DNA of 37,367 nt. It comes from Stagnimonas sp. (GTDB taxonomy: Bacteria > Pseudomonadota > Gammaproteobacteria > Nevskiales > Nevskiaceae). This document shows, piece by piece, positions 1 to 37,367 of this stretch. The first letter of the stretch is position 1. The number at the start of each line of letters is the position of its first letter. The DNA lies in NCBI GenBank assembly GCA_030652575.1, contig JAUSQI010000028.1, positions 1-37,367 of the forward strand. The letters are read 5' to 3'. The position numbers were made by a program, and so were the translations under genes. The notes under the pieces were generated by a model, which saw nothing but the letters and a program-made list of their open reading frames with translations, was not told the origin of the DNA and did not search any database.

Positions 1-71
1 AGCGGGTGATGGGAATCGAACCCACGTCAGTAGCTTGGAAGGCTACAGCTCTACCATTGAGCTACACCCGC
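1..71 (-). tRNA. tRNA-Gly (anticodon TCC)
   Basis: The reverse complement folds as a complete cloverleaf. The 7-bp acceptor stem GCGGGTG/CACCCGC, a D-arm with AATGGTA, the anticodon stem GTAGC/GCTAC around loop CTTCCAA (anticodon TCC), and a T-arm with GTTCGATTC are all visible. Position 1 is the discriminator base, so any encoded CCA lies outside the window. It sits 28 bp downstream of tRNA-Tyr on the same strand and is probably processed from one transcript with it. In many proteobacteria the order Tyr-Gly-Thr-tuf is conserved, so thrT and tuf are expected just beyond the left edge (inference). Confidence 0.96.
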
Positions 72-99
72 ACTACCTACCGCTCATTCCCGCATGGAC

Positions 100-185
<86 letters not shown>

Positions 186-211
186 GCATCTACAGTTCAA
201 CGCGGTCGCGG

Positions 212-240
212 ATTGTCTTGATGCGACCTCACGGTGTCAA
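212..240 (-). promoter_or_regulatory. sigma70 promoter of the tRNA-Tyr/tRNA-Gly transcript
   Basis: On the minus strand a perfect -35 hexamer TTGACA (240..235) is followed after exactly 17 bp by GACAAT (217..212), four of six matches to the -10 consensus. The next bases (about 210..201) are very GC-rich. A GC-rich discriminator is typical of stringently controlled stable-RNA promoters. The position just upstream of the tRNA-Tyr 5' end fits. No other gene starts here, since uup ends at 262 on the same strand. Confidence 0.8.
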
Positions 241-261
241 GAGAAATCGTGCGTCTGAACA

Positions 262-2166
262 CTATTTACGCGCTTCCAGTGACTCCCAACGAACGTAGAG
301 GGCATTGAGGTCGGCTTGCAGGGCATTCAGCTTCTTTTGCGTAAGCGCTGCCTTCGCCTGGTCTTTGCCATAGAGATCAGCCAGTTGCCCGCCGATGAGG
401 GTCTGCTCGGTCTCCATTTTTTCGATTTGTGCCGGCAGACCTTCCAGCTCGCGCTTTTCTTTGCTGTTGAGGGCGGGGCCAGCGGCGACCGCAGGTTTGG
501 GGCCGCCGCTCGAACCCGCGCTCTTCGCGCCCGGCTTGCTGGTAACGACCTTCGCGCCGGGGCGCTGTTTCAACCAGTCGGTATAGCCCCCCACGTAATC
601 GGCCACGCGGCCGTTGCCCTCGAAGGCAATGGTGCGGGTCGCCACGTTGTCGAGGAAGGCGCGATCGTGGCTGACCACCAAGACCGTGCCGCCGAAATCG
701 AGCAGCAGTTCTTCGAGCAAATCCAGCGTTTCCACGTCGAGATCGTTGGTGGGTTCATCGAGCACCAGCAGGTTGGCAGGCTCGCTGAACAGCTGTGCCA
801 GCAACAGACGCGAGCGTTCACCACCGCTCAGCACGCGAGTCGGGCTGCGAGCACGGTCGGGCGTGAACAGAAACTCCTGCAAATAGCCCATCACATGCTT
901 CTGCTTGGCGTTTTCGCCGTAGCCGACGGTGACGAACTCCTTGCCACCTGCAATGTTCTCCCACACCGGCTTGTCGGGGTCGAGTGCGCTGCGCATCTGG
1001 TCGAACCAAGCGACTTCGATATTGGTGCCGGTCTTCAAGTCGCCGGTGGTGGGCTGCAAGCGGCCGAGCAGCAGGTTGAGCAGCGTGGTCTTGCCCGCAC
1101 CATTGGGCCCGACGATGCCGATCTTGTCGCCACGGATGACATTGAGATTCACATCCTTGAGCAACACACGGCCGTCGATGGAATAGCTCACCTTCTTGGC
1201 CTCGGCCACCAGCTTGCCGCTGGCCACCGCCTCCAGCACCGAGAATTCGGCCTTGCCGATTTGATTGCGGCGATCTGAATACTGACGACGCATTTCCATC
1301 AAGCGACCGACACGGCCCATGTCACGGGTGCGGCGCGCCTGCACGCCCTTGCGGATCCACACTTCTTCCTGCGCCATCTTCTTGTCGAACTCGAACAGCG
1401 TCTTGGCCTCGATCGCCGCACGCTCCTCCTTGCGACGCAGGTATTTGTCGTAGTCGCCCGGCCAGCTCGAGGCCTGGCCGCGATCCAGTTCGATGATGCG
1501 CGTGGCAAGTGCCCGCAGGAACGCGCGGTCGTGGGTGATGAACAGCAGCGCGCCATCCCAGGCCTTTAGGAACTCCTCGATCCAGGCGATGCTTTCAAGA
1601 TCGAGATGGTTGGTGGGCTCATCCAGCAGCAGCAAATCGGGTTCTAGTGCGAGTGCCTTGCCCAGCAGGGCGCGACGCTTGTAGCCGCCGCTGAGCGAGT
1701 CAAACGGCGTATCGCCCGGCAGCTCCAGCTTGGTGACGATGGCCTCGACGCGCGCATCCAGCGACCAGCCATCGCCATTGTCCAGCTGGCTTTGCAGATG
1801 ACCGAGCTTGGTCATCAGGGCGTCCATCTTTTCAGGTGCGGCGTGCTCGATGTCGGTCAGAACATGGTGGTAGTCGGCCAGCACCTGGCCGATCTTGCCC
1901 AAGCCACTCGCCACCACATCGCGCACGGTGCCGACCAGCGTTTTTGGGATGTCCTGCGGCATCTCGGCCACCCGCATGCCGGGCGCCTTGATGACCTCGC
2001 CGTCGTCGGCAATCTGCGCGCCGGAAATCACCCGCAGCAGGGTTGATTTGCCCTCGCCATTGCGGCCCAGCACGCACACCCGCTCGCCGCGCTCGACCAC
2101 GAGGCTGACCTTGTCCAACAGAGGTGGGCCGCCAAAGCGGAGGACGATGTTTTTGAGGGTGAGCAT
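262..2166 (-). CDS. uup: ABC-F family ATPase Uup
   Basis: This is a 634-aa soluble ABC-F protein with two ATPase domains and no membrane segments. The first domain has Walker A GRNGEGKS (residues 34-41), signature LSGGYKRR and Walker B LLLLDEPTNHLD. The second has GPNGAGKTT, LSGGERSR and DEPTNDLD. A charged inter-domain linker and a C-terminal alanine/glycine-rich segment followed by a helical, coiled-coil-like tail (about residues 565-634) are the Uup hallmark within ABC-F. Uup proteins act on ribosomes and influence genome stability and excision of transposons. The gene starts 61 bp after hrpB on the same strand and could be read with it. No Shine-Dalgarno sequence is obvious before ATG 2166. 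Confidence 0.93.
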   Translation of the reverse strand: MLTLKNIVLRFGGPPLLDKVSLVVERGERVCVLGRNGEGKSTLLRVISGAQIADDGEVIKAPGMRVAEMPQDIPKTLVGTVRDVVASGLGKIGQVLADYHHVLTDIEHAAPEKMDALMTKLGHLQSQLDNGDGWSLDARVEAIVTKLELPGDTPFDSLSGGYKRRALLGKALALEPDLLLLDEPTNHLDLESIAWIEEFLKAWDGALLFITHDRAFLRALATRIIELDRGQASSWPGDYDKYLRRKEERAAIEAKTLFEFDKKMAQEEVWIRKGVQARRTRDMGRVGRLMEMRRQYSDRRNQIGKAEFSVLEAVASGKLVAEAKKVSYSIDGRVLLKDVNLNVIRGDKIGIVGPNGAGKTTLLNLLLGRLQPTTGDLKTGTNIEVAWFDQMRSALDPDKPVWENIAGGKEFVTVGYGENAKQKHVMGYLQEFLFTPDRARSPTRVLSGGERSRLLLAQLFSEPANLLVLDEPTNDLDVETLDLLEELLLDFGGTVLVVSHDRAFLDNVATRTIAFEGNGRVADYVGGYTDWLKQRPGAKVVTSKPGAKSAGSSGGPKPAVAAGPALNSKEKRELEGLPAQIEKMETEQTLIGGQLADLYGKDQAKAALTQKKLNALQADLNALYVRWESLEARK

Positions 2167-2227
2167 GACAAGCAGCCGGGACGCGAGGGCGCGGAGACTA
2201 CAGGGTTGGGGCGCTTTTTACCCGCAA

Positions 2228-4768
2228 TCAGGTGCCTCGGGGCTTGGCACGCGCCGTGGCCTGTGCCGCCAGCGGGTCATCCGGCCAAGGGTGACGCGGG
2301 TAGCGACCACGCAGATCCTTCTTCACCTCGAAGTAGCTTTTAGCCCAGAAGCTCGCCAGATCAGCCGTGACGGCAATCGGCTTGCGCCCCGGCGAGAGCA
2401 GATGCAGCACCACGCGCACGCGGCCGTCGCAGACTGTCGGCGTGGTCGCCTCGCCGAACATTTCCTGCAACTTCACCTCCAGCGCCGGGGCCTGCCCCGG
2501 TGTGTAGGCCAGTGCATAGCGGTTGCCGGTGGGCACGGTTAGGTGTGTCGGTGCCAGCTTGGCCAGCGCCTGCTGCTGCGGGTAGTCGAGCAGGCTGTTG
2601 AGAATGCCGAGCATCTCCAGACGATCCAGGTGGCTGCGGCGCGAAATGCCATCGAGATAGGGCGAGAGCCAGTCCGGCAAGGTCGCCAGCAGGCCCTCGT
2701 CGCTGGTATCGGGCCAGTTGGCCTCGGGCTGCCAAGACATCAGCGATTGCACCCGCAGGCACCACTCGCGCGCCGCGTCCGTCCACGGCAGCGCATGCAA
2801 ACCGATGCTGCGGATGCCGTCGATCATCGCCGCCGCGATGGCGGCCTTGGCCGAGGTATCGGCGTCGGCCAGACGCAGCGGCTTCGCGGCGAGCACGATG
2901 GCCCCGAGGCGGGTCTGGGTTTCGGCCACCACGGCTTCGGTCTGCGCGTCCCAGTGCACGGCGGGTGCCGTGACGATGCGATGACCGTGCGCCTGTCGCA
3001 CTTCGGCCTCGCTCATCGCCGCCGCGAGGCGGATGCGGCGCGTGGTGTTGGCACTGCGAGCATCGGTCTCGATGCCCCAATGGGCGATGGCGAGCCACTC
3101 GCTGCGGGCGAGCGGATCGGTTTCGGGTAGGCGGGCTTCGCCGCCGTCGGCGCAGAGAAAGGCGATTTCCTTGCTGCCGCGCGGGCCATCGCGGCTGCCG
3201 TCGCGGCGCTGGGCAAGACGCTCGGGGAAAGCGGTTGAAACCAAGGCGGGGATCGGGGACGGGGGATGGGGGATGGGGTTTGCTTTGGCCGTGGGCGGAC
3301 TCTCCAGCAAGCGCTCGAACTGCTTCACCGCCTCACGCACGCGTCGCACTTGGGTAGGGTCACCCCGCCCCGCTTGCAGCCGCTCCATGCGCTCGGCGAG
3401 GTCGCTGCCGCCTTCGGCTTCGCGTTCTTCGAGTGCTGCGGCGAGCCAGCAAGCCAGCTCGCCCTGCCCGCTTTTTTGTGCCGTGAGCAGCAGATGCGCG
3501 AGCCGCGGACTGGTGGGCAGGCGGCCCAGCGCGCGGCCGTGGGCAGTGATGCGGCCTGCGGCGTCGAGCGCGCCGAAGGCGGTGAGCAAGTCGCGTGCGT
3601 AGCGCCAGTTGGCAGCGGGTGGCGGGTCGAGCAGACGCAGGCTTTGCGGATCAGCCACGCCCCAGGCGGCGAGGTCGAGGGCCATGCGGCTCAAATCGGT
3701 GCTCAGCATCTCGGGCGTGTCGTGCGCGATCAAACGGCCGTGTTGCTCCTGCGACCACAGGCGATATGCGGTGCCGGGCCCTAGTCGCCCCGCACGGCCG
3801 GTGCGCTGATCTGCGCTAGCGCGCGAGACGCGGCGCGTCTCCAGCACATTGGCACCCGCACCCAGATCGAAGCGCGCAAACCGCACGTAGCCGGCGTCGA
3901 TCACGGTGGTCACGCCCTCGACGGTCAGCGAGGTCTGCGCGATGTTCGTGGCGAGAATCACCTTGCGCTGGCCCTCCATATCGGGCGCCAGGGCCAGATC
4001 CTGCTCCACGGACGACAGTTCGCCATACAGCGGGCGCACCACCACGCTCGCTGTGCGCGCCTCGATACGCCGCTGCGCGCCACGGATTTCGCGGGTGCCG
4101 GGCAGGAAGGCGAGGATGTCGCCCTCGGTCTCGCCGAGTGCCGTGAGCACGGCATTGGCGAGCGCCTCGTCCATCGGCATATCGACGCGCGGCGCGCGGT
4201 AACGCACATCCACCGTGAACAAGGTGCCGCCGGCGGTGACAATGGGGGCGTCGTCCAGCAAAGCCGCTACGCGCTGGGTATCGAGCGTGGCGGACATCAC
4301 CAGCAGGCGCAGATCGGGGTTGAGGTTTTCGCGCGCGTCGAGCGCCAGGGCCAGCGCCAGATCGGCATCCAGCGAGCGCTCGTGAAACTCGTCGAAGATC
4401 ACCAGCCCCACGCCCGGCAGTTCCGGGTCGGCTTGCAGGCGGCGGGTCAGCAGGCCCTCGGTAACCACCTCGATGCGGGTGGCAGGGCCGATGCGCCGCT
4501 CGAAGCGAATCTGATAGCCGACGGTATCGCCCACCTTCTCGCCCAGCAGCTGCGCCATGCGCGCCGCCGCGGCTCGTGCCGCTACGCGACGCGGTTCCAG
4601 CAGCAGGATTTTCTTGCCCTTGAGCCAAGGCTCATCCAGCAACACCAGCGGAATGGTCGTGGTCTTGCCGCTGCCGGGGGGTGCTGCCAGCACGGCACGG
4701 CCCTGCTCGCGCAAAGCGGCCTTGAGAGCGGGGACGGCTTCGAGCGCGGGATAGGCAGGGAGTTTCAT
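2228..4768 (-). CDS. hrpB: ATP-dependent RNA helicase-like protein HrpB
   Basis: An 846-aa DEAH-type helicase. From the chosen start, motif I is APPGSGKTT (GSGKT 32-36), motif II is DEFH at 126-129 (DEFH is the form seen in HrpB), motif III is SAT and motif VI is QRTGRAGR. A long C-terminal part includes the HrpB-specific tail ending in RYPRHPWPDDP. The reading frame is open 24 codons further upstream, but that extension overlaps the divergent methyltransferase start and looks unrelated, so ATG 4768 (MKLPAYPAL) is preferred. A short proline-rich linker (PIPHPPSPIP) interrupts the helicase core C-terminal region. No Shine-Dalgarno sequence precedes ATG 4768; see the palindrome at 4777-4793. 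Confidence 0.93.
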   Translation of the reverse strand: MKLPAYPALEAVPALKAALREQGRAVLAAPPGSGKTTTIPLVLLDEPWLKGKKILLLEPRRVAARAAAARMAQLLGEKVGDTVGYQIRFERRIGPATRIEVVTEGLLTRRLQADPELPGVGLVIFDEFHERSLDADLALALALDARENLNPDLRLLVMSATLDTQRVAALLDDAPIVTAGGTLFTVDVRYRAPRVDMPMDEALANAVLTALGETEGDILAFLPGTREIRGAQRRIEARTASVVVRPLYGELSSVEQDLALAPDMEGQRKVILATNIAQTSLTVEGVTTVIDAGYVRFARFDLGAGANVLETRRVSRASADQRTGRAGRLGPGTAYRLWSQEQHGRLIAHDTPEMLSTDLSRMALDLAAWGVADPQSLRLLDPPPAANWRYARDLLTAFGALDAAGRITAHGRALGRLPTSPRLAHLLLTAQKSGQGELACWLAAALEEREAEGGSDLAERMERLQAGRGDPTQVRRVREAVKQFERLLESPPTAKANPIPHPPSPIPALVSTAFPERLAQRRDGSRDGPRGSKEIAFLCADGGEARLPETDPLARSEWLAIAHWGIETDARSANTTRRIRLAAAMSEAEVRQAHGHRIVTAPAVHWDAQTEAVVAETQTRLGAIVLAAKPLRLADADTSAKAAIAAAMIDGIRSIGLHALPWTDAAREWCLRVQSLMSWQPEANWPDTSDEGLLATLPDWLSPYLDGISRRSHLDRLEMLGILNSLLDYPQQQALAKLAPTHLTVPTGNRYALAYTPGQAPALEVKLQEMFGEATTPTVCDGRVRVVLHLLSPGRKPIAVTADLASFWAKSYFEVKKDLRGRYPRHPWPDDPLAAQATARAKPRGT

Positions 4769-4776
4769 GTCACGCA

Positions 4777-4793
4777 CATTGTCCGTGACAATG
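4777..4793. promoter_or_regulatory. Perfect palindrome in divergent promoter gap
   Basis: CATTGTCCGTGACAATG has perfect 7-bp arms around CGT and fills the 29-bp gap between the divergent starts of hrpB (4768, minus) and the PRMT-like gene (4798, plus). Each arm contains GACAAT when read toward its gene, the same -10-like hexamer used by the tRNA promoter at 212-217. On the plus strand GACAAT ends at 4792, placing a start site at about 4799. On the minus strand it ends at 4778, placing one near 4771. Both genes lack a Shine-Dalgarno sequence. A symmetric bidirectional promoter making two leaderless or nearly leaderless mRNAs is therefore plausible. A dimeric repressor site is the alternative. 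Confidence 0.55.
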
Positions 4794-4797
4794 CGCG

Positions 4798-5745
4798 ATG
4801 AGCGAAATCGAACTGCACCGAAAACTCCTGGGCGACGCACCCCGCAACGCAGCCTTTCATGCGGCGCTGAAGGCCGTGATCAAACCCGGTGTGACCACCG
4901 TGGCGGACTTGGGCGCGGGCACGGGCTTCCTGAGTTTTCTCGCCCGCCAACTCGGTGCGGCGCACTGCACGCTGATCGAATACACCGACACCATCCAGCT
5001 CGCCACACAGCTTGCACGCGCGAACAAGATCGACGGCCTGAGTTTCATCCAGGGCCACTCTGCCGAACTCAAAAAGCCCGAGAAAGTGGATGTGGTGGTG
5101 AGCGAAACGCTGGGCAATTACGCGCTCGAAGAAAACCTGCTGGAAACGCTGAACGACGCCCGCCGCTATCTCAAGAAGAACGGCGTGCTGATCCCCTGCG
5201 GGCTGAAGCAGTACGTCGCCCCGGTGCTCACGCCGCGCCTGCAGGATGAGATCGACATCTGGCCGCGCATCGGCTTTGGCATCAACCTCGACGCCGCGCG
5301 CACTATGAGCCTCAGCAACATGTATGTCCGCGCGGTGCAACCCGCGGATGTTGGTGGCAGCGAGGCAAACGCCAAATGTTGGGATGACCTGCGCTTCGCC
5401 ACCGATACCGACGCCGCGCCCTCGCTGCGCCGAGAGAGCGTGCACTGGTCGGGCAAGTCGCTGGGCGCGGTGACGGTGCATGGCTACGCCCTGTGGTGGG
5501 TGGCCGAGCTGGTGCCGGGCGTGACCATCTCCACCTCGCCCTTCAGTGTGGCGACGCACTGGGAGCAGATTTACCTGCCTCTGCTCTCGCCGATCAGCCT
5601 CGCTGCCACCGACACCCTGGAATGCACGCTGACCAGCGACACGCGCCCCGATGTCGGCGTTCGCGTCGCCTGGCGCACCCGGCAGTTGCAGGGCGGCAAG
5701 GCTGTGCAGACACAAGATCAAGACATCACCAAAGGACGCATCTGA
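4798..5745 (+). CDS. PRMT-like SAM-dependent methyltransferase
   Basis: A 315-aa class I methyltransferase with the layout of protein arginine methyltransferases. Motif I is VADLGAGTG (35-43) and the acidic end of strand 2 is LIEY (59-62). The double-E loop SETLGNYALEE carries E103 and E112, spaced as the two catalytic glutamates of PRMTs. A C-terminal beta-barrel-like half contains STSP (245-248) and the THW loop (253-255), both PRMT landmarks. The substrate (arginine of a protein, or something else) cannot be read from sequence. ATG 4798 is preceded by no Shine-Dalgarno sequence. The next gene follows after one base, so the two are likely co-transcribed. A generic annotation pipeline might call it a class I or ribosomal-protein methyltransferase. 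Confidence 0.8.
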   Translation: MSEIELHRKLLGDAPRNAAFHAALKAVIKPGVTTVADLGAGTGFLSFLARQLGAAHCTLIEYTDTIQLATQLARANKIDGLSFIQGHSAELKKPEKVDVVVSETLGNYALEENLLETLNDARRYLKKNGVLIPCGLKQYVAPVLTPRLQDEIDIWPRIGFGINLDAARTMSLSNMYVRAVQPADVGGSEANAKCWDDLRFATDTDAAPSLRRESVHWSGKSLGAVTVHGYALWWVAELVPGVTISTSPFSVATHWEQIYLPLLSPISLAATDTLECTLTSDTRPDVGVRVAWRTRQLQGGKAVQTQDQDITKGRI

Positions 5746-5746
5746 C

Positions 5747-6697
5747 ATGTTCAAGAAAATTCTGCTCGGCTTCGTGCTCATCGTCGTGGCCGCAGTCGCA
5801 GCGCTCTACATCTGGCCTGACAAGGCGCTGGCGCTGGCGATGAACAGCGAGCGCAAGTCCTCGCTGCTGGCGGAAGAAACCATCACCGTCGGCGATCTCA
5901 AATGGCATGTGCTGAGCGGCGGCAACGCTGCACCTGACGCCTTGCCGCTGGTGCTCATCCACGGCTTTGGCGGCAACGCCGACCACTGGACGCGCACCGC
6001 CCGCACGCTCACGCCCACTATGCGGGTGATCGCGCCCGATCTCATCGGCTTCGGCACCAGCGATGCGCCCGAGGCCGCCGACTACACCATCCCGGCACAA
6101 GTGGCGCGGCTGCATGCGCTGTTGCAGCAGATGGGCGTGACCAGAGCGCACTTCGGCGGCAACAGCATGGGCGGCTGGATCATCGGCGCCTATGCAGCGG
6201 CGTATCCGGCGGAAGTGGCCAGCCTGTGGATGCTCGACGCCGCCGGCGTCACCACCACCGCCAAGAGCGAGATGTTCCTGTATGCGGAGAAGGGCAATCC
6301 GCTGCCGCTGATCGTGCGCAGCCCGGAGGAGTTCGATGCGCGCATGGGCTGGGTGTTCGTCACGCCGCCGCCGCTGCCGGGGCCGCTCAAGGGCGTGCTG
6401 ATGTCGCAGGACATCAAGCGCGCCGACCATTACGCGGTGGTGCGCGACCAGCTCTACGGCAAGTCGCCCATGCTCGATGCGCTGATCCCCAACACGGCGG
6501 CGGTGGAGATTCCGACGCTGATCGTGTGGGGCGAGAAAGACCGCATCCTGCATCCCGACGGCGCGGCTGCGTTGCAGCTGCTGCTGCCGAAATCCGAGAA
6601 GATCACGATGCCCAACGTCGGCCACTGCCCGATGCTGGAAGTGCCGCAGCAAACCGCGGCGGATTACCTCGCCTGGCGCACCCGCAGCAAGCTCTGA
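5747..6697 (+). CDS. Membrane-anchored alpha/beta-fold hydrolase
   Basis: A 316-aa protein. A hydrophobic N-terminal segment (residues 5-22) after MFKK is a membrane anchor or uncleaved signal. The oxyanion region is LIHGFGGNADHW (70-81) and the nucleophile elbow is GGNSMGGW with Ser140. Late acidic (WGEKDRILHPDG) and histidine (GHCPMLE) motifs complete the triad. The reaction is ester or C-C bond hydrolysis of unknown substrate. ATG 5747 begins one base after the methyltransferase stop and matches a conserved-looking N-terminus; a longer open frame upstream lies inside that gene. It converges on the DUF4097 gene with only three bases between stops. Confidence 0.88.
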   Translation: MFKKILLGFVLIVVAAVAALYIWPDKALALAMNSERKSSLLAEETITVGDLKWHVLSGGNAAPDALPLVLIHGFGGNADHWTRTARTLTPTMRVIAPDLIGFGTSDAPEAADYTIPAQVARLHALLQQMGVTRAHFGGNSMGGWIIGAYAAAYPAEVASLWMLDAAGVTTTAKSEMFLYAEKGNPLPLIVRSPEEFDARMGWVFVTPPPLPGPLKGVLMSQDIKRADHYAVVRDQLYGKSPMLDALIPNTAAVEIPTLIVWGEKDRILHPDGAAALQLLLPKSEKITMPNVGHCPMLEVPQQTAADYLAWRTRSKL

Positions 6698-6700
6698 GCC

Positions 6701-7579
6701 TTATTGCTTGTCGAGCGTCACGTCGCCGGAAAAACTGGTCAGCGACACCTGCCCGCGGCCTTCGCCGATCTTCAGCACCGTGCGCTTGCTGTCGCTGGCC
6801 TCCCGTGCGGCGTCGAAGTCGCTGTGCTTGTCGCCGGAGAAGGTCTTGAGCGTGACCTCCGCCGAGAGTGAGCCCGGCGCGTTGACGCGCACGTCGCCGC
6901 TCAGCGATTCCGCCTTCACCTTGGCATCGGCGGCGAAGCCGGCGCGCACGCCGATGTCGCCGGACACCGACTTCAGCTCGATCTGCGAGAACACGCCGCC
7001 TTCCAGCTGCAAGTCGCCGCTGACGGACTCGGCGGTCAACACGCCGCTGGCACCCTTCACATCGGTGTCGCCGGAAACGGTGTTGAGCTTGGTTTCGCGC
7101 GCAGCGGGCGTGTCGAGCCGCACATCGCCGCTGACGGTCTGCACGGTGATCTGCCGGGCGGCGACCGCGAGATCGACATCGCCGCTGACGCTGCGCGCGG
7201 TCAACGCGCCCTTGGTGCCGCGCACCACGATGTCGCTGCTGGTGCCATCCAGATTCAGGCTCGCACCCACTGGCACGCGCAGCTTCAGACGGGTATCGCC
7301 GTCGCCGTAGCTGGAGTGGTTCTTGCGGCTTTTCACATCCACGCGCAGATCGTCCGCCGTGCCGGTGATGTCGATCTTTTCCGCCGAGTCGCCGAGGGTG
7401 GCGATCAGATCGAACTCGGCCTTATCCCAGGCTTCGACCTCGATCACGCCCGCGACGTTGCGCACAGTGAGCTTCGCATCGGCCGTCATCGCACGGTGGT
7501 CGGTGAAGCCTCGCGGCTCGGCGGCGTGAACCGCCAGGCTGGCGATGCTCAGAACCGCGGCAAGGGTGAATGGACGCAT
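6701..7579 (-). CDS. Secreted DUF4097-type SGD-repeat protein
   Basis: A 292-aa protein with a signal peptide (residues 1 to about 19, ending VHAAEP). It is predicted to form a right-handed beta-solenoid: the pattern [VLF]SGD recurs eight times at roughly 17-25-residue intervals (for example RSVSGDVDLA, QTVSGDVRLD, ESVSGDLQLE, KSVSGDIGVR, TSFSGDVTLD). This is the DUF4097/putative adhesin family, which often follows ECF sigma/anti-sigma pairs. Function is unknown and periplasmic or surface location is inferred. The start ATG 7579 has a good AGGAG eight bases upstream. It is the third gene of the sigma factor unit, 54 bp after the anti-sigma gene. Confidence 0.85.
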   Translation of the reverse strand: MRPFTLAAVLSIASLAVHAAEPRGFTDHRAMTADAKLTVRNVAGVIEVEAWDKAEFDLIATLGDSAEKIDITGTADDLRVDVKSRKNHSSYGDGDTRLKLRVPVGASLNLDGTSSDIVVRGTKGALTARSVSGDVDLAVAARQITVQTVSGDVRLDTPAARETKLNTVSGDTDVKGASGVLTAESVSGDLQLEGGVFSQIELKSVSGDIGVRAGFAADAKVKAESLSGDVRVNAPGSLSAEVTLKTFSGDKHSDFDAAREASDSKRTVLKIGEGRGQVSLTSFSGDVTLDKQ

Positions 7580-7633
7580 GGAAATCTCCTTCAGGAATCG
7601 AATGGCCTCACCCGTCAGCGGGCGCGGCGGGGA

Positions 7634-8263
7634 TCAGTCCTGCTCGTGCACGAGCAGGGCGGTAATTACGGCGCGCTTTTCTTGCGCGACGACGAGCAGG
7701 CTTTGCAGGCTGGTGGAATCGGGGTCGGTCTTCAGCGCCCGGCGCACTTCGCGCTCGGCCTGCGACACCAGCTTGAGATTGGCGCGCAGGATGGCCTGCT
7801 GACTGCGGGCGTTGCGGCCACTGCCCGCCGAATACGTCGCCTTCATCAAACCCGAAGTCTCGGCGCGCTCGGCGACCAGCGCCGGGGCGTTGTCGAGCGA
7901 CTCGCTGCGCAACATGCGCAGGGTGCGCGGCGAGAGTTCGGCTGCGGCCAGGGATTCGTCGCTGGTGTTGCTATACGGATGGCTGTCGTAGCGCACCGCT
8001 GGTTCTGGCTCGCGCTGCGCCGTTTGCAGTGCCGCGGCCTCGCGCGGTGCGGGCGGCTGGCCACGCAGCAGCACACCGGCCAGCACGGCGAGGCACACGC
8101 TTGCGGCCAGCGCATAGGGCCAGACGGCGGGCTCGCGACGGCGACCGCGCGAGGGCTGCGCAATGCGCATCTCGATACCCGCCCACAAATCACGGCTCGG
8201 CTGGCGCTCGCGGGCGAGTGCTTCCAAGCCCGGCACGGGTGTTTCCTGCTGTTGCGGGTTCAC
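7634..8263 (-). CDS. Single-pass anti-sigma factor candidate
   Basis: A 209-aa protein starting at GTG 8263, which overlaps the sigma factor stop (GTGA), so translation is probably coupled. A short cytoplasmic N-terminus containing RDLWAGIEMRI resembles N-terminal segments of anti-sigma factors partnered with ECF sigmas. One transmembrane helix (about 48-66) follows an arginine-rich stretch. The rest is periplasmic and helical, with a charged region near 155-209. There is no HxxxCxxC zinc motif, so it is not a classic ZAS protein. The call rests on position, topology and the tryptophan motif. Confidence 0.72.
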   Translation of the reverse strand: MNPQQQETPVPGLEALARERQPSRDLWAGIEMRIAQPSRGRRREPAVWPYALAASVCLAVLAGVLLRGQPPAPREAAALQTAQREPEPAVRYDSHPYSNTSDESLAAAELSPRTLRMLRSESLDNAPALVAERAETSGLMKATYSAGSGRNARSQQAILRANLKLVSQAEREVRRALKTDPDSTSLQSLLVVAQEKRAVITALLVHEQD

Positions 8264-8943
8264 GACAAAAACTCCTTCATCAATTTGCGGGCGCGGTGCA
8301 GCTGCGCCTTCGAGGTGCCGACCGCGATGCCGGTGGCAGCGGCGATCTCGTCGTGCTGCCAGCCTTCGAGGTCGTGCAGCACCAATACGGCGCGCGCGCC
8401 TTTTGGGAGGCGCGTCAACGCGCGTTCGATGTCGATTTTTTCGCCCAGGCTCGCGGTGGGGTGATGCGAGGGCTCGGGCGCACCGGATTCTTCGGCGTCT
8501 TCGAACGTCGTCCAGCGCTTGAGCAGGCGGTGTTCGCCCAGCACCACGTTGACCGTCAGCCGATGCAACCAGGTGCCGAAGGCCGACTCACCACGGAAGC
8601 TGCCGAGTTTCTCCCAGGCGCGCACGAAAGCGTCCTGCGCGGCCTGGTCGGCCTTGGCGCCATCGCCGTCGCACAGGCGCCAGCACAGGCCATAGACCTT
8701 GCCGATGTGGGCGCGATACAAGCGCTCGAACGCTTTGGCATCGCCGCGCGTGGCCGCCTGAACATCCAGCTGCTCGGCGGACTGTGCGGCCGCTTTCTCA
8801 GCATCGATACTCGTCACGAAACGACGCGGCGCAACGGCACTGGCCTCGGGCGCATCCGCGAGGGTCATAAAGGCATCCGGGCTGGCGAGAGTGAGTTGCA
8901 CACCACTCTGATGCGCCTTGGGGCCGAAGGGTTTAGATGTCAT
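8260..8943 (-). CDS. ECF sigma-70 family sigma factor
   Basis: A 227-aa protein from ATG 8943. Region 2 spans TRGDAKAFERLYRAHIGKVYGLCWRL through FGTWLHRLTVNVVL, with the core-binding AAQDAFVRAWEKL helix. Region 4 is ALTRLPKGARAVLVLHDLEGWQHDEIAAATGIAVGTSKAQLHRARKLM, a helix-turn-helix of the -35-binding type. About 65 residues precede region 2, longer than usual for an ECF factor; a start at ATG 8868 (MTLADAPEAS) or later is possible. The open frame also continues 27 codons further upstream, overlapping the promoter region of the divergent LysE gene. It is first gene of the sigma, anti-sigma, DUF4097 unit. Confidence 0.9.
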   Translation of the reverse strand: MTSKPFGPKAHQSGVQLTLASPDAFMTLADAPEASAVAPRRFVTSIDAEKAAAQSAEQLDVQAATRGDAKAFERLYRAHIGKVYGLCWRLCDGDGAKADQAAQDAFVRAWEKLGSFRGESAFGTWLHRLTVNVVLGEHRLLKRWTTFEDAEESGAPEPSHHPTASLGEKIDIERALTRLPKGARAVLVLHDLEGWQHDEIAAATGIAVGTSKAQLHRARKLMKEFLS

Positions 8944-9032
8944 GCGACACGACGGCTCTCGAGTGTGCGCATCGGTGTTTCCGTTGTAAGTTGCGGCCCT
9001 GGCATGACGGTGCGCATCGCCCACTCCCCTGC

Positions 9033-9665
9033 ATGAACTCGCTCACTTTATTCTCTACCGCCGCCGCGGCGCATGTGCTGGCCGTGATGAGCCCCGGGCC
9101 CGATTTTGCCGTGGTCACCCGCCAGACGCTGGCGCATGGCCGCAGCGCCGGCCTGCTGACGGCACTCGGCATCGCCGTCGGTATCGTCTTCCATGTCGCC
9201 TACGCGCTGTTTGGATTGGGCTGGTTGTTGCAGAAACTGCCGATGCTGCTGGAGCTGCTGCGCTACGGCGGCGCGCTGTTCCTGCTGTGGATGGGCTTCA
9301 ATGCGGTGCGCAGCACGCCCGCAGCCGACACGGTGGCGGTCGATACCGCGCGGCCCGACCGGCGCAGTTTCGCCATCGGGCTGACCACCAATCTGCTCAA
9401 TCCCAAGGCCACGCTGTTTTTCGTCGCCCTCTGCTCCACGCTCATCACCAGCGGCACGCCGCTGGGCTGGCGCTTTGCGCTGGCGGCATGGATCGTGGTT
9501 TCCACCGGCCTCTGGTTCAGCCTGGTGGCATTGATGCTGGGGCATCCCGCCGCACGCAGAAGACTCGCCGCACACGCGCATCGCATCGATCAGGCGATGG
9601 GCGTCGTGCTGATCGTGCTGGGCTTGTCGATGCTGGCCGGCGGCTTGGCATTGTTAGTGCTTTGA
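9033..9665 (+). CDS. LysE/RhtB family amino-acid exporter
   Basis: A 210-aa membrane protein with five to six hydrophobic segments. The family signature VMSPGPDFAVVTRQTLAHGRSAG occurs near residues 18-40 and GLTTNLLNPKATLFFVAL in the middle. LysE/RhtB proteins export amino acids or related small molecules across the inner membrane; the substrate here is unknown. ATG 9033 is chosen because the preceding in-frame codons overlap the sigma factor promoter region and are not hydrophobic. It is divergent from the ECF sigma gene with an 89-bp gap. Confidence 0.9.
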   Translation: MNSLTLFSTAAAAHVLAVMSPGPDFAVVTRQTLAHGRSAGLLTALGIAVGIVFHVAYALFGLGWLLQKLPMLLELLRYGGALFLLWMGFNAVRSTPAADTVAVDTARPDRRSFAIGLTTNLLNPKATLFFVALCSTLITSGTPLGWRFALAAWIVVSTGLWFSLVALMLGHPAARRRLAAHAHRIDQAMGVVLIVLGLSMLAGGLALLVL

Positions 9666-9697
9666 CGACTCCTAAGTGTTTCAAAGGGAGCGCGCAG

Positions 9698-9707
9698 ATA
9701 GGCCTAT
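9698..9707. repeat. Ten-bp perfect palindrome upstream of TonB receptor
   Basis: ATAGGCCTAT is a self-complementary 10-mer 39 bp upstream of the TonB-dependent receptor ATG, in the 81-bp gap after the LysE gene. No convincing -35/-10 pair was found around it. It could be a small operator or chance. Confidence 0.25.
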
Positions 9708-9746
9708 AGCCACTGCCGCTGTGTCGACATTTCACAGGGAGACATC

Positions 9747-12653
9747 ATGAACAAGAAACCATTCACGTCCGGCGCGTGCGCCGCTTTGCTGTGCGCAATG
9801 CTGGCTACGCCGCAGTACGCGGTGGCGCAAGCGGCCGCCACCACGGAGTCCGCCGACCCGATCAAGCTGAAAACGGTGGAAGTCACCGGCTCGCGCATCA
9901 AGCGGGCCGAAGGCGACTCACCCGTGCTGGTGCTGACCTCGGCCGACCTGCAGCAAAGCGGCATCGCCTCGGTGGGCGACATCCTGCAACGGTTGTCGGT
10001 GAGCGGCTCCTCGCTCAACACCAAGTTCAACTCCGCCGGCAACTTCGGCTTCCCGGCCGATGGCGGCGGCGTGGGTTCAGGCTCCACCACCATCTCGCTG
10101 CGCAACCTGGGCGCGAAGCGCGTGCTGGTGCTGGTGGATGGCCTGCGCTGGGTCAACGAATCTTCCGCTTCCGGCGTCTCGGCGGCGGTGGATCTCAATA
10201 CCATCCCGGCCAGTGCGATCGAGCGGATCGAAATCCTCACCGACGGTGCTTCGTCCCTGTATGGCTCCGACGCCATCGGCGGCGTCATCAACGTCATCAC
10301 CAAGAAAAGCCAGAAAGGCGGACTCGCGCACGTCTATTACGGCGACTACGCCACCGGCGACGGCAAGACCCACACCGGCAACATCTCGATGGGCGGCAAG
10401 ACCGATCGCGGCGATTACTTCGTTGATCTGAGCCACTACGAGCAGCGCGAGATCAGCTCGGCCGATTTCGCCAATGCCAGCACGCCCGTGCCCGGCACCG
10501 GTGTGGCGTTCGGCAGCTCGGCCATCCCCACCGGGCGTTTCGTGTTTTTCCCGCAGGGCAACAACACCAACGGCGGCCTTTGCCCCTTGGCGGATACCGA
10601 CGGCGACGGCGTGGGCGACACCGCGCGCTGCAACGTCACACCCAACGGCACGGCCAACCCGCAGACCTTCCCCGGCAATTTCCATCAGTTCACGGATGCC
10701 GATCGCTTCAACTTCGCACCGTTCAACTATCTGCTCACGCCGTCGCGCCGCACGGCGCTGTTCGCACAGAGCCGCATGAATGTCACCGACAACATCCGCT
10801 GGTCGATCAAGGGGCTTTATCAGGCGCGCAACTCGGTCAATCAGGCGGCACCGGAGCCGATCTTCCTGGGCCCCGGCGCAGGTTCCGGCGCGTTTGCAGA
10901 CACCGTGGGCGTGGACGTCAGCAATCCCTTCAATCCACTCGGCTACTCGCTCGACGCCAACGACAACCTGGTGCTGATCGGCCGCCGTCCGGTGGAAGGC
11001 GGGCCACGCGTGTTCAGCCAGAAGGTCGACACCTATTACCTCTCGACCGGCTTCAACGGTGACTTCAATCTGTTCGATCGCCTGCTGTCGTGGGATGCCA
11101 ACTATGCGAGTAGCGTCAATTCGGCGTCGCAGAACATCACCGGCACCTACAACATCCGTCGCATCGCCACCGCACTCGGGCCTGTGGCCGCTTGTGTCGC
11201 ACCCTGCGTGCCGCTCAACATCTTCGGCGGCCCCGGCACCATCACCCAGGACCAGCTCAACTACATCCAGTTCATCGAGAAAGACGACAGCCGCCAGAGC
11301 CTGGATCTGTTCACGGCGAACCTGTCGGGCTCGTTGTTCGCGATGCCCGCCGGCATGCTGGACTTCGCCACCGGCTACGAGCACCGCAAGCTGGCGGGTT
11401 CCTACTCGCCGGATTCCATCGTCGTCGCAGGCGATTCCAACGGCGTGCCCTCGCTGCCCACGCGCGGTCAGTATTCGGTGGACGAGGTGTATGTGGAACT
11501 CGGCGTGCCGGTGCTTTCGGGCCTGCGCTATTTCGACAAGTTCGATCTCAGCATCGCCAGCCGCTACTCGGACTACACCACTTTCGGCAGCACCATCAAG
11601 AGCAAGTTCGGCGCACGCTGGCAGCCGGTTGATCGGCATCTGATCCTGCGTGGCAATTACGCGCAGGGCTTCAGAGCGCCTTCCGTCGGTGAGGCGTTCG
11701 GCTCGCCGGCGCGTTTCGACGCCACCATCACCGACCCCTGCTCGGGTGCGACGGACCCTCAGACCATCAGCAACTGCCAGGCGCTGGGGGTGGCGGCACC
11801 GGCCAGCTTCGAGCAGGCCAATACCCAGATTGCCGTGCGTACCGGCGGCAATCCCGCCCTGCGTGCCGAAACGGCCAAGAGCACCACGCTGGGTGTTCTC
11901 TACAGCCCGGCCTGGGCAGAAAAAACCGCCTGGGCGGATCGCGTCGATTTCGACGTCACCTACTACAAGCACAAGGTCAACAACGCCATCCAGGCACCCG
12001 ATGCGCAAACCCAGCTGGATCGCTGTGTGGCGAGCGGCGACCCGACTTCGTCGTTCTGCACCGGCATCACGCGCGGCACCTCGGGCGATATCAACGGCTT
12101 CAACAACACCCTGCGCAACCTGGGCAGCATCGACACCGAGGGCTACGACCTGAGCGTGACCTGGGATGGCCCCAAGCTGCCCTACGGCAACTTCGGCGCG
12201 AACTGGCAGACGACGTATGTCGAAAACTTCAAGTCCGTCGCCAACGACACTGGCCTCGCCGAACCGCGCGGCGTGGGCAAGGAAGTGGCCGACAGCGGCA
12301 TCCCGCGCTGGCGCTCGACCTTCCGTCTCAACTGGAAGTTGCAGGCCTACTCGGCCAGCTACGCCCTGCGCTACATCTCGGCCCTCACCGAGAAATGCGG
12401 CGATGCGGTGGACTTCGACGTCTGCGGCAACCAGGCTGCGGGCACCAACAAGCTGGATGCGGTCTTCTACAGCGACGTGCAGGCCAGCTACACGCTGCCC
12501 ACCGCGCTCAAGACCACGGTGAGCGCGGGCATCAACAACCTGCTCGACAAGGACCCGCCCACTTGCGTCAGCTGCTCGCTCAACGGCTACGATGCCTCGG
12601 TGTATGACGTGCCGGGCCGCTTTGGCTATGTGGAGGCGACCTTCCGCTTCTGA
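9747..12653 (+). CDS. TonB-dependent outer-membrane receptor
   Basis: A 968-aa outer-membrane receptor. It has a signal peptide (residues 1 to about 28, ending AVAQA), a TonB-box-like segment KTVEVTGSR (about 44-52), a plug domain containing the typical [16 protein letters not shown] and [19 protein letters not shown], and a long beta-barrel ending in an aromatic residue (VEATFRF). An acidic loop TDGDGVGD flanked by cysteines (about residues 283-291) resembles a calcium-binding loop. It imports an unknown ligand, energised by TonB-ExbBD. The start has GGGAG seven to eight bases upstream. A strong terminator follows at 12671. Confidence 0.93.
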
Positions 12654-12670
12654 AGCATTTGCGCAGCGGT

Positions 12671-12697
12671 AAAAAAGGTGGCCTTGCCACCTTTTTT
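12671..12697 (+). terminator. Rho-independent terminator after TonB receptor
   Basis: A perfect 12-bp stem AAAAAAGGTGGC/GCCACCTTTTTT with loop CTT and a six-T run lies 18 bp after the receptor stop. The A-run on the left arm would also allow termination in the minus direction. Confidence 0.92.
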
Positions 12698-12737
12698 ATT
12701 GGGCGGCCTGGCGGCATTCGTCCATCTGCTCAAGGTC

Positions 12738-12941
12738 GTCGGCCCCGTGCAGCTCGCCAAGGTCAGTGCGCTCGCAACCCTTGTGCCGCCCGCCGCGATT
12801 GAAGATGCTGCACGACGTGCAGGTGACAAGGCAGAGCTGCGGCGCTATCCGCGTGGGCATTTCGACATTTACGTGGGCGAAGGCTTCGAGGATTCGGTGA
12901 GAGACCAGTCTGCTTTTTTCCTCAAGCACTTGAAGCGTTAG
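12738..12941 (+). pseudogene. C-terminal remnant of an alpha/beta hydrolase
   Basis: The translated segment VPPAAIEDAARRAGDKAELRRYPRGHFDIYVGEGFEDSVRDQSAFFLKHLKR matches, from memory, the C-terminal end of alpha/beta hydrolases. The part AELRRYPRGHFDIYVG holds the catalytic histidine, and the DQxAFxxxHL tail is also typical. Everything needed before it (oxyanion loop, nucleophile elbow) is absent. The only available in-frame ATG (12678) lies inside the terminator hairpin at 12671-12697. So this is a 5'-truncated leftover cut off at the terminator of the upstream gene, not a functional gene. Confidence 0.72.
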
Positions 12942-13013
12942 TCTGCAAATCCATTGACCAGCGCCGACCACGAGCGGCGCGGCAATCCGCAGCAACCACG
13001 CGAGGAGAATCGC

Positions 13014-14306
13014 ATGCGCAGCACCGTTCAAAAAGGCACGGCGTACACGCTGTTCGTGTTGTTCCTCATCAATTTCCTCAACTTCTTCGACCGCGCGCTG
13101 CCCGGCGTGGTGCTGGAGCCGCTGCGCAAGGAGTTTGGCCTCTCGGACACGATGTCCGGTCTGCTCGGCACCGCCTTCATCCTCGTCTACGCCATTGCCG
13201 GCATCCCGCTTGGGCGGCTCGCGGACCGCCTGCGGCGCGGAAAGATTCTGGGCGCTGGTGTTGCGGCATGGAGCGTGTTCACGGGTGCGGCGGCCTATGT
13301 GACGAGCTTCCCCGGCCTGCTGCTGGCGCGGCTCGGCGTGGGCGTGGGTGAGGCCAGCTGCGCGCCGGCCGCCAACTCGATGATCGGCGATCTCTACCCC
13401 AGCCACCGTCGCGCCCGCGCGCTCGGGCTGTTCATGCTCGGCCTGCCGCTCGGCTCGCTCGCCTGCTTCGCACTCGGCGGCTGGATCGCACAAAGCTACG
13501 GCTGGCGCGCACCGTTCCTGGTGGCGATGGTGCCGGGGCTGATCGTCGCCGTGCTCGCCTGGCGGCTGGTGGAGCCACAGCGCGGCCTGCAGGACAAGGC
13601 TGCACTCGCCCCACTCACCGGCAATCCCTTCAAGCAGATCCTCTCGATCCAGACCGTGTGGTGGATCATCGTTTCGGGCGCGGCCATCAACTTCGCGGCC
13701 TATTCGCTCAACACCTTTCTGCCGGCGCTGCTGGTGCGAGTGCATGGCCTCAACATCGCGCAGGCCGGCGGTATTTCATCACTGGTGCTCGGCGCCACCG
13801 GTCTTATCGGCCTCACCCTGGGCGGCATGCTGGCCGACAAGCTGCATCAGGCCTTCCCGCGCGGACGCCTGCTCTGCGGTGCGGTGGCTCTGCTCATCGC
13901 CGCACCGCTGCTCTGGCTGGGCCTCACCCAGCCGAAGGGCGCGGTCACTGCCCTCACGCTGCTGCTCTGCGGCGGCTGGCTGCTGTACTTCCTCTACTTC
14001 GTCACGGTGTATCCGGCGATTCAGGACGTGGTCGATGCCCGCCTGCGCGCTACCGCAATGGCCGTGTATTTCTTCTTCCAGTACGTGCTGGGCGGCGCCG
14101 TGGGCTCATTGGTGACAGGCGCGCTCTCGGACCACTTTGCCAAGGCCGCGATGAGCGCCGCCGGGGCAACCGCAATGGCACCTGCCTTCATCGCGCAGGG
14201 TTTGCAGCAGTCGCTCGCGCTTGCCGTGCCAGTGGCGATTGCCTTGACCGGCCTGGTGTTGCTGCTGGCCGCGCGCAGCTTCGTGGCCGATGCGGCGAAG
14301 CGCTAA
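13014..14306 (+). CDS. MFS transporter, spinster-like
   Basis: A 430-aa major facilitator protein with twelve hydrophobic segments. N-terminal FLNFFDRALPGVVLEPLRKEFGLSD and GIPLGRLADRLRRGKILGAG (the inter-helix 2-3 MFS motif) and GVGVGEASCAPAANSMIGDLYP fit the spinster-like subgroup. The substrate is unknown; in this setting a lipid-like or aromatic acid is possible (inference). ATG 13014 has GAGGAG seven bases upstream. The frame extends 20 codons upstream without a ribosome site and is not used. The gene converges on the TetR gene with a 3-bp gap. Confidence 0.88.
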   Translation: MRSTVQKGTAYTLFVLFLINFLNFFDRALPGVVLEPLRKEFGLSDTMSGLLGTAFILVYAIAGIPLGRLADRLRRGKILGAGVAAWSVFTGAAAYVTSFPGLLLARLGVGVGEASCAPAANSMIGDLYPSHRRARALGLFMLGLPLGSLACFALGGWIAQSYGWRAPFLVAMVPGLIVAVLAWRLVEPQRGLQDKAALAPLTGNPFKQILSIQTVWWIIVSGAAINFAAYSLNTFLPALLVRVHGLNIAQAGGISSLVLGATGLIGLTLGGMLADKLHQAFPRGRLLCGAVALLIAAPLLWLGLTQPKGAVTALTLLLCGGWLLYFLYFVTVYPAIQDVVDARLRATAMAVYFFFQYVLGGAVGSLVTGALSDHFAKAAMSAAGATAMAPAFIAQGLQQSLALAVPVAIALTGLVLLLAARSFVADAAKR

Positions 14307-14309
14307 TAC

Positions 14310-14939
14310 TCAAACCGGCTTGGCGATCGCCCGCCAGAGCATTTCGAACAAGGGGCCGGCCTGTTTGGTGGGCGGCTCTTTCTGCCCGCGCAGGATGTAC
14401 ATCTGCACCAGACGGAACATCACGCCCATGATGTAGTCGAGCAGATATTTCTGGTCGACTTCTTCCGTCAGCACACCCTTGGCGCGGCCCTCGCCCAGCA
14501 CCTTCATGAAGGTGCCGAACAGCACCGGGTTCTGAAAGTTTTCCTGCTTGCGCCAGGTATTGAGGTAGACCGAACTCATCACGATCTGCGCCACCTTGGG
14601 ATTCTTCTCGAAATAATCCAGCGACACCCAGAACACCTTGCGCAGGCGCTCCTTGAAATCCTCGATGCCTTCGAGGTGATCGACCATGCGCACGGCCAGG
14701 CGACCCAGCGCGGTATCGAGGCTGCTGAACAGCAGCGCCTCCTTGCTGCCGTAGTATTTGTAGAGCGTTTGCAGGCTTACGTTGGCACCGCGCGCGATCT
14801 CGATAAGCCCCACGCGGTGGAACTCTCGCTCGGCGAAGATTTCCAGCACCGCTTCTTCAATGCGCGCGCGGGTGGGCGCATCCATCTTGTTGCGATCTTC
14901 GCGGGCCTGCGCCTCGGCGGATGATTTTTCTCTGGCCAT
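14310..14939 (-). CDS. TetR family regulator beside beta-oxidation genes
   Basis: A 209-aa regulator. The N-terminal helix-turn-helix is typical TetR: ARIEEAVLEIFAEREFHRVGLIEIARGANVSLQTLYKYYGSKEALLFSSL (about residues 24-73). The C-terminal ligand domain is helical, with EKNPKVAQIVMSSVYLNTWR. It is divergent from the thiolase gene across a 192-bp gap that holds two inverted repeats, so control of the thiolase/hydratase-dehydrogenase operon in response to acyl-CoA is a reasonable inference. ATG 14939 begins MAREKSSAEAQ. Confidence 0.88.
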   Translation of the reverse strand: MAREKSSAEAQAREDRNKMDAPTRARIEEAVLEIFAEREFHRVGLIEIARGANVSLQTLYKYYGSKEALLFSSLDTALGRLAVRMVDHLEGIEDFKERLRKVFWVSLDYFEKNPKVAQIVMSSVYLNTWRKQENFQNPVLFGTFMKVLGEGRAKGVLTEEVDQKYLLDYIMGVMFRLVQMYILRGQKEPPTKQAGPLFEMLWRAIAKPV

Positions 14940-15020
14940 GTCGATAGTTAGTAATGACTGTTGTTTTTGTTTCTAGGGATTCAGCACGTTTGTCACAGCG
15001 CGATGCATTGACGAACTTCC

Positions 15021-15040
15021 TCGAGCATCACTAAGCTCGA
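15021..15040. promoter_or_regulatory. Inverted repeat in TetR/thiolase intergenic region
   Basis: TCGAGC and GCTCGA are perfect 6-bp arms separated by eight bases, in the middle of the divergent gap. It lies just downstream of TTGACG (15008-15013), a possible -35 element for which no good -10 follows. It is a candidate regulator site. Confidence 0.35.
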
Positions 15041-15054
15041 CACCGACCGTTGGG

Positions 15055-15082
15055 TATGTAGTGTGAAAAGACGCACTACACA
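15055..15082. promoter_or_regulatory. Candidate TetR operator upstream of thiolase
   Basis: A 28-bp inverted repeat with arms TATGTAGTGTG and CGCACTACACA matches at 9 of 11 positions across the AAAAGA spacer. It starts 77 bp before the thiolase ATG. Arm length and total size suit a TetR dimer or pair of dimers. It overlaps a weak possible promoter (TCGACA at 15037-15042, 16-bp spacer, TAGTGT at 15059-15064). Assignment to the adjacent TetR protein is inference. The site does not match the PsrA-type consensus I remember. Confidence 0.5.
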
Positions 15083-15131
15083 ACCCGACGGTGCAACCCT
15101 CCAATCGTAATTAAAATTACCGAGACGAACA

Positions 15132-16337
15132 ATGGCTGAGGCTTACATCTTTGACGCCGTGCGCACACCGCGCGGCAAAGGCAAAAAAGACGGATCGCTG
15201 CACGAGGTCACGCCGGTCCATTTGCTGAAGACCCTGTTCGATGCATTGAAGACCCGCAACCATCTCGACACCTCCCTGGTGGACGACGTGGTGCTGGGTT
15301 GTGTCACGCCCGTGGGCGAGCAAGGTGCCGACATCGCGCGCATTGCCGTGCTCTACGCCGGTTGGGCCGAGAGCGTGGCGGGTGTAACGCAGTCGCGCTT
15401 CTGTGCTTCGGGCCTGGAGTCCGTGAACATCGCGGCGATGAAAGTGATGAGCGGCCAGGAAGACCTCGTGGTCGCCGGCGGCATCGAGAGCATGAGCCGC
15501 TGGGCGATGGGCAGCGATGGCGGCGCGATGGTGATGGACCCGCGCGTCAACGGCGGCATCGACTTTGTGCCGCAGGGCATCGGTGCCGACCTCATCGCCA
15601 GCCTTGAAGATTTCAGCCGTGCGGACGTCGACAACTTTGCTTCGCGCTCGCACCAGCGTGCCGCCGCAGCCCAAGCTGCTGGCTACTTCAACAAGACCCG
15701 CATCGCGGTGAAAGACATCAACGGCCTCACCGTGCTCGATCACGACGAGACCATCCGCCCCGCGACCACGGCCGAAACCCTGGCCAGCCTCAAGCCCAGC
15801 TTCGAGCAGATGGGCCAGATGGGCTTCAACGCCACGGCGCTGCGCAAATACAGCACGGTCGAAAAGATCAATCACGTCCATCACGCCGGCAATTCCAGCG
15901 GCATTGTCGATGGTGCAGCGCTGATGCTGATCGGCAGCAAGGAAGCCGGCATCAAGATGGGCCTCAAGCCGCGTGCCAGGATCAAGACCTGCCAGGTGAT
16001 CGGCAGCGAGCCGACCATCATGCTCACCGGCATCGGCCCGGCCTCGAAGAAGGCGCTGAAGAAGGCCGGCATGAACGCCAACGACATCGACCTCTACGAA
16101 ATCAACGAGGCCTTTGCCGCCGTGGTGCTGCGCGCCGCGCGAGACCTCGGCATCTCCACCGACAAGATCAACGTCAACGGCGGCTCCATCGCGATGGGTC
16201 ATCCGCTGGGTGCCACCGGCTGCATCATCCTCGGCACCGCGCTCGACGAGCTGGAGCGCACCGGCAAGTCCACTGCGCTCGCCTCGCTGTGCGTGGGTGG
16301 CGGCATGGGTATCGCCACCATCATTGAGCGCGTTTAA
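15132..16337 (+). CDS. fadA: Acetyl-CoA C-acyltransferase (thiolase)
   Basis: A 401-aa thiolase of beta-oxidation, cleaving 3-ketoacyl-CoA with CoA. The nucleophile is Cys91 in [18 protein letters not shown], the histidine motif GHPLGATG with His357, and the second cysteine Cys387 in LCVGGGMG complete the active site. Length is normal for the family. It is first gene of a two-gene operon with the hydratase/dehydrogenase fusion, which starts 32 bp downstream. This thiolase-first order is that of fadI-fadJ in E. coli rather than fadB-fadA, so the symbol is used loosely. The ribosome site is weak (GAG about ten bases upstream) and an AT-rich stretch lies at about 15109-15119. Confidence 0.92.
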
Positions 16338-16369
16338 GCGCCATCCATCCGAACGAATCTGGAAGACTT

Positions 16370-18505
16370 ATGAGCGCCATCGAATACACGGTTGATGCCG
16401 ACGGCATCGCCACCATCACCCTCGATCTCAAGACCCGCCCGATGAACGTGCTGGCGGCAGAGCTGACCGAGCCCTTCGCCGAGGCCATCACCAAGGTGGA
16501 GGGCGACGCCGCTGTGAAGGGCGTCATCATCACCAGCGGCAAGAAGGAGTTCCTGGCCGGGGCCGACATCGACGGCGTGTTCGCCATCACCGACCCCAAG
16601 CTCGCCTACGAGCTGGCCGAGCAATACAAGGCGCTGCTGCGCCGCCTTGAGAAGTGCGGTCGCCCTGTGGTCGCAGCTCTCAACGGCACGGCACTAGGCG
16701 GCGGATTAGAGCTGGCGCTGGCTTGCCACTACCGCGTTGCCATCAACAACCCCAAGAGTAAATTTGGCCTGCCGGAAGTGAAGCTGGGCTTGTTACCCGG
16801 CGGCGGCGGCACGCAGCGCTTGCCGCGGCTGATCGGCATCCAGATGGCCTTGCAGCCGATGCTCGAAGGCAAGGAGTTTTCGCCTGCGGAAGCGAAGGCC
16901 GCCGGCATCATCAACGAGCTGGCGAGCGATAGCGCAGACATGCTCGCCAAGGCCAAGGCCTGGGCCATTGCCAACCCGAAGGCGATCCAGCCCTGGGACG
17001 ACAAGAAGTTCAAGTTCCCCGGCGGCGACTCGAAAAGCCCCGGCATGGTGCAGCTGTTCGCCATCGCGCCGTCGATGGCGCATGCGAAAACGCAGGGCAA
17101 CTATCCGGCGGCCGACAACATCCTGAGCTGCGTCTACGAAGGCGGCGTGGTCGATTTCGACACCGGCTGCCGCATCGAGTCGCGCTACTTCGCCGACCTC
17201 GTGGTGAGTCAGGTCAGCAAGAACATGATCGGCACGCTGTGGTTCCAGCTCAACGCCATCAACAAGGGCAAGTCGCGGCCGGAAGGTTTCGAGAAGTCCA
17301 CCGTCAAGAAGCTCGGCGTGTTGGGCGCGGGCATGATGGGTGCGGGCATTGCCTACGTCTCCGCCAAAGTCGGCATCGAAGTGGTTCTGCTCGATTCGAC
17401 GCAGGAATCGGCCGACAAGGGCAAGGCCTACTCGACCGCCCTGCTCGACAAGCTGGTGAAGAAAGGCCGCATGACCGCCGACGCGCAGGCGGCCTTCCTC
17501 AAACTCATCACGCCGACGACAGATTACGCACTGCTCGATGGTTGCGATCTCATCATCGAAGCCGTGTTCGAGGATCGCGTCATCAAGGCCGACGTGACCA
17601 AGAAGGCGGAGGCGGTGATTCCCTCCACAGCGACCTTCGCATCGAATACTTCAACCCTGCCGATCACCGGCCTGGCAAAAGCCAGCGCAAGGCCGAAGCA
17701 GTTCATCGGCCTGCACTTCTTTTCCCCAGTCGACAAGATGCCGCTGGTCGAAATCATCATGGGTGAAGAAACCTCGCCGGAGACGCTGGCGAAGGGCTTC
17801 GACTACGTGCAGCAGATCAAGAAGACGCCCATCGTCGTCAACGACTCGCGCGGCTTCTACACCAGCCGCTCGTTTGCGACTTACGTGATGGAAGGTGCGG
17901 CGATGCTGCTCGAAGGCCAGCACCCGCGCTCGATCGAAGTGGCAGGCCTCAAGGCCGGCATGCCGGTCGGCCCGCTGGCGCTGCACGACGAAGTCTCGAT
18001 GTCGCTCAGCCTGCACGTGCTGACGCAGACACGAAAGGACTTCGCGGCCGAAGGCAAGACGATGACCGAGCACCCGGCCAGCGTGCTGATCGAGAAGATG
18101 GTCGACACCCTCAAACGACCGGGCAAGAAAGCCAAGGCCGGTTTTTATGACTATCCAGACGTTGGCGAGAAGCACCTCTGGGCTGGTCTTGCCAAGGAGT
18201 TCCCGCTCGCCAAGGAGCAACTCACGCAGGCCGAGATGATCGACCGCCTCATGTTTTCGCAAGCCAACGAAGCCGCCAAGTGCTTTGAGGAAAACGTGGT
18301 GATGACGGTGGCGGACACCAACATCGGCTCGATCTTCGGCTGGGGCTTTGCACCGCATCACGGTGGCGCGCTGCAATTCATCAATGCCATTGGCATCGCT
18401 GAGTTCGTGAAGCGCAGCGAAGCATTGGCGGCCAAGTACGGCGCACGTTTCACGCCCGCAGCGCTGCTGAAGAAAATGGCAGCCGAAGGCAAGCGCTTCG
18501 AGTGA
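16370..18505 (+). CDS. Enoyl-CoA hydratase / 3-hydroxyacyl-CoA dehydrogenase fusion
   Basis: A 711-aa FadB/FadJ-type bifunctional enzyme. The N-terminal crotonase half carries the oxyanion segment AGADIDGVF and the two catalytic glutamates, E114 in GTALGGGLEL and E136 in LPEVKLGLLPGGGG. The C-terminal dehydrogenase half starts near residue 310 with the NAD-binding LGVLGAGMMGAGIA. It continues with FIGLHFFSPVDKMPLVEII, which contains the catalytic histidine region, and a C-terminal dehydrogenase domain. It hydrates 2-enoyl-CoA and oxidises 3-hydroxyacyl-CoA, feeding the thiolase encoded just upstream. A strong terminator follows at 18512. Confidence 0.93.
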   Translation: MSAIEYTVDADGIATITLDLKTRPMNVLAAELTEPFAEAITKVEGDAAVKGVIITSGKKEFLAGADIDGVFAITDPKLAYELAEQYKALLRRLEKCGRPVVAALNGTALGGGLELALACHYRVAINNPKSKFGLPEVKLGLLPGGGGTQRLPRLIGIQMALQPMLEGKEFSPAEAKAAGIINELASDSADMLAKAKAWAIANPKAIQPWDDKKFKFPGGDSKSPGMVQLFAIAPSMAHAKTQGNYPAADNILSCVYEGGVVDFDTGCRIESRYFADLVVSQVSKNMIGTLWFQLNAINKGKSRPEGFEKSTVKKLGVLGAGMMGAGIAYVSAKVGIEVVLLDSTQESADKGKAYSTALLDKLVKKGRMTADAQAAFLKLITPTTDYALLDGCDLIIEAVFEDRVIKADVTKKAEAVIPSTATFASNTSTLPITGLAKASARPKQFIGLHFFSPVDKMPLVEIIMGEETSPETLAKGFDYVQQIKKTPIVVNDSRGFYTSRSFATYVMEGAAMLLEGQHPRSIEVAGLKAGMPVGPLALHDEVSMSLSLHVLTQTRKDFAAEGKTMTEHPASVLIEKMVDTLKRPGKKAKAGFYDYPDVGEKHLWAGLAKEFPLAKEQLTQAEMIDRLMFSQANEAAKCFEENVVMTVADTNIGSIFGWGFAPHHGGALQFINAIGIAEFVKRSEALAAKYGARFTPAALLKKMAAEGKRFE

Positions 18506-18511
18506 GGTGAT

Positions 18512-18551
18512 GCGTTCCTCTCCGCCGCGCCGGAGAGGAACGCCACTTTTT
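18512..18551 (+). terminator. Rho-independent terminator after fad operon
   Basis: A perfect 13-bp stem GCGTTCCTCTCCG/CGGAGAGGAACGC with a 6-nt loop is followed after three bases by five T residues. It starts seven bases after the stop codon. The CCTCTCC/GGAGAGG core recurs in the hairpin at 23235. Confidence 0.88.
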
Positions 18552-18626
18552 CGGACTCAAGGCGACAAGCCATTCACTCATCGGCCATCAAGCTGAACGT
18601 CGCACGCTCCCCGCAAATCTTTAAGT

Positions 18627-18654
18627 CGCCAGACCCAGCCCGCTCAATCTGGCG
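18627..18654. promoter_or_regulatory. Inverted repeat upstream of fadE
   Basis: Perfect 7-bp arms CGCCAGA and TCTGGCG separated by 14 bases lie 39 bp before the fadE ATG, in the gap after the terminator at 18512. The spacing between arm centres is about two helical turns, as for a dimeric regulator. The rest of the 18552-18692 gap shows no clear promoter. It is not the same sequence as the repeat at 15055. Confidence 0.35.
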
Positions 18655-18692
18655 CAGCCGATTTTCTTTCACTTGCCCTTAGGAGTTTCGCC

Positions 18693-20957
18693 ATGTTTTC
18701 ACTGCTGATGAACTGGATGAAGGCCAATCACATCCTGCCGAAAATTTCCGACACCGAGCGCCAAGCGCTTGAAGCCGGCTCGGTCTGGATCGACGGTGGC
18801 CTGTTTGCTGGCAACCCGGACTTCAAACATATTCTGTCCGAGCCGTACAGCCGTCTTTCCTCCGAGGAGCAGGCCTTCATCGACGGCCCCTGCGAGCAAC
18901 TGCTGAAGATGTTCGACCATTACGAGGTCGCCACCACCCGCCGCATTCCACCGGCGGTGCTGGAGTTCATCAAGAAGGAAGGCTTCATGTCCTTCCTGAT
19001 CCCCAAGCAGTACGGCGGCAAGGAGTTCTCGATTCTCGCGATCTCCACCATCATGGCCAAGCTCAACCCGGCTTCGACCACCATCGGCACCTATGTGGTC
19101 ATTCCCAACTCGCTGGGTGCGGCCGAACTCATCAAGCACTACGGCACCGACGAGCAGAAAAACCACTACCTGCCGCGCCTCGCGCGTGGCGAGTTCGTGC
19201 CCTGCTTCGGGCTCACCGAGCCTACCGCCGGCTCGGACGCCGCCAGCATCAAGGCCGAGGGTGAAGTGTTCCGCGACACCGACGGCACGCTGAAGATCAA
19301 GATGAACTTCCGCAAGCGCTACATCACGCTCGCACCGGTGGCCAATCTCGCGACCATCGCCTGCAAGCTCGACGACCCGCAGAACCTGCTCGGCAAGGGC
19401 ACCGATGTCGGCATCACCTGCGTGCTGATCGAAAAAGGTACGCCGGGCTTCACTAATGGCGACCATCACCAGCCCATCGGCGACCCCTTCGACAACGGGC
19501 CGCTCTATGGCAAGGACGTGATCGTGCCGGTCGCCAACATCATCGGCGGCGGCGCCAAGGCTGGCCAGGGCTGGCGCATGTTGATGGAGCAGCTCGCAGG
19601 CGGCCGCATGGTCTCGCTGCCGGCGGGTGCGATCGGCGGTGCGAAGACCGTGGCCGCGGCGACCGGCGCCTACTCGATGGTGCGCCAGCAGTTCGGCATC
19701 TCGGTGGGCAGGATGGAAGGCGTGGAGGAAAAGGTCGGCAAGATCGCGGGCCTCACCTACATGCTCGAAGGCGCCCGCGTGTTCGGCTGCTCGGCCGTCG
19801 ACAACGGCCAGCAGCCGCCGGTGGTCTCGGCGGTGATGAAGGCCTACTCGACTGAAATCAGCCGCGAGATCGTCAAGGAGGGCATGGACGTGATGGCCGG
19901 TGCCGCCGTGATGCAAGGCCCCAACAACATCCTGGGTCGCGGTTATCAATCCGCACCCGTCGGCGTGACGGTGGAGGGTGCGAACATCCTCACCCGCACG
20001 CTGATGATCTTCGGCCAGGGCGCAACCCGCTGCCATCCCTATGCGCTCAACGTCGTCAACGGCGTGGAGAAAAACGATGTCGCGCTGTTCCGCAAGAATC
20101 TGCTGGGCTGGATGCTGCACTTCGTGCTGGGTTACTTCCGCACCGTCGTGCGCAGCCTCACCCGTGGCCTGACGGTGTCCGTGCCGGATGTGCATGCCGA
20201 CACCCGCACCTATTACCGTCGCCTCGGCTGGGCGGCGGCGCGCTACGGCTTCTTGACCGACATGGCGATGTTCGCCATCGGCGGCAAGCTGAAGATGCGC
20301 GGCAAGCTCACCGGCCGTTATGCCGATGCGCTCGCTTGGCAGCTGCTGGGCATCGGTGCGCTGCGCCGCTTCGAGGCCGAGGGCCGCAGGCCGGAAGATC
20401 TGGCGCTGGTGCATTACGCGCTGAACTACGCATTGGCCGAAATCCAGCAGGCCTTCGTCGGCATCTATGCCAACTTCGACGGCGTGATCGGCAGCGTCAT
20501 GCGCTTCTTCGCAACACCCTTCCTGCGCATCAACCCCATCGGCGCCATGCCGACGGACGCCATGAGCGCTGCGGCGGCCCGCACCATTCAAAGCCACAAC
20601 GCGCAGTTCAAGCGTCTGGCCGAGAACGTGTATCTGCCCGCTGAAGGCACGCCTGGCATGGGCCGCCTGCTGCGGGCCTTCCGTCTGGTGACCGAGGCCG
20701 AGCCGATCCTCGCCAAGATCCACACCGCGCAGAAGGACAAGCGCCTGCCGCGCGGCCCCGCTGAAGAGCTGGCTGCCGAGGCCGCCTACAAGGGCGTCAT
20801 CACCCGCGAGGAAGCCAACCAGGTCGCCGCTGCACTCACGGCGCGACTCGATGCGATCGAGGTGGATGTATTCACGCCCGAACAGTATTACCAGGAGAGC
20901 AAGGGCGACGAGGGCATCTACTTCGGTGCCCCAGAACCTCAGAAGATTGCGGCCTAA
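18693..20957 (+). CDS. fadE: Acyl-CoA dehydrogenase FadE-type
   Basis: A 754-aa extended acyl-CoA dehydrogenase catalysing the first, FAD-dependent step of beta-oxidation. The N-terminal LPKISDTERQALEAG matches the FadE core. FGLTEPTAGSDAASIKAEGEV is the flavin/substrate loop, and Glu428 in VTVEGANILTR is the likely catalytic base. FGQGATRCHPY follows, then a long C-terminal extension (about 470-745) of the FadE-specific DUF1974 type. E. coli FadE is 814 aa; the difference is the missing N-terminal membrane region, so this form may be peripheral. The start has AGGAG eight bases upstream. A terminator lies at 20986. Confidence 0.92.
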   Translation: MFSLLMNWMKANHILPKISDTERQALEAGSVWIDGGLFAGNPDFKHILSEPYSRLSSEEQAFIDGPCEQLLKMFDHYEVATTRRIPPAVLEFIKKEGFMSFLIPKQYGGKEFSILAISTIMAKLNPASTTIGTYVVIPNSLGAAELIKHYGTDEQKNHYLPRLARGEFVPCFGLTEPTAGSDAASIKAEGEVFRDTDGTLKIKMNFRKRYITLAPVANLATIACKLDDPQNLLGKGTDVGITCVLIEKGTPGFTNGDHHQPIGDPFDNGPLYGKDVIVPVANIIGGGAKAGQGWRMLMEQLAGGRMVSLPAGAIGGAKTVAAATGAYSMVRQQFGISVGRMEGVEEKVGKIAGLTYMLEGARVFGCSAVDNGQQPPVVSAVMKAYSTEISREIVKEGMDVMAGAAVMQGPNNILGRGYQSAPVGVTVEGANILTRTLMIFGQGATRCHPYALNVVNGVEKNDVALFRKNLLGWMLHFVLGYFRTVVRSLTRGLTVSVPDVHADTRTYYRRLGWAAARYGFLTDMAMFAIGGKLKMRGKLTGRYADALAWQLLGIGALRRFEAEGRRPEDLALVHYALNYALAEIQQAFVGIYANFDGVIGSVMRFFATPFLRINPIGAMPTDAMSAAAARTIQSHNAQFKRLAENVYLPAEGTPGMGRLLRAFRLVTEAEPILAKIHTAQKDKRLPRGPAEELAAEAAYKGVITREEANQVAAALTARLDAIEVDVFTPEQYYQESKGDEGIYFGAPEPQKIAA

Positions 20958-20985
20958 GCCCACTCAGTCAGTACGGCTGGAAATG

Positions 20986-21021
20986 TCCGCAGGCCTAGTC
21001 ATGGGCTTGCGGATTTTTTTT
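20986..21021 (+). terminator. Rho-independent terminator after fadE
   Basis: The arms TCCGCAGGCC and GGGCTTGCGGA form a 10-bp stem with one G-T pair, followed by eight T residues. It lies 28 bp after the fadE stop and insulates the regulator gene at 21064 from fadE transcription. Confidence 0.9.
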
Positions 21022-21062
21022 AATCACTTGATGATTACTTTCTAATTAAATGGATTAGAAAG
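21021..21062. promoter_or_regulatory. Two adjacent inverted repeats over the regulator promoter
   Basis: IR1 is TAATCA/TGATTA with a 5-bp spacer (21021-21037). IR2 begins at the very next base, with perfect 9-bp arms CTTTCTAAT/ATTAGAAAG and a 7-bp spacer (21038-21062), ending one base before the regulator's ATG. The left arm of IR2 contains TCTAAT (21041-21046), five of six matches to the -10 consensus, and the right arm covers the AGAAAG that would serve as ribosome site. Both repeats share the TAAT/ATTA core. The simplest reading is autoregulation by the winged-helix protein encoded immediately downstream; an RNA hairpin masking the ribosome site is the alternative. Confidence 0.65.
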
Positions 21063-21063
21063 A

Positions 21064-22119
21064 ATGGCACGCTCCGCCTTTCCCAAGCTCGATGACACCA
21101 TTTTGCGGCTGCTGCCCGACCACCCAAAAGATTTGGTGAGCGCCGTTGCCGCAAAAATGGGCGCAAGCCGTCCAACCGTGTCGACGGCCATCCGCAGGCT
21201 TGAAGCATTAGGCCTGCTGCAATCCGAGGGGACGACGCGAAAAATATACAGCCCCACCACCTTCAAATGGCACGGCAGGATCGACAGTGCATTGGACGAA
21301 TCTCTCGTCTGGCAAAAACACTTCTCAGCACAGCTGGCCAAGCTGCCGGAGAACCAGCGGGACATCCTGCACTACGGATTAACAGAGATGCTCAACAACG
21401 TACGCGACCACTCCGAGGGCAAGCGTGCAGACATCATGCTTTCGATGCGTCCTGACGCTGTGGCTTTCAGCATCGCCGACGATGGCGAGGGCATTTTCAG
21501 GCGCATCGCCCGCCTTCAGAAACTCCCCGATGAAAAGCTGGCGCTGCTGGAACTGGCCAAGGGCAAACTCACCACCGACCCCAAGAATCACTCCGGTGAA
21601 GGCATTTTCTTCAGTTCGCGGGTTTTCGATGAGTTCACGATTTACTCCAGCGAATTGCTGTTCACACATGATGAAACACAGGACGCACTTCACGATGCCG
21701 AGCTGCCGGAACCACTGAAAAAGAATGACAAGGGCACCGTCGTATCAATGCTTCTTGCACGGGAGAGCAAACGAACACTCAGAGATGTGTTCGACCGATA
21801 CGCTGCGCCTGCGGAGTTCACTTTCAGCAAGACACTGGTACCGCTGCGGCTGGCACGACTCGGCAACGAAAATCTTCTCTCGCGTTCGCAGGCCAAGCGA
21901 GCTCTCGCTCGCGTAGATCAATTCAAGGTTGTGGTCTTCGATTTCACCGAAGTGCCCCTGATCGGCCAAGGCTTTGCCGATGAAATCTTCCGTGTTTTTG
22001 CCAATGCCCACCCTGATATCGAGCTGATCCCGGCGCATTTCAACGACGAGGTGCGCCGCATGCTGCTGCATGTCGGAGTCACCCAGAAGCAACTCCAAAC
22101 CAAAACCGAACTGACATGA
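21064..22119 (+). CDS. Winged-helix, GHKL ATPase, STAS-like DUF4325 regulator
   Basis: A 351-aa protein with three recognisable domains. Residues 8-65 form a winged helix (AAKMGASRPTVSTAIRRL is the HTH). Residues about 95-230 are a histidine-kinase-like ATPase: N-box LTEMLNNVRDHSEG (E108, N111), G1 motif DDGEG (D139 to G143) and G2 motif HSGEG (176-180). Residues about 255-340 match the STAS-like DUF4325 family (SRSQAKRAL, VVVFDFTEVPLIGQGFADEIF). There is no kinase phospho-acceptor region and no membrane segment. SpoIIAB/SpoIIAA-like partner switching fused to a DNA-binding domain is inferred; no function is known to me. Its stop overlaps the next start (ATGA). Base composition is less GC-rich than its neighbours. 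Confidence 0.85.
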   Translation: MARSAFPKLDDTILRLLPDHPKDLVSAVAAKMGASRPTVSTAIRRLEALGLLQSEGTTRKIYSPTTFKWHGRIDSALDESLVWQKHFSAQLAKLPENQRDILHYGLTEMLNNVRDHSEGKRADIMLSMRPDAVAFSIADDGEGIFRRIARLQKLPDEKLALLELAKGKLTTDPKNHSGEGIFFSSRVFDEFTIYSSELLFTHDETQDALHDAELPEPLKKNDKGTVVSMLLARESKRTLRDVFDRYAAPAEFTFSKTLVPLRLARLGNENLLSRSQAKRALARVDQFKVVVFDFTEVPLIGQGFADEIFRVFANAHPDIELIPAHFNDEVRRMLLHVGVTQKQLQTKTELT

Positions 22120-23213
22120 ATCCACTGCTCGCCGGCCTCACCGTGCTCGATCTCAGCCGCCTGCTGCCCGGCCCGTTCTGCTCGCTGTATCTGGCGCAGC
22201 TGGGGGCGACGGTCATCAAGATCGAGGAGCCGGGCACGGGCGACTACGCGCGGCTGCTGTCGCCGGAGATGTTCGCGCTGGTCAATCGCGGCAAGAAGTC
22301 GATCACGCTCGATCTCAAAAAGCCCGAGGACGTCGCCAAGCTGCATGCGCTGGCCAAGACCGCCGACGTGGTGCTGGAGAGCTTTCGCCCCGGCGTGATG
22401 GACAAGCTCTGCTGCGGCTATGCCGCGCTCAAGGCCATCAACCCGCGCCTCGTGTTCTGCGCGCTCACCGGCTACGGGCAGGACGGCCCCTGGCGCGAAA
22501 AGGCCGGCCACGACCTCAACTACTGCGGCTATGCCGGCGTGCTCGACCAGACGGGCGCTGCCGATGCGGCACCGGCCATGTCGGGCTTTCAGATCGCGGA
22601 CCTTGCCGGCGGCGCGCTCACGGCAGCGCTCGGCATTGTCGCGGCGGCAATGGGGGCGAAGGCGAGCGGCGAAGGCTGCTTCGTCGATGCCGCCATGCTC
22701 GACGGCACGCTCGCACTGCAAACCACCACGCTCTCCACCCTGCGCGCCGTGGGCGCGGCGGCGGCGCGTGGCAACGACATGCTGAGCGGTGCACTGCCGA
22801 ACTACGCGGTCTACGAAACGGCGGACGGCCAGCACATGGCGATGGGCGCGCTGGAGAGCAAGTTCTTCATGGCGTTCTGCAAGACCGTCGAGCGGCCCGA
22901 CCTCGCCAAGCTGCCGCTGGCGCCCGGCCCCAAGGGCGAGGCGCTGCGCAGCGAACTCACGGCGCTGTTCAAGAGCAAGACCCGCGACGAATGGGCAGCG
23001 TTGCTGGCCGATGCCGATTGCTGCGTAACGCCGATTTTGAAGCCGGGCGAAGCGCTGGACAGCGAGCAGGCCAAGGCGCGCGGACTGGTGGAATCGGTTG
23101 CAGGCAAACCGGCGGTGGCGATGCCGCTGGTGTTCGACGGCCAGCGCGGCGTGGCGGTAAGCGAGGCGCCTAGGCTCGGGGCCGACAACGCCGCGATTCT
23201 GGGCGCGATTTAG
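22116..23213 (+). CDS. CaiB/BaiF family alpha-methylacyl-CoA racemase-like protein
   Basis: A 365-aa class III CoA-transferase-fold protein: LTVLDLSRLLPGPFCSLYLAQLGATVIKIE, NRGKKSITLDLK and LTGYGQDGPW are family hallmarks. His132 in AGHDLNY and Asp162 in IADLAGG are exactly 30 residues apart, the spacing of the catalytic His/Asp pair of alpha-methylacyl-CoA racemases (His126/Asp156 in the mycobacterial enzyme). Racemisation of 2-methyl-branched acyl-CoA is therefore favoured over CoA transfer. This would convert branched or sterol side-chain CoAs to the isomer usable by acyl-CoA dehydrogenases. ATG 22116 overlaps the upstream regulator stop by four bases. Confidence 0.85.
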   Translation: MNPLLAGLTVLDLSRLLPGPFCSLYLAQLGATVIKIEEPGTGDYARLLSPEMFALVNRGKKSITLDLKKPEDVAKLHALAKTADVVLESFRPGVMDKLCCGYAALKAINPRLVFCALTGYGQDGPWREKAGHDLNYCGYAGVLDQTGAADAAPAMSGFQIADLAGGALTAALGIVAAAMGAKASGEGCFVDAAMLDGTLALQTTTLSTLRAVGAAAARGNDMLSGALPNYAVYETADGQHMAMGALESKFFMAFCKTVERPDLAKLPLAPGPKGEALRSELTALFKSKTRDEWAALLADADCCVTPILKPGEALDSEQAKARGLVESVAGKPAVAMPLVFDGQRGVAVSEAPRLGADNAAILGAI

Positions 23214-23234
23214 GCGTTCTTCCCTCTACCCTGT

Positions 23235-23258
23235 CCCTCTCCCGCGGGCGGGGGAGGG
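23235..23258. repeat. GC-rich hairpin between converging genes
   Basis: CCCTCTCCCGC pairs with GCGGGGGAGGG (10 of 11) across two bases in the 57-bp gap between convergent genes. It has no T-run. It shares the CCTCTCC/GGAGAGG-type core with the terminator at 18512, so it may be one member of a dispersed intergenic hairpin family or act as a bidirectional RNA 3' end. Confidence 0.45.
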
Positions 23259-23263
23259 CATGA

Positions 23264-23281
23264 AAAAGCATCACTGCTTTT
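23264..23281 (-). terminator. Weak hairpin at the end of the APMAP-like gene
   Basis: AAAAGCA/TGCTTTT form a 7-bp stem with a 4-nt loop that contains part of the minus-strand stop codon. On the minus strand the stem ends in a run of five T residues. It would have to act on a transcript whose last codons lie within the stem, so it may be only a weak terminator. Confidence 0.3.
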
Positions 23282-24470
23282 CGCGCTCGTCCTCGGCGCG
23301 TAGCTCGCTTTCTTCCCCCACGCGCGGCGGCTTGAAGTGGTGCGGCGAGGGCTTGAGCCGCTGCCAGTTGGCCGGCGGCGGCGGGCTGCCCTCGAATACC
23401 TGGTTGAGCGGCAGGCGCGCCAAGCTGTCAGCCTCCAGCGAGCCGAAGAGTAGCCACGGGCCGTGCTCGCGCACGCTGGTGATCGGGCCGTAGGCGTCCT
23501 TGGCGTCGTGCTGCAGGTTGGCGATGACCTTGCCGTTTTCGTCCAGCCCCAGCACCCAGGCCTTGTGGGCGGGCGCGGGCTGCACGAACCTGGGCAGGCG
23601 CAGCACCAGTTTCTTGATCCACGCCGGCTTGTCGGCCAGCTCATCCAGTGCGGCCGAACGCGGCGCATACAGCGCCAGCCAGAAGCGGCGGTTCTGCGGG
23701 TTGTAGCTGATGTTGTCGGGCAGGCCCGGCAGGTTGTCGATGAACACCTCGCCGGTACCGGCCTTCTCGCCCTTGAGCCAGTAGCGCATCACGCGGTAGG
23801 CGGCGGTCTCGTTGACCAGCACATAGGCATCGTCCGGCCCCACGGTGACGCCGTTGGCGAACAGCAGGCCCTTCATCAGCACCTTGGTTTCCTTGCTGTC
23901 GGTGTTGTATTGCAGCAGGCGGCCGGTGCCCTTGTGCTCGACGAACTCGTAGAGCACCTGGTCGAGCGGATAGGCGGCGGCGTCGGTGAAGTAGAGGTTC
24001 TTGTCGAGGCGCGTGTTGGTGACGTCGTCGGCGAGCGCGAACGGCACGCCGTCGGCTGCGGTGGCGAGCACCGCCGGCGTGGTGCCGCTGCCGAAATGCA
24101 GCAGGCCCTTGTAGGCATCGGCCACCACCAGCCCGCCATGCGGGCCGAAGGCAATCCCCAGCGGACGGCCTTCGCTCTGGCCGATCTCCTGATAGCTGGT
24201 GCCGTTGTAGGAGAACATCACGATGCGGCCATCGACGTAGCCTGCGTAGATGCGGCCCGCCGCATCCACCGCAATGCCTTCCGGACCCACGCCCACGCCC
24301 ACGCCGAAGCGCTGCACGGCCTTCAATTTGTCGTTGGCGGCGTACACGCCTTCAAGCGCGGGTGCAGCCGGCGGTGTCCATGCCACCGGCGTGATCGGCA
24401 CCGGCCAGAACAGCAGATAGGCCAGCGCGGCGACGACGACAACGGCAAGCAGCTGCAGGATTCTTTTCAT
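23271..24470 (-). CDS. Strictosidine synthase/APMAP-like beta-propeller protein
   Basis: A 399-aa protein anchored by one N-terminal transmembrane helix (MKRILQLLAVVVVAALAYLLFW). The periplasmic part is a six-bladed-propeller-type domain with GPEGIAVDAAGRIYAGYVDGRI, RPLGIAFGPHGGLVVADAYKGL, KGLLFANGVTVGPDDAYVLVNET and YWLKGEKAGTGEVFIDNLPG. The last two are characteristic of the strictosidine-synthase-like/APMAP branch of the SMP-30 superfamily. Bacterial members are mostly uncharacterised and hydrolase (esterase or lactonase) activity is possible. ATG 24470 is chosen since it opens the membrane helix; the 62 upstream codons are not protein-like and no Shine-Dalgarno sequence is clear. It is divergent from the acyl-CoA ligase gene. 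Confidence 0.82.
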   Translation of the reverse strand: MKRILQLLAVVVVAALAYLLFWPVPITPVAWTPPAAPALEGVYAANDKLKAVQRFGVGVGVGPEGIAVDAAGRIYAGYVDGRIVMFSYNGTSYQEIGQSEGRPLGIAFGPHGGLVVADAYKGLLHFGSGTTPAVLATAADGVPFALADDVTNTRLDKNLYFTDAAAYPLDQVLYEFVEHKGTGRLLQYNTDSKETKVLMKGLLFANGVTVGPDDAYVLVNETAAYRVMRYWLKGEKAGTGEVFIDNLPGLPDNISYNPQNRRFWLALYAPRSAALDELADKPAWIKKLVLRLPRFVQPAPAHKAWVLGLDENGKVIANLQHDAKDAYGPITSVREHGPWLLFGSLEADSLARLPLNQVFEGSPPPPANWQRLKPSPHHFKPPRVGEESELRAEDEREKQ

Positions 24471-24601
24471 GGTTTTTGGTCGGGCACGCGAAGGGCGCGG
24501 CAGCAAGGTAAAGTTCGCGTCGATGATAGCGTCGGTGTCAAAAACGCTGCATCGACTGCACGCTGTGCCCATCAGATCAAATCGAATACTCAGGAGACCC
24601 G

Positions 24602-26254
24602 ATGCTTGCCACCCAAACGCCGATCGAAAAACTGCTGCTGCGCGCCAAGGAAACACCCAACTGGCCGTGGCTGCACCAGAGCATCAACGGCGAGTGGCGG
24701 GCGTGGAAATACGAGGAGATCGCCAACCAGGTGATGCGTATGGCCGCGGCCATCCAGAAGCTGGGCATCCCGCAGGGATCGGCGATCGGCATCGGCGGCC
24801 GCAACACCGCGCACTGGTTCATGGCCGATCTCGCCATCAGCGCCGCCGGTTGCGTGAGCGTGGGTCTCTACCCCAAGCAGTCGGCTGAGCATCTGCGCTA
24901 CATCCTCGCGCACTGCGAAGCCAAGGCCGTGATCGTGGGCCCGATGATGGAGCCCAAGGAGTTCATGGACGTGCTGCCGCCCGAACTCATCACCATCCGC
25001 ATGCCCTACCCCGACGCGCCGCCCTGCCAGCTGGAGTGGGACACGCTGGTGGCCGACAACGCGCCGCTCGCCGCACCGGTGATTCGCGGGCCGGAAGAGC
25101 TCATCACGCTGGTCTACACCAGCGGCACCACCGGCCACCCCAAGGGCGTGATGCTCAACTGGCGCAACGCCCAGTTCACCATCGACGGCCTGATGAAATC
25201 CATGCCGCCCAAGCGGGAGGAAATCTTCTTCAGCTACCTGCCGCTCGCGCACATGTTTGAGCGCGGCGCGGTGGAGATGTGCAGCCTCTACCTCGGCGCG
25301 CAGATCTACTTCCTGGAGCATCTCGAAAAACTGCCGGAACAATTGGCGTTCGTGCGCCCCACCCGCTTCTTCGGCGTGCCGCTGGTCTACACCCGCATCC
25401 AGGCTGGCGTGCTGAAGAAAATGCCGCAGGAAAAACTCGACAAGCTGCTGAAGATCCCGCTGCTGTCGAGCCTCATCAAGAACAAGATCAAGAAGGCGAT
25501 CGGCCTCGACCGCGCCTGGCTGATTTTCTCGGGTGCAGCACCCATGCCCAAGCCGCTGATCGAGTGGTTCGCCAAGCTCGATATCCAGATCTTGCAGGGC
25601 TACGGCATGACCGAGAACAGCATCTACGCCAGCGCCAACCTGCCCAACGCCAACCGCATCGGCTCCGTCGGCAAGGAAAACCTCGGGGCCAACACCCGCA
25701 TCGCCGCCGACGGCGAGATCCAGTACAAGCACCCCGGCGTGATGACCGGCTATTACAAAGAGCCTGAGAAAACCGCGGAGACCTTCACCGAAGATGGCTA
25801 TCTGCGCACCGGCGACAAGGGCCGCCTCGATGCCGACGGCTACCTCTACATCACCGGCCGCACCAAAGACATCTTCAAGACCATGAAGGGCAAGTACGTC
25901 GCACCCGCACCCATCGAGGGCGCGCTGGCGCGCAACACCGACATCGAGCAGCTCTGCTTCGTCGGCAGCGAGCTGAAGCAGCCGATCATGCTCGTCTCGC
26001 TCAACGAAGCCGGCCGCACCAGGCCGCGCGAAGACATCGAGCGCGGACTGGTGGCCGAGATGGAGGCCGTCAACAGCACGCTGGAACCGCACGAAGCCAT
26101 CGGCAAGATCGTGGTGGTGAAAGATCCCTGGTCCATCGACAACAACCTGATGACGCCCACCATGAAGGTGAAGCGCAACGAAATCGAAAAGCGCTACCAC
26201 ACGCTCATCGCCAAAGAGGGCGAGACGCGCAACAAGGTGAGCTGGGAGGCTTGA
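24602..26254 (+). CDS. Long-chain acyl-CoA ligase (AMP-binding)
   Basis: A 550-aa adenylate-forming enzyme activating a carboxylic acid with ATP and CoA. The P-loop YTSGTTGHPKG lies near residues 171-181. LPLAHMFER, YGMTEN, the ATP-binding YLRTGDKGRLDADGYLYITGRTKDI and C-terminal KVKRNEIEKRY with the late lysine are present. The medium length and LPLAHMFER motif fit long-chain (FadD/FACL) rather than short-chain ligases. It supplies acyl-CoA to FadE and the other beta-oxidation enzymes encoded nearby. AGGAG lies six bases before ATG 24602. Confidence 0.9.
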   Translation: MLATQTPIEKLLLRAKETPNWPWLHQSINGEWRAWKYEEIANQVMRMAAAIQKLGIPQGSAIGIGGRNTAHWFMADLAISAAGCVSVGLYPKQSAEHLRYILAHCEAKAVIVGPMMEPKEFMDVLPPELITIRMPYPDAPPCQLEWDTLVADNAPLAAPVIRGPEELITLVYTSGTTGHPKGVMLNWRNAQFTIDGLMKSMPPKREEIFFSYLPLAHMFERGAVEMCSLYLGAQIYFLEHLEKLPEQLAFVRPTRFFGVPLVYTRIQAGVLKKMPQEKLDKLLKIPLLSSLIKNKIKKAIGLDRAWLIFSGAAPMPKPLIEWFAKLDIQILQGYGMTENSIYASANLPNANRIGSVGKENLGANTRIAADGEIQYKHPGVMTGYYKEPEKTAETFTEDGYLRTGDKGRLDADGYLYITGRTKDIFKTMKGKYVAPAPIEGALARNTDIEQLCFVGSELKQPIMLVSLNEAGRTRPREDIERGLVAEMEAVNSTLEPHEAIGKIVVVKDPWSIDNNLMTPTMKVKRNEIEKRYHTLIAKEGETRNKVSWEA

Positions 26255-26282
26255 TAGCGGCGCTCTCCACAGCGAAAAATCG

Positions 26283-26318
26283 GCATCGCTTGATCCGCAT
26301 CAACGATGCAGTCGACTG
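26283..26318. repeat. Stem-loop and adjoining palindrome after acyl-CoA ligase
   Basis: GCATCG(c)TTGAT pairs with ATCAACGATGC across a CCGC loop (26283-26309), an 11-bp stem with one bulged base. It shares its last base with a perfect 10-bp palindrome CAGTCGACTG (26309-26318). There is no T-run, so it is either a transcript-end hairpin or a regulatory site for the small gene at 26359. Confidence 0.4.
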
Positions 26319-26358
26319 GGTGACTGTCGGAGTCGCGTTACTTCCAAGGAGAGAATGA

Positions 26359-26742
26359 ATGTGGTGGCAAATCTACTTCTGGCTTCTGGTCGCCGTGCTT
26401 ATCTTGCCGTTTCCCTTCAAGTTATGGGGTTACTTCACGGGCAAAGACAAAAGCTCCACGCTCGTCAAGGTGGAAGAAACCAGTAACGCCTGTTTTCTTT
26501 CAATAGGGCTTATTGGTCTTTATGGCTACATTCACAACGTCGATGTTGGTCCAGCTGCTGTTTGGTACCTTTGGCTCTGCATTGGATTGGGATGGTCGGT
26601 ACTGGCGCTGTTCTGGTCGGCAAAGCTCACACATGCAGCAAACGTGCTTGGTCTGAAGCGAGCACGGATCATTGCAGGATTCAGTACGTTGCTACTGCTC
26701 CCCATGCTGTTCGCAATTTATTCCTATGCGAGCCGGGCATAG
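26359..26742 (+). CDS. Small polytopic inner-membrane protein, unknown
   Basis: A 127-aa hydrophobic protein with about four transmembrane helices (roughly 4-25, 44-62, 66-85, 104-124). A short lysine-rich loop (GKDKSSTLVKVEE) sits between the first two. I recognise no family or catalytic motif. AAGGAG lies about eight bases before ATG 26359. Base composition is less GC-rich than the surrounding genes. The stop is four bases before the GTG of the ribonuclease gene, so the two are probably one transcript. Confidence 0.72.
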   Translation: MWWQIYFWLLVAVLILPFPFKLWGYFTGKDKSSTLVKVEETSNACFLSIGLIGLYGYIHNVDVGPAAVWYLWLCIGLGWSVLALFWSAKLTHAANVLGLKRARIIAGFSTLLLLPMLFAIYSYASRA

Positions 26743-26745
26743 TCA

Positions 26746-27321
26746 GTGCTCCAACCGGAGCACGCGACTGCCGAGAAGGCATCTCTGGCTGCAACACCTT
26801 GCGTTCTGGTCGACGCCCTCAACGTCGCCTACTGGAGCGGCAATCCGCCCTCGCTGCGCCTGCCGCTGGCGTTGATGACGCAGCTGCTGGCCGATGGGCA
26901 TCGTGCTCTGATGGTGTTCGATGCCAGCGCCCCCCATCAGCTGAAGCATGAGCACGATTTGTATCGGCAACTCCTGCAGCACTCCAACCATTGCATCGAA
27001 ACGCCTTCGGGGCGCTCTGCCGATGGCGTGCTGCTGCGGCTCGCCCGATTGAATGCCGCCTGTATCGTCAGCCGCGATCACTATCGCGACCATCGCCGCC
27101 GCTACCGCAAGCTGATCGACGACGCCAGCCGCCTGCATGCGGGCTGGGTGCGCGATGGCTGTATCCATGTGCCGTCGCTGGCGCTCAGCGCACCGCTCGC
27201 GGCAAGCACCGAAGCCGCCTTTCAGCAGCTGTGCCGCCAATTGCAGTCCCTGCCTTCGATCAACAGTGCGGCGGCCGTTGCATCCGGCATCCGTCTGCCC
27301 TCAGCCGAAGCGGTGACCTGA
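26746..27321 (+). CDS. NYN/PIN ribonuclease resembling Zc3h12a (Regnase)
   Basis: A 191-aa cytoplasmic protein. Residues 18-145 align by eye with the Zc3h12a-like NYN domain. VLVDALNVAY gives D23 and N26, GHRALMVFDAS contains D59, and TPSGRSADGVLLRLA gives D93. IVSRDHYRD gives D110 and D114. These match the acidic metal-binding residues of Regnase-1 (DGSN, DDRF, SNDxxRD), so metal-dependent RNA cleavage is expected. No zinc finger follows; the C-terminal 45 residues are low in motif content. The start is GTG 26746, with no clear Shine-Dalgarno sequence, four bases after the upstream stop. The stop shares one base with the next ATG. Confidence 0.8.
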   Translation: MLQPEHATAEKASLAATPCVLVDALNVAYWSGNPPSLRLPLALMTQLLADGHRALMVFDASAPHQLKHEHDLYRQLLQHSNHCIETPSGRSADGVLLRLARLNAACIVSRDHYRDHRRRYRKLIDDASRLHAGWVRDGCIHVPSLALSAPLAASTEAAFQQLCRQLQSLPSINSAAAVASGIRLPSAEAVT

Positions 27322-27698
27322 TGCCGGGCAAACGCGCAAGCCACCGAACGCTGCGGCGAGCATGGCCGCTGCTGCTTGCCGTCGCGCTACCGTTTTTGAT
27401 GCCGCTGCACGCGCACGCCGCAGCCACCGATGCCACACAAAGCGCCAGCGCCGCACCCACCACCGCCGACGTGCTGGCCAACACGATCCCGCTGATCCGT
27501 CCCCGGCTCCGCGTGCCCAAGAGCCTGCACCAGGTTGTGGTCGTCACCATCCAGCCGACGGCCGATGACCCCGAGCGCTTTCAGGTCGAAGTCTCCTTCA
27601 GGGCCACTTCGCCCTTCGGCGCCACCGCCGAGCACCGCGCCAAGTTCCATATGAAGCGCTCTGCCAGCGGGCAGTTCTGGATCGTCACCGCTGATTGA
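27321..27698 (+). CDS. Small exported protein, unknown
   Basis: A 125-aa protein with an arginine-rich N-terminus and hydrophobic core (AWPLLLAVALPFLMPLHAHA) ending in a plausible signal peptidase site. The mature part of about 85 residues has alternating hydrophobic strands (HQVVVVTIQP, RFQVEVSFRATS, QFWIVTAD) that suggest a small beta-rich periplasmic domain. I recognise no family. The start overlaps the ribonuclease stop by one base (TGATG), so translation is likely coupled. Confidence 0.7.
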   Translation: MPGKRASHRTLRRAWPLLLAVALPFLMPLHAHAAATDATQSASAAPTTADVLANTIPLIRPRLRVPKSLHQVVVVTIQPTADDPERFQVEVSFRATSPFGATAEHRAKFHMKRSASGQFWIVTAD

Positions 27699-27776
27699 TG
27701 CGGGCTAAAGCCGCGCTAAGCTTGGCGGCAGCAACCTAGAAATATCTTTGTCGACGTGATCGGGAGGAGACCTGAC

Positions 27777-29231
27777 ATGAATCGAGCTTTGCGCAACGCC
27801 CTGCTGCTCGGCACCGCCTCGCTGTGGCTGAGTGCCTGCGGCGGCAACTCACGCAGTGCGACGACCGTCGCGACACCCCCCACCTCGGCCGATGCCACGC
27901 CCAAGGCCGTCTGCGGCCCCGGCTCGCGGCCTGAGATCGGCATGCAGGGTCGCGTCAGCCGCGCCGAGCACGACAGCGGCCGTGCCGCACAGGGCTACAC
28001 CTGCAACACCGCGCTGGTCGGCAGCTACACCACCGAGACGGCAGTGGGCACCGTCGGCGGCTTCAAGGTGGAGCGCTACACCGACAAGGTCGGCCACGAC
28101 TGCGCCTACTACGACACCACGCTCACCTACCCCACCAACTTCGGCACGGGCGAATCGGGCGTGAACGTGATGGACATGAGCGACCCGACCCAGCCCAAGC
28201 TCACGGCGAGGCTGGAAACGCCGGCCATGCTCAGCCCGCACGAATCGCTGGTGGTGAGCCAGCAGAGCGGCGTGCTCGCCGCCGTCACCGGCAACGCTGC
28301 GCTCTACCCCGGCTTCGTCGATGTGTATTCGCTCGAACCCGACTGCCGCAAGCCGGTGGCCAAGTCCATTGCCAGCTTCGGTCTGATTGGGCACGAGAGC
28401 GGCATGTCGCCCGATGGCAAGACCTTTTACACCGCCTCGCCCGGCACACCCACCATCACCGCCATCGACATCAGCAACCCCGCACTGCCGGTGCTGCTTG
28501 GCGTCATGCCCTACTACTCGCATGGCCTGTCACTCAGCAACGACGGCAACCGCGCCTACCTCGCCAGCGTCGGCCTCTCAGGTGCCGCCTGCGCCTATGC
28601 CGTGAGCTGCGATGTGCCGGACATCCCCAAGGATCGCGGCCTCATCATTCTCGACGTCTCGGACTTCCAGAGCCGAAAGGCCAACCCGCAGGCGCGTGAA
28701 ATCTCGCGCCTGAGCTGGACGCCATCAAGCATCCCGCAGAACGCCCTGCCCTTCACCCGCAACGGTCGCCCCTACCTGCTGGAGATCGACGAGTTCGCGC
28801 GCGACAGCGGCGTGGGTGCCGCGCGCATCATTGACATCGCCGACGAGACCAAGCCCAAGGTGATCTCGGATATCCGCCTCGAAGTGCACAACGCCGAAAA
28901 CTTCGCCGCCATTGCCAACGACCCCGGCGCTGCCTTCATCGGCCAGGGCTACGCCGGCCACTACTGCAACCTGCCGACGCGCGTGAACCCCGACATCGTC
29001 GCCTGCAGCATGATCGTCAGCGGCCTGCGCGTGTTCGACATCCGCGACCCGGCCAAGCCGAAAGAAATCGCCTACTACAACCCGCCGCTCACGCCCCGCA
29101 TCACGCCAATACTCGAAGCCAGCGGCTACGCCCTCTCCAGCCCCAGCTTCGTGCCCGAGCGCAAGGAGATTTGGTACAGCGATGTCTACAGCGGCTTTTA
29201 TGTGGTGCGGGTGACGAATGGGGTTTGGTGA
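27777..29231 (+). CDS. LVIVD-repeat beta-propeller lipoprotein
   Basis: A 484-aa lipoprotein. The signal peptide ends in the lipobox LSAC (Cys21). Repeats of the type GxxVMDMSDPTQPKLTARL, ITAIDISNPALPVLLGVM, GLIILDVSDF, ARIIDIADETKPKVISDI, LRVFDIRDPAKPKEIAYY are LVIVD-family propeller blades. The protein is expected at the outer membrane or cell surface; function unknown. ATG 27777 is preceded by GGAGGAG at good distance; the seven codons upstream in the same frame are not used. It is transcribed toward the accessory cassette at 29372. Confidence 0.85.
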   Translation: MNRALRNALLLGTASLWLSACGGNSRSATTVATPPTSADATPKAVCGPGSRPEIGMQGRVSRAEHDSGRAAQGYTCNTALVGSYTTETAVGTVGGFKVERYTDKVGHDCAYYDTTLTYPTNFGTGESGVNVMDMSDPTQPKLTARLETPAMLSPHESLVVSQQSGVLAAVTGNAALYPGFVDVYSLEPDCRKPVAKSIASFGLIGHESGMSPDGKTFYTASPGTPTITAIDISNPALPVLLGVMPYYSHGLSLSNDGNRAYLASVGLSGAACAYAVSCDVPDIPKDRGLIILDVSDFQSRKANPQAREISRLSWTPSSIPQNALPFTRNGRPYLLEIDEFARDSGVGAARIIDIADETKPKVISDIRLEVHNAENFAAIANDPGAAFIGQGYAGHYCNLPTRVNPDIVACSMIVSGLRVFDIRDPAKPKEIAYYNPPLTPRITPILEASGYALSSPSFVPERKEIWYSDVYSGFYVVRVTNGVW

Positions 29232-29259
29232 TAATTTGGCGCAATGGCCCAATGTCTGT

Positions 29260-30520
29260 AAAAAATGCGGCTCACACCCCGTAACGCATTGGCGTGCGTA
29301 AGCGATTACGGTGAGAGCTACCTAAATAAAAACTAGTGTGCTGAGATATTGGGACTCAGCGCGGAGAACTAATGAAGAGTCTTAGCTCCTATACGAAAAA
29401 TGCTGTCGTTGCCATTCGACGTTGGTGCTTAACGCATCGAAAATTCGCGATCGCGATCAAGGCACTCATACAGGGTCTACCACCGGCTCTTTGGGCCTAC
29501 GCGCTCATTAAGTTTTCCATCGCTCTTCCCTTTCAACAGGATGCCCATGATTTTTTCGAGGCGCATAAGTGGCTACCGCTTTGCGTTCTTATATGGCCTC
29601 TTGTTTCCACCGTGTTATTCGAAGCATTGGCCGATTTCACGTCGGCGCTGGCAACATCTGGGGACGCTGGAAGCGCTGAGCTATTGGCGCTAGTGACCGC
29701 TATCGATGACATCGTAGGACGCAAGCTAAATCGCTTTGGAGAGTATGCACGGGAACTTCGTGATGGAAGAAAATCCAAAAGCGTTTTTGCCGATATCACT
29801 CAACCTCAACGGCAAATTGAAGCCTTAGTCCAAAGCCTATGGCAGATGCTCAGCACTTTGACGCAGGACAGAACACTTAAAGTTGTTCTTGCGTGCATGG
29901 AGAAGGACCTTCCTGTCCGCTGGTATTGCCATTTCCCAAATGACGCATTGCCTTCAAGTGACCTACTAAAAGCAGAGGCGGCAAAAAAAACTTTCTTCGC
30001 GCACTGTTCCAAAGATAAGCGCCCTGTGCTGATTGAAGACATCGCTCAATACATTGAATTGCGAAGAAAGAAGAAAGCGAAGGGCAAAAAGAACAAACAA
30101 GCGACTTATATCGTTGGTAACGCCAGCACTGATTCGACAGGGTCGATAATTGCTTATCCGATAATTAACCACCATCTATCGGAGCTTCCATTTGTCTTAT
30201 CCGTGAAATCAGATACGAATACCATCAACGCTGCGTTCAAAGAAAAGCACAAGTTCATCGTCGAAGCATTCATCAAGCGGTTGGTGTTGGAACATAACTT
30301 GCTCTCAATCAAGAACGGGGTCACCTATGACTACGAAGCACCTTCTCAGCCAGCAAGCTGATTTAGTTGGCGCCACTACTCCAGAAGACCTGCTTCGGCA
30401 GTTCGAATCTCAGTTGATGCACAACTACAAAGACATTTTTAGTGAACCGTTTCCGACAAAGTCGGTTAGCGAGTGGCTTCAACTACTCAATTCCAAAAAC
30501 ATCAAAACTCAAAAAATGCG
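29260..30520. repeat. Ten-bp direct repeats flanking the accessory cassette
   Basis: AAAAAATGCG occurs at 29260-29269, left of the two-gene cassette, and at 30511-30520, inside its last codons. The feature spans both copies. They could mark the ends of an inserted segment or be chance in AT-rich DNA. Confidence 0.25.
29372..30361 (+). CDS. Two-helix membrane protein with GAF-like domain, unknown
   Basis: A 329-aa protein of no family I can name. Two hydrophobic segments (about 30-52 and 67-87) are followed by a helix-rich linker. Then comes a cytoplasmic domain (about 140-318) whose strand pattern resembles a GAF fold: RWYCHFPND, KRPVLIEDIAQYI, a lysine-rich loop RRKKKAKGKKNK, GSIIAYPIINHHLSELPFVLSVKSD, then a C-terminal helix. 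A membrane-tethered sensor is inferred. ATG 29372 has GGAGAA six to seven bases upstream. Composition is much more AT-rich than neighbours, indicating recent transfer. The last 35 bases overlap the next gene. No confident promoter was found in 29232-29371, only a CGTAA/TTACG inverted repeat. Confidence 0.75.
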   Translation: MKSLSSYTKNAVVAIRRWCLTHRKFAIAIKALIQGLPPALWAYALIKFSIALPFQQDAHDFFEAHKWLPLCVLIWPLVSTVLFEALADFTSALATSGDAGSAELLALVTAIDDIVGRKLNRFGEYARELRDGRKSKSVFADITQPQRQIEALVQSLWQMLSTLTQDRTLKVVLACMEKDLPVRWYCHFPNDALPSSDLLKAEAAKKTFFAHCSKDKRPVLIEDIAQYIELRRKKKAKGKKNKQATYIVGNASTDSTGSIIAYPIINHHLSELPFVLSVKSDTNTINAAFKEKHKFIVEAFIKRLVLEHNLLSIKNGVTYDYEAPSQPAS

Positions 30521-30524
30521 CTAA
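30327..30524 (+). CDS. Small 65-aa partner gene in accessory cassette
   Basis: A 65-residue soluble protein (starts MTTKHLLSQQ, ends IKTQKMR) with two predicted helices, one near 18-35 (TPEDLLRQFESQLMHNYKD) and one near 45-55 (SVSEWLQLLNS). I recognise no family. It overlaps the membrane gene by 35 bases in another frame, so its translation probably depends on it. The ribosome site is weak. AT-rich like its partner. A spurious frame cannot be excluded, but codon use and position argue for a gene. Confidence 0.55.
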   Translation: MTTKHLLSQQADLVGATTPEDLLRQFESQLMHNYKDIFSEPFPTKSVSEWLQLLNSKNIKTQKMR

Positions 30525-30588
30525 GACTTTAGTCCGCGCGTAGCTACCCGTGTAAAGCAAAACTCGGAATTGTTGATGCTGTCTTCAA

Positions 30589-30642
30589 TCAGTGCAGGTC
30601 GTCCTTGCGGACCAGAAAATCGGTGCAGGTGACAGCAGACAT
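30589..30642 (-). pseudogene. 5' remnant of a DUF2855-like gene
   Basis: A strong ribosome site GAGGAG precedes ATG 30642. The 17 codons MSAVTCTDFLVRKDDLH then resemble, from memory, the conserved N-terminus of DUF2855 proteins (TDFLVRRDDLH). A TGA follows directly, where AT-richer cassette DNA begins. The original gene thus appears cut off after its first 17 codons. It lies 44 bp downstream of the DUF4442 gene on the same strand, so it was probably the last gene of that operon. A genuine 17-aa peptide is the alternative. Confidence 0.5.
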
Positions 30643-30686
30643 GGCAGCTCCTCGATGAATGGCGCTGCCTCTGCACAGTCGAACGG

Positions 30687-31169
30687 TTACGGCTTGCGGG
30701 CGGCGTCCTTGCGGCGGAAGTAAAGCACTTTCTCCACCTTGGCAACGCGCTGGCCCTGCTCGTCTAGTACCTCGACGACATAGGTGGGCGTGTAGCGCGC
30801 GCCGTTGGCGGTCTCAGCCCGCACGGTCGCATCGTCCTGTGGCGTGAGCGTGAACACGGCGCGCACCGTGCCCTTGCCGGGGCGCTCGAAGTCGATGCTG
30901 GCGGCCTTGTCCCAGATCACGTATTCCTTGCCGAGCCGGGCGATGAACATGAGCATGTAGAAGGGGTCGCACATCGAATACAGACTGCCGCCGAAGTGCG
31001 TGCCGACGGCGTTGCGGTTATTCAGGGTCTCGCGCAGCTCGACCACGATACGGCTGTAGTCCGGCGCGATCTGCACCACACGGATGCCCGCACTGCGATA
31101 CGGACCCCAGAAGTTGATGTAGGTCTTGAACAGCCAGGGTTTCTTGAAGAACTGGTCGCGCAGATTCAT
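30687..31169 (-). CDS. DUF4442 hotdog-fold protein (acyl-CoA thioesterase-like)
   Basis: A 160-aa protein with the DUF4442 pattern: NPYRSAG-like FWGPYRSAGIRVVQIAPDYSRIVVEL, then NRNAVGTHFGGSLYSMCDPFYMLMF (the hotdog helix) and KVEKVLYFRR at the C-terminus. Such proteins are related to YiiD/PaaI-type thioesterases, and the activity is unproven. ATG 31169 (MNLRDQFFKKPW) is chosen; 21 more open codons upstream are unconserved-looking. The gap to purU is 75 bp. Confidence 0.85.
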   Translation of the reverse strand: MNLRDQFFKKPWLFKTYINFWGPYRSAGIRVVQIAPDYSRIVVELRETLNNRNAVGTHFGGSLYSMCDPFYMLMFIARLGKEYVIWDKAASIDFERPGKGTVRAVFTLTPQDDATVRAETANGARYTPTYVVEVLDEQGQRVAKVEKVLYFRRKDAARKP

Positions 31170-31244
31170 GGGAAGGCTCTGAAGATCAAAAGGGAATGCA
31201 GTGATCTTGGCCGCCGCATGGCAACGCTGCAATGACCTGCGACG

Positions 31245-32114
31245 TTATGAAAACACCACCGTCTTGTTGCCGTGCACGATCACGCGGTCTTCCACATGCC
31301 AGCGCACGGCGCGGGCCAGCACCTGCCGTTCCAGGTCGCGGCCCAGGCGGCGCAGGTCCGGCACGCTGTGGCGATGGCTGACGCGGCCCACGTCCTGCTC
31401 GATGATCGGCCCCTGGTCGAGATCGGCAGTGACGTAATGCGCGGTGGCGCCGATGAGCTTCACGCCGCGCTGGTCGGCCTGCTGGTACGGGTCGGCACCC
31501 ACGAAGGCGGGCAAAAAGCTGTGGTGGATGTTGATGATCTGGTGCGGCCAGTCCGCCACGAAGCCGGGCGAGAGGATGCGCATGTAGCGCGCCAGTACAA
31601 TGAAGTCGGCATGGCCATCCAGCAGCGCGCTCATCTTGGCCTCGGCCTCGGCGTGGGTGGCGGCGTCGATCGGCACATGCTCGAAGCGCACGCCGAAACC
31701 CTCCACCGCCTCGCGCAGGTCGGGATGGTTGGAGATCACCATCGGAATGTCGACCCTGAGATCGCCGCGCTGCCAGCGCCACAGCAGCTCCATCAGCGCG
31801 TGGTCGTGCTTGCTGACGAGGATCGCCATGCGCGGCTTGATGGCGGCGAAGCTGATCCACCACTCCATGTCGTAGCGCTTGGCCACCAGCTCGCCAAAGG
31901 CGCGGGCGAGCGCATCGCCGGTCACATCGAGCGTCGGCGTCTGAAACTCCAGCCGCAGAAAGAACTTGCCGCCGTACGGGTCGCTGGAGTGTTGGTCCAG
32001 CTCGGTGATGTTGACGCCGTGGTGATACAGAAACGTGGTGACGGCCGAGACGATGCCGGGCTTGTCGGGGCAGGTGACGCTGAGGCGCGCCGTGGTTTCA
32101 GCAGAGGTGGTCAT
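31245..32114 (-). CDS. purU: Formyltetrahydrofolate deformylase
   Basis: A 289-aa enzyme hydrolysing 10-formyl-tetrahydrofolate to formate and tetrahydrofolate, balancing one-carbon pools. The N-terminal ACT domain (CPDKPGIVSAVTTFLYHHGVNITELDQHS) and the C-terminal formyltransferase-type domain with IINIHHSFLPAF and TADLDQGPIIEQD (catalytic Asn/His/Asp set) are complete. Length is normal. The gene starts ten bases after the thioredoxin-fold gene ends. Confidence 0.95.
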   Translation of the reverse strand: MTTSAETTARLSVTCPDKPGIVSAVTTFLYHHGVNITELDQHSSDPYGGKFFLRLEFQTPTLDVTGDALARAFGELVAKRYDMEWWISFAAIKPRMAILVSKHDHALMELLWRWQRGDLRVDIPMVISNHPDLREAVEGFGVRFEHVPIDAATHAEAEAKMSALLDGHADFIVLARYMRILSPGFVADWPHQIINIHHSFLPAFVGADPYQQADQRGVKLIGATAHYVTADLDQGPIIEQDVGRVSHRHSVPDLRRLGRDLERQVLARAVRWHVEDRVIVHGNKTVVFS

Positions 32115-32124
32115 ACGCGGACGA

Positions 32125-33432
32125 TCAGGCTTGTGGCAGCAGCGATTTGAGCTTGGCGGATTCTTCCGGGAACCAAGGGCCGTTGGCCTTCAGCGCTTCG
32201 GCGGCGGCCTGTTTGGCCTCGTCGCTGCGCTTCAGCGCGAGCAGCGATTGCACGCGCGCCTGCGCGTTCTTGAGGCGGTTGATGCCGTAGGCCAGTGTGG
32301 CCGCCTGCGCGAAGTACGGCAGCGCCTTCCCGTGCTCGCCGCGTGCCGCCAGCACGCGCGCGTAGCGGTTGGCGTAGACATAGTCCTCTGGATAGGCAGC
32401 GATGAGCTTGAGCAGCAGCGCATCGAGCTTGGCCTGCTCGCCGGCGGCGTCGTAGAACACGCGCAGGTTGTCGGCGGCGTTGCGGTCGGCCTTGGGGCTC
32501 TTGGCGATCTTGGGCGCGAAGTAGGCGATGCCTTTCTGGAAGGTCGCGGCCTTGGCCGCCGTGTTGCCCTGCGCGTCATAGAGATCGGCCAGCGCGAACA
32601 CGGCGCTGCGGGCATCCGCACAACCCTGCTTCTTCTTGGCCAGCACGGTGCCGGTCAGCAGGGTCTCGAAGCGCGGTGCCTGGGCGGCGAGGAAGCCGCG
32701 ACGGTGGTCGCTGGCTTCTGGCTTGCTGCATTCGAGCGCGGCGTCGAGATCGTACGGGCTTTCGCAATCGAGGTTGCCGGCAAGCGCTTTTTCAGCGGCG
32801 GCGAGGCAGGCTTCGGGCTGCTTGGTTTTGGCGGCGGCCTTCAGTTGCAGGCGTGCGAGCATGCGCTGCACGGCGAGGTCTTGCTGGGCCGGTGTTTGCG
32901 CGGTGGCGGGCAGCGTTGCGAACCAGTCCAGTCCGGCCTGGCCGTCGTTGCGGGCGAGATAACCGGCCAGCACCGTCTTGGTGGCAGCAATACTTTGCGC
33001 ACCGCCGGCGGCGGCCTTGGTGCGCAGCGCATCGAGTGTGGTGTTGCGCTGGGTGATGACGGCCAGCTCGCTATAGAACTGCTGGCGCGTGCGCTCGGCA
33101 TTGATGCGCCCCAGCTCCTGCCCGTCGGCGTTGAGCACCACGTAGCTCGGCAGCGCCTTGACCACGAACTGATCCTTGAGCGCCGCCCCTTCGGGGGAGT
33201 CGGCATCCACCTCCAGCACCACCGCCGTGCGTTCCACCTTGGCCCACTCGGGCCCGGTGAGCACGTTCTTTTTCATGAAGTAGCAGGAGTAGCACCAGGG
33301 CGCGTGGAAATCGAGCAGCACCGGCACCTGCTTGGCCTTGGCTTCGGCGAGTGCGGCATCCAGCGGGCTGCCGTCGGCATGGGCCAGCGCGCTGCTGGCG
33401 AGAAGAAACGTGGCGATCAGGAAGTTACGCAT
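32125..33432 (-). CDS. Exported thioredoxin-fold protein with helical repeat tail
   Basis: A 435-aa periplasmic protein with a signal peptide (residues 1 to about 19, ending AHADG). The thioredoxin domain (about 20-130) has the redox motif W46-C47-Y-S-C50 and cis-proline segment ALPSYVVL. The rest is an alanine-rich helical region with TPR-like repeats (for example NRYARVLAARGEHGKALPYFAQAATLAYG). It may be a DsbD-gamma-like or protein-disulfide reductase-type thioredoxin; the partner is unknown. It starts 12 bp after the upstream exported-protein gene. Confidence 0.85.
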   Translation of the reverse strand: MRNFLIATFLLASSALAHADGSPLDAALAEAKAKQVPVLLDFHAPWCYSCYFMKKNVLTGPEWAKVERTAVVLEVDADSPEGAALKDQFVVKALPSYVVLNADGQELGRINAERTRQQFYSELAVITQRNTTLDALRTKAAAGGAQSIAATKTVLAGYLARNDGQAGLDWFATLPATAQTPAQQDLAVQRMLARLQLKAAAKTKQPEACLAAAEKALAGNLDCESPYDLDAALECSKPEASDHRRGFLAAQAPRFETLLTGTVLAKKKQGCADARSAVFALADLYDAQGNTAAKAATFQKGIAYFAPKIAKSPKADRNAADNLRVFYDAAGEQAKLDALLLKLIAAYPEDYVYANRYARVLAARGEHGKALPYFAQAATLAYGINRLKNAQARVQSLLALKRSDEAKQAAAEALKANGPWFPEESAKLKSLLPQA

Positions 33433-33444
33433 GTCAGATCACTC

Positions 33445-34194
33445 TCAGGGCAAAGGCGGTAGGTTCTTGGGGGTGTCTTCCGGCGGCTTGGCGAAGTAGA
33501 CGATGCGGGCGTTGTAGGCCTTGCCGGTGGCAGGGTCGTGGATGTTGGACACACCCTTGTATTCGAGCAGGCGCCTGCTCTCGGGGTCGTAGAGCAGGTT
33601 GAGGTCGGGGGCGACGAAGCGCAGCAGCGAATCGGCCTGCACCAGCAGTTTCACCGCTGGCTTGCCCTCGAAGGTGCCTGTGCCGACCTTGCTGATCTTG
33701 AAGCGGTAGCTGTCGAGCTGCCCGGCCACGGCGAAGCGGAAACTCACCACCTCGCCCTTCACCAGTTTGGGCAGATTGTCTTGCACGGCGTGGTTGAAGC
33801 CCGAGTCGGCGGCGGTAAAGCCTTCGCGCTTGAGGCTCTTGCGCTTCTCCTTGCCCTTGCCGGAAATCTTCAGCATGTCGATGGTCTCGCCATTGGCGGT
33901 GATCGCCTCGGCATAGCCCTCGTCCGGCAGGTCGAAACGGAACTTGGGCACGTAGGCATCGGCGCGGTAATCCAGCGTTTTCTTGCCCACCTCCTTGCCG
34001 TCCGGCGTGTAGTAACGGATGGTGCTCGCCACCTCCTTGCCGCCCTCAACCACGGGCTGGTGCACCTCGGTATAGAGATACTTGCCGCTGTCCAGATCGT
34101 AGGCGTAGCCGTAGAAGCTACCCTCGGCACGCGCAACAAAGGTGGCAGCCGCCATCAGCAACAGGGCAAGCGCATGCGGGATTCTGAAAGCCAT
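33445..34194 (-). CDS. Exported protein, DUF3108-like
   Basis: A 249-aa protein with a signal peptide (ending VARAEG). The C-terminal half (VSFRFAVAGQLDSYRFKISKVGTGTF, LRFVAPDLNLLYDPESRRLLEYKGVSNIHDP) is a beta-rich lipocalin-like or LolA-like pattern, resembling DUF3108-type periplasmic proteins. The family assignment is tentative and the function unknown. It sits 12 bp from each neighbour, in one transcript with the lipoprotein and the thioredoxin-fold protein. Confidence 0.7.
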   Translation of the reverse strand: MAFRIPHALALLLMAAATFVARAEGSFYGYAYDLDSGKYLYTEVHQPVVEGGKEVASTIRYYTPDGKEVGKKTLDYRADAYVPKFRFDLPDEGYAEAITANGETIDMLKISGKGKEKRKSLKREGFTAADSGFNHAVQDNLPKLVKGEVVSFRFAVAGQLDSYRFKISKVGTGTFEGKPAVKLLVQADSLLRFVAPDLNLLYDPESRRLLEYKGVSNIHDPATGKAYNARIVYFAKPPEDTPKNLPPLP

Positions 34195-34206
34195 TCGAGT
34201 GAATCC

Positions 34207-35253
34207 TTATTGCGTTGTGATCGGTGCGAAATCGTAACCGCTGCCAAATGTCGGTGCAGTGAAGGCACTGGCCGCCACCCCGGCGGCGGCGAGCGCCTGT
34301 GCCAGATCGGTCACCGGCTCGTGCTGACCCTCATCCGACAGCTCAAAGGTGCCGAAGTGCACCGCCAGCGACTGCGTTGCCGCCAACTCTTGATGGGCCT
34401 TGACCGCCTCCGCAGGGTCGATGTGCTGGTAGGCGGTGAGCCAGCGCGGTTTGTAGGCCCCGATCGGCAACAGCGCCAGCCGCATCGCCCCGTAGCGCTC
34501 GGCGGCCGCCTTGAACTGCGGCCCATAGCCGGTATCGCCCGCGAAGTACACCGGCCCGCCCGCTGTCTCGATCACATACGAGAGCCACAGGCTGCGATTG
34601 CGGTCGCCCAAACCGCGCCCGCACCAGTGCACGCTCTGCGCGCCGTGCAGCTTGCGGCCATTGGGCAGTGTTGCGGACTGCCACCAGTCCAGCTCGGTGA
34701 TCTTCTCGATGCCAGCGCCGCGCAGCGTCGCACCCTCGCCCAGCCCCACATAGAACATCGGGTCATGCGCGGTCTTGAGACGCTTGAGCGTGGGCAGATC
34801 GAGATGGTCGTAATGGCTGTGCGAGATCAGCACCGCGTCGATGTGCGGCAAATCCTCGAAACGGATGCCGGGCGGCACAAAGCGGCGGGGGCCGGCCCAT
34901 TGCACCGGGCTGGCGCGGTCGCTCCAGATCGGGTCGGTCAGCAGATTCAGGCCATCGGCCTGGATCAGCACCGTCGCGTGATTGACGACGGTCGCGCGCA
35001 GGCCACCCTCGCCGACGGTCGCAAGCGGCCTGGGGCCGGGTGGTGTGTCGAGATTGCGCGTCCACACGCCGGGCTCGCGTTGCCAGTAGTAGCGGACGAG
35101 ATCGAGCACATTCTTCTCGAACGGTTCGGCGTTGTGAAACCGCTCGCCGTCAAAGTGATCGCTGACCGGCCCCTCGTAAGGCGCGCTGCCCCGATGCTGA
35201 CAGCCCGCGATGGCCAGCCCGGCGAGCAAGAGCAGGGCGAGCGGGCGGGGCAT
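34207..35253 (-). CDS. Metallo-beta-lactamase-fold lipoprotein, NAPE-PLD-like
   Basis: A 348-aa lipoprotein with lipobox IAGC (Cys18). The metal-binding motif is HSHYDHLD (His145, His147, Asp149, His150), followed by VHWCGRG, FAGDTGYG and VHFGTFELS. The N-terminal SDHFDGERFHN and later GAYKPRW are typical of the NAPE-PLD/UlaG-like branch, which cleaves phosphodiester bonds in N-acyl-phospholipids. The phospholipid substrate is inference. The ATG shares a base with the stop of fpr (TAATG). Confidence 0.88.
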   Translation of the reverse strand: MPRPLALLLLAGLAIAGCQHRGSAPYEGPVSDHFDGERFHNAEPFEKNVLDLVRYYWQREPGVWTRNLDTPPGPRPLATVGEGGLRATVVNHATVLIQADGLNLLTDPIWSDRASPVQWAGPRRFVPPGIRFEDLPHIDAVLISHSHYDHLDLPTLKRLKTAHDPMFYVGLGEGATLRGAGIEKITELDWWQSATLPNGRKLHGAQSVHWCGRGLGDRNRSLWLSYVIETAGGPVYFAGDTGYGPQFKAAAERYGAMRLALLPIGAYKPRWLTAYQHIDPAEAVKAHQELAATQSLAVHFGTFELSDEGQHEPVTDLAQALAAAGVAASAFTAPTFGSGYDFAPITTQ

Positions 35254-36032
35254 TATTTTTCGACGAAAGCCCGCTCGATGACGTAATCGCCCGGCGTGCC
35301 GATGTGCGGCGACACCACGAACTGACGCTTGTCGAGCAGCACGCGGCAGTCTTTGAGCATCGCGTCGCTGCCGCAGATCATCACGCGGTCGGTTTCGGGG
35401 TTTAAGTGCGGCAGGCCGATGTCGTCGCAGAGCTTGCCGCTGTCCAGCAGCTCGGTGAGGCGGCCCTGGTTGCGGAAGGGCTCGCGCGTCACTGTGGGGT
35501 AGTAGATGAGCTGGCTCCGCACCAGCTCGCCCAAGGCTTCGTCGTTGGCGAGATCCTGCGTGATGTAGTCGTGATAGGCCAGGTCGTTGACGTTGCGCAC
35601 GCCGTGGATGAGCACGATCTTCTCGAAGCGCTCGTAGGTTTCCGGGTCGCGGATGGTCGAGAGAAAGGGTGCGAGGCCCGTGCCGGTGGAGAGCAGATAC
35701 AGGTTCTTGGCCGGCTTCAGGTCGTGCAGCACCAGCGTGCCCGTCGGCTTCACGCCCACCAGCAGCTCGTCACCGACCTTCACGTGCTGCAGGCGCGAGG
35801 TGAGCGGGCCGTTCTGCACCTTGATGCTGAAGAACTCCAGCTTGTCTTCGTAGTTCGGGCTGGCAATCGAGTAGGCGCGCAGCAGATTCTTGCCCTCGAC
35901 ATGCAGGCCGATCATCACGAACTGGCCGTTCTCGAAGCGCAGGCCCGGATCACGCGTGGTGGTGATCGTGAACAGCGTGTCGTTCCAGTGATGGACTTTG
36001 GTGATGCGTTCAGTGCGGAAGGCGGCGGCCAT
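35253..36032 (-). CDS. fpr: Ferredoxin/flavodoxin-NADP+ reductase
   Basis: A 259-aa FAD enzyme transferring electrons between NADPH and ferredoxin or flavodoxin. FAD binding is by LLRAYSIASPNYEDKLEFFSIKV, NADP binding by LLSTGTGLAPFLSTIRDPE, and the late segments VMICGSDAML and C-terminal FVEK are typical of bacterial subclass I/II Fpr. ATG 36032 (MAAAFRTERITKV) is chosen; 36 upstream codons are open but not family-like. It is the first gene of the tight minus-strand run down to 30589. Confidence 0.9.
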   Translation of the reverse strand: MAAAFRTERITKVHHWNDTLFTITTTRDPGLRFENGQFVMIGLHVEGKNLLRAYSIASPNYEDKLEFFSIKVQNGPLTSRLQHVKVGDELLVGVKPTGTLVLHDLKPAKNLYLLSTGTGLAPFLSTIRDPETYERFEKIVLIHGVRNVNDLAYHDYITQDLANDEALGELVRSQLIYYPTVTREPFRNQGRLTELLDSGKLCDDIGLPHLNPETDRVMICGSDAMLKDCRVLLDKRQFVVSPHIGTPGDYVIERAFVEK

Positions 36033-36136
36033 CGTGGCGTGCTCGGAGGAGGTGGCTAAAAAACGGGCGCGAACATTAGCATCATCACGCAGTGACTTGC
36101 GGCATATGGATATGCGTTTTGCCCAAACACCGCAGA

Positions 36137-36223
36137 TCAATGCCGATGCAGATGATGCCTCTAGTCGCGATCGTGCTCGTCTTGCAGCCCGATGGCTTCA
36201 TGCGCATGAACGAGGACGTGCCG
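36137..36223 (-). pseudogene. Degenerate histidine-rich frame after RND pump
   Basis: Two bases' shift out of the RND frame, starting just after its stop, the minus strand reads RHVLVHAHEAIGLQDEHDRD, a stop, then RHHLHRH and a stop. Eight of 27 residues are histidine, with further acidic residues, like metal-binding tails seen in metal-resistance genes. There is no start codon and it is interrupted, so it looks like a decayed fragment or a frameshifted former extension. The rest of the 36033-36224 gap shows no gene. Confidence 0.35.
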
Positions 36224-36224
36224 C

Positions 36225-37367
<1,143 letters not shown>

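Follow-up and report, generated by a model that had tools for sequence, protein, structure and literature searches.

A family of single-chain winged-helix, GHKL and STAS-like proteins with repeats upstream of its own genes

Partner switching is understood as an exchange between separate proteins that controls a sigma factor, and SpoIIAB and SpoIIAA are such separate proteins in sporulation. Since 2026 partner switching has also been known to control immune operons (PMC13373217). According to the portion of that report drawn on here (Chambers et al., EMBO J 2026, PMC13373217), CapK (HTH-STAS-GHKL) phosphorylates CapS (STAS-wHTH) upon ssDNA, which is contacted by W68 of CapK, and CapS, through its wHTH, acts as a repressor of its own promoter and of the operon that follows, with palindromes that overlap predicted promoters. 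capK is followed by capS in 443/443 cases and an immune operon comes next in 348/443. The phosphosites given in the same portion are Ser54 of CapS and Ser48 of VapS; VapKSC is a three-gene operon with a PIN toxin, and both CapK/CapS and VapKSC belong to immunity.

The gene described here lies in a window of 37,367 nucleotides (the whole stretch of DNA that was analysed) from Stagnimonas sp. and encodes a wHTH, a SpoIIAB-like GHKL domain and a STAS-like domain in one polypeptide (Table 1). Measured against the described part of CapK/CapS, the family has the same kinds of domains (HTH, STAS and GHKL, SpoIIAB- and SpoIIAA-like) and mostly has repeats at its own promoter that would fit a CapS-like wHTH repressor, but its order is wHTH-GHKL-STAS in a single chain rather than HTH-STAS-GHKL with a separate CapS, it has neither a capS-like neighbour nor an associated operon, and Gln replaces the usual serine. 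By analogy, the family would work like CapK/CapS in outline; we do not class it as a member. With VapKSC, as described there, it has the domain superfamily in common, but it has no PIN toxin gene, is a single chain and possesses a wHTH. The predicted folds of the GHKL and STAS-like domains resemble those of SpoIIAB-SpoIIAA and RsbW-RsbV, whereas the single polypeptide, the added DNA-binding domain and the missing phosphoacceptor serine set the family apart. The original prediction that no function is known for this architecture holds for the single-chain form, of which no characterised orthologue was found in the open-licence literature (in which few subscription journals are covered), but it has to be qualified by CapK/CapS, where domains of these types are divided between two proteins (PMC13373217, in the portion drawn on). 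DUF4325, the Pfam family of the C-terminal domain, is mentioned in PMC5982333 and PMC7924643, while no mention of PF14213 was found in the open-licence literature; the Pfam name carries no function.

Table 1. Coordinates of the features of the locus in the window
Feature	Position	Strand	Basis
Terminator-like hairpin and T-tract 3' of the acyl-CoA dehydrogenase gene	20985..21014	+	
Weak direct half-site copy TTTTTTAAT, 7/9, 22 bp 5' of the left arm	21016..21024	+	By eye
Perfect inverted repeat CTTTCTAAT-N7-ATTAGAAAG, putative operator of the gene	21038..21062	.	Unique in the genome at <=3 mismatches
CDS, wHTH - SpoIIAB-like GHKL - STAS-like (DUF4325) protein, 351 aa	21064..22119	+	ATG start
Winged helix-turn-helix, residues 13-55, MarR_2	21100..21228	+	Pfam; helices and strands of the model
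GHKL ATPase/kinase domain, about residues 65-235, nearest fold SpoIIAB	21256..21768	+	Pfam; structure alignment
N box E108..N112 (E, N, N invariant)	21385..21399	+	Family alignment
G1 box D139-x-G141-x-G143	21478..21492	+	Family alignment
G2 box H176-x-G178-x-G180	21589..21603	+	Family alignment
STAS-like domain, about residues 250-340 (Pfam match 277-330)	21811..22083	+	Pfam; domain model
Codon CAA, Gln302, in the column with Ser in 9/13 stand-alone DUF4325 proteins	21967..21969	+	
ATGA, stop codon overlapping the start codon of the CoA-transferase family III gene	22116..22119	+	

Domain architecture and the serine column

The original prediction placed a wHTH, a GHKL domain and a STAS-like DUF4325 domain in one polypeptide and staked itself on the GHKL and DUF4325 profiles. 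Both were matched above their Pfam cut-offs (HATPase_c_2 at residues 88-193, 31.0 bits, cut-off 27.4; DUF4325/PF14213, 41.1 bits, cut-off 23), as was MarR_2, barely (27.7 bits, cut-off 27). The main family alignment contains 97 of 100 sequences (L050, L066 and L092 are left out), and a further alignment, A5, holds 86 of the 97. Twenty-five columns are invariant across the 97 sequences, including E108, N111, N112, D139, G141, G143, T170, H176, G178, G180, S275 and R279, and W83, a candidate counterpart of the W68 with which CapK contacts ssDNA, is present in 94/97. The N, G1 and G2 boxes are thus intact throughout the alignment, as had been proposed for the window protein.

A whole-chain AlphaFold2 model built on the 97 family members had a mean pLDDT of 89.5 and a pTM of 0.82. 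The wHTH of the model consists of helices at residues 7-16, 24-32 and 36-48 and strands at 52-55 and 61-64. In structural alignments, residues 65-231 matched SpoIIAB best (Z 14.3, 2.0 A, 127 residues, 22% identity), with RsbW second (Z 12.3), and Foldseek gave an E of 5.1e-5 for the GHKL part. The C-terminal domain, predicted alone with a pLDDT of 81.9, was closest to SpoIIAA at a modest Z of 8.6 (2.8 A, 90 residues, 12% identity); below SpoIIAA it aligned mostly to further STAS-bearing chains, and Foldseek returned nothing with E < 0.001 for this domain. Because of the fold matches to SpoIIAB and SpoIIAA, the chain is read as wHTH, SpoIIAB-like and SpoIIAA-like. In the predicted structure, the middle domain is a SpoIIAB-like GHKL domain and the C-terminus has a STAS fold with a weaker match, and the resemblance to partner-switching proteins seen in the original prediction is borne out by these nearest folds.

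The column of residue 302 differs between the fused family and stand-alone DUF4325 domains. It holds Gln in 94/97 fused proteins (P in two, R in one), whereas 13 stand-alone domains have Ser in nine, Q in two, T in one and P in one; in the column that follows, Ser is found in 10/13 stand-alone domains and 5/97 fused proteins. The comparison used the first 40 of the 97 fused rows and the 13 stand-alone domains, some of them trimmed to an internal Met, with L168 and others left out. A phosphorylatable Ser/Thr is therefore absent at the canonical site as placed by the alignment with the 13 stand-alone DUF4325 domains. Since the usual serine is replaced by Gln in 94/97, classical partner switching through phosphorylation of the protein's own STAS domain is unlikely.

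The Glu and Asn of SpoIIAB that correspond to E108 and N112 have catalytic roles. The invariance of these two residues and of the G boxes in all 97 sequences would suit an active kinase of the CapK type, which would phosphorylate either another Ser/Thr, e.g. the invariant Ser275 (97/97) or Ser273 (96/97) in the STAS-like domain of its own subunit or of an adjacent one, or a partner protein encoded elsewhere, and so release DNA. That CapK phosphorylates CapS (PMC13373217, portion drawn on) also points this way. The loss of serine from both columns and the lack of any linked partner gene argue against it, and we consider it unlikely.

Among the stand-alone DUF4325 genes, those of L152 and L155 lie beside a PIN gene, and L147, L160 and L162 are also counted among VapKSC-like loci. 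Genes upstream of stand-alone DUF4325 had a GHKL match in three of the five tested, one of them below the cut-off. The L155 locus is called only VapKSC-like because its upstream gene has no Pfam match at 0.001.

Repeats upstream of the gene and the search for further sites

Upstream regions of 98 homologues were compared (identical regions merged, 101 to 98), with other ORFs of >=200 aa from the same loci serving as control genes (803 or 801, duplicates kept). A direct repeat of >=9/10 letters occurs within 85 nt upstream of 67/98 homologues, as opposed to 6.5% of 803 control genes and 3.6% in 1000 shuffles under the same criterion, and the repeats are spaced by 21 or 22 bp in 59 of these 67. 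Two or more copies were found for 73/98 homologues vs 71/801 control genes, and three or more for 44/98 vs 4/801; 25/98 homologues have no array at threshold. An iteron or partition site, which the 21-22 bp spacing had suggested, was set aside, as the arrays lie directly 5' of the gene and often over promoter-like hexamers.

The repeat unit varies by clade (GTTGACAAT, TCCTTTAAGAAA, CTTTACAAT and others), and the recognition helices vary too. Operator classes were assigned from patterns drawn up after the sequences had been viewed, with 13/97 placed in a class 'other'. Operator similarity correlates with that of the helix at 0.34, of the GHKL domain at 0.38 and of the STAS domain at 0.35. As partial correlations, 0.18 remains for the helix once the GHKL domain is accounted for (permutation p 0.001, by a test that ignores the tree), and 0.25 for the GHKL domain once the helix is. 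The covariation of operator and helix thus reflects largely common ancestry.

A promoter-like pair of hexamers (>=9/12) accompanies 52/98 homologues vs 42/801 control genes and 10.6% of same-region shuffles; wherever TTGACA is itself the repeated word, this count runs too high. Of the 42 loci that have an array and a hexamer pair, 32 have both hexamers lying over array copies. With a -35-like and a -10-like hexamer inside units like GTTGACAAT or CTTTACAAT and a period of 21-22 bp, the promoter spacer is therefore 17-18 bp. Arrays that often cover such hexamers, and a nearest predicted fold that is an anti-sigma factor, might also be accommodated by a DNA-tethered anti-sigma factor, whose SpoIIAB-like domain would bind sigma at the promoter held by the winged helix. 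We regard this as very improbable, given that the internal STAS domain would probably compete and that occlusion of RNA polymerase by the winged helix would already account for repression.

The window copy is atypical for the family in that it has a palindrome instead of a direct-repeat array. The original prediction had pointed to repeats at 21021-21062; its inverted component was found as a perfect repeat with 9-bp arms that ends 1 nt before the ATG, whereas the direct copy proved weak (7/9). This TTTTTTAAT copy falls below the array threshold and may be merely the T-tract of the terminator. The half-sites of the congener G001 are identical to those of the window and in the same position, and its variant of the palindrome, with a 10-bp gap, has one exact occurrence and one more elsewhere with two mismatches. 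Neither the window copy nor the congener has an array or a promoter-like site at the thresholds used, and a sigma-70-like promoter scan of the window copy found none.

Many autoregulated regulators have regulons. The array at the family's own promoter could likewise be just autoregulation with the true targets elsewhere, as the wHTH architecture would allow, and genomes were searched for further sites of the array or palindromic type, the types to which the following counts refer. Exact array patterns were matched in 14/19 and 8/19 genomes (22/38), and all 34 exact matches (26 + 8) fall in the gene's own promoter; in the other 16/38 genomes the exact test is powerless, the pattern being too strict to match even the own array. 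With two mismatches allowed in 17 genomes, 15/34 matches lay away from the own promoter, as assigned from contig positions, vs 19 for the reversed control, so that there is no excess over the control. The palindrome CTTTCTAAT-N7-ATTAGAAAG occurs once in the genome of the window, even at three mismatches. The half-site class shifts within the family, which would force entire regulons to move. A dispersed regulon therefore seems to us improbable, its one array-like candidate being a second site in G074 at two mismatches per pair.

That genome, which is AT-rich, holds 10 of the 15 off-site matches (5 for the reversed control). The site itself (L173:1475-1526, on contig 32) consists of the words GTTGCCAA, GTGGACAA and TTTGACAA, 22 bp apart, which form two overlapping two-mismatch pairs in a stretch of 35% GC that contains no family gene and does not sit at an evident promoter. 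In view of the five reversed-control hits in the same genome, it is probably due to chance, a second operator site being the less likely reading.

Spread, neighbours and mobility of the family

Among 84,980 species genomes scanned, >=472 relatives were confirmed, the best 80 of which were studied, and homologues are also carried by 18 viral-contig loci, some of them near-duplicates. The set of loci took in relatives from the window's own GTDB family as well. Homologous ORFs of 334-417 aa were found in 97/101 loci; in L008, L010, L020 and L036 the gene caller picked an overlapping ORF. Fourteen close pairs gave dN/dS values of 0.03-0.36, so the gene is kept by purifying selection. Seven phyla are named among the family records, and phylum labels change seven times on the 100-row tree (24 rows unlabelled), starred branches forcing >=4 changes for Pseudomonadota. 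As many of the records are metagenome bins, these changes hint at transfer, short of proof. Of 299 genomes drawn evenly from the phylum of the window, 26 have DUF4325; the single-chain form occurs in six of the 26, among them that of the window.

The window gene lies between genes for an acyl-CoA dehydrogenase upstream and a family III CoA-transferase downstream. Its GC content is 55.7% (GC3 65.9%), and its two neighbours have 63.9% (85.3%) and 68.5% (87.7%). Within the window's GTDB family the gene is present in 3/58 genomes, the third of which, G008, is widely separated from the others in the tree. In G001 an ortholog of 60% identity occupies the same place and has the same ATGA overlap with the CoA-transferase gene. 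In the congener G004 the site is empty, the acyl-CoA dehydrogenase and CoA-transferase genes adjoining behind a terminator-like hairpin with no regulator gene between them, and in G002 the CoA-transferase gene is in a different context. Early gain before a split followed by loss, or repeated transfer, would both fit this patchy presence. The transfer that had been suspected from an AT-richer composition thus accords with the lower GC content and with the sporadic presence and empty site. An acyl-CoA dehydrogenase gene as a common neighbour was rejected; those near the family gene in L028 and L086 (about 42% identity) were put down to chance.

The start of the CoA-transferase gene overlaps the stop of the regulator gene at window 22116-22119 and at L003:2556-2559, and in G004 the gene has a leader of its own. 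Insertion of the regulator may have put the CoA-transferase gene under a new promoter. Two further ORFs of the window were noted: a 329-aa ORF at 29372-30361 (+) in the window's lowest-GC stretch (about 52%), with hydrophobic parts by eye and nothing in Pfam at 0.01, and a 191-aa ORF at 26746-27321 (+) with a match to a Zc3h12a-like NYN ribonuclease domain (47.9 bits).

The neighbour loci are 3-21 kb long, so flanks are partly short; L075 was skipped. ORF clustering of 101 loci gave no non-self family in more than nine loci; the commonest, in nine, is an ABC-transporter ATPase by sequence reading and stands at scattered positions. As there is no conserved neighbour of any kind, there is no linked sigma gene. 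No effector gene is linked to the family either, and the protein has no recognisable effector domain. In 46/75 genome loci the following gene runs on the opposite strand, and a same-strand gene within 30 nt follows in just 10. This arrangement, the lack of a conserved neighbour family and the presence of both flanking genes without the regulator in G004 make a local regulator of the adjacent gene, which in the window would be the overlapping CoA-transferase gene, scarcely credible to us, despite the ATGA overlap in the window and G001. With no neighbour widely conserved (<=9/101) and an array only at the own promoter where detectable, the neighbourhood agrees with the self-contained switch that had been proposed.

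Whether the family lies in defence islands, as had been suggested, was examined with PADLOC. The window protein gave weak matches confined to the wHTH (best E 7e-4) and no whole-protein defence match. The neighbour scan covered 142/365 near genes and 141/195 far genes, and among the top 25 families given the near genes include type I methyltransferase and specificity families with 2-4 members each and mad3 in five, while far genes include mad3 in three, mad8 in two and single others. A defence island was set aside, the counts for near genes against far genes being too weak to claim one, and the association is not clear in this neighbour sample. Insertion at a tRNA or in an island was likewise rejected, ARAGORN having called five tRNAs in four of 60 of the 80 genome loci, none of them within 1 kb. 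Upstream of the L020 homologue, at about 9880-9905, a stretch resembles a tRNA 3' end (T-arm) by eye; ARAGORN calls none there.

Copies of one cassette (about 1.4-1.5 kb, 96-98% identity) were observed at L014:339-1760, L015:4243-5734 and L017:9796-11287, with short matches only in the flanks. Two of the records are from Methylococcaceae and one is an unclassified gammaproteobacterial bin; L017, an array-type homologue, is from Methylotuvimicrobium buryatense, and L014 has just 509 bp upstream. No obvious terminal inverted repeat was seen by eye in alignments of the cassette boundaries. A defined mobile element was rejected, as near-identical copies in differing surroundings are confined to these three loci. 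In the Chlorobiaceae loci more stretches around the gene are common to the loci, which therefore represent the same region with insertions or deletions. Further close pairs, e.g. L027/L044 and L012/L033, have kilobases of common flank, so in the many pairs of this kind the gene was inherited in place.

These observations bear on the possibility that the gene is one-gene cargo that protects its carrier, its product both sensing the threat and switching on and effecting phage exclusion or abortive infection, and that it is carried by prophages and moves between bacteria. Such a role would be in keeping with the 18 viral-contig loci, 15 of which yielded 104 flanking genes, matches to integrase, endolysin, spanin, baseplate, tail sheath and terminase among them, and with the absence of partner genes, the sporadic presence with an empty site, and the cassette in three records. 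The related CapK/CapS and VapKSC belong to immunity, according to the portion of PMC13373217 drawn on here. It is countered by the weak PADLOC matches confined to the wHTH, the lack of a clear defence island and of a recognisable effector domain, the many pairs inherited in place, and the window protein's lack of a match at 1e-5 in 50,697 phage and 72,556 plasmid records. We treat it as possible, though doubtful.

Proposed switch and its meaning

We lean slightly towards a transcriptional switch that works alone, as one chain, and represses the promoter of its own gene, much as CapS, a related STAS-wHTH protein, does with its promoter (PMC13373217); the GHKL and STAS domains would set the hold on DNA, and canonical STAS phosphorylation would play no part. 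Against this reading stand the 25/98 homologues with no array, the window copy and its congener with a palindrome alone, and the lack of a linked effector, which leaves no evident benefit for a switch that controls just itself. The N-terminal winged helix would bind the repeats in its own promoter, usually 2-4 direct half-sites and in the window a palindrome. With half-sites about two helical turns apart, assembly along one face of the DNA would be cooperative. The SpoIIAB-like GHKL and SpoIIAA-like STAS domains would decide whether the protein holds or assembles on DNA. As we infer from the Gln in place of serine, switching would come about when a nucleotide or ligand binds and the domains dock, or through phosphorylation at another site. 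A stress or phage signal would release the protein and thereby raise its own level; DNA damage or phages are perhaps that signal, with ssDNA a candidate by analogy with CapK only. In the window, the CoA-transferase gene that overlaps the stop codon may also be under control.

More tentatively, and as a broader conjecture that we consider possible but rather doubtful, the family could be a widespread one-gene module that unites sensor, kinase-type switch, repressor and effector in one molecule. In each lineage a private array would be both promoter and main genomic target, the STAS domain would be locked in a non-phosphorylatable state and the switch run by ATP state and oligomer assembly, and the module would spread alone, partly in prophages, as a response to DNA damage or phages.

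In this family, found in hundreds of bacteria, a single chain unites the two partners with a DNA-binding domain and lacks the serine that is usually phosphorylated as well as any linked target. This raises the question of what use there is in a switch that seemingly regulates mainly itself. The family offers compact pairs of promoter and protein with changing specificity and, if it is phage-related cargo, it would represent a one-gene class that neighbourhood-based defence searches would miss.
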